From positions 1 to 64,000 of the forward strand of contig CANOCU010000014.1 of NCBI GenBank assembly GCA_947564645.1: a stretch of DNA of 64,000 nucleotides, given 5' to 3'. This DNA comes from an uncultured Lachnospiraceae bacterium (lineage in GTDB: Bacteria; Bacillota; Clostridia; Lachnospirales; Lachnospiraceae). The translations under genes were made by a program, and so were the position numbers. Shown here in pieces: positions 1 through 64,000 of the stretch; position 1 is the first letter of the stretch, and the number at the start of each line of letters is the position of its first letter. Under the pieces are notes generated by a model. It made no database searches. It was not told the DNA's origin and saw only the letters and a program-made list of their open reading frames with translations.

Positions 1-219
1 GTTCTGTTATTCACTCATGATTGGGCCAAATATCAGTCTGTCTTATACTGCAATTCATAGATAATTTATTCCCAAGCACAAATATAAGTATATTTTACTA
101 AATTACACAAAAAATTTCAACAACAATTATACATTCTGCACACGATTTTTGCGTCAATTTTTTGTTCTATTTCTCAATTTTCGTAACTATTCGGTTATTG
201 GCAGTTTGCAACTTTTTTC

Positions 220-248
220 TTGTAGCGGAATTTTTGAGATGTTATACT
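220..248 (+). promoter_or_regulatory. Putative sigma-A promoter of tyrA-aroA
   Basis: A -35 TTGTAG (220-225) and a -10 TATACT (243-248) are separated by exactly 17 bases, about 50 bases before the tyrA start. Bases 1-219 are AT-rich with no convincing gene, terminator or leader RNA that I can see. The -35 is imperfect, so this is a prediction. Confidence 0.5.
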
Positions 249-296
249 GTATCTGTGCATGATCACATGCAATGAAGAAAGAAAGGTACCAGACAT

Positions 297-1403
297 ATGA
301 ACACTCTCACCTGCGGCTTTATCGGCCTGGGGCTGATCGGCGGCTCCATCGCCAGAGCCATCCGCGCGGCATACCCGGCGGCCCGTCTGATCGCATATGA
401 TATCCGGGAGACTTCCCTGCAGCTTGCCCTGCAGGAACGAATCCTCACCGAGATCCGGCCTGCCATCGACGCTGCTTTTGAAGACTGCGACTATATTTTC
501 CTGTGCGCGCCCGTCTCCTGTAATAACGAAAATCTGCTCAGCTTAAGGAAGTATCTGTCACCGCACACGATCCTCACCGACGTTGGAAGCGTGAAGACAG
601 ACATTCACAGACAGACGGAAGCGCTTGGACTACAGGAACAGTTTATCGGCGGCCATCCCATGACAGGTTCCGAACGTATCGGCTATCAGAATTCCAAGGC
701 ATCTCTTCTGGAAAATGCTTACTATATCCTGACTCCCTCAGACAAGGTGCCGGATGAAAAAAAGGACAGTTACCGATCTCTGGTAGAAGCCATGGGCGCC
801 ATCCCGCTTATGTTAAGCTATGAGGAGCACGACTTCGTCACTGCGGCCATCTCCCACCTGCCTCATGTGATCGCGGCTTCTCTCGTCAATCTTGTAAAGA
901 ACGCCGATTCCGAGGCCGGCGTCATGAAGATGATCGCCGCCGGAGGCTTCAAGGATATCACAAGAATCGCCTCCTCCTCGCCGGTCATGTGGCAGCAGAT
1001 CTGCCTCACCAACAAGGATAATATCTCTGCCTTATTAAAACGATATATTAACTGTCTTACGGAGATTTCCGCTAAGATCGACGATGGCGCCGCGGAAGCG
1101 CTCTATGAATTCTTCGACACCGCAAGGAGCTATCGGGAGTCCTTTATCACCGCTTCCAGCGGCCCGATCAAGACCGCCTATGTTCTGACGGTGGATATCG
1201 CGGACCGGCCAGGCTCCATTGCCGCCATCGCCGCGCTTCTGGCTGCTGACGAAGTAAGCATCAAGAATATTGGCATCAACCACAACAGGGAGCTGGCCGA
1301 AGGCGCCCTGCGCATCGAATTCTACGAGGAAGAAGCAGCCCGGAAAGCGGCCGTCATCCTAACCGGAAAGGGCTATGCGATCCAGAACGGAGGTACACCA
1401 TGA
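297..1403 (+). CDS. tyrA: Prephenate dehydrogenase with C-terminal ACT domain
   Basis: Predicted to oxidatively decarboxylate prephenate to 4-hydroxyphenylpyruvate with NAD(P)+, the committed step to tyrosine in the cytosol. The 368-residue product begins with a dinucleotide-binding motif GLGLIGGS (residues 10-17), and the family's catalytic-region signature GGHPMTGSE is at 118-126 with His120. An ACT domain from about residue 295 to the end (core DRPGSIAAIAALL) suggests feedback control by an aromatic amino acid. The ATG is preceded by GAAAGG about 10 bases upstream. It overlaps aroA by four bases (ATGA), so the two are translationally coupled and belong to one aromatic pathway operon. Confidence 0.93.
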   Translation: MNTLTCGFIGLGLIGGSIARAIRAAYPAARLIAYDIRETSLQLALQERILTEIRPAIDAAFEDCDYIFLCAPVSCNNENLLSLRKYLSPHTILTDVGSVKTDIHRQTEALGLQEQFIGGHPMTGSERIGYQNSKASLLENAYYILTPSDKVPDEKKDSYRSLVEAMGAIPLMLSYEEHDFVTAAISHLPHVIAASLVNLVKNADSEAGVMKMIAAGGFKDITRIASSSPVMWQQICLTNKDNISALLKRYINCLTEISAKIDDGAAEALYEFFDTARSYRESFITASSGPIKTAYVLTVDIADRPGSIAAIAALLAADEVSIKNIGINHNRELAEGALRIEFYEEEAARKAAVILTGKGYAIQNGGTP

Positions 1404-2674
1404 TCTTTCAAAAAGCACATCATCTCAAAGGCGAAGTAACCGTCCCGGGGGATAAGTCCATCTCCCACCGGGCCGTGATGTTCGGTTCTCTGGCGGAAGG
1501 GACTACGGAAGTCCTCAATTTCCTGCAGGGCGCAGACTGTCTCTCCACCATAGAATGTTTCCGCAAAATGGGAATCTTAATAGAGAATACGCCCGAACGT
1601 ATTCTGATCCACGGCAAGGGGCTTCACGGCCTGCAGAAACCGGACGGCATTCTGGATGCCGGCAACAGCGGCACCACGACAAGACTGATCTCCGGCATTC
1701 TGGCCGGACAGCCCTTCGAGACGACGCTGACCGGAGATTCTTCCATCCGGAAACGCCCCATGCGCCGTATCATGGAGCCGCTCTCCATGATGGGAGCCGA
1801 TATCACCAGTCTTTCCAACAACGACTGTGCACCGCTTCGCATCAAGGGCGCGCCGCTGCACGGCATCCATTATCATTCCAAAGTAGCCTCCGCGCAGGTG
1901 AAATCCGCCATCCTGCTGGCCGGACTGTATGCGGACGACATCACGAAAGTCACGGAACCCGTCGTCAGCCGTGATCACACCGAGATCATGCTGGGCTACT
2001 TCGGCGCACAGGTCCACACGGAGGGCACCACCGCCTCGATCTGCCCGGAGCCTGCTCTGCATGGCCAGAAGGTGTGTGTTCCCGGAGATATCTCTTCCGC
2101 AGCCTACTTTATCGCTGCCGGTCTGCTCGTTCCCGGCGCAGAGATACTGATCCGCAATGTGGGCATCAACCCCACCAGAGACGGGATCCTGAAAGTCGCA
2201 CAGGCCATGGGCGGCGATATCACGCTGCTCAACGTCCGCCGTGACGGCGAACCCACCGCCGACCTGCTTGTAAAGCACAGCGCCCTGCACGGCATCACCA
2301 TCGAAGGCGAGATCATTCCCACCCTGATCGACGAACTCCCCATCATCAATGTGATGGCGGCTTGTGCCGAAGGCACGACGATCATCCGGGATGCTGCGGA
2401 GCTGAAAGTCAAGGAATCGGACCGCATCGATGTGATGGTGAACTCCTTAGGCGCCATGGGATGCGATATCACCGGTACAAAAGACGGTATGATCATTCAC
2501 GGCGGCAGACCGCTTCACGGGGCGGTCATCGATTCTCATCTGGATCACCGGATCGCCATGAGCTTTGCCGTCGCCGCCCTGACCGCTGACGGTGATACAA
2601 AGATCCTCGGCAGCGATGCTGTTACGATCAGCTATCCGAATTTCTATACGGATTTGAGCCGGCTGATGCATTAA
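1400..2674 (+). CDS. aroA: 3-phosphoshikimate 1-carboxyvinyltransferase (EPSP synthase)
   Basis: Condenses shikimate 3-phosphate with phosphoenolpyruvate, the sixth step of the shikimate pathway. At 424 residues it has normal family length. Visible hallmarks are PGDKSISHR near the N-terminus (Lys19), the PEP-binding loop GNSGTTTR at 88-95, SIRKRPMRR further on, and LKVKESDR and LDHRIAMSFA in the second half. The start ATG overlaps the tyrA stop. A strong hairpin terminator follows 13 bases after the stop, so tyrA-aroA is probably the whole transcript from the promoter at 220. Confidence 0.95.
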   Translation: MIFQKAHHLKGEVTVPGDKSISHRAVMFGSLAEGTTEVLNFLQGADCLSTIECFRKMGILIENTPERILIHGKGLHGLQKPDGILDAGNSGTTTRLISGILAGQPFETTLTGDSSIRKRPMRRIMEPLSMMGADITSLSNNDCAPLRIKGAPLHGIHYHSKVASAQVKSAILLAGLYADDITKVTEPVVSRDHTEIMLGYFGAQVHTEGTTASICPEPALHGQKVCVPGDISSAAYFIAAGLLVPGAEILIRNVGINPTRDGILKVAQAMGGDITLLNVRRDGEPTADLLVKHSALHGITIEGEIIPTLIDELPIINVMAACAEGTTIIRDAAELKVKESDRIDVMVNSLGAMGCDITGTKDGMIIHGGRPLHGAVIDSHLDHRIAMSFAVAALTADGDTKILGSDAVTISYPNFYTDLSRLMH

Positions 2675-2686
2675 CCGGTAACTTAA

Positions 2687-2715
2687 GAAAAGCAAGCGTT
2701 TTCCGCTTGCTTTTC
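2687..2715. terminator. Bidirectional rho-independent terminator
   Basis: A perfect 12-bp inverted repeat (GAAAAGCAAGCG / CGCTTGCTTTTC, five-base loop) has T-rich 3' arms on both strands. It sits between the convergent aroA and the VanZ-like gene, so it can end both transcripts. Confidence 0.85.
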
Positions 2716-2753
2716 GCATCAAAATAAAAGTTCGGTTTCTTAAAAGATCCCTG

Positions 2754-3251
2754 TCAATCTGACAGCTTGACCAGCAGTCTGTTCAAAAAATAGGATCCTA
2801 CCATAAAGAAAATCCCCGTCAGACATCCAAGCCAGTTTAACTGTACATCCGTCATCTGGAAATGTCTGCCGTCTATATACTGTTTAAAATATTCCGTATA
2901 GTATGCCATCATATAACAGGCGACTCCGGACAGGAAAATTCCTATGATCCGAAAATATCCCCTGAATATGACCATACTGACGAAGGCAATGACTGCTCCC
3001 ACTACAAAAAACAATCCCAGATGAGCACCATAGCGCATCATTAAACCAACGGTTACGATCTGTTCATTGCTCGGATCATCAAAAACCGTTCTGGCAATCT
3101 TTCCGGCAACACGCATGGTCACATTCGTGGAACTGATCCCATTTTGAAAGGATACGATCATCACAAAATACACCAACAACGCCAAAGCAAGAAGCGCTGC
3201 GACGATCACCGTAAGCTCCAGCCACAGATTTCTATGTTTTCTCCGCTTCAT
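2754..3251 (-). CDS. VanZ-like family membrane protein
   Basis: A 165-residue integral membrane protein with about four hydrophobic segments (residues ~12-33, ~76-96, ~101-118, ~139-158). The family pattern is recognisable: a basic and histidine residue before a helix (RYGAHLGLFF, 73-82), then TEYFKQYIDGRHFQMTD (119-135) with N-x-x-G further on, matching the usual E/Q-rich, GR, D-x-x-x-N-x-x-G arrangement of VanZ-like proteins. The function of the broad family is largely unknown; only VanZ itself has been tied to teicoplanin resistance, and that should not be carried over. It starts 15 bases after the PilZ gene, so both are probably one transcript. The ribosome binding site is weak. Confidence 0.7.
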   Translation of the reverse strand: MKRRKHRNLWLELTVIVAALLALALLVYFVMIVSFQNGISSTNVTMRVAGKIARTVFDDPSNEQIVTVGLMMRYGAHLGLFFVVGAVIAFVSMVIFRGYFRIIGIFLSGVACYMMAYYTEYFKQYIDGRHFQMTDVQLNWLGCLTGIFFMVGSYFLNRLLVKLSD

Positions 3252-3266
3252 TCCGATCCGCTATCC

Positions 3267-3608
3267 TTATACATTCATTTTCTGTATCGTGCCATATGTC
3301 TCGATCCTGCTGGCATCCATCTCAGACATCCCGATAAAGATCGCACCATATTCAAATCTGCCATTCTGCTTATTCTCAACACGCACAATTTCCAGAAAGA
3401 CATGAAGAACCTCTTTGGTCCAGATCGTCAGATATGCCTCATAGACCGCTCCCATATCCAGTCTCTCCATACAGGTAAAACCAACTCCTGTCTTGGAACA
3501 GTCATTTATTTCGATGCCTACTTTCTCTGCCTTGCCGCCCTGATCCATTCTTCTGACCAACAGCTTGCCTTCCAGTTCTATCCGTTGATTTTTTCTTCTC
3601 TCCTGCAT
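3267..3608 (-). CDS. PilZ domain protein, putative c-di-GMP receptor
   Basis: A stand-alone 113-residue PilZ domain. Both parts of the cyclic-di-GMP binding signature are present: the N-terminal RxxxR (R5KNQR9) and the strand motif NDCSKTG at about 35-41, equivalent to D/N-x-S-x-x-G. This supports ligand binding rather than a degenerate PilZ. A good AGAGGAAGG site lies 9 bases before the ATG. Such single-domain proteins usually transmit the c-di-GMP signal to motility or envelope machinery; the partner here is not evident, although the VanZ-like membrane protein follows directly. Confidence 0.8.
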   Translation of the reverse strand: MQERRKNQRIELEGKLLVRRMDQGGKAEKVGIEINDCSKTGVGFTCMERLDMGAVYEAYLTIWTKEVLHVFLEIVRVENKQNGRFEYGAIFIGMSEMDASRIETYGTIQKMNV

Positions 3609-3667
3609 AATTCTTTACCTTCCTCTTACCTATAAGTAATTCCATCAATCTCTGATTCTATTCTACT

Positions 3668-4726
3668 CTATTTGTTGCCTTTTGTAAAGGAATCCGTAAG
3701 GAACATTGCATCCCCAAAACTAAAAAAACGATATTCCTGTCGTATTGCTTCCTGATAGGCATGAAGTACATTTTCTCTTCCTGCCAGTGCACAGACCAGC
3801 ATGACCAGCGTCGATTCCGGAAGATGGAAGTTTGTGATCAGGCAATCCATTACTTTAAACCGGTATCCGGGATAGATGAAAATCTCCGTATTATCACAGC
3901 ATTCCTGCAGTCTGCCATCCTCCCCGGCCGCACTCTCAATCGTCCGGCAGCTTGTCGTGCCCACACAGATCACACGTCCTCCCGCCTCCTTTGCCCGATT
4001 GATCTTATCAGCCGCTTCCTTCGTTACCTGATAATATTCGGAATGCATATGATGTTCCAGTATATTCTCTGCTTTGACAGGCCGAAAAGTCCCGAGCCCT
4101 ACATGCAATGTCACATACGCGATAGAAACACCTTTGGCTTCTATCGAAGAAAGCAGCTCTTTCGTAAAATGAAGCCCTGCTGTGGGAGCGGCCGCCGATC
4201 CCTCATATTTGGCATAGACGGTCTGATAACGGCTTTTATCCTGCAGCTTATGCGTGATATAAGGCGGCAGGGGCATTTCTCCGAGCCGGTCCAGTACTTC
4301 CTCGAAGATACCTTCATAAGAAAATCGGATCAGACGGTTTCCCTCTTCGACAACCTCCAATACCCTGGCACGCAGGCTCCCTTCTCCGAAGACAATCTGT
4401 GTCCCCGGCTTTGCCTTCTTTCCGGGCTTTACCAGTGTTTCCCATATATCGTTTTCTTTTCTTTTTAAAAGGAGCACTTCGATGGCTGCGCCCGTATCCT
4501 CCTTAACGCCCATAAGCCTGGCCGGCAGTACTTTGGTGTCATTTAAGACCAGGCAGTCGCCCAGTCTTAAATAATCAACGATCTCCCTAAAGATATGATG
4601 CTCGATCCTGCCGTCCTTTTTGTCCAGAAGCAGCAGCCTGGAATTGGAGCGGTCTTCTAACGGATCTTGTGCGATCAGTTCCTGTGGCAAATCAAAGTAG
4701 AAATCAGATTTTCTCAGCTCATTCAT
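3668..4726 (-). CDS. queA: S-adenosylmethionine:tRNA ribosyltransferase-isomerase
   Basis: Transfers and isomerises the ribosyl group of AdoMet onto preQ1 at position 34 of tRNAs with GUN anticodons, giving epoxyqueuosine. The 352-residue length is typical. Conserved blocks are [12 protein letters not shown] at the N-terminus, [37 protein letters not shown] and [14 protein letters not shown] lies 5-6 bases before the ATG. No other queuosine gene (tgt, queC/D/E) is in the window; it lies 16 bases downstream of the aminopeptidase gene on the same strand. Confidence 0.95.
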
Positions 4727-4742
4727 AGTTACCTCTACGTTC

Positions 4743-6170
4743 TCAATTCAGGTCCGCGTTCTCCAGGAATGCAACATATCCTCTCTTCGTCTCATAGATG
4801 TCGATCTTGCTGGTCGCCTCCCACGGAGCATGCATGTTCAGCACGGCAACGCCGCAGTCGATGACGTTCATGCCATACAGGGCAAGAATATAGGCTATGG
4901 TTCCGCCGCCGCCCAGATCTACCCTGCCAAGTTCTGCCGTCTGAAAATTAACCTTCTCTTTCTCGAAGACAGCACGGATATGTCCAAGATATTCCGCATT
5001 GGCATCATTGGATCCTGATTTTCCTCTGGCCCCGGTAAATTTATTAAATACCATGCCGCCGCCCAGATAAGCGACATTTTTCTTATCGAAACTGGAAGCA
5101 TAAGCAGGGTCAAAGGCACTGCTCACATCGGAGGAAAGCATACAGGAACGAGCCAGGCATCTGCGCAGATTCAGTTCGCTGTATTCTCCTGTCAGATTCA
5201 TGACCTCAGCCACTGCATTCTCGAAGAACCGCGACTGCATACCTGTCGCCCCCACACTGCCGATCTCCTCCTTATCCACCAGGATACAGCACGCCGTACG
5301 ATCAACCTTGTCAAGCTCTAGCATCGCTTTCAGGGAAGTAAACGCACACACCCTGTCATCCTGGCCATAAGACAGGATCATGCTGCGGTCGAATCCTGCC
5401 TCACGTGCCTTGCCGGCCGGAACCACTTCCAACTCCGCGGAAATGAAGTCTTCTTCCTCAATATCATAAGATTTTTGCAGAATTTCCAGAATGCTTTTCT
5501 TGACCGCATCCTTTTCTGCAGCCGGCTCTTCTTTTCCGTCTTTGTCTTCCTTTTTGTCCAGCACCAGAGGTTTATTTCCGACGATGATATCCAGCGCTTC
5601 TCCTTCGATCACCTTATTGGCCTTTTTCTCCAACTGCTCCTGTGCGAGATGGATCAGCAGATCCGATACGAAGAACACCGGATCATCCTCCTTCTCCCCC
5701 ACATTGACTTCTATGGTCGTCCCGTCTTTCTTTACGACTACGCCATGGATCGCAAGCGGGATCGTCACCCATTGATACTTCTTCACTCCGCCGTAATAAT
5801 GCGTATCCAGATAGGCAAATCCGCCATCCTCATACAGAGGATTCTGCTTGATATCCAGACGGGGAGAATCGATATGAGCGCCGAGGATGTTGATGCCGTC
5901 CTCCATTCTGTCCTTTCCGATCTGGAACATAACGATCGACTTATTCATCCATACGGAATATACCCTGTCGCCTTCCGTCAGCTTGCCGCCGGATGCGATC
6001 ACCGCATTCAGCTCCCTGTATCCTTCTTCCTCGATCTGATTTACGATCTCATCGATGCATTCACGCTCGGTCTTTCCGTTATCCAGGAAATTCCTATACT
6101 CCCTGGCAAGATCGTCCACATCCTTCAACTGTTCATCCTTATAAAATTCCCACGTATTCTTATACTCCAT
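4743..6170 (-). CDS. M18-family zinc aminopeptidase
   Basis: A 475-residue cytosolic metallo-aminopeptidase predicted to remove N-terminal residues (often acidic or hydrophobic) from peptides. Metal-ligand motifs of the M18 family are readable: [10 protein letters not shown] (His99, Asp101), [12 protein letters not shown] with the catalytic glutamates in the middle, and HAPWEA near the C-terminus. A charged segment at about 205-225 ([16 protein letters not shown]) is an insertion typical of a surface loop. The ATG follows a GAGG-type site. It is transcribed with queA and is probably independent of pheT, which ends 86 bases upstream. Confidence 0.9.
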
Positions 6171-6255
6171 CTTAATCCTCCATTCTTACCTCTCAACCTT
6201 CGAATTTGTGCATGTGCACGTTACGCTTTCCTGTTTACCTCTGCGTAGATACGCA

Positions 6256-8676
6256 TTAACTGCGCAGCTCTATTCCCATTCCTTCAAGACCGTTAAGGAT
6301 CTTCTTCATGGCCGCCGTAATATCGGCTTCTTCCAATGTTCTGTCCTTGGCACGGAATGTGATCGAATAAGCCACCGATTTATAGCCTTCCCTGATCTGG
6401 TTTCCTTCGTAGATATCAAAAAGCTGATAGTCCTCCAGAATCTTACCACCGCGCTGGGCGATCACTTCCTCGATCTGTCCTACCATGATCTGTCGGGGAA
6501 CCACCATGCTGATATCGCGCATCACTGCCGGATATTTGGCAATTCCTTCGTATTTGCGGTCGAAAGTTGCATGTGGTATGACAGAAGGCATATCCAGTAC
6601 TGCCACATAGGCCCTTGTCTTCAGATCATAATTATCGCATACTTCCGGATGTACCTCTCCCAGGTAGCCGAGGATGCATCCTTCATAAATCACGTTGGCC
6701 TGTCTGCCCGGATGCAGGAAGTTTTTGCCGGCATTCGGATCATACAGGATCTTCTTATGCAGTCCGATACTTTCGAAAAACTCCTCGATGACTCCCTTCA
6801 TGGTAAAGAAATCACCTTCCCCGTACATGCCGAGTGTAAACTGCATTCTCTCGTCCGGCAGCTCAGTCAGCGGCAGATCCTTCGGTATATAGATATTGCC
6901 CAGTTCGTATAAGCGCACGTCCTTATTTCTTCTGTTATAGTTGGTCGCCAGACTGAGCAGCATACCGTTTAAGGACACCGTCCGCATAACGGAGAAATCC
7001 TCTCCTAGCGGATTGGCGATACTGATCGCCCGCCGCGCCGGATCATCCGCAGCAAGCAGCAGCTTGTCAAACACTTTCGGACTTTCGAAAGAATAACACA
7101 TTCCCTGGGAAAATCCGCAATACTCAGCGATATCTCTTGCCTTCTGCTCGATCCGGAGCTTAAAGGGCAGTTTACCGGTTGTCGCCTCACCGTTTGGCAG
7201 CGTGGAAGGAATCTTGTCATAACCATAGAAACGGGCCACTTCCTCCGCCATATCGCACTGCCGCAGAAGATCCTGCCGGAAAGTGGGAATAATCAGCTTG
7301 TCGGCATCCGCATCATACCGTACCTCTATCATGTTAAAGATTTCGAGCATTTCTTCTCTGGATACGTCCGTGCCCAACAGTTTGTTGTATTGATCCGGTT
7401 CAAACGGAAGTTCTGTTTCCGTCCGCAGCTTACCGCATACATCCACCATACCATTCACAACTTCACCACATCCCAGCTCTTCGATCAGCTGGCAGGCTCT
7501 GTTGATCGCCGCCTCCGCATTGTGAGGATCAAGACCTTTCTCAAACTTGCCTGATGCATCGGTCCTAAGACCCACTCTCTTCGCCGATTTGCGGATGTTT
7601 GCGCCGTTGAAGGACGCGGCTTCAAACAAGACTGTCTTTACTTCATCGGTGATCATGGAGTTCTCACCGCCCATGATCCCCGCGATACCTACTTCCTTCT
7701 CAGCGTCACAGATCATCAGCACGTCGGCATCCAGATTCCGCTCCTGTCCATCCAATGTGCGGAATACATCCCCGTCTTTGGCCCGGCGGACGATAATCTT
7801 ATGCCCGGCGATCGTATCCAGATCATAGGCATGCATGGGCTGACCAAATTCTTCCATCACATAGTTGGTGATATCTACAAGATTATTGATCGGGCGAATA
7901 CCGCTGGCTGCCAGACGTCTCTGCATCCACTTGGGGGAAGGACCGATCTGAATATTGGTGCACACCCTGGCACAATACCGGGGACAAAGCTCTTCATCCT
8001 CCACCTCCACGGAGATATACTCCTCTACATTGCCGCCGTTTCCCGTCACCACGACCTGTGGCGGATAGAACGGTTTCCGGAAGGTTGCGGCAGCCTCCCT
8101 GGCAATACCGATCACGCTGTAGCAGTCCACCCTGTTGGAAGTCACTTCATATTCAAATACGGTATCATGAAGTCCCAGCGCTTCTATCGCATCGGAACCT
8201 GTTTCCACATCTTCCTCGAAAATATAGATCCCCATTTCCGGCGCTTCCGGATACATCATGCGGTCGGAACCCAGTTCCTCTATGGAACACATCATACCGT
8301 TAGAGGGTACGCCCCGCAGCTTACCGGCCCTGATCCTGATTCCCTCTTCCGGCAGCGGGCCGCCGTCATGACCGCCTGCCACTTTACCGCCATCAAGTAC
8401 GACCGGAACCTTGTCCCCTTCCTTAACGTTTGGGGCTCCGGTCACGATCTGAATCACCTCAGAACCGATATTGACCTGACATACGATCAGCTTATCCGCA
8501 TCCGGATGTCTCTCGATCTTCTCAATCTGTCCGACTACGATCTTCTCCAGATTATGATCCCGCCTGCTATATCCTTCCACCTTGGTTCCCGACAACGTCA
8601 TCGCATCCATATACTCCTGATCCGTACAATCCAGATCCGGCACATAGGCTTTAATCCATGATAATGCTGTATTCAT
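6256..8676 (-). CDS. pheT: Phenylalanyl-tRNA synthetase beta subunit
   Basis: Large subunit of the (alpha-beta)2 PheRS, which charges tRNA-Phe and edits misacylated Tyr-tRNA. The 806-residue length is standard. Domain order: an N-terminal EMAP-like tRNA-binding domain (about 40-150, GVPSNGMMCSIEEL at its end), B3/B4 editing domain in the middle (GQPMHAYDLD), B5 (about 405-475) and a C-terminal ferredoxin-fold anticodon-binding domain (about 710-806, FDIYEGNQIREGYKSVAYS). It lies 102 bases after pheS on the same transcript, which is controlled by the upstream T-box. Confidence 0.96.
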   Translation of the reverse strand: MNTALSWIKAYVPDLDCTDQEYMDAMTLSGTKVEGYSRRDHNLEKIVVGQIEKIERHPDADKLIVCQVNIGSEVIQIVTGAPNVKEGDKVPVVLDGGKVAGGHDGGPLPEEGIRIRAGKLRGVPSNGMMCSIEELGSDRMMYPEAPEMGIYIFEEDVETGSDAIEALGLHDTVFEYEVTSNRVDCYSVIGIAREAAATFRKPFYPPQVVVTGNGGNVEEYISVEVEDEELCPRYCARVCTNIQIGPSPKWMQRRLAASGIRPINNLVDITNYVMEEFGQPMHAYDLDTIAGHKIIVRRAKDGDVFRTLDGQERNLDADVLMICDAEKEVGIAGIMGGENSMITDEVKTVLFEAASFNGANIRKSAKRVGLRTDASGKFEKGLDPHNAEAAINRACQLIEELGCGEVVNGMVDVCGKLRTETELPFEPDQYNKLLGTDVSREEMLEIFNMIEVRYDADADKLIIPTFRQDLLRQCDMAEEVARFYGYDKIPSTLPNGEATTGKLPFKLRIEQKARDIAEYCGFSQGMCYSFESPKVFDKLLLAADDPARRAISIANPLGEDFSVMRTVSLNGMLLSLATNYNRRNKDVRLYELGNIYIPKDLPLTELPDERMQFTLGMYGEGDFFTMKGVIEEFFESIGLHKKILYDPNAGKNFLHPGRQANVIYEGCILGYLGEVHPEVCDNYDLKTRAYVAVLDMPSVIPHATFDRKYEGIAKYPAVMRDISMVVPRQIMVGQIEEVIAQRGGKILEDYQLFDIYEGNQIREGYKSVAYSITFRAKDRTLEEADITAAMKKILNGLEGMGIELRS

Positions 8677-8778
8677 TTACTAACCACTCCTCCATTTCGA
8701 AATATTCTATCGTTAACGACATTAGAAATTGTGCTTTCGGTCTGCCATACCTGTTATTTGCCAGATACGGAATCCGTC

Positions 8779-9801
8779 TTAGAACTGCTTCAGGAAACGA
8801 ATATCATTCTCGTACAACAGTCTCATATCATCTATCTCATATTTTAACAGCGCTATGCGCTCCAAGCCGACTCCGAAGGCAAATCCCGAATATTTCTCCG
8901 GATCGATGCCGCTCATCTCGAGCACATGGGGATGTACCATACCGCATCCCAGAATCTCGATCCATCCCTCTCCCTTACAGAAACGGCACCCTTTGCCGCC
9001 ACACTTAAAGCAGGTAACATCCATCTCCGCGCTGGGCTCTGTGAACGGGAAATGATGGGGTCTGAATTTAACCTTCGTCTCCTTACCGAACAGCTCCCTG
9101 GCAAACTCCGCCAACGTCCCCTTCAGATCTGCGAATGTGATATTCCTGTCGATCACCAGTCCCTCAATCTGATGGAAAGAGGGAGAATGGGTCGCATCTA
9201 CTTCATCGGAACGGAATACACGGCCGGGAGCGATCATGCGGATCGGCAGTTTGCCTTTCTCCATCTCATGTACCTGGGTTGAGGATGTCTGTGTCCTTAA
9301 CAGGATATCTCCCGTAATATAGAAGGTGTCCTGTTCGTCCTTCGCCGGATGATCCGCCGGAATATTCAGCGCTTCGAAGTTATAATAGTCCCTTTCGACC
9401 TCCGGTCCTTCCACAACCTCATATCCCATACCGATAAAAATTCTTTCCACCTCTTCCAGCGCAATGGTACTGGGATGCCGGTGCCCTACACTGTTCTTCT
9501 TCGCCGGCAGGGTCACGTCAATGACCTCCGTCTTAAGCTTCGCATCCCTGACTCTTTGTTCCATCTTCCGGATCGACTCATCCAGTACCTTCTCGATCTC
9601 CGCTCTTGTCTCGTTGACGAGCTGTCCCACCTTCGGACGTTCCTCAGCCGCCACATCTTTCATGCCTTTTAGCACCGCCGTCAACTCACCCTTTTTCCCC
9701 AGATAATTGACTCTTACTTCGTTCAGTTTCTCCAGCGCATCACTGGCCTCGATCTGACGCAGCGCTTCCGCCTTGATCTGCTCCAATTTCTCTCTCATCA
9801 T
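8779..9801 (-). CDS. pheS: Phenylalanyl-tRNA synthetase alpha subunit
   Basis: Catalytic subunit of PheRS, 340 residues. An N-terminal coiled-coil arm (about 1-85) precedes the class II core, with motif 2 region [20 protein letters not shown] and motif 3 [15 protein letters not shown] near the C-terminus. The cysteine-rich stretch [14 protein letters not shown] is typical of Firmicute PheS. Two adjacent ATGs exist (9799-9801 and 9796-9798); AGGAG at 9806-9810 is spaced better for the second, so the true start may be one codon later. Expression is predicted to depend on uncharged tRNA-Phe through the leader. Confidence 0.96.
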
Positions 9802-9827
9802 CGTTCTCCTTTACTAAATATTATAAG

Positions 9828-9858
9828 AAAAAACCCATGTGTATCAACTACACATGGG
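9828..9858 (-). terminator. T-box intrinsic terminator
   Basis: Ten-bp perfect stem CCCATGTGTA / TACACATGGG (9834-9858) with a five-base loop, followed on the minus strand by six U residues. It is the regulated terminator of the pheST leader; part of it must melt for the antiterminator containing the T-box to form. Confidence 0.93.
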
Positions 9859-10173
9859 ACGAATCATCTCCGCGGTACCACCCAGCTTCCTGTCCGGCGA
9901 GACTGCGGCAGAACCATACAGCCGTCCCATCCGTGGACAGACACTTCATTCGACGTAACGCGTCGGAACGTTCCGCACTACTGACAGACATACTTAACAT
10001 CACTGAAATGCTTCCAGGATCCTATGCCTTCTTCATCCGGACAACTCCGGTGGGAAATTCGAAACATTATCTGAACCGAAGGGGCTTCCAGCCAATGACA
10101 CCCTCTCTCTGTCGGAAAACAAGTTTCTACTGACACCTTCACAGTCTTTCATGATCTTATAATCTTATTCTCT
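9828..10173 (-). ncRNA. T-box riboswitch leader of pheST (tRNA-Phe sensing)
   Basis: Read on the minus strand, the 5' leader of pheS contains the T-box core GGGTGGTACCGCGG (antiterminator bulge, about 9870-9884), followed by a terminator hairpin. Stem I carries the usual AGTAG, AGAGAGGG and GGCTGGAAGCCC elements. A GAATTTC stretch at 10054-10060 puts UUU/UUC in the expected specifier loop; either triplet is phenylalanine, matching the downstream gene. Mechanism known for the class: uncharged tRNA pairs with specifier and bulge and stabilises the antiterminator. The exact specifier triplet is inference. Confidence 0.95.
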
Positions 10174-10179
10174 TTTGAC

Positions 10180-10208
10180 ATTCTAGTGTCTTTTGGACGA
10201 CTTGTCAA
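10180..10208 (-). promoter_or_regulatory. Sigma-A promoter of the pheST leader
   Basis: Consensus -35 TTGACA (10203-10208) and -10 TAGAAT (10180-10185) with a 17-base spacer on the minus strand. It lies inside the last codons of the YihY-type gene, and its -10 overlaps that gene's TAG stop (10183-10185). The predicted start near 10173 gives a leader of about 370 nt to pheS. Confidence 0.8.
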
Positions 10209-11040
10209 GCCATCCAAACAGAAATTTATATACCGGTCCAAAATATCGGTTGATATGGGCTCCGATCATCAGGATATACATCAGCAGATAAAACCACAGC
10301 ATCATAATGACTACGGTAGTCAATCCCCCATATGTACCGAAGCCATTAAAATGGTCCACATAAACTGAAAAAGCATAGGAGGCAGTACCCCACATAATGG
10401 CAGAAAACGCTGCACCCGGAATCTGTCCTTTAAACCTCAGCTTATGACTTGGCACATAGGCATAGATCAGCGAAAAGATGATCGTAAGCACCACCCAGGA
10501 AAACAGGAAGCGAAACCGCATGACAAAATGCACCAGAATATGTAACGGCGGGATGTCTGCCAGCAGAAGGTCTACGATCACATTGCCAAATACCATGACG
10601 ATCAGCGCCAGGATCGTCGCCACCAGAATGATCACCGTATAGATGCAGGCGATAAACCGCAATACGAAATAGTTACGCCGCTCCTCAAAATCATTCACCG
10701 CATTCAATCCGCGAATCAACGCGAGCATCGCCTTGGAAGCGGACCAGATCGTTACAATGGCAAAGATCGTGATCGTGCCCGCGGACCTTGCATACACATC
10801 AGAGATCACACCGACGACCAGTACATCCATGGCATCCGGCGTAAATCTCGTTATAGCGGTGATCAGGTTGCCCTCTGTCACTCTCGTATAAGGAAGAATA
10901 GCACATAACGCCATCAGCAGCGGGATCATGGACAAAAACAGAAAGAAGGAAGTGCTTGCCGCGAACGCGCTGATATTCTTCCTTGTCATCTGCCAGTTGA
11001 AATCACGCATTATGTAATAAAGCCTGTAGATCGTCTTCAT
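10183..11040 (-). CDS. YihY/BrkB family membrane protein
   Basis: A 285-residue polytopic membrane protein with about six hydrophobic helices. Family features are the N-terminal block ISAFAASTSFFLFLSMIPLL, the WSASKAMLALIRGLNAVNDFEERRN segment after helix 2, and the C-terminal FGTYGGLTTVVIMMLWFYLL helix. The family was once labelled ribonuclease BN in error; its real role is unsettled (possibly transport). The start follows an AGGTGAGC-type site. It lies upstream of pheST, whose promoter is embedded in its 3' end, so readthrough from this gene also meets the T-box terminator. Confidence 0.9.
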   Translation of the reverse strand: MKTIYRLYYIMRDFNWQMTRKNISAFAASTSFFLFLSMIPLLMALCAILPYTRVTEGNLITAITRFTPDAMDVLVVGVISDVYARSAGTITIFAIVTIWSASKAMLALIRGLNAVNDFEERRNYFVLRFIACIYTVIILVATILALIVMVFGNVIVDLLLADIPPLHILVHFVMRFRFLFSWVVLTIIFSLIYAYVPSHKLRFKGQIPGAAFSAIMWGTASYAFSVYVDHFNGFGTYGGLTTVVIMMLWFYLLMYILMIGAHINRYFGPVYKFLFGWLDKSSKRH

Positions 11041-11099
11041 AGCTCACCTTTTATGATTATTTATTGGCAGCCCACACCTTATTTCTCTGCTGTGCAGCT

Positions 11100-13328
11100 C
11101 TATTCCAGAGCCCCAATTTCACAACCCGGAAAGAAAAACTCCAGGATCGTGCGGTAAGATGCACCGTCTTCTCCGAGCGCCCGGGCTCCGTTTTGGGACA
11201 TTCCTACCCCGTGTCCGTAACCGCCGCCAATCAACGTATATCCTATCACACTTCCTTCCTTTTTTCCAGTTTCCAGTATAAAAAATCCACTGGGAAGTAA
11301 TGTCTTTGGCGTGGTTATGCTGTCATCCTGTCTTACCACTTCGCTCACGCCGTCACACAAAATACTGCGGATATTGTATTCTGATAAGATCTTGTAAGTT
11401 CCCTCCTCTGCCTCGATCAACAGTTCTTCCGCCACACCGCCGGCGCCCCGTTTACTAATGGAAATATCCCATATCTTCCCTGTCTTTTCGATCGGCTCAG
11501 ATACAAAATAATCCCCCTCCGCTTTCGTCAGTACCGATTCCGGCTTAGCCTGATAGCGTGACTGTATGCGCTTAACCAGAGCCTCTTCGTCCAGTTCCTC
11601 CACTGAATAACGCCAGCGGTACCAGGGCTCATCTCTTTCCAGATCCGTCTCTCCTTTCGAAGTGATGAAGCGCTGAAACGTTTCCTCTTCCCGCAGATCG
11701 TCAGGGGATTCATTCGCATCGGCATCATCGGATTTTTTCAAAAGCACAGCCTGCAGATAAGAAATGTCCGCTGCATCGGCCGACTGCCAGACTTTAGCAT
11801 CCGTACCGGCGCCACAGGAAGTAGAATAATAGTAATTCTGTGCGGGCTCTCCTTCATAGCTCAACAATACACCGTCTGTCTCCTTGACTGCCGTCGTGCT
11901 TGCAGCATTTTCACTGCTGTTATGATAGACCTGATAACTTGTCGTATCATCTACATGTGCTCCCAGCTCAGGCAAACCCGCATACAGAATATGCCGGTAA
12001 GCATAAGTTCTGGCACAGACCGCCTGCGCCTTTAGCGCTTCCAGCGGATAAGATGCCGGCATTTCACTGGGTACCACCGCATACAGATATTCTTCCAACG
12101 GCAGTTCATTGATCAGGATCATCCCTTCCGCAGTGCGGCAGCATTCTATGGTCCCGCGGTAAGCAGCATCCTCCTTCCCGCCCCCTTCCATGGACAGGAT
12201 CACCTTATCTGTAAAAGCCGCGCATTGATATCGCCTGCGCTCCCCGATTTCCATATCATCCGCCTGGATCCGGATCGTTTCTCCGTCTGCCGTCAGTTCC
12301 ACCTTATCGTGATAGCAGCTGTCCTTTGCCGTATTTTTCAGCAAAACGCGTATTCTGTCCGCTGCCTCTCTCTCACAGATCAGCGCCGCACATACCTGTC
12401 CTTTATGAATTACAAAATCCGTGTCGGCATAGCCGATCCTTAAATCCGATTTTCTTTTTGTCTCAAGATTCCCGTAGAGTTTATAGACTTCCATTCCCTC
12501 CGCGATCTGATAGGTACCACATCCCTCAATCTCCAGTTCTTTCTCTGTCACATACAGCAGTTTGCCATATATCTTCTCGTTTTTTTCATTTGCATCGATG
12601 ATCATGCCGTCCCGGAATGTCAGATCGGCAACCCGTTCCCGTTCCACCGGTCTTAGGGCCAAAGCCTGAAAAGAGACCTGATGATAAAAGCATTCCAATA
12701 CGCCTTCCGTGGATTCCATCACCCACACATTATCCAGCCTGTATTCTTCCGGAAGCTCTTTCACCAACGTCAGCAGCTGATCTCCTTTTACATATACCTT
12801 CAGCTGCCGCAGCATATTCTGCTCAAACGCGGCGGAAACATAATGATAGGGATCCTGCTTCCCTCCGGCTGTCGTATAGACCATATGCGTGTCCGGATCG
12901 ACCTGCAGAACAAAAATAACGGTCTCCCAGATGGAAGATTCAGGATCAAGATGTGCCAACATCAGCTTGTAGGCTGCATACCAGTCCTCCTTCAGCATCG
13001 GCTGGTCTTCTTCGTACCGGTCTTCATAGGAAGGCAGTTCCATTTCTTCTTTGCTTAAGCTGTCCCGGATTTCTATGTATTGTCCATAAGTCAGATAGTC
13101 CGTTCCCGGCTGCTCCACCGGATTTTCTTCCGTCTCCTGCCCGTTGCTGTATTCTTCTAAAAAATTAAGATCCTGTGCCGAAAGATTTAATGCCTGCAAT
13201 AAGATCGCAGCATCTTCCACGGTGATTTTCTCCCCTTCCGGCGGCCGGCTGACACGCTCCTTCCTTCCAAGCCAAATACAGATCAGAAACAGGAGTCCGA
13301 AAAAGATCAGCGCCAGCTTTGTGAGCAT
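11100..13328 (-). CDS. SpoIID/LytB-domain protein, membrane-anchored
   Basis: A 742-residue protein with one N-terminal hydrophobic helix (about 3-17, LALIFFGLLFLICIW) and a large extracytoplasmic part. The first ~390 residues match nothing I recognise; the C-terminal half is a SpoIID/LytB domain: LPLEEYLYAVVPSEMPASYP, LKAQAVCARTYA and the C-terminal GGGYGHGVGMSQNGA. SpoIID proper is a lytic transglycosylase that cleaves stem-peptide-free glycan during engulfment. At twice SpoIID length this is a relative, possibly another cell-wall amidase enhancer or transglycosylase. It is separated from alaS by the 6S RNA gene, so it probably has its own promoter downstream of 13414. Confidence 0.85.
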   Translation of the reverse strand: MLTKLALIFFGLLFLICIWLGRKERVSRPPEGEKITVEDAAILLQALNLSAQDLNFLEEYSNGQETEENPVEQPGTDYLTYGQYIEIRDSLSKEEMELPSYEDRYEEDQPMLKEDWYAAYKLMLAHLDPESSIWETVIFVLQVDPDTHMVYTTAGGKQDPYHYVSAAFEQNMLRQLKVYVKGDQLLTLVKELPEEYRLDNVWVMESTEGVLECFYHQVSFQALALRPVERERVADLTFRDGMIIDANEKNEKIYGKLLYVTEKELEIEGCGTYQIAEGMEVYKLYGNLETKRKSDLRIGYADTDFVIHKGQVCAALICEREAADRIRVLLKNTAKDSCYHDKVELTADGETIRIQADDMEIGERRRYQCAAFTDKVILSMEGGGKEDAAYRGTIECCRTAEGMILINELPLEEYLYAVVPSEMPASYPLEALKAQAVCARTYAYRHILYAGLPELGAHVDDTTSYQVYHNSSENAASTTAVKETDGVLLSYEGEPAQNYYYSTSCGAGTDAKVWQSADAADISYLQAVLLKKSDDADANESPDDLREEETFQRFITSKGETDLERDEPWYRWRYSVEELDEEALVKRIQSRYQAKPESVLTKAEGDYFVSEPIEKTGKIWDISISKRGAGGVAEELLIEAEEGTYKILSEYNIRSILCDGVSEVVRQDDSITTPKTLLPSGFFILETGKKEGSVIGYTLIGGGYGHGVGMSQNGARALGEDGASYRTILEFFFPGCEIGALE

Positions 13329-13413
13329 TCTTGTGTCATACTTGATTCCGTTCCCGATAACGCATCCCCGCCCTCTCCATTTTACTCTTGCCCGCTTCTT
13401 TTTGTGCCGCTTA

Positions 13414-13446
13414 CAGCAAAAGCAGCCGCATAAAGCGACTGCCTTT
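13414..13446 (-). terminator. Rho-independent terminator of the 6S RNA transcript
   Basis: Minus-strand hairpin GCAGTCGC / GCGGCTGC (13422-13442, one G-U pair) followed by TTTTGCTG, beginning about 15 bases after the predicted 3' end of the 6S RNA. Confidence 0.7.
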
Positions 13447-13458
13447 TCTCTTCTGTAT

Positions 13459-13644
13459 CCCCCGAAATGCCGAATCTTGTATTTTGACTCCTAGCAATGC
13501 TAGGTGGGTAACCGCAACCATACTTCTGTCTTCCACTGCATAAGGCCTTAAAGCCGGAGGCCTGACATCTATATGGCAATATAAGAATCCCGTTTAAAGT
13601 ATCTGTAGGTTCAAAATAACAAGACTTTCTCGAACATTTCAGGT
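13459..13644 (-). ncRNA. ssrS: 6S RNA
   Basis: About 185 nt between alaS and the SpoIID-like gene. The ends pair: CCTGAAATG at 13635-13643 with CATTTCGGG, and AGTCTTG with CAAGATT just inside, giving the long closing stem of 6S RNA. The interior has the typical clostridial arrangement: a purine-rich open strand around GAACCTACAG, a GC-rich hairpin (AGGCCTCCGGCTTTAAGGCCT) and GGTTACCCACCTAGCATTGCTAGG before the closing stem. 6S RNA mimics an open promoter and sequesters sigma-A RNA polymerase in stationary phase. Own promoter and terminator are present. Identification is by structure and remembered sequence, not by covariance model. Confidence 0.85.
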
Positions 13645-13651
13645 TATTTCT

Positions 13652-13680
13652 ATTATATCCGAGATAGTGACATATTACAA
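13652..13680 (-). promoter_or_regulatory. Sigma-A promoter of 6S RNA
   Basis: Perfect -10 TATAAT (13652-13657) and -35 TTGTAA (13675-13680) with a 17-base spacer, placing the start at about 13645, which is where the folded RNA begins. Confidence 0.8.
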
Positions 13681-13705
13681 CCAGATTTTATTGTTTTTAC
13701 TCTTT

Positions 13706-16345
13706 TTACGCGATCTGGCCTTCCAGTACCTTAACACTCTCCGCGATCGCCGCATCGATTCCGGCCGGATTCTTACCGCCGGCCTGGGCCATGTTCGGAC
13801 GGCCGCCGCCGCCACCGCCTACAAGCGCTGCAATCCCCTTGATCAGATTCCCCGCATGGGCGCCCCTGTCCATGGCTCCCTGGGTCGCCATGGCGATCAT
13901 GTTCACCTTGCCGTCCTTGTCGGAGATCAGCACCACGACACCGTCGCCCAGCTTCTCCTTCAACTGGTCGCCCAGCTCCCGCAGGCCGTTCATATCCACC
14001 CCGGCAACCTTAGAGGCCAGCAACTTTACGCTCTTCACTTCCTGTACCTGATCCATGACATCGCCCAGCGCATCCTTGGCCGCCTTACTCTTTAACGCCT
14101 CGTTCTCGCTCTGCAGCGCTTTCATCTCCGCCATCAGGTGTTCGCACCGCTCCACCAGGCTTGCCGGGGAAGTCTTAAGCGCCCTGGCCGCCTCATGCAG
14201 CTGTTCCTCCAGCTTCTGATAATAAGCCGTCACGTTACTGCCCGTCACCGCCTCGATCCTGCGCACGCCTGCCGCCACGCCGGACTCCGACAATATCTTA
14301 AAGGAGCCGATCATACCGGTCGCTTTCACATGAGTGCCGCCGCACAGCTCCTTGGAGAACTCTCCCATCTGCACCACTCTTACCGTCTCGCCGTATTTCT
14401 CACCAAAGAGTGCCATCGCGCCGGACTGCTTCGCCTCCTCGATGGTCATCACCTTCGTCTCCACGGCCAGATTCTCCGCGATCTTCTCATTGACGATCTG
14501 CTCCACGCGTCTGATCTCCTCCGCCGTCATCGCCGCAGAGTGGGAGAAGTCGAAACGGGTCCGCTCTCCGTCCTGATAGGAACCGGCCTGCTCCACATGG
14601 CTGCCCAGCACCTCTCTGAGCGCCTTCTGTAACAGATGCGTCGCGCTGTGGTTCTTACAGGTGCTGTTCCTTCTCGTGCTGTCCACCGACAGGGTTACGG
14701 TATCGCCCACCTTGAGCATACCCTTCGTCACCCTGCCCACATGGCCCACCTTGCCGCCCAGGAGCTTCACGGTATTCTCCACCTGAAACGCACCGTCCGC
14801 CGTGGTAATCGTTCCCAGATCTCCTTCCTGACCGCCCATGGTGGCATAGAAGGGCGTCTGCTCCACGATCACCGTACCCACTTCGCCATCCGTCAGCGCT
14901 TCCACCAGTTCCGTCTCCGTGGTCAGTACCGTCACCTTCGAGTCAAAAGTCAGATTGTCATATCCCACAAACTCTGTCGTGACGGCCGGATCGATGGACT
15001 CATAGACCGTCACATCCGCGCCCATATAGTTGGTCGTCTTGCGGGCTTTGCGGGCCTTGTTCTTCTGCTCCTGCATACAGGTCTGGAAGCCCTCTTCCTC
15101 TACCGTAAAGCCCTTTTCCTCCAGGATCTCCTTCGTCAGGTCAAGCGGGAATCCGTAAGTATCATATAATTTAAATGCCTCGGCGCCGCCCAGTTCTTTC
15201 CTGCCGGAAGCCGCCGCCGCATCCGTCATCTCATTTAAGATGCTGAGCCCCTGGTCGATGGTCTTATTGAACTTATTCTCCTCCTGCGTCAGCACGTTAA
15301 AGATAAAGTCCTTCTTCTCCTCCAGTTCCGGATACCCGTCCCTGGATCCTTCGATGACCGTTCCGGCCAGATCGGACAGGAACGTGCCCCGGATCCCCAG
15401 CTTCCTTCCCTGTCTTGCCGCCCGGCGGATGATCCGGCGCAGCACATAGCCGCGGCCCTCGTTGGAAGGCATGATGCCGTCGGAGATCATAAAGGTCGCC
15501 GAACGGATATGGTCTGTGATAATGCGGATCGAAACATCCGTCTCATAGTCCTTCTTATATTCCACACCGGCGATCTCGCACACCCTCGTGCGCAGCGCCA
15601 GCACCGTGTCCACATCAAAGATGGAATCCACGTCCTGTACCGCGGACGCCAGCCGTTCCAGTCCCATGCCGGTGTCGATGTTCTTCTGCACAAGTTCCGT
15701 GTAATTGCCCTTGCCGTCATTGTCGAACTGGGTAAACACGTTGTTCCAGATCTCCATGTAGCGGTCGCAGTCGCAGCCTACCGTACAGCCCGGCTTGCCG
15801 CAGCCGTATTTCTCCCCGCGGTCATAATAGATCTCCGAACAGGGGCCGCAGGGGCCGGAACCATGCTCCCAGAAGTTATCCTCCTTGCCGAAACGGAAGA
15901 TTCTCTCTGCCGGGATGCCGATCTCCTGATTCCAGATCCCGAAGGCTTCCTCGTCATTCTCATAGATGGAAGGATAGAGTCTGTCCGCATCCAGTCCCAC
16001 CACCTCTGTAAGGAACTCCCAGCTCCACGCAATGGCCTCATGCTTAAAGTAATCCCCGAAGGAGAAATTTCCCAACATCTCAAAAAAGGTGCCGTGTCTT
16101 GCCGTTTTCCCCACATTCTCCAGGTCACCTGTACGGATACATTTCTGGCAGGTGGTGACGCGTCTTCTGGGCGGGATCTCCTGTCCCGTAAAATAAGGCT
16201 TAAGCGGCGCCATACCGGAATTGATCAGCAACAGGCTGTTGTCATTGTGCGGCACCAGCGAAAAACTTTTCATCTTCAGATGTTCCTTGCTCTCGAAAAA
16301 TTCCAGGAACATTCTTCGTAAATCATTCACACCATATGGTTTCAT
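13706..16345 (-). CDS. alaS: Alanyl-tRNA synthetase
   Basis: Charges tRNA-Ala; 879 residues, normal length. The N-terminal class II catalytic core carries GTFFEMLGNFSFGDYFK and GMGLERLASAVQ. The editing domain has the zinc-site histidines HSATHLL and the later CGGTHVKATG block. The C-terminal DHHA1-type domain ends with the glycine run GGGGGGRPNMAQAGG. The start AUG follows AGAAGGAG. It begins 14 bases after glyS, so both are one transcript; the 6S RNA lies immediately downstream with its own promoter. Confidence 0.97.
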   Translation of the reverse strand: MKPYGVNDLRRMFLEFFESKEHLKMKSFSLVPHNDNSLLLINSGMAPLKPYFTGQEIPPRRRVTTCQKCIRTGDLENVGKTARHGTFFEMLGNFSFGDYFKHEAIAWSWEFLTEVVGLDADRLYPSIYENDEEAFGIWNQEIGIPAERIFRFGKEDNFWEHGSGPCGPCSEIYYDRGEKYGCGKPGCTVGCDCDRYMEIWNNVFTQFDNDGKGNYTELVQKNIDTGMGLERLASAVQDVDSIFDVDTVLALRTRVCEIAGVEYKKDYETDVSIRIITDHIRSATFMISDGIMPSNEGRGYVLRRIIRRAARQGRKLGIRGTFLSDLAGTVIEGSRDGYPELEEKKDFIFNVLTQEENKFNKTIDQGLSILNEMTDAAAASGRKELGGAEAFKLYDTYGFPLDLTKEILEEKGFTVEEEGFQTCMQEQKNKARKARKTTNYMGADVTVYESIDPAVTTEFVGYDNLTFDSKVTVLTTETELVEALTDGEVGTVIVEQTPFYATMGGQEGDLGTITTADGAFQVENTVKLLGGKVGHVGRVTKGMLKVGDTVTLSVDSTRRNSTCKNHSATHLLQKALREVLGSHVEQAGSYQDGERTRFDFSHSAAMTAEEIRRVEQIVNEKIAENLAVETKVMTIEEAKQSGAMALFGEKYGETVRVVQMGEFSKELCGGTHVKATGMIGSFKILSESGVAAGVRRIEAVTGSNVTAYYQKLEEQLHEAARALKTSPASLVERCEHLMAEMKALQSENEALKSKAAKDALGDVMDQVQEVKSVKLLASKVAGVDMNGLRELGDQLKEKLGDGVVVLISDKDGKVNMIAMATQGAMDRGAHAGNLIKGIAALVGGGGGGRPNMAQAGGKNPAGIDAAIAESVKVLEGQIA

Positions 16346-16359
16346 CGCAGTTCTCCTTC

Positions 16360-17748
16360 TTAAAACGTAAACTTATCTGCAAAGTACGCATCTAACTGGT
16401 CGATCGCCACACGCTCCTGCTCCATGGAGTCACGGAAGCGCACGGTCACACAGCCGTCCGTCTCGGACTCGAAATCGTATGTAACGCAGAAAGGCGTCCC
16501 GATCTCGTCCTGACGGCGATATCTCTTGCCGATATTGCCTCTGTCGTCAAACTCGCAGTTATACTTTTTGGAGAGCTGCGCAAAGATCTTCTCCGCACCC
16601 TCGTTCAGCTTCTTGGACAGCGGCAGCACGCCGATCTTCACAGGCGCCAGCGCCGGATGGAAATGCAGCACGGTACGCACGTCTCCCTCACCGATCTCCT
16701 CCTCATCATACGCGCCGCAGAGCACCGCCAGGAAAAGCCGCTCCACGCCTAGCGAAGGCTCAATCACATAAGGGATATATTTCTCGTTCTTCGAATCGTC
16801 GAAATAAGACATATCTTCGCCGGACGTATTCTGATGCTGTGTCAGATCATAATTGGTCCTGTCGGCAATGCCCCACAGCTCGCCCCAGCCGAAGGGGAAC
16901 AGAAACTCGATGTCCGTGGTCGCCTTGGAATAGAAGGAAAGCTCTTCCGGATCGTGATCGCGGACGCGCATCTCTTCTTCCTTCATACCCAGGCTCTTCA
17001 GGAAATCGATACAATACTGCTTCCAATATGCAAACCACTCCAGATCCGTATCCGGCTCACAGAAGAATTCCATCTCCATCTGCTCGAACTCACGCACACG
17101 GAAGATAAAGTTACCGGGCGTAATCTCGTTGCGGAAGGATTTACCGACCTGGCAGATGCCGAAGGGTATCTTCTTGCGGGAAGTCCTCTGCACATTCTTG
17201 AAATTGACGAAGATCCCCTGGGCCGTCTCCGGACGCAGGTACACCGTATTCTTGGCATCCTCCGTCACACCCTGGAAGGTCTTGAACATCAGGTTGAACT
17301 GTCTGATATCCGTAAAATTATGTTTGCCGCAGGTCGGGCAGGGAATGTTATGTTCTTCGATAAAGTCCTTCATCTCCTGCTGGCTCCAGCCATCCACGGA
17401 ACCATCAAGCGTCATGCCCTGCTCCGCTGCATAATCCTCGATGATCTTATCCGCACGGAACCGTTCATGACATTCCCTGCAGTCCATCAGCGGGTCGGAG
17501 AAGCTGCCCAGATGACCGCTTGCCACCCAGGTCTGCGGGTTCATCAGAATCGCACAGTCCACACCCACGTTATAAGGGCTTTCCATCACGAATTTCTGCC
17601 ACCAGGCTTTCTTGATATTGTTCTTAAGCTCCACGCCCAGATTACCGAAGTCCCATGTGTTCGCCAGGCCGCCGTAAATCTCGGAGCCGGGATATACGAA
17701 CCCTCTCGCCTTCGATAACGCCACTATTTTTTCCATTGTCTTTTCCAT
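16360..17748 (-). CDS. glyS: Glycyl-tRNA synthetase, single-chain dimeric type
   Basis: A 462-residue alpha2-type GlyRS, as opposed to the two-subunit GlyQ/GlyS form. Recognisable blocks are [24 protein letters not shown] at the N-terminus (positions ~12-35), the zinc-like CPTCGKHNF region, [14 protein letters not shown] (motif 2 area), [21 protein letters not shown] and [15 protein letters not shown] (motif 3), then an HGTP anticodon-binding domain from ~370. The first ATG is favoured by AAAGGA upstream. No T-box is visible in the 78 bases before it. It lies between the lipoprotein gene and alaS. Confidence 0.96.
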
Positions 17749-17826
17749 CTTTTTACATCCTTTCTATGCTGCACCGCTCACACCGCGGCTTGTTATCTGT
17801 TTTGTCCTAATACTCCAACGTCCCTG

Positions 17827-18465
17827 TCACTCAAAAATGATATAAGACAATTCGCCTTTTATCTCCTCCGTCTCAGAAGACGGATAAGAGATCGTGACTC
17901 CGCTCTTCCCGGCAAAGGATACATCAAGATCACTGTGTGCGCTTTGGTTGATATAAAGCACCTTCCCCCAGGTAGTAACCTGCATTTCTTCCGTCGGCTT
18001 CATGCCAATGATCATAATCTGTTTCTTCTCTGGCTCATCCAGATCACTGATCTCCATCGGCTGTCCCTTAGGAGAAACAAAAGCCACATACCCCAGATTA
18101 TAACCCTGCCTTTCCGCCTCATCCAGCGATCCCACAAATAAGGTCCTGTTGTTGAAAGCGCTATAGTCCTCACCGGATGCATAATCGAAATGTAGCAGTA
18201 CCTTACCGTCCTGCTCATCCACATCTCCCAATACAACGCTTCCCTCGCCGTTAATCGCACAGTATTCTGCCACTCTCTCCTGCGCCAGTGTGACGAGCCC
18301 GTCTTTCTCGTAATAGCTCTGCTCAAACTGTCCTACGATCTGGTGGCTGACCTTCCCCTCTTTATCAATGGAAAGAGAACTCACATCCGGGGTTTTGCCC
18401 TGACCGCAACCGGCAAGAATGGCGGTCACTGCCAATATCAGCATACCGGTCTTTTTTCTACGCAT
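17827..18465 (-). CDS. Putative lipoprotein of unknown function
   Basis: A 212-residue secreted protein. A basic N-terminus and hydrophobic stretch end in the lipobox LAGC (Cys20), predicting lipid attachment to the outer face of the membrane. The mature part is rich in acidic residues and beta-strand-like; no domain is recognised. It sits between recO and glyS on the same strand, with gaps of about 76-78 bases, and probably travels with the block by position only. Confidence 0.7.
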   Translation of the reverse strand: MRRKKTGMLILAVTAILAGCGQGKTPDVSSLSIDKEGKVSHQIVGQFEQSYYEKDGLVTLAQERVAEYCAINGEGSVVLGDVDEQDGKVLLHFDYASGEDYSAFNNRTLFVGSLDEAERQGYNLGYVAFVSPKGQPMEISDLDEPEKKQIMIIGMKPTEEMQVTTWGKVLYINQSAHSDLDVSFAGKSGVTISYPSSETEEIKGELSYIIFE

Positions 18466-18541
18466 ACTCTACCTCCCACATACTGCCTGATTACCATTTC
18501 ACTGCCTTTGGCGGCTCACAGTAACACTGCCTTACATTATA

Positions 18542-19189
18542 TTAAAGATTATCCACAATTTCAAGACTTTTAAACGTCCTGTCAAGATATCGCCTCCGAT
18601 AATCATCCGCGATCGCCCGAAGCTCTGTCAGCACGTTCTCCGTTACCGTAAATGTATACAGCTTTTCAATGCTCGAATCCATGATGTACGACACCGCATA
18701 AACCGTGGAGCTGTCCCACACGCCCTCCGCCGGCATCCCCGGAAATTCACCGTTGACCACCATCGCCTTCATCTCGAACACGCAGCGGATCAGCCTGTTG
18801 GGAATCCCCTTATGTAACACGGCCCGCAGCGACTGGTACAAAAGCTTCAACATCTCCCTCTCGTCGTTGTTCTCTCTCGTGTAATAATCCGCAACCTCCA
18901 GAAAGTACATGCCGTAGTAAGCCCCTTCGAAGTCTTCCCGCAGTCCCTCGAAGTAATTGCTGATCGAAGCGTCTGTCAGCGTGTAGGAGCTTCTGCCCGC
19001 ATACAGCTTAAACTCACCGAAGGAGAAAGGATTGGTCGCCGCCAGAAGCCTGCTGTTGGGCTTGCGGGCCCCTCTGGCAAAAGCGGATATCTTTCCTTTC
19101 TCCTTCGTCAGTATCACTACTCTTCTGTCATATTCCCCTATCGGCTCAGCCTTTAAAACCATTCCCGTAATCTGTGTATATTCCTGCAT
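18542..19189 (-). CDS. recO: DNA repair protein RecO, short form
   Basis: Mediates loading and annealing by RecA with RecR/RecF in recombinational repair. N-terminal OB fold: GMVLKAEPIGEYDRRVVILTKEKGKISAFARGARKPNSRL (residues 9-48), followed by the helical RecO domain (LREDFEGAYYGMYFLEVADYYT). At 215 residues it is shorter than the usual 240-260 and has no C-x-x-C pairs; the only cysteine lies in RLIRCVFEM, so the zinc finger commonly found in RecO is missing. It overlaps yqzL by 44 bases and follows era, the conserved Firmicute order. Confidence 0.9.
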   Translation of the reverse strand: MQEYTQITGMVLKAEPIGEYDRRVVILTKEKGKISAFARGARKPNSRLLAATNPFSFGEFKLYAGRSSYTLTDASISNYFEGLREDFEGAYYGMYFLEVADYYTRENNDEREMLKLLYQSLRAVLHKGIPNRLIRCVFEMKAMVVNGEFPGMPAEGVWDSSTVYAVSYIMDSSIEKLYTFTVTENVLTELRAIADDYRRRYLDRTFKSLEIVDNL

Positions 19190-19322
19190 GAGAATGTTCT
19201 CCTGCCCTTTCCTTCCCCTCGCATTTCTCTATTCTTTCATCCTGCACCGCATTTCTATATGCCAGAAAATCATCGATCCTGCCTGTTATCATAAACTTAT
19301 CCCAGTAATTTATCTCTTTCAT
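19146..19322 (-). CDS. yqzL: YqzL-family small protein
   Basis: A 58-residue ORF starting at ATG 19320-19322 and ending with TGA at 19146-19148. The product begins MKEINYWDKFMITGRIDDFL, which matches the W-x-x-F-x-x-T-G-x-I-D-x-(Y/F)-L pattern of YqzL, the small protein found between era and recO in Bacillus and clostridia. A purine-rich AGGGGG site lies about 6 bases before the ATG. The last 44 bases overlap the recO start in another frame, so translation of the two is probably coupled. Function is unknown. The Cys-containing tail (ERIEKCEGKERAGEH) is longer than in Bacillus. Confidence 0.8.
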   Translation of the reverse strand: MKEINYWDKFMITGRIDDFLAYRNAVQDERIEKCEGKERAGEHSHAGIYTDYGNGFKG

Positions 19323-19392
19323 CTTACGCCCCCTGATCCTATGCTGATGTACAATGATAGGGTTCGCAGATTTGCCTTTTTCTATTCTATAT

Positions 19393-20307
19393 CTATTCGG
19401 TTTCTTTCGGGTTATAGCCGAAATTTTTCAACAGATAATCACTGTCCCGCCAGTCCTTCTTCACCTTCACCCACAGCTTCAGATTCACCTGGCATTCCAC
19501 CAGCTCCTCGATATCCGGCCTGGCCAGGGAACCGATCCGTTTAAGCATACTGCCCTGTTTGCCGATGATGATCCCTTTGTGGGATTCCCGCTCACAGACA
19601 ATGGTCGCCTCGATATCCACGATGCGCTTGCGGAATTTCATCAGTTCGATCGTCACCGCAATGCCGTGCGGGATCTCATCCTCCAGGCACCGCAGCGCTT
19701 TCTCCCTGATCAGCTCCGCCACGATCTGCCGCATGGGCTGGTCCGTCACGGTATCCTCATCATAAAAAGGCTCTCCGTAAGGAAGGTACTTCATGATACA
19801 CTCGATCAACACCTCCATGCCGTCCTTCTTCAGTGCGGACACCGGCACGATCTCCGCAAAATCAAGCTGCTTCCGGTAAGCGTCTATAGAAGTAAGGATC
19901 CGCTCCTTCTGCACCGTGTCGATCTTATTGATCACTAAAATAACAGGTGTTCTCGTCTCCTTCAGCTGTTCGATGATATGCTGTTCTCCGGCGCCGATAT
20001 AGTCCGTCGGCTCCACCAGCCAGAGGATCACATCCACATCCGCCATGGTACGCTCTGCCACATTGACCATATAGTCGCCCAGCTTATTCTTCGCCTTATG
20101 GATTCCCGGCGTGTCCAGGAATACGATCTGCCCCTCCCGGGAAGTATAGACGGTCTGGATCTTGTTTCTGGTGGTCTGTGGTTTCTTCGACGTGATAGCG
20201 ATCTTCTGCCCGATCAATGCGTTCATCAACGTGGATTTTCCCACATTGGGTCTGCCGATCAGCGTGGCAAACCCGGATTTTTGCTGTCTGTCCTGATTCT
20301 CCTGCAT
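19393..20307 (-). CDS. era: GTPase Era
   Basis: Essential small-subunit assembly GTPase that binds 16S rRNA near the anti-Shine-Dalgarno. Start chosen at ATG 20307 (304 residues): the reading frame stays open further upstream but that part overlaps the preceding gene and has no resemblance to Era. G motifs: GRPNVGKST (G1), TTRNK (G2), DTPGI (G3), NKID (G4), SALKKDG (G5). The C-terminal KH domain contains ESHKGIIIGKQGSMLKRIG and RPDIEELVECQVNLKLWVKV. The ribosome binding site is not obvious: AAAGGGAG lies about 18 bases upstream. Confidence 0.95.
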   Translation of the reverse strand: MQENQDRQQKSGFATLIGRPNVGKSTLMNALIGQKIAITSKKPQTTRNKIQTVYTSREGQIVFLDTPGIHKAKNKLGDYMVNVAERTMADVDVILWLVEPTDYIGAGEQHIIEQLKETRTPVILVINKIDTVQKERILTSIDAYRKQLDFAEIVPVSALKKDGMEVLIECIMKYLPYGEPFYDEDTVTDQPMRQIVAELIREKALRCLEDEIPHGIAVTIELMKFRKRIVDIEATIVCERESHKGIIIGKQGSMLKRIGSLARPDIEELVECQVNLKLWVKVKKDWRDSDYLLKNFGYNPKETE

Positions 20308-20347
20308 AGATTTTACGTCCGTTTTCTCCCTTTTGTTTGTTCTGATG

Positions 20348-21523
20348 TTATCCTTTATCCGCAGTCGTTTTCTCTTTGCTCTGCCCTGTAGGATCAGTAT
20401 CCTGCTTCTTACTCTGGCCGTTCCCATTCCCGGCGCCCGGCGCATCAGGCGCAGTATCCGCATTCGGAACATAAGGCGCGTACGGATCATAAGGATTGTA
20501 CGAGGTATATTTCCTGCCATGCCCTCCGCTTTGCCGCGCCGTCCGTTTTGCCGCCCGCTTCGCCAGTACTTTAACAAAAATGCGCACGATGACAATAATA
20601 ATAACAATCGTTATTATCCAGACAAACAGGTAAGGAAGATTGATCACAAACCAGATCAGCGCATCCTGAATCCCGCTGCCGACGCCTTCCACGCTCTCTG
20701 AGAACCCTCTGCGGATCCGCTCGCCTGTAGACGCGCTCTCCGACGGAGAATAACGCTCCACCTCATCCACGCCCAGATAGACCGTACTGTAATCGATCTT
20801 ATTGTCAAAAGTACGCAGCTGCGCTTCCATACTCTCGATCTGGTAGCGCACCTCGGACAGACGGCTCTCGATGGCTATGATGTCCTCTACCGATTCCGCC
20901 CGCTCCATCAGTTCGAGCAGCCTGTCCTGCTCCGTGAGGAGCGCCTTCTTATGACTTTCCAGATCCACATACTGCAGCGTCACATCCGTCACACTCTCGG
21001 AACGGCTCGTCACATTGGTCTGTTCCCCGATCTCCTCCAGAAAGATTTCCAGATTCTGCCGCGGTACCCGCGCGGTGATACTGGCATAACGCAGGTATTT
21101 CGTGCCCTGATAGTCCTTAGCATATTGATTGCCCCTGCTGTAACTGGACATCTCCTCTATGTAACCGCCAAGCGCCGCCACTCTCTGCTCAATGGAAGGC
21201 AGCAGCGTATCGAACTGCTCCGTCTCCACATCCAGATTCACATTCTTGATCAGTTTCCGCTCGGAGACGGCCTGTTCGGTTACCTCAGGCCCCTCCTTGC
21301 CCTCCTGTGTCTCGATGATCTCTCCGGCTTCCTCCGCCACCGCCTCATTGTCATAGAATCCGCCTCCGGCATCGGCCGGCGCCGCCGTGTCCATGGTAGC
21401 CTCCTCATAGGCATACATGCCCTTGCTTCCCGCGCTGCCACAGCCGGACAGCGCTGCCATGATCAGGCATATCGCCAACGCCAGGCCGACAGATTGATGC
21501 CTGTCCCCTTTTCTCTTCTTCAT
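20348..21523 (-). CDS. DUF4349 lipoprotein
   Basis: A 391-residue protein. N-terminal signal with lipobox LSGC (Cys28), a low-complexity acidic linker, then the DUF4349 core from about 90: RKLIKNVNLDVETEQFD, a coiled-coil region (residues ~180-250, DLESHKKALLTEQDRLLELM) and a C-terminal membrane helix (LPYLFVWIITIVIIIVIVRIF, about 290-312) followed by a basic tail rich in Pro, Tyr and Asn. The family is widespread but its role is unknown. Good site GGGGAG before the ATG. It ends 40 bases before era and begins 17 bases after the protease gene. Confidence 0.85.
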   Translation of the reverse strand: MKKRKGDRHQSVGLALAICLIMAALSGCGSAGSKGMYAYEEATMDTAAPADAGGGFYDNEAVAEEAGEIIETQEGKEGPEVTEQAVSERKLIKNVNLDVETEQFDTLLPSIEQRVAALGGYIEEMSSYSRGNQYAKDYQGTKYLRYASITARVPRQNLEIFLEEIGEQTNVTSRSESVTDVTLQYVDLESHKKALLTEQDRLLELMERAESVEDIIAIESRLSEVRYQIESMEAQLRTFDNKIDYSTVYLGVDEVERYSPSESASTGERIRRGFSESVEGVGSGIQDALIWFVINLPYLFVWIITIVIIIVIVRIFVKVLAKRAAKRTARQSGGHGRKYTSYNPYDPYAPYVPNADTAPDAPGAGNGNGQSKKQDTDPTGQSKEKTTADKG

Positions 21524-21540
21524 AATCTCCCCTTCCCTTC

Positions 21541-24462
21541 CTAATGAAAGAGATATGCAATCTCCCCGAACCGCGCCGCATTCTCCTTGATCTTCTCCTC
21601 ATTGCCCACAACGCACAGACAGTCATCCTCCATAAAGGCCCGGATATAGGCCGCCAGACCCCGGATCGTATCCGCATCCGCTGTCAGCAGTTCGTCCCTG
21701 TTCTTCTGCACCTGCGCAAGATCATAATGGGTCATATAACCGGTCAGGGAATACATTCCCTTCGCCGACGGTGTGAGCGGCATATCCAATTCGCTCACCG
21801 CACCGATGATATACTGCGTCATCGTCCGCTCATCCGCCTCGAAATGCGCGATATAGTCCGCAGCCTTCTCATACACATCGATGGTCTTCTCCAGATTCGG
21901 ATCCCGGTAGGACACGAAGTAACTGTCTCCCGACTTGCCGAAATTGCACATACAGCCGTAAGCGCCGCCCTTCACGCGCACCTGCGTCCACAGATAATCA
22001 TAGCCCATCAGTACACGCAGCACACGCAGCGCACCGTTGTAGGGCAGGCCCTTTTTCTCGAAATTGCCTGCGCGGCACACGTACTGGATCTGAGCCGAGG
22101 ACATAAAGCCCTCGTTCTTCTTCACCGGTACCGGATCATATCCCGCCGTTTCCACAGGATCCGTATACAAACCGGCCTTAAACTTCTCAACCAGAGGTTC
22201 GATCCCTGTAAGCCCCTGTGGCTGTGCCGTATAGTCCACCAGAAGGTTCTCCGGACGGAAGATGCAGCGGACCACTCTTTGCAGATTGGCCGTCAATTCT
22301 TCTTTTCTTTCCTCAAATTCCTTCTCCAGCCCTTCCAACAGCCGGTAGAAGGGAATCCCGTTGACATGCTCCAATATCATCGCCGGCCTGGACTGATAGG
22401 CCATCGCCCTGCCTGCCGCCAGCGTATGTCCCGCCGACATCATGCCCGCCTGCTTACAGGAGCGCGCCTCCGCCACCAGCTCGAAGAGACGCTTCGCACT
22501 CGTGTAATCCGACTTCGTCAGGATCTCCTCTGCCAGCGCGAAAGCCTGCGGCAGGTTCTCATATAGCACCTTCACCTTCAGATCAAACGTGGCCGTATAC
22601 TTCTCCAGGTCTCTTACATCCGTGTAGGTGTTTACCGCCGGTGCGATACCGCCCGTCTGCAGATTGATCTCATTGTACAGTTCGCTGTAGCTGTAATGCT
22701 CCGTATCCACCAGGCCGAGAACCGTCTTAAGAATGCCCACATAGGGGAACAGCTCTTCCGGCACCTGCCTTAAATCAAACAGAAACCGCAGATATCCGAT
22801 CCCGTTCGTGTAGATATCATGGTACAGAAGCACCGTATCGCCGACTCTCTTCTCCTCGTTGGTGTAAGGCATGGCCTCCTTCTTCATATCCGCCCGGGAC
22901 AGCAGCGGGATCTTCTCCAGATCCTCCTTCGTGTCAGGCTCCTCCTGATACTGCACAAGCGCCGCCGTCTCCTGCACGATCCGCTCGATCTCCTCTTTGC
23001 TCATGGCGGCCTTACGCTTCGCCAGTTCCTCCGCCAGCGCCCTCTCCTTCCGGCCTGTCAGTCCCTTTACCGGCTTCACCGTCACCACGCTCTTGTGCGG
23101 ATTCCCGATCAGACAGGACCGGATCATCTCTTCATAATAAGAAGTCTCCACTTCCTGTTTCAGTTCCCGGTAGATGTCTAACAGTTCCACCTCCGCAAAA
23201 GGCCTGCTATCATCATACAGCCAGGTCTCCAGCATCTGCAGGCCGTACATAAGTCCCTTCGGATAAGAGCCGAAATCCGCTTCCCGGTACTTAAACTCGC
23301 TGCCATTCAGACTGGCCATCAGCGACTTCTTATCGATCCCCCGGTCTGCGATCTTTTGCAGAGTCTCCTCGATGATACGGATAAACTCCCCTTTCTGCTC
23401 CACATTGGCGTTCTTCGCGATCACGGAAAAGTAAGGCTGTTTCACGCCCGTATCGTACAGACAGCTTAAGTCCGTTCCTACGCCTGCGTCAAGCAACGCC
23501 TGCTTGACCGGTGCTCCCGGCATCGAGCAGAGTACGTCCGCCAGCGCCGCGAATCCGTTGCAGAACCTGGGATCCGGCAGTTCGCCCAGAGAAACATTGT
23601 AGGCCAGATAGCTGTTATCCTGTTCCGACTCGCTCTCCATGATCGAATACTCCCGCTCCACGTCTCTCATCTTTGTAAAGGCAGGCTCCGTCGCCAATGC
23701 AGAGTCCACCGCCAGTGCATCATATTTCGAGAGATATTCCTCGTCGATATACGCAAGCTTCTGAGCCATATCCATATTCCCGTACAGATAGATATAGCTG
23801 TTGGAGGGGTGATAATACCTTCCGTGAAAAGCCAGGAAGTCTTCATAGGTAAGCTCCGGGATCACATCCGGATCCCCGCCCGACTCCACCGCGTAGGCCG
23901 TATGCGGATACAGCGAATTCATGATCTCGCGCTCCAACACGTCGTCCGGTGAAGAGTAGGCGCCCTTCATCTCGCTGTAGACAACCCCGTTGATCGTCAG
24001 TTCGTCGTCCGCATCCTCCATCTCATAATGCCAGCCCTCCTGTCTGAAGATCTTCTCTTCCCGATAGATATTAGGATGCAGCACCGCATCCAGATAGACA
24101 TCCATCAGATTCTGAAAGTCCTTATCATTACAGCTGGCCACAGGATACACCGTCTTATCCGGATACGTCATGGCATTGAGGAAGGTGTTCAGAGAACCCT
24201 TGGCCAGTTCGATAAACGGATCCTTCACCGGGAACTTGTCCGACCCGCAAAGCACCGTATGCTCCACGATATGCGCCACCCCCGTGCTGTCCTTAGGCGG
24301 CGTCCGGAAGCCGATATAAAAGACCTTGTTCTCATCATCATTCGACAAAAGCGCCACCCTGGCCCCCGTCTTATTATGTTTCAGCAAATATCCGATCGAA
24401 TTCAGATCTTTGATCTCCCGTTTCTCGATCACCGTATACGCCTGCAACTGTTCTATCTGCAT
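21541..24462 (-). CDS. M16C insulinase-family metalloprotease (presequence protease type)
   Basis: A 973-residue peptidase resembling PreP/Cym1, which form a clam-shell chamber degrading short peptides. The inverted zinc motif HIVEH gives His64, Glu67 and His68; the distal ligand region is GAYSSPDDVLEREIMNSLYP. The M16C-associated middle domain (about 450-720) and the C-terminal inactive M16 half, with VRVKGGAYGCMCNFGKSGDSYFVSYRDPNL, are present. No signal peptide, so cytosolic. An AAAGGAG lies 12 bases before the ATG, a little far. The probable role is turnover of peptides. Confidence 0.92.
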   Translation of the reverse strand: MQIEQLQAYTVIEKREIKDLNSIGYLLKHNKTGARVALLSNDDENKVFYIGFRTPPKDSTGVAHIVEHTVLCGSDKFPVKDPFIELAKGSLNTFLNAMTYPDKTVYPVASCNDKDFQNLMDVYLDAVLHPNIYREEKIFRQEGWHYEMEDADDELTINGVVYSEMKGAYSSPDDVLEREIMNSLYPHTAYAVESGGDPDVIPELTYEDFLAFHGRYYHPSNSYIYLYGNMDMAQKLAYIDEEYLSKYDALAVDSALATEPAFTKMRDVEREYSIMESESEQDNSYLAYNVSLGELPDPRFCNGFAALADVLCSMPGAPVKQALLDAGVGTDLSCLYDTGVKQPYFSVIAKNANVEQKGEFIRIIEETLQKIADRGIDKKSLMASLNGSEFKYREADFGSYPKGLMYGLQMLETWLYDDSRPFAEVELLDIYRELKQEVETSYYEEMIRSCLIGNPHKSVVTVKPVKGLTGRKERALAEELAKRKAAMSKEEIERIVQETAALVQYQEEPDTKEDLEKIPLLSRADMKKEAMPYTNEEKRVGDTVLLYHDIYTNGIGYLRFLFDLRQVPEELFPYVGILKTVLGLVDTEHYSYSELYNEINLQTGGIAPAVNTYTDVRDLEKYTATFDLKVKVLYENLPQAFALAEEILTKSDYTSAKRLFELVAEARSCKQAGMMSAGHTLAAGRAMAYQSRPAMILEHVNGIPFYRLLEGLEKEFEERKEELTANLQRVVRCIFRPENLLVDYTAQPQGLTGIEPLVEKFKAGLYTDPVETAGYDPVPVKKNEGFMSSAQIQYVCRAGNFEKKGLPYNGALRVLRVLMGYDYLWTQVRVKGGAYGCMCNFGKSGDSYFVSYRDPNLEKTIDVYEKAADYIAHFEADERTMTQYIIGAVSELDMPLTPSAKGMYSLTGYMTHYDLAQVQKNRDELLTADADTIRGLAAYIRAFMEDDCLCVVGNEEKIKENAARFGEIAYLFH

Positions 24463-24534
24463 AATCTGTATAAACTCCTTTCATCCATGTCTTTCACTGC
24501 ATCAATAGATATAGTATACCACCCAACCCAAGAC

Positions 24535-24957
24535 TCAGACACTGAATGTCATGATGCCCAGCTTCGACAGCACCAGTTCCTGCACCACAACGCCATACTT
24601 TTTCTTCTGCGCCAGATTCATCTTCACAAACTCCTCCAGCTTCATCACCTTACTCACATACCGCACGCTGCTCTTGCCGGTCAGCCGCCTCTTCTCCTCT
24701 AACATACTGACCTTGACCCGGGCCTTAAGCTGCAGATAGGTCTTATAGGAAAACTGCTCCGGCGTCATATAATACAGCTGGCTCTCCAGTGTCGTCTCCG
24801 GGTCGGTATCTTTGAGAATATAGTGCTCCACGATACTCTTATACTTAAAGGTGACCATCTCATCCTGCAGGATCTCCGCATAGCTGTACTTCGCTCCCAG
24901 ATACAAAGATCCCGTATCCTGCATAAAATATTTAAAATCTCTGTTTGCCTGTTCCAC
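24535..24957 (-). CDS. Conserved-looking hypothetical protein
   Basis: A 140-residue soluble, mostly helical protein (EQANRDFKYFMQDTGSLYLG at the N-terminus; basic coiled stretch KARVKVSMLEEKRRLTGK in the middle). I do not recognise a domain. It lies between the sigma-like gene and the M16C protease with 72-73-base gaps on the same strand, and its codon use resembles its neighbours, so it is probably a real gene of the same transcript. Confidence 0.6.
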   Translation of the reverse strand: MEQANRDFKYFMQDTGSLYLGAKYSYAEILQDEMVTFKYKSIVEHYILKDTDPETTLESQLYYMTPEQFSYKTYLQLKARVKVSMLEEKRRLTGKSSVRYVSKVMKLEEFVKMNLAQKKKYGVVVQELVLSKLGIMTFSV

Positions 24958-25030
24958 TGGCCGTACCGTCCTTTATCCCGGGCTTCTCTGCCAGACCGCA
25001 TCGGCTGACCGTTCCGCCTCTTCTCTCTTC

Positions 25031-25774
25031 TTAATGGATCAGCGCTTCGATCTTATCCCCGCTCATGCGGATGGCGTCCTCGATCATTCGCCTGCTAAGC
25101 CCCGACTCCTGCATCACTTCCTCGACCGTCACCTTCCGGTGCAGTTCCGCATACAGTTCATTGGCCGCCTTCGCCACTTTATTGACTTTATCCAGGATCC
25201 GCTGATCTTTCTTCGCTTCTTGTGCACTCTCCGCAATGTATTCTTCCATGGCGTCCATGATCATCTTACCCAGCATTCCCTGGGCTTCCGAGGCATGTTC
25301 CAGAGCGCCCAGCATCGTAACGCCCATGGCCACCGCCACATTCCCCTCGCCGATCAGATCCTCCAGGAATACCCCCTGCCCCGCATAGAGCTTCGCGATC
25401 TGTGCCACCTCCGGCAGATACAGCTCCGTCAGCCGGTTTCGCGCGTCCGTATCGCCGGCCATCGCCGACAGGGTGATCGCCTCCCGCTCTCCCTCGGACA
25501 CCTGCGGCAGCTTCTGCAGTTCGTCCAGATAAGTGTCCAGGTAATCCTTCTCCTCCGGCGCCAGATATTCCTCCGGATCCACCGGCTCGCCGATCCCGAT
25601 CTTACGCTGGCGCAGATAGGCATACACCATATCCATCTGCTCCCCGCTTAAAGCAAGCGGCCCGAAGGCCTCCTCCACCTGCTCTTTCGAAATACAGTTC
25701 CCCTGTTCCTTCGCCGTCCTTCTGACCTGCTCCAGGGTTTTTGCAAATAAAATCTCTTTCTTCTCCGTATTCAC
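25031..25774 (-). CDS. Sigma-70-like protein lacking region 4
   Basis: A 247-residue protein built like the front part of a primary sigma factor. Region 1.1-like: residues ~8-62. Region 1.2-like: ~78-113 (LDTYLDELQKLPQVSEGERE). Region 2.1-2.2: ~112-158, including FLEDLIGEGNVAVAMGV, the core-binding signature. Regions 2.3/2.4 (~159-185) lack the aromatic and basic residues needed to melt and read a -10. Region 3-like: ~190-240 (VNKVAKAANELYAEL, TVEEVMQESGLSRRMIEDA). Region 4 is absent. It could bind core polymerase without promoter recognition, or be an anti- or co-sigma. The function is unknown. Confidence 0.75.
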   Translation of the reverse strand: MNTEKKEILFAKTLEQVRRTAKEQGNCISKEQVEEAFGPLALSGEQMDMVYAYLRQRKIGIGEPVDPEEYLAPEEKDYLDTYLDELQKLPQVSEGEREAITLSAMAGDTDARNRLTELYLPEVAQIAKLYAGQGVFLEDLIGEGNVAVAMGVTMLGALEHASEAQGMLGKMIMDAMEEYIAESAQEAKKDQRILDKVNKVAKAANELYAELHRKVTVEEVMQESGLSRRMIEDAIRMSGDKIEALIH

Positions 25775-25815
25775 GCCTCTACCATGATCCTTTATATAAA
25801 TTGTCTCTTCCTTAC

Positions 25816-26685
25816 CTATTGTCTGCGGATATGCGTATGGGTATACAAATGCTCCTCGCAGTATTCATAATTCCCGTCGCACTTCGAGCAGAACCGAAAC
25901 TGCAGATCCGGACTGTCCACCTCGGTCCGGCCGCAGATCGCGCATTTATGTTTGGTAATGCCCGTGCTGCGCTTCACGTCCCGCTTAAACTCATGCCGCC
26001 TGTGGATCTGCTTCGGATTCAGATGCATCATATTCCGGGAAGTCACAAAAAAGACCGCAAAATTAAGCAGTGACGCGCCGATCGCAAATTTGTGTTCCAC
26101 TCCCGGCGACATAAAATCAAACAACAGCATGACCGCGTAAGCGACGCCCATCCATTTTACTTTCACCGGTATGATGAACATCAGCAGTACCTGTACATCC
26201 GGAAAAGTCGCCGCAAAAGCCAGGAAAATCGACATATTGATATAGTAAGTGCTGAAAAACAAAGACGCGTATTGGAAATACGGCGCCGCGCCTCCTGCAA
26301 GCTCCGCACCGTTAAACAGATAACGGAATCCCATCAGAAGAAAGCTGCCTGCAATGGTGAACAGCATCCCCTGAAATAAATACACGTTATAGCGATATGT
26401 TCCCCATGTCCGCTCCAGGGTCGTTCCGATCGAACAGTAGAAATACAGCATGATGACCGTGAGAAATATGTTGCCGCTCGACGGCGGGATCAGGATCCAT
26501 GTAAAAAGCCGCCATACCTGCCCGTGCAGGACCGCATAAGGATCTAACGTCAGGTACCCGTACAGCAGAACCTGCCCGCCAAACATCTGCAGAACATAGC
26601 CCACGGCATAGCACATCACCAGCACAAACGAAAGATTTCTGATCGCATATTTTCCGAATTTACGTTCAAAAGGGCTCATTTTCAT
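25816..26685 (-). CDS. Rhomboid-like membrane protein with C-terminal zinc ribbon
   Basis: A 289-residue protein with about six membrane helices. HGQVWRLFTWILIPPS, then GTTLERTWGTYRYNVYLFQG resemble the loop-1 region of rhomboid/derlin-like proteins, but no G-x-S-G catalytic serine is visible, so it is probably a pseudoprotease. The cytosolic tail (about 245-285) has C-x2-C, C-x2-C and a further Cys/His pair (CAICG, FCSKCDGNYEYCEEH), a zinc ribbon. A TTTACT-17-TAAAAT promoter precedes it. It ends 41 bases before the sigma-like gene, so the two may be functionally linked. Confidence 0.75.
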   Translation of the reverse strand: MKMSPFERKFGKYAIRNLSFVLVMCYAVGYVLQMFGGQVLLYGYLTLDPYAVLHGQVWRLFTWILIPPSSGNIFLTVIMLYFYCSIGTTLERTWGTYRYNVYLFQGMLFTIAGSFLLMGFRYLFNGAELAGGAAPYFQYASLFFSTYYINMSIFLAFAATFPDVQVLLMFIIPVKVKWMGVAYAVMLLFDFMSPGVEHKFAIGASLLNFAVFFVTSRNMMHLNPKQIHRRHEFKRDVKRSTGITKHKCAICGRTEVDSPDLQFRFCSKCDGNYEYCEEHLYTHTHIRRQ

Positions 26686-26730
26686 TTTACTCCACGCCTT
26701 TCAAGTATTTTCATCTTTAAAATTGAATAT

Positions 26731-26759
26731 ATTTTATCACCCCTTTATTTAAAAGTAAA
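26731..26759 (-). promoter_or_regulatory. Putative promoter of the rhomboid-like/sigma-like operon
   Basis: Minus strand -35 TTTACT (26754-26759), 17-base spacer, -10 TAAAAT (26731-26736), about 40 bases before the coding start. Moderately good match to sigma-A. Confidence 0.5.
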
Positions 26760-26843
26760 CGATATGGCCTTCAAAAATACGGAAGTCATAAAAATTTTAT
26801 AAATACATCCTGAAATCTTAACACTTTACCAACAATTAGCCGA

Positions 26844-26872
26844 TTGCTTTTTGCATAACGGTGTCGTATAAT
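26844..26872 (+). promoter_or_regulatory. Sigma-A promoter of the activase-type gene
   Basis: -35 TTGCTT (26844-26849), 17-base spacer, perfect -10 TATAAT (26867-26872). Transcription would start near 26879, inside the palindrome that follows. The rest of the 311-base gap (26686-26996) holds the divergent promoter at 26731 and no further gene. Confidence 0.7.
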
Positions 26873-26877
26873 GACAG

Positions 26878-26894
26878 AGTCTGTCAGACAGACT
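26878..26894. promoter_or_regulatory. Operator-like perfect palindrome
   Basis: AGTCTGTC-A-GACAGACT, eight-bp perfect arms around one central base, beginning five bases after the -10 and covering about +1 to +16. Position and symmetry are those of a dimeric repressor site (TetR or MarR size). No regulator gene is adjacent. Confidence 0.6.
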
Positions 26895-27008
26895 TCCTAT
26901 TATAATGTATCTGTATACCATCCGTGAACAGAAGAATACGCATGTGTTCCTTTCCTCACCGACGGTACAGATCACAGAGAAAAAGACAGAGAAGGAGTGA
27001 TATCTGAA

Positions 27009-30000
27009 ATGAGTCAGATGCAGTATACCCTTGGCATTGATATCGGATCAACGACCGTGAAGATCGCCGTTCTAGGTCAAAAACAGCAAATACTCTTTTC
27101 CGACTATCAAAGACACTTTGCAAACATAAAAGAAACCCTTTCCGGCCTGCTGCAGCAGGCTTATGATAAGCTGGGCAATCTGTCCGTGCACCCGATGATC
27201 ACCGGTTCCGGCGGTCTGACCCTGGCCAACCACCTTGAGATTCCTTTTGTGCAGGAGGTGATCGCAGTCTCCACTTCCCTGCAGACCTTCGCTCCGGTCA
27301 CGGATGTGGCCATCGAGCTGGGCGGTGAGGATGCCAAAATCATCTATTTCGAGGGCGGCAATGTGGAACAGCGCATGAACGGAATCTGTGCCGGCGGCAC
27401 CGGTTCCTTCATTGACCAGATGGCCTCCCTGCTGCAGACGGATGCGCCGGGCCTCAACGAATACGCGAAAAATTACCACTCACTGTACACCATTGCGGCC
27501 AGATGCGGTGTGTTTGCCAAATCGGACATCCAGCCGCTGATCAACGAAGGAGCGACGAAGGAGGATCTGTCGGCTTCCATTTTCCAGGCAGTGGTGAACC
27601 AGACCATCAGCGGCTTAGCCTGCGGTAAGCCGATCCGCGGACATGTCGCTTTCCTGGGCGGACCCTTACATTTCCTGTCGGAGTTAAAGCAGTCCTTTAT
27701 CCGCACGCTGAAGCTGGACGAGGAACACATCATCGACCTGGACAACTCTCATCTGTTCGCCGCCATCGGTTCTGCCCTGAACGCCAAAGAGGACGTGTCC
27801 TACACGATGGAGGAGCTGACAGGCAAGCTTTCCTCCGATATCAGGATGGAATTCGAGGTGGAGCGCATGGAACCTCTCTTTGCCTCCGCCGAAGAATATG
27901 AGACCTTCCGCAGCAGACATGCGGCGCATCATGTGACGACGTCCGACCTGTCCACCTACAAAGGTAACTGTTTTTTGGGGATCGACGCCGGCTCCACTAC
28001 GACCAAGGTGGCCCTGGTGGGCGAAGACGGCTCCCTGCTCTATTCTTTTTACAGCAGCAACGACGGCAGCCCGTTGAAGACGGCCATCCGTTCCCTGAAA
28101 GAGATCCACGCCCTTCTGCCGGAGGGTGTTAACATCGTGCGCTCCTGCTCCACCGGTTACGGCGAAGCGCTGATGAAAGCCGCTTTTCTGTTGGATGACG
28201 GCGAGGTGGAGACGGTGGCCCACTACTTCGCCGCCGCCTTCTTTGATCCGCAGGTGGACTGCATCCTGGATATCGGCGGACAGGACATGAAATGCATTAA
28301 GATCAAAAACCAGACCGTGGACAGCGTGCAGTTAAACGAAGCCTGCTCGTCCGGCTGCGGTTCCTTTATCGAGACCTTTGCCAAATCCTTAAATTACGGC
28401 GTCGATGAGTTCGCCAGGGCGGCGCTTTTTGCCGAGCATCCCATCGACCTTGGTACCCGCTGTACCGTCTTTATGAATTCCAAGGTGAAGCAGGCCCAGA
28501 AGGAAGGCGCATCCGTCTCCGATATCTCCGCCGGTCTCGCCTATTCCGTGATCAAGAACGCCCTCTTTAAGGTGATCAAGGTATCCGATGCCTCGGAACT
28601 GGGCCGCAATATCGTCGTCCAGGGCGGCACTTTCTACAATGATGCGGTGCTGCGCAGCTTCGAAAAAATCGCAAACTGTGAAGCCATCCGGCCCGATATC
28701 GCCGGGATCATGGGCGCTTTCGGCTCCGCACTGATCGCCAGACAGCGCTACAAAGAGGGCATGAAGACTTCCATGCTCAATATCGAGCAGATCACGAACC
28801 TGCAGTTCGAGACAAGCATGGCCAAGTGTAAGGGCTGTACCAACAACTGTCGCCTCACCATCAACAAGTTCACGGGCGGACGCCAGTATATTTCCGGCAA
28901 CCGCTGCGAGCGCGGTCTGGGTAAGACCCGGAACGAGAACGGTATGCCGAACCTTTATGATTACAAGCTGAAACGGCTTTTTTCTTATGAACCGCTTTCT
29001 CCCGACAAGGCACCCCGGGGCACCGTGGGAATCCCGCGCGTTCTGAATATGTATGAGAACTATCCGTTCTGGTTCACCTTCTTCACGAAGCTGGGCTACC
29101 GGGTGGTGCTCTCCCCCAGTTCCAACCGCCGGATCTATGAGCTGGGCATCGAATCCATTCCCAGTGAATCGGAATGCTATCCGGCGAAGCTGGCCCATGG
29201 CCACGTGGCCTGGCTGATCAGCCAGAAGGTTGATTTCATCTTCTATCCCGCCCTCTTTTACGAGCGGGACGAGTTCCACGAGGCCAACAACCACTACAAC
29301 TGCCCGATCGTCACCTCCTACTCGGAGAATATCAAGAACAATGTGGACGAGATCGGCCGCGGCGAAGTCGTACTGCGCAACCCGTTCATGTCCTTTCAGT
29401 CCCTGCAGACCGTCACCTCCGCTCTGACCAGGGAGTTCCGGGAGCTGCCGGTCACCGCAGTGATGGATGCCGCCGAGGCGGCCTGGGAGGAACTGGCCCA
29501 TGCCAGACAGGATATGCGGGATAAGGGGGAAGAGGTTCTGCGCTTTATGGAAAAGAACCACAAACGCGGCATCGTCCTCGCCGGCAGGCCCTACCATATC
29601 GATCCGGAGATCAATCACGGTATTCCGGAGCTGATCAATTCCTACGACCTGGCCGTACTGACGGAAGATTCCATCTCCCATCTGGCGAAGCCCGAGCGGC
29701 CGCTGATCGTATCCGACCAGTGGATGTACCATTCCAGGCTGTACGCCGCCGCAAGCTATGTCAAGACAAGAGACGATCTGGACCTGATCCAGCTGAATTC
29801 CTTCGGCTGCGGCTTGGACGCCGTCACCACCGACCAGGTGAACGACATCCTGTCCGGCTCCGATAAGATCTACACCTGTCTCAAGATAGACGAAGTCAAT
29901 AATCTGGGCGCCGCCCGGATCCGTATTCGTTCCCTGCTCTCCGCCATTCAGGTCAGAGAACAGAAACACAAGGAGCGCACCGTCCGGTCCAGCGCCATCA

Positions 30001-31268
30001 CCAAGGTGCCTTTTACCGAGGAGATGCGCAAGGAGTATACGATTCTCTGCCCGCAGATGTCTCCGATCCATTTCGAGATTCTGCAGGCCGGCTTCAAAGC
30101 CTGCGGCTACCACTTTGAAGTACTGGACAACGACAATCGCCATGCCGTGGACGTGGGCCTGAAATATGTAAATAATGACGCATGTTATCCTTCCCTGATC
30201 GTGGTGGGACAGATCATGGATGCCCTTCTTTCGGGCAGATATGACTTAAATAAGGTGGCGGTCATCATGACGCAGACCGGCGGCGGCTGCCGTGCCACCA
30301 ACTATGTGGGCTTTATCAGACGCGCTCTGGAGAAGGCCGGTATGCCCCAGATCCCGGTGATCTCCTTAAACCTGGCCGGCATCGAGAGCAATCCCGGCTT
30401 CCATCTGAACGCCGAACTGCTCCTGCGGGCCGCCTACAGCGCCCTCTTCGGCGATATCTTCATGCGCTGTGTTTACCGTATGCGCCCTTACGAGAAGGAA
30501 CCCGGCTCCGTAGACCGGCTCCATCAGAAATGGGTGCAGCGATGCTGCGCCTTCGTATCCGGCAGGCATATGAACTACTTTACCTTCCGCAGGATGTGCC
30601 GCCAGATCATCCGGGAATTTGACGCCGTGCCGATCCATGAGAAGATGCGCAAACCGAGAGTCGGTATCGTGGGCGAGATCCTGGTGAAATTCGCTCCGGC
30701 CGCCAACAACCATCTGGTGGAGCTTCTGGAAGCCGAGGGCGCCGAGGCCGTAGTGCCGGATCTTCTGGATTTCATGCTCTACTGCTTCTACAATCAGATC
30801 TACAAGGCGGATTATCTGGGCACCTCCGGCAAGGCGGCCCTGATCTCCCGGTTCGGCATCTTTGCCCTGGAGAAGCTGCGGGGCGCGGCCGCGGACGCCT
30901 TCCGGAAGAGCCGGCACTTTGCGCCGCCGGTCAGTATCTATAAGCTGGTGGAGTATGCAAGGCCGATCGTCGATATCGGCAATCAGACGGGAGAAGGCTG
31001 GTTCCTGACCGGCGAGATGGTGGAACTGATCCACGGCGGCGTCAACAACATCGTCTGCACGCAGCCCTTCGGCTGCCTGCCCAATCACGTGGTGGGCAAA
31101 GGCGTCATCAAGGAACTGCGCAGACGCTTCCCGCTCTCCAATATCGTGGCCATCGACTATGATCCCGGCGCAAGCGAAGTCAATCAGCTCAACCGGATCA
31201 AGCTGATGCTGTCCACCGCCCAGAAAAACCTGCAGAGAGATCAGGCGAAAAAGCATCCGCATAGATGA
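27009..31268 (+). CDS. Acyl-CoA dehydratase activase-like giant fusion (BcrAD/BadFG, DUF2229)
   Basis: A 1,419-residue protein. Two ASKHA ATPase modules in tandem: LGIDIGSTTVKIAVLG with GICAGGTGSFIDQ (about 5-255) and LGIDAGSTTTKVALVG with ACSSGCGSFIE (about 320-590). A cysteine cluster KCKGCTNNCRLTINKF with CERG follows (about 610-645), then DUF2229 and an HgdB/D-component-like region to the end. Such fusions are related to activators of 2-hydroxyacyl-CoA dehydratases, which inject an electron using ATP; the substrate enzyme of this giant class is not known. Start placed at ATG 27009, since an upstream GTG lies on the AGAAGGAG site itself. Confidence 0.88.
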   Translation: MSQMQYTLGIDIGSTTVKIAVLGQKQQILFSDYQRHFANIKETLSGLLQQAYDKLGNLSVHPMITGSGGLTLANHLEIPFVQEVIAVSTSLQTFAPVTDVAIELGGEDAKIIYFEGGNVEQRMNGICAGGTGSFIDQMASLLQTDAPGLNEYAKNYHSLYTIAARCGVFAKSDIQPLINEGATKEDLSASIFQAVVNQTISGLACGKPIRGHVAFLGGPLHFLSELKQSFIRTLKLDEEHIIDLDNSHLFAAIGSALNAKEDVSYTMEELTGKLSSDIRMEFEVERMEPLFASAEEYETFRSRHAAHHVTTSDLSTYKGNCFLGIDAGSTTTKVALVGEDGSLLYSFYSSNDGSPLKTAIRSLKEIHALLPEGVNIVRSCSTGYGEALMKAAFLLDDGEVETVAHYFAAAFFDPQVDCILDIGGQDMKCIKIKNQTVDSVQLNEACSSGCGSFIETFAKSLNYGVDEFARAALFAEHPIDLGTRCTVFMNSKVKQAQKEGASVSDISAGLAYSVIKNALFKVIKVSDASELGRNIVVQGGTFYNDAVLRSFEKIANCEAIRPDIAGIMGAFGSALIARQRYKEGMKTSMLNIEQITNLQFETSMAKCKGCTNNCRLTINKFTGGRQYISGNRCERGLGKTRNENGMPNLYDYKLKRLFSYEPLSPDKAPRGTVGIPRVLNMYENYPFWFTFFTKLGYRVVLSPSSNRRIYELGIESIPSESECYPAKLAHGHVAWLISQKVDFIFYPALFYERDEFHEANNHYNCPIVTSYSENIKNNVDEIGRGEVVLRNPFMSFQSLQTVTSALTREFRELPVTAVMDAAEAAWEELAHARQDMRDKGEEVLRFMEKNHKRGIVLAGRPYHIDPEINHGIPELINSYDLAVLTEDSISHLAKPERPLIVSDQWMYHSRLYAAASYVKTRDDLDLIQLNSFGCGLDAVTTDQVNDILSGSDKIYTCLKIDEVNNLGAARIRIRSLLSAIQVREQKHKERTVRSSAITKVPFTEEMRKEYTILCPQMSPIHFEILQAGFKACGYHFEVLDNDNRHAVDVGLKYVNNDACYPSLIVVGQIMDALLSGRYDLNKVAVIMTQTGGGCRATNYVGFIRRALEKAGMPQIPVISLNLAGIESNPGFHLNAELLLRAAYSALFGDIFMRCVYRMRPYEKEPGSVDRLHQKWVQRCCAFVSGRHMNYFTFRRMCRQIIREFDAVPIHEKMRKPRVGIVGEILVKFAPAANNHLVELLEAEGAEAVVPDLLDFMLYCFYNQIYKADYLGTSGKAALISRFGIFALEKLRGAAADAFRKSRHFAPPVSIYKLVEYARPIVDIGNQTGEGWFLTGEMVELIHGGVNNIVCTQPFGCLPNHVVGKGVIKELRRRFPLSNIVAIDYDPGASEVNQLNRIKLMLSTAQKNLQRDQAKKHPHR

Positions 31269-31288
31269 TGAAATCCGCCGCAAAAATA

Positions 31289-31338
31289 TCCCCGGAATGC
31301 GCGATCAGCCTGTCTGATACCGCATCCCGGGGGTTTTC
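31289..31338 (+). terminator. Rho-independent terminator after the activase-type gene
   Basis: Stem CCCCGGAATGCG / CGCATCCCGGGG (one mismatch) enclosing a second perfect hairpin ATCAG-cctgt-CTGAT, followed by TTTTCGTT. It begins about 20 bases after the stop. Confidence 0.8.
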
Positions 31339-31403
31339 GTTATCTTATTCGTGCTATTTTGTCCGGTACAATCAGGCTTATGATCGTACGTTCCCAATCG
31401 TAC

Positions 31404-31577
31404 TCACATCTGCCTGCGCACCACCAGATACTCGTTATCCAACTGGTAAAAGGAGCATTCAAAATTGCTACCCCGCAGGAAACGGCTCATATCGTCCTCG
31501 TCCAGATCCACCATGCAGACATAACACTCGTAATCTTCGTCATACTGATAATTGCTGCAGGTATCACAGCTGCTCAT
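31404..31577 (-). CDS. DUF6472-family cysteine-rich mini-protein
   Basis: A 57-residue protein starting at ATG 31575-31577, preceded by GAGGAAG. Cysteine pairs CDTC (4-7) and CYVC (17-20), plus Cys at about 40, and the acidic centre VDLDEDDMSRFLRG fit the DUF6472 pattern seen in Lachnospiraceae. Probably binds a metal or Fe-S centre; no function is known. It starts 35 bases after the 96-residue neighbour and is likely co-transcribed with it. Confidence 0.7.
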   Translation of the reverse strand: MSSCDTCSNYQYDEDYECYVCMVDLDEDDMSRFLRGSNFECSFYQLDNEYLVVRRQM

Positions 31578-31612
31578 GATCACACTTCCTCTCTCCTGCC
31601 AAAAGGCCGCCG

Positions 31613-31903
31613 TTAATAAAAGGTCTTGTCCACTCTGCGGTTCACAAACCTGATCTTGCCTTTGATCTCCTCCTCCAGCTCCTGGATGGCTTCGTCGGCC
31701 GTCTCCTTCTGCAGCTGATTCACACAAAAAATGCAGGTGCCGAACTTATCGTTGGAAAAAAACTTCGGCTTCTCCCACTTTACAAAATAAGAAACCCTGT
31801 GTTTGAGCAGCAACTTCTCAATCTTCTCCTTGGTTGCAAGATCGTTCACCTGACACCACTCCAGCTCATTATGTACTTTCACTTTCTGATATGCAGTCTC
31901 CAT
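31613..31903 (-). CDS. Hypothetical 96-residue protein
   Basis: Start chosen at ATG 31901-31903 (METAYQKVKV) because GGAGG is six bases upstream; an upstream start nine codons earlier has no site. The soluble product has a basic centre (KHRVSYFVKWEKPKFF), two cysteines (C-x2-C in CIFC) and a helical acidic stretch DEAIQELEEEIKGK. Not recognised. It leads the two-gene transcript from a strong promoter divergent from metA. Confidence 0.65.
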   Translation of the reverse strand: METAYQKVKVHNELEWCQVNDLATKEKIEKLLLKHRVSYFVKWEKPKFFSNDKFGTCIFCVNQLQKETADEAIQELEEEIKGKIRFVNRRVDKTFY

Positions 31904-31947
31904 GATCCCCTCCGTGTCTTTTCCGGTCAAAGCCGTAGTACATTCTT

Positions 31948-31976
31948 ATTATAGCCTATTTGGATCGATTGTGCAA
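31948..31976 (-). promoter_or_regulatory. Sigma-A promoter of the mini-protein pair
   Basis: Minus strand -35 TTGCAC (31971-31976), 17-base spacer, perfect -10 TATAAT (31948-31953), 45 bases before the coding start. Its -35 is only four bases from the -35 of the divergent metA promoter. Confidence 0.7.
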
Positions 31977-31979
31977 TTA

Positions 31980-32008
31980 TTGCGTGGCGGCTTTTTTTAT
32001 GCTATAGT
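31980..32008 (+). promoter_or_regulatory. Putative promoter of metA
   Basis: -35 TTGCGT (31980-31985), 17-base spacer, -10 TATAGT (32003-32008). The short leader (about 40 bases) has no room for an S-box riboswitch, so methionine control would have to be by other means. Confidence 0.6.
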
Positions 32009-32055
32009 TATAGTTAACGATATAACAAATTTAGCAAAATGTGAGGATTGATACC

Positions 32056-32973
32056 ATGCCCATTAAAATAGCGGACTCTTTACCGGCAACCACCACCCTG
32101 GAGAAGGAAAATATTTTCGTCATGACCGAATACCGCGCCATGCATCAGGACATCCGTCCGCTGGATGTTCTGATCTTAAATCTGATGCCGACCAAGGTCG
32201 TGACGGAGACCCAGCTTCTGCGCAAGCTGTCCAATACGCCGCTGCAGGTCAACGTAGAGTTCCTGCAGACTGCCAGCTATGTGCCGCAGCACACCGATTC
32301 CAACCATCTGGAATCTTTCTATACCACCTTCGACCAGGTTAAGAACCGGAAATACGACGGCATGATCATCACCGGTGCGCCTCTGGATTACGTGAAGTTC
32401 GAGGACGTCACATACTGGGACGAACTGTGCACGATCATGGCCTGGGGCAGGAAACACGTCCACTGCACGCTGCATCTGTGCTGGGGCGCCTTCGCCGGGC
32501 TCTATTACCTCTACGGGCTGGACCGCTACGATCTGAAAGAAAAGCTTTCCGGCGTCTATGCTCACAGGATCGTCAAGAAGAACTCACCCCTTTTCCGGGG
32601 CTTTGACGACGTCTTCTACGCGCCCCAGTCCCGCGCCATGGGCATCACGGCCGAAAAGATCGCCTCCGTCCCGGATCTGGAGCTGATGGCCATATCCGAC
32701 GAAGCCGGCGTCACGATCGTCAAGACCACCGACAGCCGTCATTTCTTCGTCACCTGCCATCCGGAATACGATGCCGACACGCTGGCGCTGGAATACTTCA
32801 GGGATCTGAATAAAGGCATGAACCCTTCCATTCCGGCCAACTACTTCCCGGATGACAACCCGGAGAATCCTCCCGTCGTCAACTGGCGTTCCACGGGGCA
32901 GCTGCTGTATTCCAACTGGCTGAATTATTACGTGTATCAGACGACGCCGTATGACATTCGGACCATCGAGTAA
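32056..32973 (+). CDS. metA: Homoserine O-acyltransferase (MetA family)
   Basis: Activates homoserine by acylation, the first dedicated methionine step. 305 residues; start at ATG 32056 (MPIKIADSLPA, the classic MetA N-terminus) with GTGAGG nine bases before. The nucleophile is Cys142 in LHLCWGAFAG; the HPEYD block near residue 235 supplies His and Glu of the catalytic group. Residue 111, which separates acetyl (Glu) from succinyl (Gly) users in studied enzymes, is Asp here (GAPLDYVKF), so acetyl-CoA is favoured but not certain. A hairpin terminator follows. Confidence 0.93.
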   Translation: MPIKIADSLPATTTLEKENIFVMTEYRAMHQDIRPLDVLILNLMPTKVVTETQLLRKLSNTPLQVNVEFLQTASYVPQHTDSNHLESFYTTFDQVKNRKYDGMIITGAPLDYVKFEDVTYWDELCTIMAWGRKHVHCTLHLCWGAFAGLYYLYGLDRYDLKEKLSGVYAHRIVKKNSPLFRGFDDVFYAPQSRAMGITAEKIASVPDLELMAISDEAGVTIVKTTDSRHFFVTCHPEYDADTLALEYFRDLNKGMNPSIPANYFPDDNPENPPVVNWRSTGQLLYSNWLNYYVYQTTPYDIRTIE

Positions 32974-33007
32974 GCAGGCTGTAAATGCCGTGTTTTCTAA
33001 GGTTTGT

Positions 33008-33044
33008 AAAGTACCGTGCCCTGGATGGGATGCGGTACTTTTTT
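33008..33044 (+). terminator. Rho-independent terminator of metA
   Basis: Stem AAAGTACCG / CGGTACTTT with a 16-base loop that can itself pair (GCCC/GGG), followed by six T residues; 35 bases after the metA stop. Confidence 0.8.
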
Positions 33045-33137
33045 ACGGAATTTTCTAATGTAGGATTCTCTTTCCTGCCCTCTTCTTATCACGCATGATA
33101 TTCAAAAAAGGAACTTTTTTGTAAGAACACAAGCTTT

Positions 33138-35075
33138 TTACGCTATCGGTTCAAACCAGCAAAATTCATCCGTAATCTCGTCCTTTATTATCTTATAAAC
33201 CTGAAAATGCCCATTTTCATACTGCTCCCTTGCATTCGACAGACCGTCGGCAAAAAACCAGTAATAGTTTTCGTAAAAGTCCTCATTAACACCATACAAA
33301 ACAAGATATTCAAAACCGAATTCAGCAACGATGTCCTTCATCTGGCGTTGATAATTTTCCTGTATTCCATAAATATTGATAAGATCAAGATCCGGAAACA
33401 AATAGTATTGCAGCTGAATAACCTGCTCATAACTGAGTGCCTCTTCTTTATCCGCATAAGAGATCCACAGATCGGGCATATCCCCTGGATCATCACAAGG
33501 CATTTCCGCGATACAGTTCCGAATATCATTTCCCATCTTATATGTGTCCTCTATTTCAGAACTAATTTCTTTCTGAAAAGTATTTTTATGTAAAAATCCG
33601 CAAATACTGCTTAAGAAAAACATACACAGATACAGATATTGAACTTTCACAGAGCCAATCCCGTAAAAAAACAGCAGATAGATACATAATACAAACCAAC
33701 CAATAATATAGGTCCCAATATATCTGTCATAACATACGATCGAGACTGCTTCTCCTTCCGACATCGTAGTTAAATAAGTCCATAATAAAAATAAATTATA
33801 ACAGCAGAATAGTATCAACATACAGATGTTCACATATGCAATTTTCTTTTTCTCACGATCGTCTTTCTGAAACCGTACAGTAAGAATCGCCAAGGCAACG
33901 CACAGTGCCATCCATCCTAAAGCGCTTATGCGAATTGCCACTTCTCTCGTAAGGAAGGCTCTGAAAAAATTTTTGATCACAACATAAAATAATTCTGCAT
34001 AATCAGGATCCGACTGATATCTCGAGATCACAGTACTGATCAGAAATTCTTTTAGCCTGAATTGATCTCCACCTGTCATATGAAGATATTTCATCATGAC
34101 ATTCCATATACCTAATTCAGCCAACGGAACAGAGACCACAATTCCTCCCACACACACTAATTTCCCGATGCCATGGAGCGTCCTGTGAGACCCTGCGCTG
34201 ATGTACTCATTGATCAGACAAACCAGACAGACAACGCCGACAAAAATAATACCACTCGGCTTTATCATAACCAGCATTGCAGACAACAAAGAAACGCCAG
34301 ATGCCTTACGGTAACAGTCTGCATGATCTGTCACCGCCAAGCAAAGGACCGCCATAAAAACAGCGCCCAGCGGTATATCCATATAACCGGATGTGTAAGA
34401 ACATACTTCTCCGAATTTCCAGATCCAGTGAAAGGACGCCACGCTCATTCCTGATATAAGATATGTCATAAGTAAAATACTCTTTTTATCTGGAAGCAGC
34501 CTCTTTATCTTATGTATCGCAATATCAATGACAGGACAACTGGACGCAAACAAAAGTACATTGATGCTTAACATCACATCCCGTTCCATGTAAACACTCT
34601 TTCCCAAGGCAAAAAGGGAATACCATGCCGCCATACCATGCGGATAGACCCTATGGTTTACACCCAAGCTGCTATTCCAGACATCAAAATTATGATCATA
34701 AAATACTGCTTTGGAAAACATGCCCCAATGAAAAAAAGAGTCTAACTCTGTATAAAACAATATTTTCCCATAAGAGAGGATTCCATAGAACAATGCCGCA
34801 AACAGAAAGCCGATGATAACTGGATTTAAAAAGTAGGATCTCATCTCCGTTGAGTTCCTCTTCTTTACAAAATATACGCCAGAAAGAATATAGGCAGAAA
34901 TACAATAGATCATTGTAGTCGGCCACAATACGCCAAATGCTCCTCCTATTTCCAAAACTGCCATGCTGACTGCAATGGCCAGAACAGGTCCAAAACTTTC
35001 TCTTATTTTTAGTATGCTTATAAGTGCATATCCCCAAATCACTATACTGACTACACAAAGTAAATCGCTTATCAT
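33138..35075 (-). CDS. Large polytopic membrane protein, GT-C glycosyltransferase-like
   Basis: A 645-residue protein with about a dozen membrane helices and a C-terminal soluble part (about 510-645). The first large external loop carries YTELDSFFHWGMFSKAVF and later HRVYPHGMAAWYSL, an acidic-pair/histidine arrangement like the catalytic loop of GT-C enzymes that use lipid-linked sugars. The exact family is not recognised. The gene is visibly richer in A and T than its neighbours, suggesting acquisition or relaxed function. It stands alone: metA converges on it and ligA lies upstream, 134 bases away. Confidence 0.55.
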   Translation of the reverse strand: MISDLLCVVSIVIWGYALISILKIRESFGPVLAIAVSMAVLEIGGAFGVLWPTTMIYCISAYILSGVYFVKKRNSTEMRSYFLNPVIIGFLFAALFYGILSYGKILFYTELDSFFHWGMFSKAVFYDHNFDVWNSSLGVNHRVYPHGMAAWYSLFALGKSVYMERDVMLSINVLLFASSCPVIDIAIHKIKRLLPDKKSILLMTYLISGMSVASFHWIWKFGEVCSYTSGYMDIPLGAVFMAVLCLAVTDHADCYRKASGVSLLSAMLVMIKPSGIIFVGVVCLVCLINEYISAGSHRTLHGIGKLVCVGGIVVSVPLAELGIWNVMMKYLHMTGGDQFRLKEFLISTVISRYQSDPDYAELFYVVIKNFFRAFLTREVAIRISALGWMALCVALAILTVRFQKDDREKKKIAYVNICMLILFCCYNLFLLWTYLTTMSEGEAVSIVCYDRYIGTYIIGWFVLCIYLLFFYGIGSVKVQYLYLCMFFLSSICGFLHKNTFQKEISSEIEDTYKMGNDIRNCIAEMPCDDPGDMPDLWISYADKEEALSYEQVIQLQYYLFPDLDLINIYGIQENYQRQMKDIVAEFGFEYLVLYGVNEDFYENYYWFFADGLSNAREQYENGHFQVYKIIKDEITDEFCWFEPIA

Positions 35076-35209
35076 GAGTTATGCTCCTTTTTGTCAATCA
35101 AGAAATTCCTTGTTCATCAATGTTTATAGATGAGTAAGACCATCCCCACCAACACCATCAACGAGAATATTTTTGCCATCCGCGCTCGATCATAGACGCA
35201 TAGCCTTCC

Positions 35210-37168
35210 CTACAGATACTCCTCCATAAACGTCTCCTCCGACACGATCCTGACTCCCAGCTCCTTCGCCTTCTTATTCTTGGAGGACTGCGAAGCCGTG
35301 TCATTATTGATCAAACAGACCGTCTTCCCGGTGACGCTGCCGGTGACCTTGCCGCCCCGGGCCTCGATCTCGGCCTTGAGCGTTCCCCGGTTCTCATAGT
35401 GCTCCAGACTGCCGGTGATGACAAAGGACATGCCCGCCAGTGTCTGGCTGCCCTCTTCCACTGCCTCTTCGGCAAGATGAAGCTCCCGCATCAGACGCTC
35501 TAACTGTTCCATCTTGTCTTCCCGGTGGAAGAATTCATGGATCCCGGCCGCGATCACGCCGCCCACGCCATCCACCTCATTCAATTCTTCCACCGATGCC
35601 TGCCGCAAGGCATCCAGTGAGTACTGAAAATGCCTGCACAGGATCTTCGCATTGGCCACCCCTACATTTTCAATACCCAATCCATAGATCACTCTTGCCA
35701 GGGTAGTCTCCCGCGCCTTCTCGATGCTCTCCATCAGGTTTCCATATGACTTCTCACCGAAGCCCTCCATCTGCGTGATCTCCTGCTCATAGCGGCTCAG
35801 CTTGAAGAGATCCGCAAACTCATGCAGGAACCCCCTTGCCAGAAACTTCTCCAGCGTAGACTCCGACAGCCCGTCCACATTCAGGGCATCCCGGCTTACG
35901 AACAGCGTAAACGCCTTGATCTTCTTGGCATCGCAGTCCGGATTGTTGCAATACAGAGACTGCACGTCATTGACCTGCCGTATCTGCGTGGGCTGGCCGC
36001 ATACCGGACACAGCGCCGGAATCTCCAGCGTATTACTCTGTGTCAGATTCTCCGCGATCTGCGGTATGATCATGTTCGCCTTATAGACCGTGATACGGTC
36101 GCCGAGCCCCAGCTTAAGCCCTCTCACAATGCTGATATTGTGTACCGAAGCGCGGCTGACCGTAGTTCCCTCCAGTTCCACCGGTTCGAAGATCGCCACC
36201 GGATTGATCAGCCCCGTACGGCTTGCGCTCCACTCCATCTCCCGAAGCACCGTCTCCCGCAGTTCATCCGCCCATTTGAAAGCGATGGAATCACGAGGAA
36301 ACTTCGCCGTTCTCCCTAACGACTGGCCATATGCGATATCATTATAAGTCAGTACCAGACCGTCCGACGGTACATCGTAAGTCTGTATCTTATTCTCGAA
36401 ATATGCTATCTCTTCCAGGATCGTGTCCGGATCCACCAGCCTGTATTCCACCACATCGAAACCCTGCTCCTGCAGGAAGGAAAACTGCTGTGTCCGGAGA
36501 CTGCCATCCTGCGCATCCTCCACTTTGACAAGGCTGAACGCATAGAAATTGACATTTCTTCCGGCTGTGATCTCATTATTCAGCTGCCGCACGGAACCGC
36601 TGCAAAGATTCCGGGGATTCTTGTACTTCGCATCCACATCCTCGATCTCGCTGTTGATGCGCTCAAACTCACTGTAGCTGATCACGGCCTCTCCCCGCAG
36701 GACCAATTCTCCCTGATAAGGAATGGACAACGGTACATTCTTAAACACCCTCGCATTGTTGGTAATGACCTCGCCCACTTCGCCGTTGCCTCTCGTCACG
36801 GCCTTGCTCAGCTTCCCGCCGTTATAAGTCAGTACGATCGTCAGCCCGTCTAACTTCCAGGAAAGCACGGCCTCCTTCCCATTTAGCCAGTCCCGCAGCT
36901 CCTCCCTGCTCTTCGTCTTGGCCAGGGAGAGCATCGGACGCTCATGCCGTTCCTTCGGCAGTTCCTCCACCGCTTCATAGCCCACGTTTACCGTAGGGCT
37001 GTTAGCAAGTGTAACACCCGTTTTGTTTTCCAGTTCTACCAGTTCATCATACAGGCGGTCATACTCAAAATTGCTCATGACCTCCGTATCCTCTGCGTAA
37101 TATGCTTTGGCCGCATGATTTAAGACCGCGACCAGCTCTCTCATACGATTATGATCCGTTTTCCTCAT
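35210..37168 (-). CDS. ligA: NAD-dependent DNA ligase
   Basis: Seals nicks in replication and repair using NAD+. Start set at ATG 37168 (MRKTDHNRM, 652 residues), preceded by GGGGG with five bases' spacing; longer in-frame starts lack a site. Domain order: Ia (AYYAEDTEVMSNFEYDRLYDEL), adenylation with nucleophile motif SWKLDG, OB fold, zinc finger CPVCGQP...CNNPDC, helix-hairpin-helix repeats and a C-terminal BRCT domain (LAGMSFVITGSLEH onward). All functional parts are present. It lies 53 bases downstream of the pseudouridine synthase gene. Confidence 0.95.
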   Translation of the reverse strand: MRKTDHNRMRELVAVLNHAAKAYYAEDTEVMSNFEYDRLYDELVELENKTGVTLANSPTVNVGYEAVEELPKERHERPMLSLAKTKSREELRDWLNGKEAVLSWKLDGLTIVLTYNGGKLSKAVTRGNGEVGEVITNNARVFKNVPLSIPYQGELVLRGEAVISYSEFERINSEIEDVDAKYKNPRNLCSGSVRQLNNEITAGRNVNFYAFSLVKVEDAQDGSLRTQQFSFLQEQGFDVVEYRLVDPDTILEEIAYFENKIQTYDVPSDGLVLTYNDIAYGQSLGRTAKFPRDSIAFKWADELRETVLREMEWSASRTGLINPVAIFEPVELEGTTVSRASVHNISIVRGLKLGLGDRITVYKANMIIPQIAENLTQSNTLEIPALCPVCGQPTQIRQVNDVQSLYCNNPDCDAKKIKAFTLFVSRDALNVDGLSESTLEKFLARGFLHEFADLFKLSRYEQEITQMEGFGEKSYGNLMESIEKARETTLARVIYGLGIENVGVANAKILCRHFQYSLDALRQASVEELNEVDGVGGVIAAGIHEFFHREDKMEQLERLMRELHLAEEAVEEGSQTLAGMSFVITGSLEHYENRGTLKAEIEARGGKVTGSVTGKTVCLINNDTASQSSKNKKAKELGVRIVSEETFMEEYL

Positions 37169-37221
37169 ATTAACCCCCATGCACATGATAAGCTTACCTG
37201 TGATACTACTCATAAAAATGA

Positions 37222-37962
37222 TTAAATCTTTGATTTCTCGTCGTATTTCATACCACAGTGTCTATACAGCTCCTGCAGTTCCTCCTGCGTCAGCTCTCTG
37301 TACTCGCCGGGCCTTAATCCGTCCAGAGTAATATTGATAACACGTGTTCTTTTCAATGACACGACCTCATATCCCTGTGTCTGGCACATACGCCGTATCT
37401 GCCGGTTCACCCCCTGTTTCAGCACCATACGAATCGTCTTCGGACCGGTCTGCACGATCTCACAGGGCATGGTTGTTCTCTGTAATTCCTCAATCCACAC
37501 TCCCTGCCGCATTTGCTCCAATGCATCCTGCGTCCACTCTTCGGACACCTTGACGATATATTCCTTCTCGTGACCGTTGGCGCCGCGCATCATGGCATTA
37601 TTCAGCCAGCCGTCATTTGTCAGAAGCAGAAGGCCCTCCGAATCCTTATCCAGTCTGCCCGCATATGTGACATGCACCGGATATTTAATTTCATCTGCTA
37701 TGGTTCGCTCCGCATGGGTATCCCGTTCCGTACATACCACCCCCACAGGCTTATAATATGCCAGCACCACCTTCCGGTCACGGCCCGATACCTTCTTTCC
37801 CCGGACGCAGATCTCTTCCTGTCCGGTGACTTTCATCCCCATCCTCGCAGGTTCGCCGTCAACCGACACCACACCCTGTTCGATCAGCTTATCCGCGTCC
37901 CGTCTGGAACAGATGCCGCACTCCGCCAGATACTTGTTCAACCGAGTTTCTTTTCCTCCCAT
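37222..37962 (-). CDS. rRNA pseudouridine synthase, RluF/RsuA type
   Basis: A 246-residue enzyme that isomerises uridine in ribosomal RNA. Start at ATG 37962 (MGGKETRLNKYLAE), five bases after AAGGAG; the alternative GTG two codons earlier lies on the site. N-terminal S4 RNA-binding domain (about 6-55), then the catalytic domain with AGRLDKDSEGLLLLTNDG (catalytic Asp) and VLKQGVNRQIRRMCQTQGYEV. The size and sequence are closer to RluF than RluB, but the target uridine cannot be told from sequence alone. Confidence 0.88.
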   Translation of the reverse strand: MGGKETRLNKYLAECGICSRRDADKLIEQGVVSVDGEPARMGMKVTGQEEICVRGKKVSGRDRKVVLAYYKPVGVVCTERDTHAERTIADEIKYPVHVTYAGRLDKDSEGLLLLTNDGWLNNAMMRGANGHEKEYIVKVSEEWTQDALEQMRQGVWIEELQRTTMPCEIVQTGPKTIRMVLKQGVNRQIRRMCQTQGYEVVSLKRTRVINITLDGLRPGEYRELTQEELQELYRHCGMKYDEKSKI

Positions 37963-38073
37963 GTACACTCCTTACACTGTCATCCGTCTATCGCCTGCGT
38001 TTACCATAATTACACTTGCTATTTATTTCCGCGAACAATGAACCAAGTACCGTGCTTGCACGAGTATTTGACT

Positions 38074-39318
38074 CTATTCATTCCGAGCCGCTGCATCCCG
38101 AATCCCCGCTGCCGGTTCCACCGCATGTTCCAGCAGAAACTCCCGCCACGCATCGTAATGTTTCGCATAGAGATGAACGCCGTCAAAGGTCAGTTCCGAT
38201 CTCAGATATCCCTCCTCGTCCGTAAAGACCGGATTGACATCCAGATAAAAAACATCTGTTCCGTTTGCCAGGGATGCGGACGCCGCATTCTTGGCATTGA
38301 TATTAATATTATTAAACTCCGTCTCCATATTATTCTTCTCTCTGCTGACATGGAGATTGGCCATAATATAGATGACCGCTTCCGGCTGCCATGTCCTGAT
38401 CTGCTTAAGTACCTGCCGGTACTGCTCCAGATACATTTCCGTGTTGCCGTATCCCAGTTCATTCATGCCCAGCATGATATAAATCTTACCGTACTGCTTC
38501 TTCTGCAGCACTTCATCCATTCTGACCTTACTGCCGGTCTTCTGGTAGGTTACTTCTTCCTCCAGTATCTTAAAGATCATCATACCGCTGTCACAGTAAA
38601 AGTCGGCCCCCTCCAGTCCGGCATAATCCGATATGCCCAATGTCCTGGAATCTCCCAGAAAAGCGGCATCATCAAAATAACTGATGTTCTCTTTTGTGTA
38701 AGAATAGTCCGTTGTCAATGCAACTTTTCCTGCATCTTTGTAATAGCGGGATTCTATCGGTACAGGCTCATAAAACTCGAAATTTGTGACCCCCGGATGC
38801 ACTTCTGCCGATTCTGCGCCGTTTTCCGGACTGTCATATCCGTCATGCAGTCCGCCGTCATTTTGCAAATCGTCATTTTCGTCCTTGCGTATTCCTGCAT
38901 TTTCCGTTTCCGCTTCGGAAACCTCCTGCCTATTTTCTTCCTCCCGGCTGATGCTGTTGACAGAAACCGATTCTGCCAGCGTCTCCGTTACGCCTGCACT
39001 TTCATCCAGTATGAGTCTGCTGGAATCCGTTTCCACCATTCCCTGTTCTCCCGGTATCCTGGCATATGACTTACAGACAAGCATCTGTGCGTCCCTGGCC
39101 ATAGCTCGGATCCCGATCTCGTCGGAGACAAACATTACTGCCAGAGAAGTCAGGGTGATCAGAATTAAATAGGGGCTGTTATAGATATAAGCCTTCCAGT
39201 CACGCTTTTGTCGCTTCTCCTGCTGTGCTTTTTGCGGTTTATTCTGTTGCTGTATCTGCCGTTTCTGTTGCTGCTCCTGTTCCTTCAGCTTTCTTTGCGG
39301 CTGCTTTTGTTTTTTCAT
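38074..39318 (-). CDS. Membrane-anchored SGNH-fold hydrolase/acetyltransferase partner
   Basis: A 414-residue protein. A Lys/Gln-rich cytoplasmic N-terminus (1-40) precedes one membrane helix (about 45-65), a Ser/Glu-rich linker (about 85-180) and an external SGNH domain from about 210. Catalytic blocks are FLGDSR (Ser), GMNE (Asn) and FDGVHLY (Asp, His). It follows the MBOAT gene by 97 bases. In known two-gene systems the MBOAT carries acetyl across the membrane and the SGNH protein places it on a polysaccharide; that is the most likely job here. The acceptor is not identifiable. Confidence 0.82.
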   Translation of the reverse strand: MKKQKQPQRKLKEQEQQQKRQIQQQNKPQKAQQEKRQKRDWKAYIYNSPYLILITLTSLAVMFVSDEIGIRAMARDAQMLVCKSYARIPGEQGMVETDSSRLILDESAGVTETLAESVSVNSISREEENRQEVSEAETENAGIRKDENDDLQNDGGLHDGYDSPENGAESAEVHPGVTNFEFYEPVPIESRYYKDAGKVALTTDYSYTKENISYFDDAAFLGDSRTLGISDYAGLEGADFYCDSGMMIFKILEEEVTYQKTGSKVRMDEVLQKKQYGKIYIMLGMNELGYGNTEMYLEQYRQVLKQIRTWQPEAVIYIMANLHVSREKNNMETEFNNININAKNAASASLANGTDVFYLDVNPVFTDEEGYLRSELTFDGVHLYAKHYDAWREFLLEHAVEPAAGIRDAAARNE

Positions 39319-39415
39319 TCGCTGTCATTCCTCAACCGAATCATCATTCTTATGTCTCTGATCCTCTATTGTATTTGTCATCACTTTTTCTGACGAAACA
39401 AAATCAGGCTGCCTG

Positions 39416-40846
39416 TCAGAACCTGAAATATAAGAACGGATTATTACTTCCCACCATGATCTCATGTACGGATAGCCAGAACACCCCCGCCAGGATCACT
39501 ACCACAAACCACCGGTCTTTCCACTTATGATACCATCTGATCGGAAAAGGAGTGGCAAATAACGCACATACCGCCAACAGGGGGCCATACTCCTGCAGGT
39601 AACGCAAAAGCTGCGGAATACCAACCATAACACCCGTCTGCTGTATACCGAACAGATTACCCAGATATGCCCCCAGCTGTCTTATATCGGTAATAGCAAA
39701 CACAACCCATGTTATTGGAATGATCGCCAGTGTATACAGCCGGCCAAGTACCCTTGTCTGTTCCAGTCTTCTGCCATAACTGTTCTTTTCGATCGTAAGG
39801 ATCACAAAGAACAGCAGCCCCCACAATACAAAATTCCAGTCAGCGCCATGCCATAATCCGGTAAGCGCCCATACGATAAAGAGATTCCCGATCGTTCTCA
39901 TTCTCCCCTTCCGGCTGCCGCCCAGAGGAAAATAGACATACTCCCGAAACCATCTGCCCAGCGTAATATGCCACCGGCGCCAAAATTCCGAAACGGATCT
40001 GGAGGCATAGGGGCTGTCAAAATTCTGCGGGATCCTGAAACCGAGCATCTTACCAAGGCCCATTGCCATCACGGAATACCCCCAGAAATCAAAATAAATC
40101 TGAAAGGAATAGGCCGCCGCTCCCAGCCATGCCACCGCCGGGTGCAGCTCTCCCGCGCCGGCAGACATGATCGTATTCCACAGCGTACCGATCTGGTTGG
40201 CCAGAAGTACCTTAAATCCCAGTCCCAGCGTAAAAAGCTTAAGACCGTTTTCCAGATTCCGGATGCGAATACGCCGGCTCTTCATCCGGTCTGCCACCTC
40301 ATCAAAGCGGACGATCGGCCCGGCGATCAGCTGCGGGAACATACTTACATAAGCTGCAAATGACACGATTCCCACCGGCTTTGGTATCGTTCCCCGATAA
40401 CAGTCCACTTGATACGACACCATCTGAAAAGTATAGAAGCTTATGCCCAGGGGAAGCGCCAATGCCAACAACGGGACTAACTCCTGTCCCGCCACACGGT
40501 TGATGCTGCCTGCCGCAAAATCCCAGTATTTAAAAACAAACAACATGCTGAAATCAAAGATCAGCGAGAGGATCAGCGCCCTCTTACGCCGCTTTCTCCT
40601 TTTTTGTATACGGTTCTGTACAGGAGCCGCCGGTTCCCAGAACATATATCTGCTCAGACAAAAGTTCACCACGATAGAAAAAATAAACAGCAGAACAAAA
40701 TACGGTTCTCCCACTCCATAAAACACAAGACTACCTACCAACAGTACGATATTACGATATTTGGCAGGAACGATCAGATACAATATCATAAAAACCGGCA
40801 GAAACCGGAATAAAAATTCCACACTGGAAAACAGCATATACAGCAC
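39416..40846 (-). CDS. MBOAT-family O-acyltransferase (AlgI/DltB-like)
   Basis: A 476-residue polytopic protein. The conserved core is FWRRWHITLGRWFREYVYFPLGG followed by ALTGLWHGADWNFVLWGL with the catalytic histidine of membrane-bound O-acyltransferases. Length and motifs match AlgI/PatA-type enzymes, not DltB proper since no dlt genes are near. It probably receives acetyl from acetyl-CoA in the cytosol and hands it to the SGNH partner encoded next. A promoter and an upstream pair of direct repeats precede it. Confidence 0.92.
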   Translation of the reverse strand: MLYMLFSSVEFLFRFLPVFMILYLIVPAKYRNIVLLVGSLVFYGVGEPYFVLLFIFSIVVNFCLSRYMFWEPAAPVQNRIQKRRKRRKRALILSLIFDFSMLFVFKYWDFAAGSINRVAGQELVPLLALALPLGISFYTFQMVSYQVDCYRGTIPKPVGIVSFAAYVSMFPQLIAGPIVRFDEVADRMKSRRIRIRNLENGLKLFTLGLGFKVLLANQIGTLWNTIMSAGAGELHPAVAWLGAAAYSFQIYFDFWGYSVMAMGLGKMLGFRIPQNFDSPYASRSVSEFWRRWHITLGRWFREYVYFPLGGSRKGRMRTIGNLFIVWALTGLWHGADWNFVLWGLLFFVILTIEKNSYGRRLEQTRVLGRLYTLAIIPITWVVFAITDIRQLGAYLGNLFGIQQTGVMVGIPQLLRYLQEYGPLLAVCALFATPFPIRWYHKWKDRWFVVVILAGVFWLSVHEIMVGSNNPFLYFRF

Positions 40847-40878
40847 TCCCTAACCATAATAAAATGCAGTCCTTATCT

Positions 40879-40907
40879 AGTATATTCCACGTAGAATTTT
40901 TTTACAA
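40879..40907 (-). promoter_or_regulatory. Promoter of the MBOAT-SGNH operon
   Basis: Minus strand -35 TTGTAA (40902-40907), 17-base spacer, -10 TATACT (40879-40884), about 30 bases before the MBOAT start. Confidence 0.65.
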
Positions 40908-40937
40908 GGGCGAACCTCTCTCTTTTTCGACATTTTA

Positions 40938-40976
40938 TGCATCATTTTTGCATCAGAATTGCATCATTTTTGCATC
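40938..40976. repeat. Two 17-bp direct repeats upstream of the MBOAT promoter
   Basis: TGCATCATTTTTGCATC occurs identically at 40938-40954 and 40960-40976 (22-bp period), so TGCATC appears four times. It lies 31-69 bases upstream of the -35 and runs up to the rsmF-type stop codon, the usual place for activator binding. Confidence 0.75.
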
Positions 40977-40979
40977 CTG

Positions 40980-42416
40980 TCAGATATACTTTCTAAGTCC
41001 CTTCGGATAATGATTTTTCATCTGACCACCGGCAGCCTTGCCAAATCCCAGGGGATATCCACAGTAAGTCAGCAATGTCCAGCCCTTCTGCGAGCCGACC
41101 TGCAGACTCTCGCCGCGCAGATAGCGAACCGCCTCCTCATGCGACAGTTCCAAAACCTTATCCGTCTCGGCAGCATTCAAAGCAAGCGCCAGGGAATGAG
41201 CAGGCTCCAACCGGTTCTTCTTCTCAGTCGCCAGATTAAGCCCCGGACGAAGCGTCTTGATTCCCTGCAAGGGGATCATCTCATCTGGCACAAGATAAAG
41301 CTGTTCTTTGAACCGCTCCACACGCCCGTTTTGCCCCTGCGGCCAGTTTCTGGCAAGTCCCAGTTCCTCTGCAAGAAACTCCTGCAGGATACCGGTCGGA
41401 TCCTTTTGCTTACCGGCAATCCGGCGACGCTCCCGGACTGCATGTGTCCGCCCATTGTCACGATCCCGCACGGACAATATCCCATCCGGATTTCCCTTCC
41501 TCTTAAGTCTTGCAATATAATGTCCTTCCCCCGGCAGGCGATGAGGCCATAACCGCAGGGTATGTTCTATCCCCGCTGCCGGCTGCGTCGTCCACTCCGC
41601 CCTTCCCGGCGCAAAAGCTGCATCATGAGGTATTTCCTCTATAACAAAGTCTTCCTGTTCCCGTACAAATCTGCTGACCGTTTCCTCATTTTCCTCCGGT
41701 GCAAAAGTACAGGTTGAATAGACCAGCACACCGCCAGGCTTAAGGCATTTGGAAGCTTCTCCAAGGATCATCCGTTGTCTTTCTGCGCACATCCGCACAT
41801 GATCCTCGCTCCACTGTTCCACCGCCGTACCATCCTTGCGGAACATTCCTTCTCCCGAACAGGGAGCATCCACCACGATTCTGTCAAAAAAAGCCGGAAA
41901 AAGCTCTGCCATGCGCTTCGGTTCCTCACTGCAGACCACACAGTTTCTGATTCCCATCCGCTCCACATTCTGAGACAATATCCTTGCCCTGTCAAAGACC
42001 ATTTCATTAGCCACTAACAGCCCGGTACCGTGCATCCGTCCGGCGATCTGTGTACTCTTACCGCCCGGCGCGGCGCACAGATCAAGAATGCGTTCGCCCG
42101 GCTGCGGATCCAGAACTTCCACCACCGCCATTGCAGACGGTTCCTGAATATAGTATACGCCTGCCTCATGGAGCACATCCTTCCCCGGCTGCTCCTCTGC
42201 CCGGTAATAATATCCTTCCCTTGCCCAACGGACTTTCTCCAGGGTGTAGGGCATCTTTGCCATAAACACTTCCTCAGAAGACTTTAAAGGATTCCTGCGC
42301 AGACCATAATAACGATCCTCGTCATAACTTGTCCGAAATGCCTCGTATTCCGCTCCGAGAAGTCTTTGCATCCTCTGGCAGAATGCCTCTGGCAGCTTCC
42401 TTCCGTCTTCCATCAT
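40980..42416 (-). CDS. rRNA (cytosine-C5-)methyltransferase, RsmF/YebU type
   Basis: A 478-residue AdoMet-dependent enzyme of the NOP2/Sun group. The AdoMet loop is ILDLCAAPGGKSTQIA (about 109-124); catalytic cysteines lie in DAPCSGEGMFRKD and YSTCTFAPEENE. The C-terminal half has an RsmF-like extension ending in a PUA-like part (LLTYCGYPLGFGKAAGGQMKNHYPKGLR). Two ATGs at the start differ by one codon. The likely target is a cytosine in 16S rRNA; the exact position is not inferable. It is divergent from the ArsR-type gene. Confidence 0.9.
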   Translation of the reverse strand: MMEDGRKLPEAFCQRMQRLLGAEYEAFRTSYDEDRYYGLRRNPLKSSEEVFMAKMPYTLEKVRWAREGYYYRAEEQPGKDVLHEAGVYYIQEPSAMAVVEVLDPQPGERILDLCAAPGGKSTQIAGRMHGTGLLVANEMVFDRARILSQNVERMGIRNCVVCSEEPKRMAELFPAFFDRIVVDAPCSGEGMFRKDGTAVEQWSEDHVRMCAERQRMILGEASKCLKPGGVLVYSTCTFAPEENEETVSRFVREQEDFVIEEIPHDAAFAPGRAEWTTQPAAGIEHTLRLWPHRLPGEGHYIARLKRKGNPDGILSVRDRDNGRTHAVRERRRIAGKQKDPTGILQEFLAEELGLARNWPQGQNGRVERFKEQLYLVPDEMIPLQGIKTLRPGLNLATEKKNRLEPAHSLALALNAAETDKVLELSHEEAVRYLRGESLQVGSQKGWTLLTYCGYPLGFGKAAGGQMKNHYPKGLRKYI

Positions 42417-42447
42417 CCCATCTTCCCCGCTTTCCCATCATCCACCC

Positions 42448-42483
42448 GTATTTACTGTATTTACTGTATTTACCGTATTTGTC
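42448..42483. repeat. Four 9-bp tandem repeats
   Basis: GTATTTACT, GTATTTACT, GTATTTACC and GTATTTGTC in direct succession, in the leader between the predicted rsmF-type promoter and its coding start. The 304-base gap 42417-42720 otherwise holds only the two divergent promoters. Confidence 0.8.
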
Positions 42484-42524
42484 ATAGAACCTTACCTGAC
42501 AAAAGCGCCTACACCCTTATATTC

Positions 42525-42553
42525 AGTATAACGGATTCCCACATTCCGGACAA
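42525..42553 (-). promoter_or_regulatory. Putative promoter of the rsmF-type gene
   Basis: Minus strand -35 TTGTCC (42548-42553), 17-base spacer, -10 TATACT (42525-42530). Confidence 0.5.
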
Positions 42554-42615
42554 TCCCAAAATATTTCCGTCCACGGCCCTGTATTCTCCCGCCAAAAATA
42601 TAAGCTGCCGATTCA

Positions 42616-42644
42616 TTGACGAGACCATTTTTTACGGCTATAAT
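42616..42644 (+). promoter_or_regulatory. Strong sigma-A promoter of the ArsR-type regulator gene
   Basis: -35 TTGACG (42616-42621), 17-base spacer, perfect -10 TATAAT (42639-42644), giving a leader of about 70 bases. Confidence 0.75.
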
Positions 42645-42720
42645 TTAAACACAGAACAGTCTTTTACTCTATGATTTCTCATAAAATGTGAGATGACTCT
42701 ATTACAGGGAGGGCTTGCCA

Positions 42721-43659
42721 TTGCTACATATTACATCACTCAAAGAAGGCCTTGCTATCTTCAAGGCTCTCGGCTCAGATGTCAGGATCGAAATACTCAA
42801 CATTCTGCTGGATAATAATAATATGAGTATGAATGAGCTAGCTTCCAGGCTTAACATCACCAACGGCGCACTGACAAGCCATATCAAGAAATTGGAAAGC
42901 TGCGGCCTGATCACGACCTCCAGCGAATCGGCGGGACACGGCAACCAGAAGATCTGTTCTGTCCATCTGGATAAAATTTTGATCGATCTGGAGAAACAGG
43001 AAGACTTTCAGAACATTTACAGCATAGATCTGAAAGTCGGACATTATTCCAACTACCAGGTCTGTCCAACCTGCGGCCTTGCCTCCGGCAATGCGCTGAT
43101 CGGCGAAGTCGATGACCCTCGTTATTTTGATCATCCGGAACGATATACTGCCGATATTCTCTGGTTTTCCAAGGGGTTTGTGGAATACAACATTCCTAAT
43201 CTCATTCCCGGCTTCCAGAGGATCACCCAGCTTACTCTCTCGGCAGAACTATGTTCTGAAGCTCCCGGCTTTAACAACGTGTGGCCCTCTGATATTTTTT
43301 TCTATATCAATGATGTATTTGTCGGCAGCTGGCTCTCTCCCGGTGACTTCGGTGATTCCCGCGGACTGTTTACACCGGACTGGTGGGTCTCCAACTGGAA
43401 CCAGTACGGTATGCTGAAATTACTGGATATCAACAAGTCAGGCACCTATATCGACGGACTGCAGATCTCCGACGTGACCATTGACAATCTGCATCTGGAT
43501 TACCGCAGCAACATTCGATTCCGCATGGCTGTCGAGGAAGGCGCTGCCCATGTGGGCGGCCTGACCATCTTCGGCAAGACCTTCGGCAATTACAGGCAGG
43601 ACATCAAAGTCAGTCTTCACTATGCACCGATGGAGAACACACAGGTTCCTACTCGTTGA
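42721..43659 (+). CDS. ArsR-type winged-helix regulator with large C-terminal domain
   Basis: A 312-residue protein. The N-terminal 80 residues form a winged helix (IFKALGSDVRIEILNILLD, MSMNELASRLNITNGALTSHIKKLE). The remaining ~230 residues include a CPTCG knuckle and a beta-rich, aromatic-rich part (DIFFYINDVFVGSWLSPGDFG) that looks like a carbohydrate- or small-ligand-binding sandwich and is far larger than in ordinary ArsR sensors. Start taken as TTG 42721, seven bases after AGGGAGGG; the TTG at 42715 is too close. The last 11 bases overlap the end of the convergent alarmone synthetase gene. Confidence 0.78.
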   Translation: MLHITSLKEGLAIFKALGSDVRIEILNILLDNNNMSMNELASRLNITNGALTSHIKKLESCGLITTSSESAGHGNQKICSVHLDKILIDLEKQEDFQNIYSIDLKVGHYSNYQVCPTCGLASGNALIGEVDDPRYFDHPERYTADILWFSKGFVEYNIPNLIPGFQRITQLTLSAELCSEAPGFNNVWPSDIFFYINDVFVGSWLSPGDFGDSRGLFTPDWWVSNWNQYGMLKLLDINKSGTYIDGLQISDVTIDNLHLDYRSNIRFRMAVEEGAAHVGGLTIFGKTFGNYRQDIKVSLHYAPMENTQVPTR

Positions 43660-44437
43660 TCGCGATATCGATCCTGCTCAGCTTCTCTAACAGGATTTCC
43701 TCTTTCGTCGGAATATCCTCGGACATCTCGATCTGTTGGCGCACCTGCCACATTTGTTTGTCCACGGATGCGATCTGCTCCGCGCACTCACTTAACTGCC
43801 GCACGATCTCCTGTTGGTTTGGCACCTCCTGCTTATACTTAAGCTGATGCTCTAAACTCGCCCAGAAATCCATGGCGATCGTTCGAATCTGCACCTCTAC
43901 CGCCATATTCTTCGTTCTGTCCGAGAAAAAGACCGGTACGCTGACGATCATATGATAGCTGCGGTAACCGTTAGGCTTAGGATTCCTGATGTAGTCTTTC
44001 TCCTTGAGCACCGTGATATCATCCTGCTTCGCCAGTGCTTTGGCCAGCATATAAATGTCATCCACATAAGAGCATACCACCCGGATCCCGGCCACATCGA
44101 ACAGGTACTTCTCCACATTCTCCAACGTAAAGCTAAGCTCCTTGCTGTCCAGCTTACGCATAATGCTTGTACTGCTCTTTAAACGGGAATTGATGGAGGT
44201 GATCGGATTACGCTGATAGCGCACATTAAATTCCGAATTCAGAACATCAAATTTCGTGCGCACCTCCTTGATGGCACAACTGTAGCGCATACGCATTTCC
44301 TTATAATCAACTACCGTGTCCACCATCTGCCGCCGTCTCTCATAGATCGACTGATCCACCTGGGGAAATACCATCATCGTCGTATCGTCAGACTCCGTAT
44401 TCATTTCATCTAATGGAAAAAAGGGATTTGCCGTCAT
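43649..44437 (-). CDS. Small alarmone synthetase, (p)ppGpp synthetase domain
   Basis: A 262-residue single-domain RelA/SpoT synthetase without the HD hydrolase or the TGS/ACT parts. Catalytic region: SRLKSSTSIMRKL, VEKYLFDVAGIRVVCSYVDDIY (acidic residues), RNPKPNGYRSYHMIV, VEVQIRTIAMDFWASLEH. A C-terminal coiled helix (about 205-262) suggests oligomerisation. It resembles RelQ/YjbM more than RelP, at low certainty. GGAGG lies 11 bases before the ATG. Its 3' end overlaps the convergent regulator gene by 11 bases. Confidence 0.88.
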   Translation of the reverse strand: MTANPFFPLDEMNTESDDTTMMVFPQVDQSIYERRRQMVDTVVDYKEMRMRYSCAIKEVRTKFDVLNSEFNVRYQRNPITSINSRLKSSTSIMRKLDSKELSFTLENVEKYLFDVAGIRVVCSYVDDIYMLAKALAKQDDITVLKEKDYIRNPKPNGYRSYHMIVSVPVFFSDRTKNMAVEVQIRTIAMDFWASLEHQLKYKQEVPNQQEIVRQLSECAEQIASVDKQMWQVRQQIEMSEDIPTKEEILLEKLSRIDIAINE

Positions 44438-44614
44438 TTACTCTTTATCCTCCGTTTAAAACTATATAGCATCAAAAAACAACAACTTCTGTCTGTTATA
44501 ACAACACACGATTCAAAAAAGCCACCGCCTTTTTGCCTCCTTTGTTACTATAACGCAGAAGCTGTCTGAAAACAATAAACGGAATGTTAAAATTGTATTA
44601 AGAGATAACGTAAA

Positions 44615-45316
44615 TTAAAATTTCTCTTTGCCCAATGTACTGTACTGCCCGTTCTTATCATAGGAATCCAGCAGATAATGATTCTCCGCCTGCATGGACA
44701 GCACTTCCTCTCTGCTGACCAGACGTGTGCCCTGCCGTTTCTTTTGCGGCTGTGCGCTGCGTCCCTGTCTTTGGGGAGACTCTGCCTTCTTGCGCTGTTT
44801 CAGATAAATATCCCGCAATCTGCCGATGATCTCTCGCATCCGGCTCCCGGCTCTGTGCAGCGTCTGTCCCACCGCAAACGAATGTGCAGCGCCCTGCGCT
44901 GCATCCGGAGAGACCGTCCAGGATACAGCAGCCTGTACAACGGCATCCTGCGCTGCAATAGCTGCCGCATCCTGCATTATACCCGTAGCCTGCCGCCCGG
45001 ACTGATGCGTTGAAAGGGTCAGGCCATCCCTGTCATCTGCCGCCTGCTTAAGCCCGTCGTAAGCCATGCCGTCTGATCCCAGGCCGCCGCTTCTCCATCT
45101 GCCGTTCTTTGGACGGTCTGCAAGTCCCAATCCGATCCCTTCCTGCTGCGAGGCTCTCTCACCGGCTGTTCCTGCGCCTTTTGCCTGCTCTCTCAGTTCG
45201 AACCCGTCGCTCACGCTTCTTCTCGTTCCCGGATGCAGATGAGAAGTCGGCCACCTGAGCACATGATAATCTATGAACTGCTCCTTCTGTGTCCATTCCA
45301 AACGGTTCAATGCCAT
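44615..45316 (-). CDS. Hypothetical protein, possibly motility-cluster member
   Basis: A 233-residue, low-complexity, basic protein, rich in Ala, Gly, Gln and Arg. Only the C-terminal part (RDIYLKQRKKAESPQRQGR, then LVSREEVLSMQAENHYLLDS) looks structured. An AAGGAAAC site precedes the ATG by about eight bases and the gene begins 27 bases after the FliD-like gene, so expression seems real. I recognise no domain. Confidence 0.5.
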   Translation of the reverse strand: MALNRLEWTQKEQFIDYHVLRWPTSHLHPGTRRSVSDGFELREQAKGAGTAGERASQQEGIGLGLADRPKNGRWRSGGLGSDGMAYDGLKQAADDRDGLTLSTHQSGRQATGIMQDAAAIAAQDAVVQAAVSWTVSPDAAQGAAHSFAVGQTLHRAGSRMREIIGRLRDIYLKQRKKAESPQRQGRSAQPQKKRQGTRLVSREEVLSMQAENHYLLDSYDKNGQYSTLGKEKF

Positions 45317-45343
45317 CCCATGTTTCCTTCTTTATCACACTTT

Positions 45344-46048
45344 TCAACCAAAAAAGTTAAAATAATTTCCGCTGTTCCCATAATTATTGAACAGCTTGCT
45401 ATAACTGCTGCTTGCCTGGGCCTCCATGCTGCGCTCTGCGGTAGTCTCCACGGAATCCGCCCATAATGTAACCCTGCTCGCAAAGCCGCTTCTGCCGCCC
45501 CACACCTTTTCCAGTGTTGCCAGATCTGCAGCCGCCAGTTTCTCGTCATCTACTACAAGCGTTCCGTCTGTCTTTCTGGTCACGCCGCAGGAAGCAAGCT
45601 CGGAACTGTTCATGCCGGTAATGCTGTTTAACTGCGACAAGTAGTTATTGTCTGTCCTCGTACCGGACTCCTTCAGGTTAGCCAGCATACTGTTATACTG
45701 TCCCACCATCCCCTTGATATTTGCCACGATCTCCGCATTGCTTCCGTTCTCCTTCGCCTTGGCAAAAAGAGATGTCTTGCCCTGATCCGCAAGTCTGCCG
45801 CCATATTCGCAAACCTGCCCTGCATGATACTTCATATTGTAATATAATTTCTGCTTATCAGCAGTTCCCTGTACCGTATTGGAAAAGATATTGTTTTTCC
45901 GCTGCAGTCCGCTAAGCAGCTGAGCGCTCCGGTTCAGTCTCCTGCCCTTGCTGCTCCGGCTTAAGGCGCTCTGTAACAGAGAATAGCTGCCGCCGGTCCT
46001 GTTTCGTCCACTCAAAAGAGCGCTGGAATAATTTCTTGGAATTCTCAT
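45344..46048 (-). CDS. FliD-C-terminus-like protein of unknown function
   Basis: A 234-residue protein starting at ATG 46048 (MRIPRNYSSALLSG) with AGAAGGGAG seven bases upstream. The second half follows the FliD C-terminal pattern: YNSMLANLKESGTRTDNNYL, then a segment in the style of 'gIt-x-DGtL-x-vDe-x-kL' (SCGVTRKTDGTLVVDDEKL), then FASRVTLWADSVETTAERSM. It lacks the length and N-terminal half of a true cap protein (about 450 or more residues). No signal peptide. It may be a truncated or specialised FliD relative. A weak TTCACT-18-TATACT promoter is upstream. Confidence 0.6.
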   Translation of the reverse strand: MRIPRNYSSALLSGRNRTGGSYSLLQSALSRSSKGRRLNRSAQLLSGLQRKNNIFSNTVQGTADKQKLYYNMKYHAGQVCEYGGRLADQGKTSLFAKAKENGSNAEIVANIKGMVGQYNSMLANLKESGTRTDNNYLSQLNSITGMNSSELASCGVTRKTDGTLVVDDEKLAAADLATLEKVWGGRSGFASRVTLWADSVETTAERSMEAQASSSYSKLFNNYGNSGNYFNFFG

Positions 46049-46165
46049 AGGTCGTCTCCCTTCTGTCTGCACATTGTAAAGAACTACCGATCCCTTACAC
46101 TAAGTATATCGTTCACAGTTTTGTAAAGTGAAGACAATTGTAACCAACCATACTGTTTTTCGTCA

Positions 46166-46189
46166 CGAGATTTGCCTGCGGCAAACTCG
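46166..46189. terminator. Hairpin after the GHKL kinase gene
   Basis: Stem CGAG-(A)-TTTGCC / GGCAAACTCG with a three-base loop and one bulge, about 17 bases past the kinase stop. No clean U-run follows on the minus strand, so termination is only possible. Confidence 0.4.
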
Positions 46190-46205
46190 AATAAGTGAAG
46201 TTTTC

Positions 46206-47699
46206 CTAGGATATGGCTGTAGTCCTCCCCTGCAGCATGATCGTCAGTACAAACCTCCCCTCGCCCGCCTCATAATGCAGCGTTCCATAGTATTTTTCCA
46301 CACAGCTGTGCATATTGCTCATGCCAAACCCGTGACGGTCCGTATCCGGCTTGGTGGTCCGCAGGCTGCCCGTCCCCGCAGGAAGATCTTTGCCGGTATA
46401 AGGATTCTCCACCTCGACGAAGTAGATTCTTCCCTTCCCATATCCCCGAAACCGGATCGCCCGCTCTCTTTCTTCCGGCACTTTCCGACAGGCTTCTATG
46501 GCATTGTCAAGCGCATTGTTAAGCAGGATTCCCAGATCAAACGCCTCGATTCCAAGTTCTGTTGGAAAAAGCAGCTCTCCTTCTAACGATATATGCTCCT
46601 GCTCACAGATCTGCCCCTTCCGATTTAAAATAACATCAGTTACCGGATTCCCCGTAACAAACTGCAGCGAAAGTCTGGCCGCCGCCTGCTGCATGTGCTT
46701 AAGATACCCGTCTGCTTCCTGCCTGATCTGATCGGACAACCGGCTCTCCCCGGCGCTGGCGAGAAGCAGCTGTTCCATATCCGCCACATAATTATTGACG
46801 TCATGCCGCATCCTGCGTATCCCGTCATATAGCTGCTCCAGCTCCCGGACATGATCCGTCATATCCGCAAGCTGCTGTTTATAGAACAGCAGGCTGTTTT
46901 CCTGCGCCTCGGCATGTACAAGTTCACTGTAGATCCTGCGGCTGAAAACAATACAGGCCAGGCACAGAAGGGCTACCACCGGCACCACCACATACATACT
47001 GCCATGCTTTTCATACAGAAATTCCACTTCCGCTCCCCGCTGCCTGTAGAAGGAGATCCGCCAGTACACATCAAACGCCATGGTAAGCATCGGCGTTAGC
47101 AGCAAAAACCATAACCCCTGCCTGTTGATCTCCTCCACCGGTCCTGAATCTCTCAGATACCGCCTGTACACTCGAAGCGTCCCGTATGAAAGCGCCAGAT
47201 AACCCGCCGTATAAAGCCACATGCTGTAATCCTGCAGATACACAATAATCGTCATAAATCGCTCCGGATCGATCTTCTCTGCCAGAGCCAGTTCGGTCAG
47301 ATGATCGGTCAGGCCCAACATGGTAAAAGACCAGACGCTGTACAGCGTGATCCTTGCCATCTCCTGCACCGCATAAAAGACAGATAACAGATACAGCTTA
47401 CAGAGCCGTCTCCCCTGATAGAACAGATCCATGGTCAGGAAGCTGCATCCCATAACGATCAGCAGTTTAAATGTACTGTAACCGCTGTCCATGATCATCC
47501 CATCTTCGTTGCCGTAGAGCATACGATTGACCCAGTCTGAATTAGACAGCCAGTATCCGGTCAGAAATGCCTGTAAGAAAAAAAGTATCCTTCCCGCAGA
47601 ACGATACTTCTCTTTCACCATGATACTGTTACCCAAAAAATATAACAGAAGCCCTGCTTTCAATAAACACTCGATCAGACCCGGCAAATCCCAAACCAT
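46206..47699 (-). CDS. AgrC-like sensor histidine kinase (GHKL)
   Basis: A 497-residue membrane kinase. About six hydrophobic segments fill residues 5-240, followed by a coiled linker. The phosphoacceptor region is RMRHDVNNYVADMEQLL, the H-D-x-x-N form typical of AgrC/ComD-type kinases. GHKL ATPase motifs are LGILLNNALDNAIEA (N box) and HGFGMSNMHSCVEKY (G2). Translation starts four bases after the LytTR gene; GAAGGAG covers the overlap. Kinases of this class often sense peptides, but no peptide gene or AgrB processor is nearby. Confidence 0.9.
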   Translation of the reverse strand: MVWDLPGLIECLLKAGLLLYFLGNSIMVKEKYRSAGRILFFLQAFLTGYWLSNSDWVNRMLYGNEDGMIMDSGYSTFKLLIVMGCSFLTMDLFYQGRRLCKLYLLSVFYAVQEMARITLYSVWSFTMLGLTDHLTELALAEKIDPERFMTIIVYLQDYSMWLYTAGYLALSYGTLRVYRRYLRDSGPVEEINRQGLWFLLLTPMLTMAFDVYWRISFYRQRGAEVEFLYEKHGSMYVVVPVVALLCLACIVFSRRIYSELVHAEAQENSLLFYKQQLADMTDHVRELEQLYDGIRRMRHDVNNYVADMEQLLLASAGESRLSDQIRQEADGYLKHMQQAAARLSLQFVTGNPVTDVILNRKGQICEQEHISLEGELLFPTELGIEAFDLGILLNNALDNAIEACRKVPEERERAIRFRGYGKGRIYFVEVENPYTGKDLPAGTGSLRTTKPDTDRHGFGMSNMHSCVEKYYGTLHYEAGEGRFVLTIMLQGRTTAIS

Positions 47700-47703
47700 A
47701 CAG

Positions 47704-48399
47704 TTACTCCTTCAAATACCTGCAGTACAGCTTCACAAACTCGCCATACTTCTGCTTCGCCAGATAGATCCGCTCTCCTGCCCCGACGGTGATGCTCTCA
47801 TGATCATAGCCGGTAATGGCAGACAACGCTACCAGATACCCTCTGTGGCAGCGGTAGAATCCGTCTCCCAACACTTCCTGCAAGTGATTCATCCGTTCAT
47901 AGTATTCCAGACATTCCGTCTTCATATGCAGGATCACCTTCCGCCCGCTGTTCTCCACATACAGGATCTCTTCCACAGGTATTCTGCGATGACTCCCCTC
48001 TGCCTTAACCAGAAGATAGCGTGGTCCGCACTGCCTTTTCTCCACTTCCTGCACGGCACGGTGCAGGACTTCACGCATCTTCTCCTCATCGATCGGTTTC
48101 ATAAGATAATGGAAGGCGCCCACATCGAAAGCATCGAAAACCTGCTCCTTCACTCCTGTTACAAAGATCAGGATCGCTTCCGCAAGCTTTCTTAAACGCC
48201 TTGCCGTCTCCATACCATCCATGCCTTCCATCGCGATATCCAGTAATACGATATCTGGCCGGTAACCTTCTTTTACACTTTCCAGCAATTTCATCCCTGA
48301 ATCAAATTCACATGTCTGTGCCTGAGAAAACTCCTTCTCAAGTAAGGTTCGAATCCTTTCTCTCCCTCTTACCTCGTCATCACAAACTGCAATATTCAT
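47704..48399 (-). CDS. LytTR-family response regulator
   Basis: A 231-residue AgrA-like regulator: receiver domain (MNIAVCDDEVRGRERIR; phosphoacceptor in DIVLLDIAMEGMDG) and a LytTR DNA-binding domain (RYLLVKAEGSHRRIPVEEILYVEN ... FYRCHRGYLVALSAITGYD). Start at ATG 48399, after GAGGGG; an earlier in-frame GTG/ATG would overlap the preceding gene. Directly followed by its kinase. LytTR regulators bind paired 9-bp repeats; none was confirmed here. Confidence 0.92.
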   Translation of the reverse strand: MNIAVCDDEVRGRERIRTLLEKEFSQAQTCEFDSGMKLLESVKEGYRPDIVLLDIAMEGMDGMETARRLRKLAEAILIFVTGVKEQVFDAFDVGAFHYLMKPIDEEKMREVLHRAVQEVEKRQCGPRYLLVKAEGSHRRIPVEEILYVENSGRKVILHMKTECLEYYERMNHLQEVLGDGFYRCHRGYLVALSAITGYDHESITVGAGERIYLAKQKYGEFVKLYCRYLKE

Positions 48400-48437
48400 G
48401 TTTCCCCTCGTAGTCTCAACCAACTGTCTGACACGGA

Positions 48438-49610
48438 TCAACTCTCTTCATCCACCATGGTTCCCTTCAGATCTTCTTCCAAAAGCTTCATCTTATGCAG
48501 CATCTTCTTTACATCCATCTGCACATCGGAAAAGCTGCCAGGCCCTCTGCCGGCTTCCATGATATCATCCAGTAAAACCGCTTCCTCTCTCGAACGCTCC
48601 TCGGCCTCCCGGCGCAGTTCTTCCCGCTCCTCGTTCTTCACATGAGCTTCGTCGATCCGTTCATCCAGCTCTGCCGCGTCTTCCTTTCTATCTTCAATCT
48701 TCTCTTCCTGCTCCGCCTTCTCTTCCGCTTTCTCCTCGGCCTCCTCTTTCTTCTCTTCCATCTCCTCGTCCACGTGGTCTTTGGCCTCTTCCATGAGCAT
48801 ACCGACGATCTCTTTGCCCGCCGCTTTCATCACGTCCTCAGCCTTCTCCTGGGTCTTTTCCATCTCCCGGAATTTCAAACGCTCCAATTTGATGGCGCGG
48901 ATGGAACCGTTATAGGCTGCGATCTGATCCTCAATGACATCGTTCTTCCGCTCATAAAACTCCTGCGATTTATCGATCTCCAGACAGCGCTTCTGATATT
49001 CCGTCAGGGGAACTCCTTCCAGCTCTTTCAACAGTGCTTCTTCTTCCTCAGTCCACTCTACTTCAAGCCCATACTTCTCTGCATCAGCCTTGCGCTGCAA
49101 AAGATCGATCTCCTCCTGCGTGTCGGGCAGACGACCGCTTATCTCCTTAAGCCGCGCCCTCTCTTCCTCTGTCAGGAAGACCTCATCCGGATGCCGCATG
49201 TAATCGGCCTTCTTCTCAAGCAGTTCCAGATCCTTCTGCTCCTGAGAATCCGGTGCAACATGATACTGTTGACGAAGCATCTCCTTCTGGGCTTCCCCCT
49301 CCGCGATCACACCCTGGTTCGCGACATATTCCTCATGCAGCCCGGCCAGCTTCTGCCGGATATCCAATATATTATTATCAATCTTACGATCTCCGTCCCA
49401 GGCATTACTGATCATCTTCAGCGCCTTCTGCTGTGCATACAGCTTACGCTGGGTGACCGGATCTTTCCTGACATTCAGATCCCCCATGAAAATAGCGTTC
49501 CTCTTCTGTTCCCCCTGTCCGTTCCTGCCTGCTCTCTCCTGGGCTCTGTCCCGGGCCGCACTGCTTGCCTGAATTACCTGATTCTCGTTCGCATTCGCTC
49601 TGATCTGCAT
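48438..49610 (-). CDS. Charged coiled-coil protein with internal repeat, sigma-28-type promoter
   Basis: A 390-residue cytosolic protein, start ATG 49610 (MQIRANANENQ) with AAGGAGG nine bases upstream. The N-terminus is glutamine-rich; residues ~121-162 and ~163-203 are a degenerate 41-residue repeat (DSQEQKDLELLEKKAD... and DTQEEIDLLQRKAD..., each ending with acidic E-rich then L-K-E). Residues ~290-350 are a pure Glu/Lys coiled coil. No domain recognised. It heads a transcript with the LytTR regulator (38 bases on) and kinase, under a motility-type promoter. The probable role is a scaffold or adaptor linked to flagella, as inference only. Confidence 0.7.
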   Translation of the reverse strand: MQIRANANENQVIQASSAARDRAQERAGRNGQGEQKRNAIFMGDLNVRKDPVTQRKLYAQQKALKMISNAWDGDRKIDNNILDIRQKLAGLHEEYVANQGVIAEGEAQKEMLRQQYHVAPDSQEQKDLELLEKKADYMRHPDEVFLTEEERARLKEISGRLPDTQEEIDLLQRKADAEKYGLEVEWTEEEEALLKELEGVPLTEYQKRCLEIDKSQEFYERKNDVIEDQIAAYNGSIRAIKLERLKFREMEKTQEKAEDVMKAAGKEIVGMLMEEAKDHVDEEMEEKKEEAEEKAEEKAEQEEKIEDRKEDAAELDERIDEAHVKNEEREELRREAEERSREEAVLLDDIMEAGRGPGSFSDVQMDVKKMLHKMKLLEEDLKGTMVDEES

Positions 49611-49746
49611 GAATTGTAACCTCCTTGTTCCCCATGACTGCCATTTCCGGACAAAGTCCTTTTCGTCCGGCAAGTTTGCTATTCAGCTGTGTAAGCCCGT
49701 ATAAAGCTGTACCTGAACACTATCGTTCACTATAGATATAATAATA

Positions 49747-49774
49747 TTATCGGCATATTGTTATCATTTCTTTA
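49747..49774 (-). promoter_or_regulatory. Sigma-28/sigma-D (FliA-type) promoter
   Basis: Minus strand TAAA (49771-49774), 16 bases, GCCGATAA (49747-49754): a full match to the motility sigma consensus TAAA-N15/16-GCCGATAA/T. It lies about 137 bases before the coiled-coil gene. The leader downstream can form CCGGAC / GTCCGG about 60 bases before the start codon. The gap 49611-49925 holds this promoter, its leader and the terminator of the next gene. Confidence 0.75.
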
Positions 49775-49845
49775 TCACGTTCTTACCTGTTCATGACAGG
49801 AAACCTCCCGCTCATGACATTACATTTCCAGGTACTGTACAATCA

Positions 49846-49890
49846 GCATAAAATAAGCCACCCGTCCCTTTAAGACGATAGTGGCTTATC
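49846..49890 (-). terminator. Terminator of the DUF975 gene
   Basis: Stem ATAAGCCAC / GTGGCTTAT (49853-49889) with a 19-base loop, followed on the minus strand by TTTTATGC. It separates the DUF975 gene from the sigma-28-type transcript. Confidence 0.7.
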
Positions 49891-49925
49891 TGTCCTGTCC
49901 TATTCTGATCGTTATGACATCTTCT

Positions 49926-50702
49926 TTAATAATTCTGGTCGTTCTGGAAATTCTGGTCCATCTGCCCTGCCTGGTACTGCTGTGTATTCTGATAATACTG
50001 TCCGCGTCCGCCGAAGGTGATCTCCTTCAAGGCCACATAGAGCTCCGCGTTGGTCATATGGATATAGGGGTTCACATAGAAGATCGACAAGATACCGCAT
50101 GTAAACGCGCTTAAGATACTCCATCCCAGGAAAGAGAGATCCAGCACGAACGCATTCCACTTATTGCCGTCCATCATCTTCTTGCTGATCTCGAACGCTT
50201 CCCTGGTGTCGATCCCCGGATTCTCCGCCAGTATGTAAGGAATCATCCGGTATTCATAGCCCTTGATAATACCCGGGATAATGAGAAGCAGCGACCAGAG
50301 AAACGTGTACAGCCCTCTTAAGAACATCGTCTTGACCACATTCAGGTAACCGTTGGAGAAAGCATAGCCAAGCTCACCCGGCTCCGCCTTCTGATAATGG
50401 CTTACCACGAAGAACCGCTGCGCGCCCACATGAAGAGGGTATAATAAGAACACCGCAACGGCCAGGCCGATCACCATGATCACCGTAAAGGCACTGAAAA
50501 AGGCGACCAGGAAACCCATAAGCTCCGGCGAGCTTATCTCGTCAAGGCTGTACGTGTATGTTTTTCTAAAAGAAACACTGGCCCCGCTTCCGCCGCCGCT
50601 GCCGCCTGCAAATCCAAGCACCAGTGAAACCAGCACCATCTTCCAGTAATTAAACTTAAAAAATTTCTTCGCGTTATCTTTCAATTCCGCTCTTGTCCAC
50701 AT
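49926..50702 (-). CDS. DUF975 family membrane protein
   Basis: A 258-residue membrane protein. N-terminal KFFKFNYWKMVLVSLVLGF, a Gly/Ser-rich loop, and four to five helices, including LLIIPGIIKGYEYRMIPYILAENP, the best conserved DUF975 block, followed by EAFEISKKMMDGNKW. The C-terminus is an extended Gln/Asn/Tyr-rich tail (QNTQQYQAGQMDQNFQND). The role is unknown; it is often membrane-stress or antimicrobial associated. AGAGGAG precedes the ATG. Confidence 0.85.
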   Translation of the reverse strand: MWTRAELKDNAKKFFKFNYWKMVLVSLVLGFAGGSGGGSGASVSFRKTYTYSLDEISSPELMGFLVAFFSAFTVIMVIGLAVAVFLLYPLHVGAQRFFVVSHYQKAEPGELGYAFSNGYLNVVKTMFLRGLYTFLWSLLLIIPGIIKGYEYRMIPYILAENPGIDTREAFEISKKMMDGNKWNAFVLDLSFLGWSILSAFTCGILSIFYVNPYIHMTNAELYVALKEITFGGRGQYYQNTQQYQAGQMDQNFQNDQNY

Positions 50703-50804
50703 AAAAATTCTCCTCTCACATCTGCCATCGTCCAGATATTTTGATATCCAAATTACTATAGTTTACTTTAATATATTACGAACTATATTGCAAGATGAAA
50801 ATTT

Positions 50805-52199
50805 TTACCGGTGTGGCTTCCCGTCTTCAAATGTGACCGTGATCCTGGTCCCCTGTCCAGGCTCGCTTACAAGCGTCAGCCCGGCATGATGGACCGCCAC
50901 GATATGCTTCACGATGGCCAGTCCCAGTCCCGTGCCGCCGGTGGACTTCGAGCGGCTCTTATCCACCCTGTAGAATCTCTCGAAGACCCGTTCCTGACTC
51001 TCCTTGGGGATACCGATCCCCGTATCCTCCACCGTCAGCGTCTTCTTCCCGTCCGTATCCTCCACGCTGATCAGGACGGCTCCCCCGGCATTGTTGTAGC
51101 TGATGGCATTGTCCAACAGGTTATGGAGCAGTTCTTCCAGCATCTGCCGATCCCCCTGCACCATCACCTTTTCACCCAGAATCCGCAGATCCACCTTCCG
51201 CTCCCTGGCCCGCAGCTGCAGCAGCTCCGCACAGTCTTCCGCGATCTCATACAGATCGATCGTTTCAAAAGGAATCTCTCCCTCCTGTACATCCAGTTCC
51301 GAGAGGCGGATGGTATCATTGATCAGCATCAGAAGCCTGTTGGCATTCCTGCGGATCTCCAAGGCGAATCTGACCGCATCCTGGCCGGTGGCCATCCCGT
51401 TCCCGATCAGCTCCGCATAGCCGGATACCGCCGTCAGAGGCGTCTTCAGTTCGTGGGATACATTGGCGCTGAATTCCTGCCGCATATTCGCATTGTGGAC
51501 GATGGCCTCATGCTGCGTCCTGATCCTCTCCGCAAACGGCCGCAGTTCCTCATACACCTCTTTCTCTCCGATATGGTCCATATCTTCCACCAGTCTGCCG
51601 ATCGGCGCCACCAGACTGGCCGTGAGATAGCGGGACAAGAGCACGCACAGGATAAAGACCGCCCCCACTGCCGCCAGGATCGCGGGCAGCGACCGGTATA
51701 AGATGCTCCAGATGCTATGGGACTCTCTGGCCACCCGCAGCACATTGCCGTCCGGCAGAAGGATCGTGAAATAGAAAGTGCTGCGCTGCATGGTGGAGGA
51801 CTGCCTGACACACCTGCCCTCTCCCGCCCGCAGCGCCTCCGCCACCTCCGGTCGCCCGGCATGGTTATCCATCCCGCCGATATCCGCGTTGCTGTCGTAG
51901 AGCACCCTGCCCTCCGGCGTGATCACGGTGGCGCGCACATTTTCTCTGCCATGGCTGTAGCGGTCGATATAAGCATAGCGGTCTGCTACGGCTGCGTTTC
52001 CATCCGCCGCAGGGACCGTCTCACCGGCTTGTGTCTCCTGGTCCGTCCCGCCGTCGGCCAGCGCGTAAGCATAGATCTTCAGATCCTCCATCACCTGCGC
52101 CTGGAACAGCCGGTAAAACACCACCGCCATCAGCAGCAAGGTGATCACGATCGCCAGGGTCGACAAAGCCATCAGCTGCCTGTTGATCTTCTTTTTCAT
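50805..52199 (-). CDS. PhoR-type sensor histidine kinase
   Basis: A 464-residue kinase. Two membrane helices (about 10-32 and 170-192) flank an external sensor of about 135 residues; a HAMP-like linker follows. The DHp box is FSANVSHELKTPLTAVSGYAEL; ATPase motifs are LLHNLLDNAISYN, VEDTGIGIPKES, FERFYRVDKSRSKSTGGTGLGLAIVKHI. It begins seven bases after the regulator gene. Adjacent phosphate uptake genes make phosphate limitation the likely signal. Confidence 0.92.
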   Translation of the reverse strand: MKKKINRQLMALSTLAIVITLLLMAVVFYRLFQAQVMEDLKIYAYALADGGTDQETQAGETVPAADGNAAVADRYAYIDRYSHGRENVRATVITPEGRVLYDSNADIGGMDNHAGRPEVAEALRAGEGRCVRQSSTMQRSTFYFTILLPDGNVLRVARESHSIWSILYRSLPAILAAVGAVFILCVLLSRYLTASLVAPIGRLVEDMDHIGEKEVYEELRPFAERIRTQHEAIVHNANMRQEFSANVSHELKTPLTAVSGYAELIGNGMATGQDAVRFALEIRRNANRLLMLINDTIRLSELDVQEGEIPFETIDLYEIAEDCAELLQLRARERKVDLRILGEKVMVQGDRQMLEELLHNLLDNAISYNNAGGAVLISVEDTDGKKTLTVEDTGIGIPKESQERVFERFYRVDKSRSKSTGGTGLGLAIVKHIVAVHHAGLTLVSEPGQGTRITVTFEDGKPHR

Positions 52200-52206
52200 G
52201 ATTCTG

Positions 52207-52917
52207 TTACCGCTCCTGCCTTACGTCTTCTGCTTTCAATCCGTCATTCTCCAGGAAATACCCTACACTGCGCACCGTCCTGATCATGCCGCCGGCCTCC
52301 CCCAGCTTCTGTCTGAGCGTCTTGATATGCATATCCAGCGTTCTGGATTCTCCCTGAAAATCACTTCCCCACACGTGGTTTAAGATCTCCTCCCTCGTCG
52401 TCACGATACCGGCGCGCTGCATCAGAAGCCGCAGCAGCTCATATTCCTTATAAGTCAGCTCGCAAGGTACACCGTCCACATACACAGCATGTCTCTCCCC
52501 GTCCAGAAGGATCTTCCCGACGGACAGCGATCTCTCGCCCTGCTCTTCCCCGCTTCTTCGCAACAGCGCCCGCACCCTGGAGATCAGCTCCATCACGCCG
52601 AAAGGCTTCGTGATATAATCGTCCGCCCCCAGATCCAGTCCCCGCACCTTATCCAGTTCCGTGGTCTTGGCCGTGACCAGGATGATCGGCACCTGCTTCG
52701 TCCGCGGATCCTCCCGCAGCTTCTTTACCAGTGCAAGTCCGCTTCCGTCTGGCAGCATGATATCAAGCAGCACAAGACTCGGTGCCCGTTCCCGCACCGC
52801 CCGGCAGAAACCCGCCCCGTTCTCATACACCTGCACATCGTACCCGCTGTTTTTCAGCGCAAAACTCTCGATCTCGCTGATATCCCTGTCGTCCTCCACC
52901 ACATAGATCAATCCCAT
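52207..52917 (-). CDS. PhoP/PhoB-type response regulator
   Basis: A 235-residue OmpR-family regulator: receiver with acidic pocket VVEDDRD and phosphoacceptor in LVLLDIMLPDGSG, Thr/Lys switch residues in VTAKTTE and ITKPFG, and a C-terminal winged helix (CELTYKEYELLRLL, TLDMHIKTLRQKLGEAG, IRTVRSVGYFLEND). Start set at ATG 52917 (MGLIYVVEDD), after GGGAG; a start 12 codons earlier is possible. It follows the nptA-phoU gene and precedes its kinase, so a phosphate regulon regulator is likely. Confidence 0.9.
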   Translation of the reverse strand: MGLIYVVEDDRDISEIESFALKNSGYDVQVYENGAGFCRAVRERAPSLVLLDIMLPDGSGLALVKKLREDPRTKQVPIILVTAKTTELDKVRGLDLGADDYITKPFGVMELISRVRALLRRSGEEQGERSLSVGKILLDGERHAVYVDGVPCELTYKEYELLRLLMQRAGIVTTREEILNHVWGSDFQGESRTLDMHIKTLRQKLGEAGGMIRTVRSVGYFLENDGLKAEDVRQER

Positions 52918-52977
52918 AGACAGACTCTCCCGTTTTCCCGTTCTTTTTGCCATAGATGTTCTCTTTTCATATTTTAT

Positions 52978-53017
52978 ATGTTACCACACCTGCGCTCCCC
53001 TGTCAGCCATGTGACAG
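52978..53017 (-). promoter_or_regulatory. Putative promoter of the regulator-kinase pair with overlapping inverted repeat
   Basis: Minus strand -35 CTGACA (53001-53006), 17-base spacer, -10 TAACAT (52978-52983). The -35 is inside an inverted repeat CTGTCA-N6-TGACAG (53000-53017), a possible operator for self-control. Confidence 0.5.
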
Positions 53018-53098
53018 ATTCCCTGGCTCCGCTTACGTGTTCACACACTGAGTCAATGGCATTTCGTCAGTCCAATGCACACTCAATTGTTCCAGACG

Positions 53099-54880
53099 CT
53101 ACGGCAGTACATACTCCTTCGCAAATCCTTCATACAGCGCCCGGAACTGCTCCTGATCCCGGTTCCTTTCCCTGCTTAGCGTGCTGTAGCCGTGCATCTC
53201 CATGGAATCTTCCTCCCACACCTGTACCACGCTGACCGCGATCTGGGCACAATGAGCCGCGATCCGCTCATAGGCGGTCACGATATCCGACAGCAGAAAG
53301 CCCAGATCCACCGTGCATTTCCCCTTGCGGAGCCTTTTGACATGCCGCTTGCGCACCTGCGCCCCCAGCTCGCCGATCACCTCCTGCAGCGCCTGCGCTT
53401 CATACAGGCTGTCCGCATTTTCCTCCTGAAAGATACGCTCACAGATCGCCAACATCCGCAGCACCGCCCGGGAAAAGACCGCCAGCTCCTCCTGCGCCTT
53501 GGCGGAAAAGGTCTGTTCCTTCTCCTGCATCTTACCGCAGGCCATGGCGATACCCGCCGCATGGTCGGAGATCCGCTCGAAATCTCCGATACAATGCAGA
53601 TACAGGGTCAGCGCGCGGCTGTCCTTCTCCGAAAGATCCTTTCCCGTCAGCTTCAGCAGATAGGTACCGATCACGTCCTCGTACCGGTCCACGTCCTTCT
53701 CCAACTGCCTGACGCCCTCCGCCGCCTCCTTCGTATAGTCATCCAGCAGACCGATGGCCTCCTTACAGGACTCCTGCACCGTATCCGCCATATGACAGAT
53801 GACCTTCCGGCACTGCTCCATGGCCAGGGACGGATTGTTCATGAAACGGCTGTCCAATGCCTTCACATCCTCATCGATATACCGCACCGCCATATGCTCC
53901 ACGCTGTCCTCCCTAATAGTCAGATAGGCCAGCTTCTCCAACAGATCGGAAAAAGGAAGCAGCAGGCAGGTGGCAAACACATTAAAGACCGTATGCACCA
54001 CCGCGATGCCGTAAGGTCTGGCCGCCCTTTCCATAAAATCGAAGTCCACCACCCCGTGCAGCAGATAGAAAAACGCCATAAAGACGATCGTACCGATCAG
54101 GTTAAAATACAGATGCACGATGGCCGCTCTCCTGGCGCCCCGCGACGTCCCCACGGAGGATAAAAGCGCCGTCACACAGGTGCCGATATTCTGCCCCATG
54201 ATAATGGGCACCGCCACGCTGTAAGACACGGCCCCCGTAGCGCACAGCGCCTGCAGGATGCCTACGGAGGCAGAAGAACTCTGAATGACCGCCGTCAGGA
54301 CAATCCCGGCGATCATCCCGGGGATCGGACTGGAGAACAACAGCAGAAGATTCGTAAATTCCGGCACGTCCGCCAGAGGCTTGACCGCCGCCGACATGGT
54401 ATCCATCCCAATCATCAGCACCGCGAAGCCGATCAGGATCGTGGCCGCATTCTTATGTCTTTCTTTTCCCGAAAAAAGAAGCAGCATCACACCCACCAGC
54501 GCAAAGATCTGGGAAAAGGCCGAGGGCTTTAACAGCTGCATCACGAAGCTGCCGCTCTCGATGCCCGTCAGGCTAAGGATCCAGGACGTGATCGTCGTCC
54601 CCACGTTGGCGCCCATAATGATGCCGATGGCCTGGGACAGCTTCATCATCCCCGAATTGACAAACCCCACCACCATCACCGTGGTCGCCGAAGAAGACTG
54701 GATTACGGCCGTGACGCCTGCTCCCAGCAGCACCGCCCGCCATTTGCTGTACGTCATTTTCTCCAGGACCTGTTCCATCCTGCCGCCGCTGGCCCGGGAC
54801 AGACCCTCTCCCAGCAGATGCATACCATACAGAAACAGCGCCAGCCCGCCCAACATCGTCAACAGATCAAAAAAATCCAT
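53099..54880 (-). CDS. Na+/phosphate cotransporter with C-terminal PhoU domain
   Basis: A 593-residue protein. Start ATG 54880 (MDFFDLLTMLGGLALFLYG) with GAGGAGG seven bases upstream. Na/Pi repeats: GAGVTAVIQSSSATTVMVVGFVNSG and GIVLTAVIQSSSASVGILQAL, the two QSSSA motifs of the NptA/NaPi-II fold, within about eight helices to residue ~330. The C-terminal 240 residues form a helical PhoU-like domain (CRKVICHMADTVQESCKEAIGLL, IGDFERISDHAAGIAMA). It imports phosphate and may signal phosphate status to the adjacent kinase. No separate phoU is in the pst cluster. Confidence 0.92.
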   Translation of the reverse strand: MDFFDLLTMLGGLALFLYGMHLLGEGLSRASGGRMEQVLEKMTYSKWRAVLLGAGVTAVIQSSSATTVMVVGFVNSGMMKLSQAIGIIMGANVGTTITSWILSLTGIESGSFVMQLLKPSAFSQIFALVGVMLLLFSGKERHKNAATILIGFAVLMIGMDTMSAAVKPLADVPEFTNLLLLFSSPIPGMIAGIVLTAVIQSSSASVGILQALCATGAVSYSVAVPIIMGQNIGTCVTALLSSVGTSRGARRAAIVHLYFNLIGTIVFMAFFYLLHGVVDFDFMERAARPYGIAVVHTVFNVFATCLLLPFSDLLEKLAYLTIREDSVEHMAVRYIDEDVKALDSRFMNNPSLAMEQCRKVICHMADTVQESCKEAIGLLDDYTKEAAEGVRQLEKDVDRYEDVIGTYLLKLTGKDLSEKDSRALTLYLHCIGDFERISDHAAGIAMACGKMQEKEQTFSAKAQEELAVFSRAVLRMLAICERIFQEENADSLYEAQALQEVIGELGAQVRKRHVKRLRKGKCTVDLGFLLSDIVTAYERIAAHCAQIAVSVVQVWEEDSMEMHGYSTLSRERNRDQEQFRALYEGFAKEYVLP

Positions 54881-54967
54881 GATAACCTCCTCATCACAAC
54901 CAAAAAACATTCCTGCTATTATGGTTTGACGTTATCATGAATTTATCCGCGCCACTATCATCTAATT

Positions 54968-54995
54968 GTAAAAGGAATGTAAAATATAAGTAAAA
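54968..54995 (-). promoter_or_regulatory. PhoP-box-like site, three TTTTAC repeats
   Basis: On the minus strand TTTTAC occurs three times with five-base spacers (11-bp period), TTTTAC-N5-TTTTAC-N5-TTTTAC. Tandem TT-x-A-C(A) hexamers with 11-bp spacing are the known form of Gram-positive PhoP boxes. It lies 88-115 bases before nptA-phoU. Confidence 0.65.
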
Positions 54996-55011
54996 CCGGA
55001 TATCCGCAAAA

Positions 55012-55086
55012 CCTTACACCGATCCGCAGCAAAATACCTTACGCCGGTCCGCAGCAAAAAGCCTTACGTCAATCCGCAGCAGACAG
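55012..55086. repeat. Three 25-bp tandem repeats
   Basis: Units at 55012-55036, 55037-55061 and 55062-55086 share CCTTAC-N5-TCCGCAGCA. They fill most of the gap between the pstB stop (55101) and the PhoP-box-like site. No coding or hairpin role is evident. Confidence 0.85.
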
Positions 55087-55100
55087 TCCGCCGCTCTGCC

Positions 55101-55859
55101 TTATCCGTATCTCCCCGCTATATAGTCCCTGGTCCTTGTGTCCTGCGCCCCGGAAAAAAGACGTTTCGTCCTGCCCTTCTCTATCACCTCCCCCGCCAGG
55201 AAGAAGGCGGTATCATCCGCCACCCGCGCAGCCTGCTGCATGTTGTGGGTGACGATCACGACGGTATAACTTCTTTTCAGCTGTAACAACAGTTCCTCGA
55301 TCTTAAGCGTGGAGGCCGGATCCAGCGCTGAGGTAGGTTCATCCATCAGTAATACTTCCGGCTCCACCGCCAGCGCGCGGGCGATGCACAGCCGCTGCTG
55401 CTGCCCGCCGGAAAGCCCGGCTGCCGGTTTCTTCAAACGGTCCTTTGTCTCCTCCCATATGGCCGCGCGTCTGAGGCTCCTCTCCACGACCGCATCCAGC
55501 CTGGCCCTGCTCTTCTCCCCGTGGATCCTTGGTCCGTAGGCGATATTGTCATAGATGCTCATGGGAAAAGGATTGGGCTGTTGGAATACCATGCCCACCC
55601 TTCTTCGCAGCGCCGTCATGTCCACGCCGGACGCATAAATATCCACGCCGTCCAGTCGTACCCGTCCCGTGATCCTGACTCCCTTCGTCAGATCGTTCAT
55701 CCGGTTCAACGCCTTTAAGAACGTGGATTTGCCGCAGCCGGAAGGCCCGATCAGCGCCGTCACCGCGTCCGCCCGGATGTCCATGGTGACCGCTTTTAAT
55801 GCATGATGGTTCCCGTAGTACAGATTCAGATCGGTCGTCTCTATCTTGATCCCATTCAT
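55101..55859 (-). CDS. pstB: Phosphate ABC transporter ATP-binding protein
   Basis: A 252-residue ATPase driving PstCA. Walker [11 protein letters not shown]-loop [20 protein letters not shown] (typical PstB), signature LSGGQQQR, Walker [15 protein letters not shown]-loop VTHN. It is last in the pst row, 36 bases after pstA. Confidence 0.96.
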
Positions 55860-55895
55860 AAGAACCCCTGCCTTCCTGTTCCCCTCCCCATCCGG

Positions 55896-56798
55896 TCACC
55901 GTGATATCCTATTCCATCTTCTGGTCAGAAGCTTCAGAAGGAGATTGAAGGCAAGCACCATACACAGCAGGACCGCCGCGATTCCGAAAGCCGTATCATA
56001 CTCCGCCCTCGCCATGCTCAGATACATCTGGATCGTGAGCGTGCCGCCCGACTCCATGATTTTATGAACCAAGCCGCTCCCGACGTCCGGCAGCAGATAA
56101 CCGCTCCCGGCCGTAAAAAGCAGCGCCGCCGATTCCCCCACGATACGTCCCACCGCCAGCAGGATGCCCGTCACGATGCCGGGCATGGCCGAGGGCAGCA
56201 GGATCGTACGGATCATATGCCATTTGGTGGCCCCCATACCGATGGCGCCGTCCCTGTAACCGTCCGGCACCGCCCGCAGCGCCTCCTGCGTGCTGCGCGT
56301 GATCAACGGCAGGATCATCAAAGACAATGTCAGCGCCCCCGTCAGGATCGAATAGCCAAGCCCGAGCGTGGTGCCGAAAAACACCATTCCAAACATTCCG
56401 AACACAATGGAGGGAATGCCCGTAAGCGTCTCCGTCGCAAATTCGATCAGCCGCACCGCTTTACAGGACGCCGCATACTCATTCAGCCAGACCGCCGCCC
56501 CCACGCCTGTCGGAACGGCTGCGATCAGCGTCAGCACCACAATATATACCGTATTGACCATATTTCCCGCAATGCCTACGGTTCCATTGACCACACTGGT
56601 CACCGTCGTAAAAAAGGGCAGATCGAGAACCGGAAAGCCTTTCGCGAAGACATAAAGGATGATTCCGGCAAGCACAAGCACCGCATAGAAGGCCGCAAGA
56701 TAGATCGCCGTATAGGCGACGGCATCCTTTATTCTCGCGTGCAGCAAGCCAAAGTCATGCCTGCATAAGCTGGCGGAATAGTTAACTTTTCTGGTCAT
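55896..56798 (-). CDS. pstA: Phosphate ABC transporter permease PstA
   Basis: A 300-residue membrane permease, start ATG 56798 (MTRKVNYSASLCRHD) with AAGGGAG about 10 bases upstream; a start ten codons earlier is possible. About six helices; the coupling motif is EALRAVPDGYRDGAIGMGATKWHMIRTILLPSA, and FATETLTGIPSIVFGMFGMV is typical of PstA. It pairs with PstC. 121 bases separate it from pstC, partly occupied by a duplication of the pstC end. Confidence 0.95.
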   Translation of the reverse strand: MTRKVNYSASLCRHDFGLLHARIKDAVAYTAIYLAAFYAVLVLAGIILYVFAKGFPVLDLPFFTTVTSVVNGTVGIAGNMVNTVYIVVLTLIAAVPTGVGAAVWLNEYAASCKAVRLIEFATETLTGIPSIVFGMFGMVFFGTTLGLGYSILTGALTLSLMILPLITRSTQEALRAVPDGYRDGAIGMGATKWHMIRTILLPSAMPGIVTGILLAVGRIVGESAALLFTAGSGYLLPDVGSGLVHKIMESGGTLTIQMYLSMARAEYDTAFGIAAVLLCMVLAFNLLLKLLTRRWNRISR

Positions 56799-56831
56799 GA
56801 CACTAAGCTCCCTTCCTGACATTGCCACTTT

Positions 56832-56931
56832 TGCCGGCTGTCGCCGCAGTGGCTCTCTTACGGTCCGTCTCGCTTTCGCAGACTGTTCCGTTCTGCCGGC
56901 TGCCGCCGCAGTGGCTCTCTTACGGTCCGTC
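56832..56931. repeat. 38-bp direct repeat duplicating the end of pstC
   Basis: TGCCGGCTG(T/C)CGCCGCAGTG...CGTC occurs at 56832-56869 and 56894-56931 (62-bp period, one mismatch). The second copy contains the pstC stop codon, so the 3' end of pstC has been duplicated into the spacer. Confidence 0.9.
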
Positions 56932-57888
56932 CGCTCCCCGCAGGATCCTGTGGAGCAGGATATTGACGATCATGATGAAGCCAAAGAGCACCAGCCCGAT
57001 CGTAAAGAGCGCCTGCCTGTGCAGTCCCTCCGCATATCCCATCTCACTGACGAGAGCCGTCGTCAGGAACCTGACGGAAGAAAAAGGCAGCGGCACATTC
57101 ACCGAACCGCCGGATACCAGATTGACTGCCATGGCTTCGCCCATTGCCCGGCCAACCCCCAGGACCACTGCCGTGACGATGCCCGGCCTGGCTGCCGGAA
57201 GGACTACCCGGAAGATCGTCTGGATCCTGGAAGCGCCAAGCGCCATGGAGGAAGCCCGCAGTTGTTCCGGCACCGCCCGCAGCGCGGTCTCACTGACGCT
57301 GATGACCGTGGGTAAGATCATCACCGCAAGCACCAGCGCCGCCGACAACAGATTGGCGCCGCCCGTAAACTGATGTGTCCCGGAACCGCGAAACAACCGC
57401 TGTTCCAGACGGTACATAAGCGGATTCAGGATCAGCATCCCAAGCAGGCCATAGACCACCGAGGGAATGCCGGCCAGCAGTTCTACCGCCGGCCGCACCA
57501 CCGCCGCCAGAGGCCGGGGCGCCACCTCTGCTAAGAAGACCGCCGTTAAGAGCGCCGCCGGCACCCCCAGAAGCACTGCCAGGGCCGTGCCCGCCACGGA
57601 CGATAAGATCACATACAGAATGCCGAAGGAAGGATCCGCCGCCGTTGGCTTCCACACAGAGGAAAACAAGATCTCCCTGACGCCCAGCCGACAGATCGCC
57701 GGCACGCCGTTGGCGATCATATACAGTGTGATCGCAAAGACTGCGAAGACCGCAAAGAAAGCACACACGGTAAAAACCGATTCGGCCAGGACTTCTATCC
57801 TTTGGGTATGACTTCTTTTTCCGGTAAGAGACATAGATGCCTCGCCCTGCGCTCTGTTATAATCTGCCTGCTGTAACCTGATATCCAT
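56920..57888 (-). CDS. pstC: Phosphate ABC transporter permease PstC
   Basis: A 322-residue permease with about six helices. Core features: VRPAVELLAGIPSVVYGLLGMLIL and ETALRAVPEQLRASSMALGASRIQTIFRVVLPAA with the EAA-type loop. Two possible starts: ATG 57888 (AGGAAG about 10 bases upstream) and ATG 57834 (GGCGAGG five bases upstream); the second would shorten the cytoplasmic N-terminus by 18 residues. 221 bases, mostly 9-bp repeats, separate it from pstS. Confidence 0.94.
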   Translation of the reverse strand: MDIRLQQADYNRAQGEASMSLTGKRSHTQRIEVLAESVFTVCAFFAVFAVFAITLYMIANGVPAICRLGVREILFSSVWKPTAADPSFGILYVILSSVAGTALAVLLGVPAALLTAVFLAEVAPRPLAAVVRPAVELLAGIPSVVYGLLGMLILNPLMYRLEQRLFRGSGTHQFTGGANLLSAALVLAVMILPTVISVSETALRAVPEQLRASSMALGASRIQTIFRVVLPAARPGIVTAVVLGVGRAMGEAMAVNLVSGGSVNVPLPFSSVRFLTTALVSEMGYAEGLHRQALFTIGLVLFGFIMIVNILLHRILRGADGP

Positions 57889-57906
57889 ATGCCGATGCTT
57901 CCTGCT

Positions 57907-58043
57907 TTCTGATTGTTCTGATTTTTTCTAATCCTTCTGGTCTTTCTGGTCTTTCTAATCCTTCTGATTCTTTTAATCTTTCTGATTCTTTCTAATCTTA
58001 CTGATCTTACTACTCTTTCCGGTTTTTCTAATTGTTCTCAGTT
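57907..58043. repeat. About fifteen 9-bp tandem repeats between pstS and pstC
   Basis: Units with consensus TTCTRATCY follow each other from 57907 to 58043 with two single-base insertions (57925, 57989). On the pst mRNA this is a G/A-rich unstructured spacer. No stable terminator or processing hairpin is visible in the pstS-pstC gap. Confidence 0.9.
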
Positions 58044-58109
58044 TTCCTGCAAATCTTTGATCCTGTTTGTGCTTTCTCGTCCGGCCACAAACATTCTGCC
58101 GTAAAACAC

Positions 58110-58985
58110 TCACGGACGATCCGGCACGATCAGTCCTGCGGACCGCATCATTTCCCGTCCCTCTTTTGTCTGCAGCCAGACGAAGATCTCCTGCACCTGC
58201 CTGTTCTGCTCTCCGATCTCCCCCTTCGTCACCAGAAAAAAAGACCGGCACAGCGGATAGCTGCCTGTCTTCACCTTCTCTTCTGCCGCTTCTGTGCCGT
58301 CCAAAGACAGCACACGCACCGTATCATCTACTATATCGAAAGAGACATATCCCACCGCGCCGGGTGTGGCGGCGACCCGTGCAAGCACTGCCCCCTCCGA
58401 ATCCAGTTCATTTGCATAACAGCACTGCTCCTTTACACCCAGCAGTTCCTCAAAAGCGCTTCGGGTGCCGCTCCCGGCCTCCCGGCCTGCCACTACGACC
58501 GGCTGTTTCCTGCCGCCAAGCTCCTGCCAGTCTCTGATCCGCCCTGTGTAGAGATCCATAAGCTGCTTCGTTGTCAATGACGTCACCGGGTTATCCGCAT
58601 CCGTAATGACCGCAATACCGTCCAGTGCAATGGCATAAGCTGCCGCTCCGGATGCCTTCTCCGCCTCTGTCAGCATTCTGGAAGAAATCCCGATATCCGC
58701 CCGGCCGGACAGCACCGCCTGCACCCCGGCCGAAGAGCCCATAAATTCCGCCGTCACCGTCACATCCGGATGCGCCTTGCCGTAACACTCCGAAAGCATA
58801 TTGGCAAACTTCTCCATGGAAGTGGAGCCTGCCAGGACCACTGACTTAGACGGCGGCAGAACCGACTGCCGCTGCGATCTCCATGCACCGCCGCAAACCC
58901 ACAGCAAAAGCATCAAAAGCCCCGTCGCCATAAACGCTGTCACGCTCCCTGCCGGTCTTGCCGTAAAACGTTTCCCAATCTTCAA
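58110..58985 (-). CDS. pstS: Phosphate-binding protein PstS
   Basis: A 291-residue extracellular binding protein. Basic N-terminus and hydrophobic segment (about 19-33, AFMATGLLMLLLWVCGG) with Cys31 as a possible but poor lipobox (WVC). The mature part shows VVLAGSTSMEKFANML, FMGSSAGVQAVLSGRADIGISSR and VVVAGREAGSGTRSAFEELLG, the residues holding phosphate in PstS. Start codon appears to be TTG 58985, nine bases after GAGG; no ATG fits. First gene of the pst row. Confidence 0.92.
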   Translation of the reverse strand: MKIGKRFTARPAGSVTAFMATGLLMLLLWVCGGAWRSQRQSVLPPSKSVVLAGSTSMEKFANMLSECYGKAHPDVTVTAEFMGSSAGVQAVLSGRADIGISSRMLTEAEKASGAAAYAIALDGIAVITDADNPVTSLTTKQLMDLYTGRIRDWQELGGRKQPVVVAGREAGSGTRSAFEELLGVKEQCCYANELDSEGAVLARVAATPGAVGYVSFDIVDDTVRVLSLDGTEAAEEKVKTGSYPLCRSFFLVTKGEIGEQNRQVQEIFVWLQTKEGREMMRSAGLIVPDRP

Positions 58986-59046
58986 CTGTACAACCTCATA
59001 TCTGCATCTACCCTGTTTCCATCTTACAGCAGAGTGCGCCCGGAGA

Positions 59047-59112
59047 CCTTCTTCCCTGTTCTCTATACCCTATGTGCCGCCTTCTTCCCCGTTCTCTATA
59101 GCCTATGCGCCG
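59047..59112. repeat. 33-bp tandem direct repeat
   Basis: Units 59047-59079 and 59080-59112 differ at only three positions (CCTTCTTCCC(T/C)GTTCTC...). They lie in the 225-base spacer between pstS and the permease gene; no gene is supported there. Confidence 0.85.
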
Positions 59113-59210
59113 CCCTCTTGTCTGCATTCCAACTTTTCGATACGGCTGCAAGACAGTCCCGCTCTGTCTTCTTAATATCTGCCATTTCCTTCCCTGCGCT
59201 GTCGCAAATT

Positions 59211-61127
59211 CTAATCCTTCTGGCAGATGCCCGCATTCCTCCGGTAAAGGATTACCGAAGACAGATAAAACAGACAGGAAAACGACAGAATGATCAGCAC
59301 GCTCACACCATAGACCGGCATAAGATTCGCCGTCATCAGCTTTTCCAGCGCATGTACGGAAAACCAGGCGGAAATGACCATCAGCAAGAACGGACAGACA
59401 TACGCCATGCACAGCTCCATGGCGACGGCACGGCCCAACACGATGGAAGAAACACCCAGCTTCCTTAACACCGCGTACCGCTCCTTTTCCTCGAAAGCAT
59501 CATTGTACAGCTTCATAAACAGCACACTCCCGCTGGCCAGCACGAATACCAGGAACATAAAGACCGCCACCGCATAAAGGACCCTCGCCCATTCAATCTC
59601 ATCACTGTTCGGATCATTCCCATTCACACCCGTATAGTGTTCCTCCGTATTGTGCTCCATCAGGGCAGAAAGCGCATCCAGTGATTTTGCAAACCGGCTG
59701 TCATCCGCAATTTTATAATTGCAGGTATACAGTTCCAGTCCAATCGGCAGAAGCCTTTCATACTCCCGGTCATTGATCAGATAGAGGCAGATCTGCTCCC
59801 GCAGTTTGCCAAGATACGGGACACAGGTCTGCGCGATCTCCCGATACGTTTTCCCGTTACAGGTAACTGTCCGGCCCGAATGGTCGGTGATAAACGACAT
59901 CATATAAAGCTTTTCCACAGAGATGATCTCGTCGTCCGCCGGCTCCGGCAGCGTAAACTCCATGCCTGCATCCTTTGCCAGCGCCTTTATGGAGGAATAA
60001 GGCAGAAAAGCGTAGCTGGTCTGCTGATAGACCGTATCAAACCGGGCGCTGTCCACGATCAGCAGCGGCGTCTGTGTCTCATACACGATCTCATTGTCCT
60101 GCCCGATCAAAGCTGCGCCTTCCTGCAGCAACCCCGGTTCATTTCCCAACAATTGAAAAGTATACGTATTGCTGTAGGTGACCATATTCTCATACTGGGC
60201 TTTCATGGCAAATCCTGTAGCCAGCGCCGAAACCGCGCAGAGCATCAGCACACAGGTCATGGCATAAGTCCGGTAATTCTTTTTCATGCGAAAGGTCACA
60301 TTGTTGATCCACAACGCCCGCTCCTTCCTGTAGAGGAAAGGCTTACAGTCTGCCAAAAGCCCGAACAGCAGCGGTATAAAACCGCCGAAGACCAGATAGA
60401 TTCCGGCCACCACCAGAATCACCGCCAGGAGAAGATTCTGGATCACTTCCATGCCGCCTTCCCTGACCGCCGCGTAATATCCTGCCGACAAGACTGCAGT
60501 ACCGAGGATCGTCTTCGCCGCCAGGATGAGGGGCTTTATCCGCACATGCTCGTTCTGCCTCGAGGCCGAGATCATCTCCAGCACACTGCTCCTGACGATA
60601 TTTGCATATCCTTTCACGGCAAAGAGCAGATACATACCACAGAAAATGCCTGTCGTGAGAATCAACGGCTCCGCCGCAAACCGAAAACTAAGCCTCACAT
60701 CAATCTCCGAGACGGCTCCCAGTATCATCTGGAAAAGATTTGTCGTTGCAGCGCCAAAGATCATGCCGATCATCAATGCCGCAAAACCCGTCATCAGCGT
60801 TTCCACCATATACAGTCGGCCGATCCGCCGGTTGGTCAGCCCCATAAAAACATAAATGCCGATTTCCTTCTTGCGCTTCGTCAGAAAAACATTGGTGGAA
60901 TACCAGATAAAGAAAAACATAAAACAACACAGTACAAAAGAGACCGCCGATACCACCATATTCACATGGCCCCGGTTCTGCTCCTGCATCGTCACGAACG
61001 CATCCGTGAAGATCAGATTCAGGAAATTCAAAAGGATCAGCACCGTAAACGCCAGGGAGAAGATCAGGGAAAAATAATTGCGCAGATTTGCCCGGAAATT
61101 CCGGAACGCCATTCTAACAATACTCAT
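59211..61127 (-). CDS. BceB/VraG-like ABC transporter permease
   Basis: A 638-residue FtsX-type permease: N-terminal AFRNFRANLRNYFSLIFSLAF, ten predicted helices and a large external domain between helices 7 and 8 (about 310-510), the peptide-sensing part in Bce systems. Its start overlaps the ATPase stop by four bases (ATGA). Such permeases both detoxify cell-wall peptides like bacitracin and signal to the BceS-type kinase. Confidence 0.88.
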   Translation of the reverse strand: MSIVRMAFRNFRANLRNYFSLIFSLAFTVLILLNFLNLIFTDAFVTMQEQNRGHVNMVVSAVSFVLCCFMFFFIWYSTNVFLTKRKKEIGIYVFMGLTNRRIGRLYMVETLMTGFAALMIGMIFGAATTNLFQMILGAVSEIDVRLSFRFAAEPLILTTGIFCGMYLLFAVKGYANIVRSSVLEMISASRQNEHVRIKPLILAAKTILGTAVLSAGYYAAVREGGMEVIQNLLLAVILVVAGIYLVFGGFIPLLFGLLADCKPFLYRKERALWINNVTFRMKKNYRTYAMTCVLMLCAVSALATGFAMKAQYENMVTYSNTYTFQLLGNEPGLLQEGAALIGQDNEIVYETQTPLLIVDSARFDTVYQQTSYAFLPYSSIKALAKDAGMEFTLPEPADDEIISVEKLYMMSFITDHSGRTVTCNGKTYREIAQTCVPYLGKLREQICLYLINDREYERLLPIGLELYTCNYKIADDSRFAKSLDALSALMEHNTEEHYTGVNGNDPNSDEIEWARVLYAVAVFMFLVFVLASGSVLFMKLYNDAFEEKERYAVLRKLGVSSIVLGRAVAMELCMAYVCPFLLMVISAWFSVHALEKLMTANLMPVYGVSVLIILSFSCLFYLSSVILYRRNAGICQKD

Positions 61128-62026
61128 GCCCTGTCACCTCCCATGGAAGCCTGCACGTCGATGATCCGGTCATAGAACTCTCTTCTGTCACCGCCCCTGC
61201 TCAGTCTGCACTTGACCGTGCCGTCATTCAGAATATATACGTCCTTCGCCCAGGAAGCCGCATAAGCGTCATGCGTCACCATCAGGATGGTGGCCTGCTT
61301 CCTGTCGTTCACCATCTGGAAACAGCGCAGAAGTTCCTTCCCCGCTTTCGAATCCAGCGCGCCCGTAGGTTCGTCGGCAAACAGGATCTCCGGGTCTGTA
61401 ATCAGCGCCCTGCAGACCGCGCCCCTCTGCCTTTGTCCGCCCGACAGCTGATACGGATATTTGGACAAGTGTTCCTCCAACCCGAACATACGGCCAAGCT
61501 CGAACGTCCGCTCAATACACCTTTTTGCAGGAACACCGTTCAAAGACAGCGGCAGGGCAATGTTGTCCTGCAAAGTCATCGTATCTAACAGATTGTAATC
61601 CTGAAAGACAAATCCGATCTTGTCCCGGCGCAGCTTCGATAACTCCTGGTTGGAAATACCGGCAATATTCTTCCCGTCCAGAATCACCTGCCCCTGGGTG
61701 GGCTTGTCGATGGACGACAGGATGTTGAGCAGCGTCGTCTTGCCGGAACCGCTGGGCCCCATAATGGCAATAAAGTCATTCTTCAGAATCGTAAGATCGA
61801 TCCCCTTGAGGGCCTGGGTGCGGAATCCTTTCGCGCCGTAGTCCTTGGTGAGATTTCTGATCTCCAGGATCGTTTCTTTGTCCGCTCCGCTGTTTACTGC
61901 TTTGTTCGATGATCTGTCTGCTGTTTCGTTCCCTGATCCGCTTGTTATACTGCTCATCGATCCACTTACCACTTCATTCGATGATGCGGTTTTTGTTTGA
62001 TTCATTTTATTTGTTATTTTTTTCAT
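61124..62026 (-). CDS. BceA-like ABC transporter ATP-binding protein
   Basis: A 300-residue ATPase. A Ser/Asn/Thr-rich leader of about 50 residues precedes the domain. Walker A GPSGSGKTT, Q-loop FQDYNLLDTMTLQDN, signature LSGGQRQRGAVCRAL, Walker B ILFADEPTGALD, H-loop VTHDAY. GGAGG lies upstream of ATG 62026; the leader's low complexity leaves later Met codons as alternative starts. Confidence 0.92.
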   Translation of the reverse strand: MKKITNKMNQTKTASSNEVVSGSMSSITSGSGNETADRSSNKAVNSGADKETILEIRNLTKDYGAKGFRTQALKGIDLTILKNDFIAIMGPSGSGKTTLLNILSSIDKPTQGQVILDGKNIAGISNQELSKLRRDKIGFVFQDYNLLDTMTLQDNIALPLSLNGVPAKRCIERTFELGRMFGLEEHLSKYPYQLSGGQRQRGAVCRALITDPEILFADEPTGALDSKAGKELLRCFQMVNDRKQATILMVTHDAYAASWAKDVYILNDGTVKCRLSRGGDRREFYDRIIDVQASMGGDRA

Positions 62027-62158
62027 AGAATCCCGGTTTCCTCCGCTCTTACTGTTTTCTGATGATCTGCGGTATTTCGAAATCCCTGTCCCGTTCCCGG
62101 GATCCGTGCCGCAGCACCGCTTTGATCGTCATTGTCTGTTATGACATTTACTATAGCT

Positions 62159-62202
62159 ATTATAAGAAACCGGCCGTCAGAAATCCTTACAGTAACCTTA
62201 CA
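62159..62202 (-). promoter_or_regulatory. Putative regulator-activated promoter of the ABC genes
   Basis: Perfect -10 TATAAT (62159-62164) without a normal -35; instead TGTAAGG is repeated with 11-bp spacing at 62185-62191 and 62196-62202, i.e. at and just upstream of the -35 position. This fits an OmpR-family activator site, presumably for the regulator encoded upstream. Confidence 0.6.
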
Positions 62203-63172
62203 AAAAAAGCGGCAGCTCAATCCGAAACCGGGTATACGCTCCAAAGACACTCTCCACACTGATGGCATGTCCCAGCTTCTCCAGAATGACGGACACTATA
62301 TATAACCCCATTCCTGTGGATTTATATCTGCCGTTATGGTTATTGTTCCCCGTATAACCCTTTTCAAAAATCCGGCGAATGTCGCTGTCCCGGATCCCCT
62401 CACCGTTATCCTCCACATACAGCCAAATCTGTTCCTTCTCCCTTCTGCTCCACAGCCTGAGCACCGGATGGGGCCCGCAGTATTTGAGCGCATTATCGAT
62501 CAGCTGATCCAGTACATAGACAAGCCAGGACCGGTCCGTACAGACACACGCCTCCTCCACCTGCATTTCGACCGTAACCTGTTTCCGGATCAGGAAAAAG
62601 CGATTGTTGCGAAGAGACGTCCTCACACATTCTGCCAGGCTGATCCTACCCACCTGTAAGTCGAACAGACTGCTCTGCAGCTTACATCCGAGCAGAGCAG
62701 AACGCAGCTGCAGATTGATCCGCTCCAGCTGCTCCTGCAGTTCCCGTTTTTCTTCCGTATCCTCCAGTTTTTCCACTAAGAGCATGGCTGCCGCCAGAGG
62801 CGTCTTGACTTCGTGGCACCAACGGGCGATAGAGTCCTCCAGTTCACAATTCAGGTCAAACTGCTCGCAGAATTTGTCCTCCAGAACAGAAAGGTCATGC
62901 CGGATGATATCCATATTTTCCAGATCGGCACCGCAGCTTTGCCAGATCAAATAGTCCTCTGCAAGCAGGCTCTGCCGTCTTCTTTGCACCGCCCTGTACT
63001 GCCCATACCGGACGGCTATGGCCAGAAGCAGGCTCAGTCCCACCAGAAAATCCAGATAAAACAGATACGTCCGTTCCACCTGCGGCAGAAGAAACAGAAA
63101 ATACAGATTATAAGCCAAACATAAAAGGGCACAGCCCAAAAGCCATGTCCCGTTCTTCCTTAAAAACTTCAT
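62198..63172 (-). CDS. BceS-like intramembrane-sensing histidine kinase
   Basis: A 324-residue kinase from ATG 63172 (MKFLRKNGTWLLG), overlapping the regulator stop (ATGA). Two close membrane helices (about 9-27 and 37-54) with almost no external loop mark the intramembrane-sensing class. DHp: RWCHEVKTPLAAAMLLVEKL; ATPase: DQLIDNALKYCG, VEDNGEGIRDSDIRRIFEKGYTG, STGMGLYIVSVILEKLG. It presumably needs the BceAB transporter for sensing. Confidence 0.9.
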   Translation of the reverse strand: MKFLRKNGTWLLGCALLCLAYNLYFLFLLPQVERTYLFYLDFLVGLSLLLAIAVRYGQYRAVQRRRQSLLAEDYLIWQSCGADLENMDIIRHDLSVLEDKFCEQFDLNCELEDSIARWCHEVKTPLAAAMLLVEKLEDTEEKRELQEQLERINLQLRSALLGCKLQSSLFDLQVGRISLAECVRTSLRNNRFFLIRKQVTVEMQVEEACVCTDRSWLVYVLDQLIDNALKYCGPHPVLRLWSRREKEQIWLYVEDNGEGIRDSDIRRIFEKGYTGNNNHNGRYKSTGMGLYIVSVILEKLGHAISVESVFGAYTRFRIELPLFL

Positions 63173-63861
63173 ATGATATAGTATCCCTGCCCTTTCTTTG
63201 TCTCGATCAGCGGCTCTTTGCAAATCTCCTGCAGCCTGCTCCGCAGACGGCTTATGCAGGTGGTCAGCGCTGCGTCTGAAATGAATTCGTCCGTATCCCA
63301 TAGAACCGTCATCAGCTGTTCCCTGGACACGATCCCCGGCCTTCGCTCCACCAGACAGTCCAGAACTTTCTTCTCCATCCTGGTCAGCTCCACAACCCCG
63401 CTCCCACAGATCAGAGACAACGTGTCCTGGTCGAAATACAGCCCCTCTTTAAGCCGGATCCTGTCTTTGACTTTATACTGATAAGTTCGGCGCAGAACCG
63501 CCTCCACCTTGGCCTTCAGGAATTCCAGGTGAAACGGCTTCTCCACATAATCGTCCCCTCCCTGCGTGATGGCCATGATCTTATCCCGGTCATCATCTCT
63601 GCCGCTGATAAAAACGATCGGTGCCTGGGAATACTCCCTGATCTTCCTGCACCAGTAAAATCCATCAAAGCAGGGAAGACTAATGTCAAGCAGAATCAGC
63701 TGCGGATGTATCCGGTCATACTCCTCTGTCACATGATCAAAACAAGTCACATTCCTGACAATATAATCCCACTTTTCAAAGAAAGCTTTGATCTCCCGTG
63801 ACAGGATCGCATCATCTTCTACAAGCATAAGCGTTATGGTGCCGCTGCCTTCTGTTTCCAT
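63169..63861 (-). CDS. BceR-like response regulator
   Basis: A 230-residue OmpR-family regulator from ATG 63861 (METEGSGTITLMLVEDD), with AAGGGAAGAG upstream. Receiver: LVEDDAILSREI, phosphoacceptor in LILLDISLPCFDG, and EKPFHLEFLKAKVEAVLRR; winged helix: VELTRMEKKVLDCL, LTTCISRLRSRLQEI, ETKKGQGYYII. It leads the transcript that runs through the kinase; the ABC genes follow after a separate promoter. Confidence 0.92.
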   Translation of the reverse strand: METEGSGTITLMLVEDDAILSREIKAFFEKWDYIVRNVTCFDHVTEEYDRIHPQLILLDISLPCFDGFYWCRKIREYSQAPIVFISGRDDDRDKIMAITQGGDDYVEKPFHLEFLKAKVEAVLRRTYQYKVKDRIRLKEGLYFDQDTLSLICGSGVVELTRMEKKVLDCLVERRPGIVSREQLMTVLWDTDEFISDAALTTCISRLRSRLQEICKEPLIETKKGQGYYII

Positions 63862-63880
63862 ATAACTCTTCCCTTCTTGC

Positions 63881-63937
63881 TCAATGCGCGAATTTGGGCG
63901 CAAGCACAAATTCGCCTGTGAAAAATTTATTTTTCAC
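63881..63937 (-). CDS. Possible 18-residue leader ORF before the bceR-like gene
   Basis: GTG 63935-63937, four bases after GAGGGAG, opens a frame reading MKNKFFTGEFVLAPKFAH and stopping at TGA 63881-63883, 20 bases before the regulator's ATG. It coincides with two inverted repeats, so it may be a chance ORF within a repeat element or a regulatory leader peptide. Confidence 0.3.
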   Translation of the reverse strand: MKNKFFTGEFVLAPKFAH

Positions 63938-63939
63938 AG
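63888..63939. repeat. Two adjacent inverted repeats upstream of the bceR-like gene
   Basis: GCGAATTTG (63888-63896) pairs with CAAATTCGC (63907-63915), and directly next to it CTGTGAAAAAT (63916-63926) pairs perfectly with ATTTTTCACAG (63929-63939). Both are exact. The A/T-rich hairpin is followed by no coding gene up to base 64000. Confidence 0.85.
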
Positions 63940-64000
63940 TACTCCCTCTGTGCAATATTAAACCAGTGAATCCAGAAGTGCCTCACACCCTTCCCTAATA

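Follow-up and report, generated by a model that had tools for sequence, protein, structure and literature searches.

In Bacillus subtilis, the leader of the flagellin mRNA hag contains two CsrA sites, one of them at the ribosome-binding site (PMC7652899), and the flagellar co-expressed determinants (Fed proteins) of Campylobacter jejuni are described as non-flagellar proteins expected to depend on sigma-28 (PMC5223770). Two-component systems such as AgrAC, BtsSR and LytSR combine LytTR and GHKL domains and use direct-repeat sites ~21 bp apart. Here we describe a locus that resembles each of these systems in part, located in a 64,000-nt stretch of DNA (the window) from an uncultured Lachnospiraceae bacterium with a 4.15-Mb genome. 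With a probability of about 0.68, we read it as an operon of late flagellar timing. Three controls, sigma-28, a LytTR regulator and CsrA, would act on its first gene, and its products are probably cargo or accessories of flagellar export.

The row, entirely on the (-) strand, begins with the gene for a coiled-coil (CC) protein (48438..49610; 390 aa), followed by those for a LytTR response regulator (RR; 47704..48399; 231 aa), a GHKL sensor kinase (HK; 46206..47699; 497 aa), a protein whose resemblance to FliD, the flagellar cap protein, is confined to the C-terminal part of the latter (FliD_C-like; 45344..46048; 234 aa) and a last protein with no assigned function (44615..45316; 233 aa). This is the order given in the original prediction, with the same intergenic spacings of 38 and 4 bases. 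Profile searches with all five proteins recognized the Pfam domains Response_reg and LytTR in the RR and HATPase_c_5 (GHKL) in the HK, gave a weak FliD_C match, and returned no Pfam family for the 233-aa protein and no Pfam or NCBIfam family for CC. Hydrophobic segments are absent from the CC, FliD_C-like and 233-aa proteins. The last of these lacks cysteine, and its C-terminal motif NHYLLDSYD did not vary among the 12 members aligned. The CC family has a common cysteine, a residue typically missing from flagellins and a point against the reading that we favor. The conserved neighbor beyond the row, encoding a YjbM-like small (p)ppGpp synthetase (43649..44437, (-) strand; 172 bits, model cut-off 320), probably lies outside the CC unit.

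In the FliD_C-like protein, the Pfam match spans 59 residues (146-204 of 234; E 3.2e-05) and scores 23.9 bits, below the cut-off of 25.4; no FliD N-terminal family was matched by Pfam. A full FliD (HAP2) identity was rejected on both counts, and the protein is far shorter than the 767-aa FliD of the same genome, yet it shares with FliD a YN motif and a GVT..DGTL.VDE.KL stretch. A profile of its family matched the FliD structure 5fhy (E 5e-06). When the family profile was compared directly with that of FliD from the same order, 25 columns aligned (probability 42%, E 2.6e-4), so the kinship rests on the Pfam and PDB profile searches. As predicted, no flagellar gene family and no AgrB were found among the 38 main ORFs of the window scanned with Pfam (8, then 30 at E 1e-05 or better; some eight other main ORFs and the short ones lie outside this set). 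The exceptions are the weak match to FliD_C and one to FlgK_D1 that stays below threshold (E 0.16).

The original prediction had called the RR-HK pair AgrAC-like, which holds for its LytTR/GHKL domain architecture and not for an Agr system. Peptide quorum sensing of the Agr type, with the peptide genes located away from the pair, would fit that architecture; we regard it as very improbable, given that AgrB is missing from the 38 scanned ORFs and that the RR reaches 38 bits on the AgrA equivalog model, whose cut-off is 400. The RR likewise falls short of BtsR (79.5 of 246 bits) and LytR (42.3 of 375), and the pair differs from AgrAC, BtsSR and LytSR in that its apparent target promoters are of the sigma-28 type. 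The presence of the kinase suggests a sensing role.

The sigma-28 promoter of CC (49747..49774, (-) strand) consists of a -35 element, TAAAG (49774-49770), and a -10 element, GCCGATAA (49754-49747), and includes the TAAA-N16-GCCGATAA match originally reported. With spacers of N14-18, TAAA/GCCGATAA occurs once in the window (0.07 expected; at least one match in 7 of 100 shuffles), and this loose pattern matched the whole genome four times, as often as its reversed control. The match by itself proves nothing, and we judge the promoter real because it is conserved upstream of CC genes across Lachnospiraceae. Sigma-28 scores of 12 or 13 out of 13 were obtained for 36 of 61 distinct CC upstream regions, compared with 3/549 other ORFs and 4/1220 Markov shuffles, and 10 of the 61 scored below 11; related CC upstream sequences are not independent of one another. 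Left out of this count and of the hairpin count below were L038, whose upstream region was of insufficient length, and the duplicates L087, L090 and L108. A refined consensus, TWAAG-N16-CCGATAW, matched the own genome eight times and its reversed control not once. Besides the window site, the matches comprise two in front of flagellins, two intergenic ones ahead of other ORFs (C3, C87) and three within ORFs (C1, C36, C67), the last three probably due to chance. As its -35 was widened to TWAAG after relatives had been viewed, this consensus is partly fitted to them; it was assessed by comparison with other ORFs, with shuffles and with flagellin promoters. Some promoters contain CGATATAAT, a possible sigma-A element. 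The CC promoter matches those of two flagellin genes in the own genome, which also encodes FliA (262.1 bits, curated cut-off 189.6), and together these features support assignment of CC to the sigma-28 (FliA/SigD) regulon.

Two further signals, a LytTR-type direct repeat and a CsrA-type leader, were absent from the original prediction. The repeat, TGTCATGA-N13-TGTCATGA (49791..49819, (-) strand), lies upstream of the -35, its half-sites being 21 bp apart, a spacing described for LytTR sites (PMC11347149); in the window, 15 nt separate the -35 from the end of the second half-site, which is 9 bases long. Self-similarity at offset 21 reached 6.44 in a group of 16 CC loci and 6.70 in another of 10, values that none of 1000 shuffles attained in either group. 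In 25 other loci the signal was weak (5.44), and 14 of 1000 shuffles attained it. The box is recognizable at 23 of 26 operon-type loci (exceptions: L037, L039 and L093), and the distance from its second half-site to the -35 is 15-16 nt in 20 of these and 26-27 nt in three, i.e. the classes differ by about one helical turn. Within the genus (37 genomes), box matches numbered 136 vs. 23, a figure that overstates true sites, many matches resembling coding repeats with identical letters in several genomes; in 24 other genomes they numbered 22 vs. 13. The exact combined geometry from box to -10 was matched 35 times in 61 genomes (seven being CC promoters) compared with 14 in the control, which indicates no large regulon of that form.

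Similar repeats occur elsewhere in the operon. Offset 21 scores highest in the gaps between CC and RR (6.36), closely followed by offset 30 (6.27), and relatives in which this gap exceeds 90 nt carry a LytTR-like repeat before RR; the 38-bp gap of the window contains none. At least 15 LytTR regulator genes, among the matches listed and compared by eye, are preceded at 71-125 nt by a box that deviates in one position or none, and the repeat also precedes genes for LytTR paralogues. Between HK and the FliD_C-like gene, a second LytTR-like repeat, GTGACGAA...GTTACAA (46138..46166, (-) strand; 22 bp apart, 21 bp in several relatives), is followed by a sigma-28-like -10, ACGATATA (46105..46112, (-) strand), which overlaps a possible sigma-A -10 (TATACT); CGATA is present in 16/16 such regions between HK and FliD_C-like genes. 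The CC promoter accordingly has the appearance of a LytTR-regulated one, with direct half-sites ~21 bp apart beside it and, in relatives, the same arrangement at the regulator's presumptive own promoter. A different flagellar activator might bind the repeat instead, as the box is kept in three genomes (G018, G022, G034) whose best matches to the window regulator are at most 49% identical, where either a paralogue or another binder may serve it. We consider a non-LytTR binder doubtful, since the half-site spacing is that described for LytTR sites (PMC11347149), LytTR genes, including those of paralogues, have this repeat in front of them, and LytTR paralogues exist in the genomes that have the box and no close orthologue.

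Among the genomes searched, 31 were CC-positive. All 31 encode flagellin, as do 27/27 further ones (58/58 checked); outside the genus, CC was found in one of 24 genomes, 21 of which have flagellin. Since all 37 genomes of the genus carry flagellin, including the seven (several incomplete) without a CC match, co-occurrence of CC and flagella is uninformative inside the genus. Together with the conserved sigma-28 promoter and the CsrA-type leader, the presence of flagellin in every CC-positive genome checked strengthens the predicted coupling to motility. A lack of any conserved gene order or promoter in relatives, which would have spoken against the prediction, was not observed. The full order CC-RR-HK-FliD_C occurs in 15 of the 31 genomes; one has RR and lacks HK, seven have CC-FliD_C-unknown with neither RR nor HK in between, and eight CC loci have no partner within the stretch examined. 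An RR-HK-FliD_C group is located elsewhere in four of these eight genomes (G036, G006, G004, G035), and in G017 it is present where CC was not found. The proposal that CC, LytTR and GHKL form one module is thus correct only in part: 15 rows are complete, and in other genomes the pair is missing between CC and FliD_C (7/31) or displaced. Relative to CC, the pair is optional and movable.

This mobility raises the possibility that RR and HK are unrelated passengers, inserted into a sigma-28/CsrA-controlled operon of CC, FliD_C-like and unknown genes with no functional link to it. The seven pair-free rows and the five genomes with a pair elsewhere (G036, G006, G017, G004, G035) speak for such an insertion. 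We find it unlikely: the displaced pair retains a downstream FliD_C-like gene in all five loci (two genes intervene in G036, and about 1.4 kb separates RR from HK in G006 and G035), as does a divergent pair in G018, and LytTR-like boxes are found at CC, RR and FliD_C promoters alike.

The CC leader contains a hairpin, CCGGACGAA AAGGAC TTTGTCCGG (49646..49671, (-) strand), with an ANGGAN-type loop, which we regard as candidate CsrA site 1; the ribosome-binding site, ACAAGGAGG (49620..49628, (-) strand), also reads as an ANGGA motif and, by match to the CsrA consensus (PMC7652899), is candidate site 2. Folded as a whole, the window leader is not unusually stable (z -0.79), and the local hairpin is its sole conserved structure. 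In an unselected count, at least seven of eight pairs around an NGGA loop were present in 28/61 CC upstream regions, vs. 10/554 other ORFs and 25/1220 shuffles; 26 of the 61 lack even six pairs, which 40/554 other ORFs possess. An A precedes the loop N in 27 of the 28 well-paired CC leaders, compared with 3/10 other ORFs and 8/25 shuffles. Covariation analysis of 29 leaders (from 35 with at least six pairs; L056, L060, L089, L093, L094 and L109 were left out) yielded 54 double changes vs. 16 when shuffled; these leaders were preselected for NGGA pairing, so that their 91.8% pairing and invariant GGA arise partly by construction. For this reason the unselected count was added, and it supports the same reading without altering its probability.

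Rather than a CsrA site, the hairpin could be a general mRNA stabilizer or attenuator. Its stem is long (8-10 bp), whereas CsrA ligands selected in vitro mostly have four or fewer contiguous pairs (PMC7652899), and the two flagellin leaders of this genome carry GGA hairpins of just 4-5 bp. Yet the A before NGGA is retained (27/28 vs. 3/10 controls) while stem letters vary, and the ribosome-binding site offers another ANGGA, which makes a purely structural role rather improbable in our view. We favor a CsrA-type leader as in flagellin, given the conserved ANGGAN hairpin and the candidate site overlapping the ribosome-binding site. csrA occurs in 36/37 genomes of the genus, the own included, where it is adjoined by an ORF that we call FliW-like from its sequence. 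With two candidate CsrA sites, csrA and a FliW-like ORF, the arrangement resembles the CsrA-FliW-flagellin switch of hag; it differs in that CC is not a flagellin and in the LytTR-type box at its promoter.

In the late-flagellar operon that we propose, sigma-28 (FliA) would transcribe the CC operon, placing expression after hook completion, and RR and HK would be co-transcribed with CC in the window. A LytTR regulator, most simply the operon-encoded one, would bind the repeat upstream of the -35 and modulate the CC promoter. It would likely also drive the promoter of the FliD_C-like gene and, in relatives, its own, both of which carry a similar repeat and a CGATA -10. CsrA would block CC translation via the GGA-loop hairpin and the ribosome-binding site until FliW frees the bound leader during flagellin export, as for flagellin in B. 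subtilis. CC, the FliD_C-like protein and the third protein would probably serve flagellar export at a late stage, as its cargo or its accessories; their lack of hydrophobic segments is compatible with perhaps being exported. Production of CC-group proteins may be limited to the time at which flagella reach completion, and may further require some signal. In this they recall the non-flagellar Fed proteins under sigma-28-type control, by analogy of expected regulation.

FlxA-like and DUF6033 proteins are encoded directly downstream of other LytTR/GHKL pairs in the genus; the window proteins match neither Pfam model. In E. coli, FlxA is FliA-dependent. A speculative extension, to which we give little credence, is that LytTR/GHKL systems of this Lachnospiraceae group belong to the sigma-28 regulon as a whole class, acting at CGATA -10 promoters that often have no clear -35, each controlling its own export cargo (FliD_C-like, DUF6033, FlxA-like or coiled-coil), with the kinase sensing either the FliD_C-like protein once exported or the filament as it grows, and with CsrA-FliW as translational lock. 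Were this so, a cell could verify that the flagellar export channel is open before making more cargo.

For the operon itself, a putative signal-responsive activator site at fixed helical phase by a sigma-28 promoter, combined with a CsrA-type leader, would place a gene of late flagellar timing under three controls at once, a gate that can be tested. An unnamed CC family from gut commensals thereby gains a concrete context, late flagellar timing, and the locus suggests that, in common Lachnospiraceae of the gut, flagellin may not be all that flagella carry or export.

Re-reading of the sequence confirmed the σ28 motif, gene order and spacings that the original prediction had claimed for the minus-strand operon led by a gene for a 390-aa coiled-coil protein (CC; 49610–48438), whose promoter element (49774–49747) joins a TAAA-type –35 to a CGATA-type –10. 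A loose σ28 pattern matched the 4.15-Mb own genome four times, as did its reversed control; the window match alone is thus weak evidence, and the case therefore depends on relatives. After removal of one region that was too short and three duplicates, 61 distinct CC upstream regions were scored: 20 reached 13/13, 36 at least 12 and 51 at least 11. In the same loci, three of 549 other ORFs reached 12 and 17 reached 11; of 1220 Markov shuffles, four reached 12 and none 13. With the –35 written as TWAAG, the form seen in relatives, the own genome held eight matches vs. none for the reversed pattern: two before flagellin genes, the CC promoter, two upstream of other ORFs and three within ORFs. The CC element is of the same type as the C. 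difficile SigD consensus, in which TAAA and CG are spaced 15–18 bases (available part of PMC3865298). Promoter elements at the CC locus also agree with the Butyrivibrio –10 (MCGATAa) employed in a study, available in part, that inferred σ28 promoters for Roseburia and Eubacterium flagellins (PMC3720852).

A search with the CC protein returned relatives in 31 of 61 genomes, namely 30 of 37 in the genus, counting the own genome, and one of the 24 that belong to the order's other families. When named genomes were scanned, at least 31 CC loci came up (three being duplicates of loci already in the set), under titles including Lachnospiraceae, Roseburia, Butyrivibrio, Acetatifactor, plain ‘bacterium’ and ‘Clostridia bacterium’. 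Flagellin was present in all 31 CC-positive genomes of the 61-genome search and in 27/27 further ones, a set that leaves out the genome of locus L094; seven flagellin-bearing genomes of the genus gave no CC match in the protein search. The own genome also encodes a FliA scoring over its cut-off and, outside the operon, a full-length FliD (767 aa).

In the window, CC is followed by a LytTR response regulator (RR; 48399–47704), a GHKL kinase (HK; 47699–46206), a protein resembling the C-terminal domain family of the flagellar cap protein FliD (FliD_C-like; 46048–45344) and a third protein (45316–44615). The order CC-RR-HK-FliD_C recurred in 15 of the 31 CC-positive genomes; one had RR without HK at the CC locus, seven had CC, FliD_C and the third gene without RR or HK, and eight had CC without any operon partner in the stretch examined, which in some ends at a contig edge. 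Elsewhere in G036, G006, G017, G004 and G035, an RR 59–61% identical to that of the window has HK and a FliD_C-like gene downstream; two genes separate the latter two in G036, and about 1.4 kb separates RR from HK in G006 and G035. The search found no CC in G017. A divergent LytTR/GHKL pair precedes a FliD_C-like gene in G018, pairs precede DUF6033 proteins in G002, G033 and G025, and a pair of the own genome (G000:C99; L167:2824-5974) precedes a FlxA-like protein (PF14282, 54.5 bits, cut-off 26.3); such pairs and small proteins of these kinds therefore recur together. In loci L157, L158 and L159, DUF6033 and further small proteins come after such pairs, several in a row in the last two. Downstream of the operon, a YjbM-like small (p)ppGpp synthetase (43649–44437, minus strand) is a neighbour kept in many relatives; a winged-helix regulator (42715–43659, plus strand), is convergent with the operon and nearby in several relatives, and its long C-terminal part matches nothing in Pfam.

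Upstream of the CC –35 lies a LytTR-type direct repeat (49819–49791, minus strand; TGTCATGA-N13-TGTCATGA). LytTR sites are described as direct repeats spaced about two helical turns in the available part of PMC11347149. When offsets 12–33 were compared over 70 nt ahead of the –35, self-similarity at offset 21 was outstanding (6.44 in 16 loci with RR in the operon, 6.70 in ten without); 1000 rounds of shuffling averaged 4.8 and peaked at 5.75 and 5.80, respectively. In 25 other loci the signal was weak (5.44; 14/1000 shuffles as high). Using a consensus derived from the same sequences, with position unconstrained, the box was recognisable (≥13/18) in 23 of 26 operon-type loci. Its second half-site ended 15–16 nt from the –35 in 20 loci and 26–27 nt in three, the two classes differing by about one helical turn. 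Among the open-access papers listed in literature searches, we found no account of the CC locus or of LytTR sites at σ28 promoters.

Allowing two mismatches, the box pattern matched the own genome 11 times vs. three for the control; two matches were perfect: that at the CC promoter of the window and one that lies ahead of a different LytTR operon, on contig C30. With at most one mismatch, the genus (37 genomes) gave 136 matches where the reversed control gave 23, and the 24 other genomes gave 22 where it gave 13; some of these matches are coding repeats. Among the matches listed, paired with LytTR regulator genes by eye, boxes lie 71–125 nt upstream of such genes in G006, G004, G035, G008 (two), G002, G026, G009, G031 and G000:C30; others among those listed lie between CC and RR (G032, G020, G005, G014, G026). 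The C30 operon (G000:C30:1817-4674; L163), a second LytTR/GHKL operon, has the perfect box upstream and a GGCCGATATAG element; the gene of a small unknown protein follows it. LytTR-like boxes, each with a CGATATA element after it, also stand at G000:C32:9845-9873 (L164), before a small unknown protein of 206 aa (start MSVNGVTSG), and at G000:C119:889-917 (L165), before one of about 203 aa (start MNIGMHGFG).

Where the CC–RR gap of relatives exceeds 90 nt, TGCCGATA follows a GTGACA-type repeat in 11/12; offset 21 ranked top in these gaps at 6.36, yet offset 30 was near (6.27). HK-to-FliD_C-like intergenic regions contained CGATA in 16/16, with offset 21 top at 5.44. Of 16 further LytTR genes picked as matches to the window RR, 14 had CGATA no more than 150 nt upstream of the ORF or inside its first 60 nt (absent: L150, L167) vs. 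96/554 control ORFs. σ28 may also act at CGATA elements of RR, FliD_C and LytTR genes, less certainly than at the CC promoter because some can be read as a σA –10 (TATAAT) too.

Between the CC promoter and start codon, the leader forms a hairpin with GGA in the loop; the ribosome-binding site reads ACAAGGAGG. At least seven of eight pairs around an NGGA loop were found in 28 of the 61 unselected CC upstream regions (15/17 in loci with RR in the operon), vs. 10/554 other ORFs and 25/1220 shuffles. The base before N was A in 27/28 of these leaders vs. 3/10 and 8/25, giving the same A-N-G-G-A-N loop as in CsrA/Rsm targets (available part of PMC7652899). In a subset of 29 leaders, selected because they pair, standard pairs filled 91.8% of pair cells (shuffled, 67.5%) and 54 cells were altered on both sides (shuffled, 16), figures inflated by that choice; sliding the partner by 1–3 columns left at most 47.4% pairing. 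The own genome has one CsrA match, and its gene is adjoined by a FliW-like ORF (named from its sequence). At G000:C87:7821-7848 (L086, L124), a σ28-like promoter and a long AGGA-loop hairpin precede the gene of an unknown protein (VRIDSSVMGMQSSRRYAS) of about 356 aa; this gene, too, may be under σ28 and CsrA.

The window CC had no Pfam match and 30 members gave just scattered weak ones; NCBIfam gave no match, and a PDB profile search none that was convincing. The family consensus carries a C-terminal MKLLEEDIKGxxVD. The FliD_C-like protein matched FliD 5fhy in the PDB profile search (5e-06); hhalign aligned it with the local FliD only at a YN motif. In the third protein, NHYLLDSYD is invariant across 12 members. 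No hydrophobic segments were found in these three sequences; HK has at least two.

The simplest reading of these sequence features is that the CC locus would combine late-flagellar timing, signal input and translational release: σ28 would set the timing of the operon, the LytTR regulator would bring in the signal, and a CsrA lock on CC translation would be released once FliW is freed. From this timing and the absence of other signals, we infer that CC, the FliD_C-like protein and the third protein may leave via the flagellar export system, for which the Campylobacter Fed proteins, as presented in the available part of PMC5223770, serve as a working analogy.
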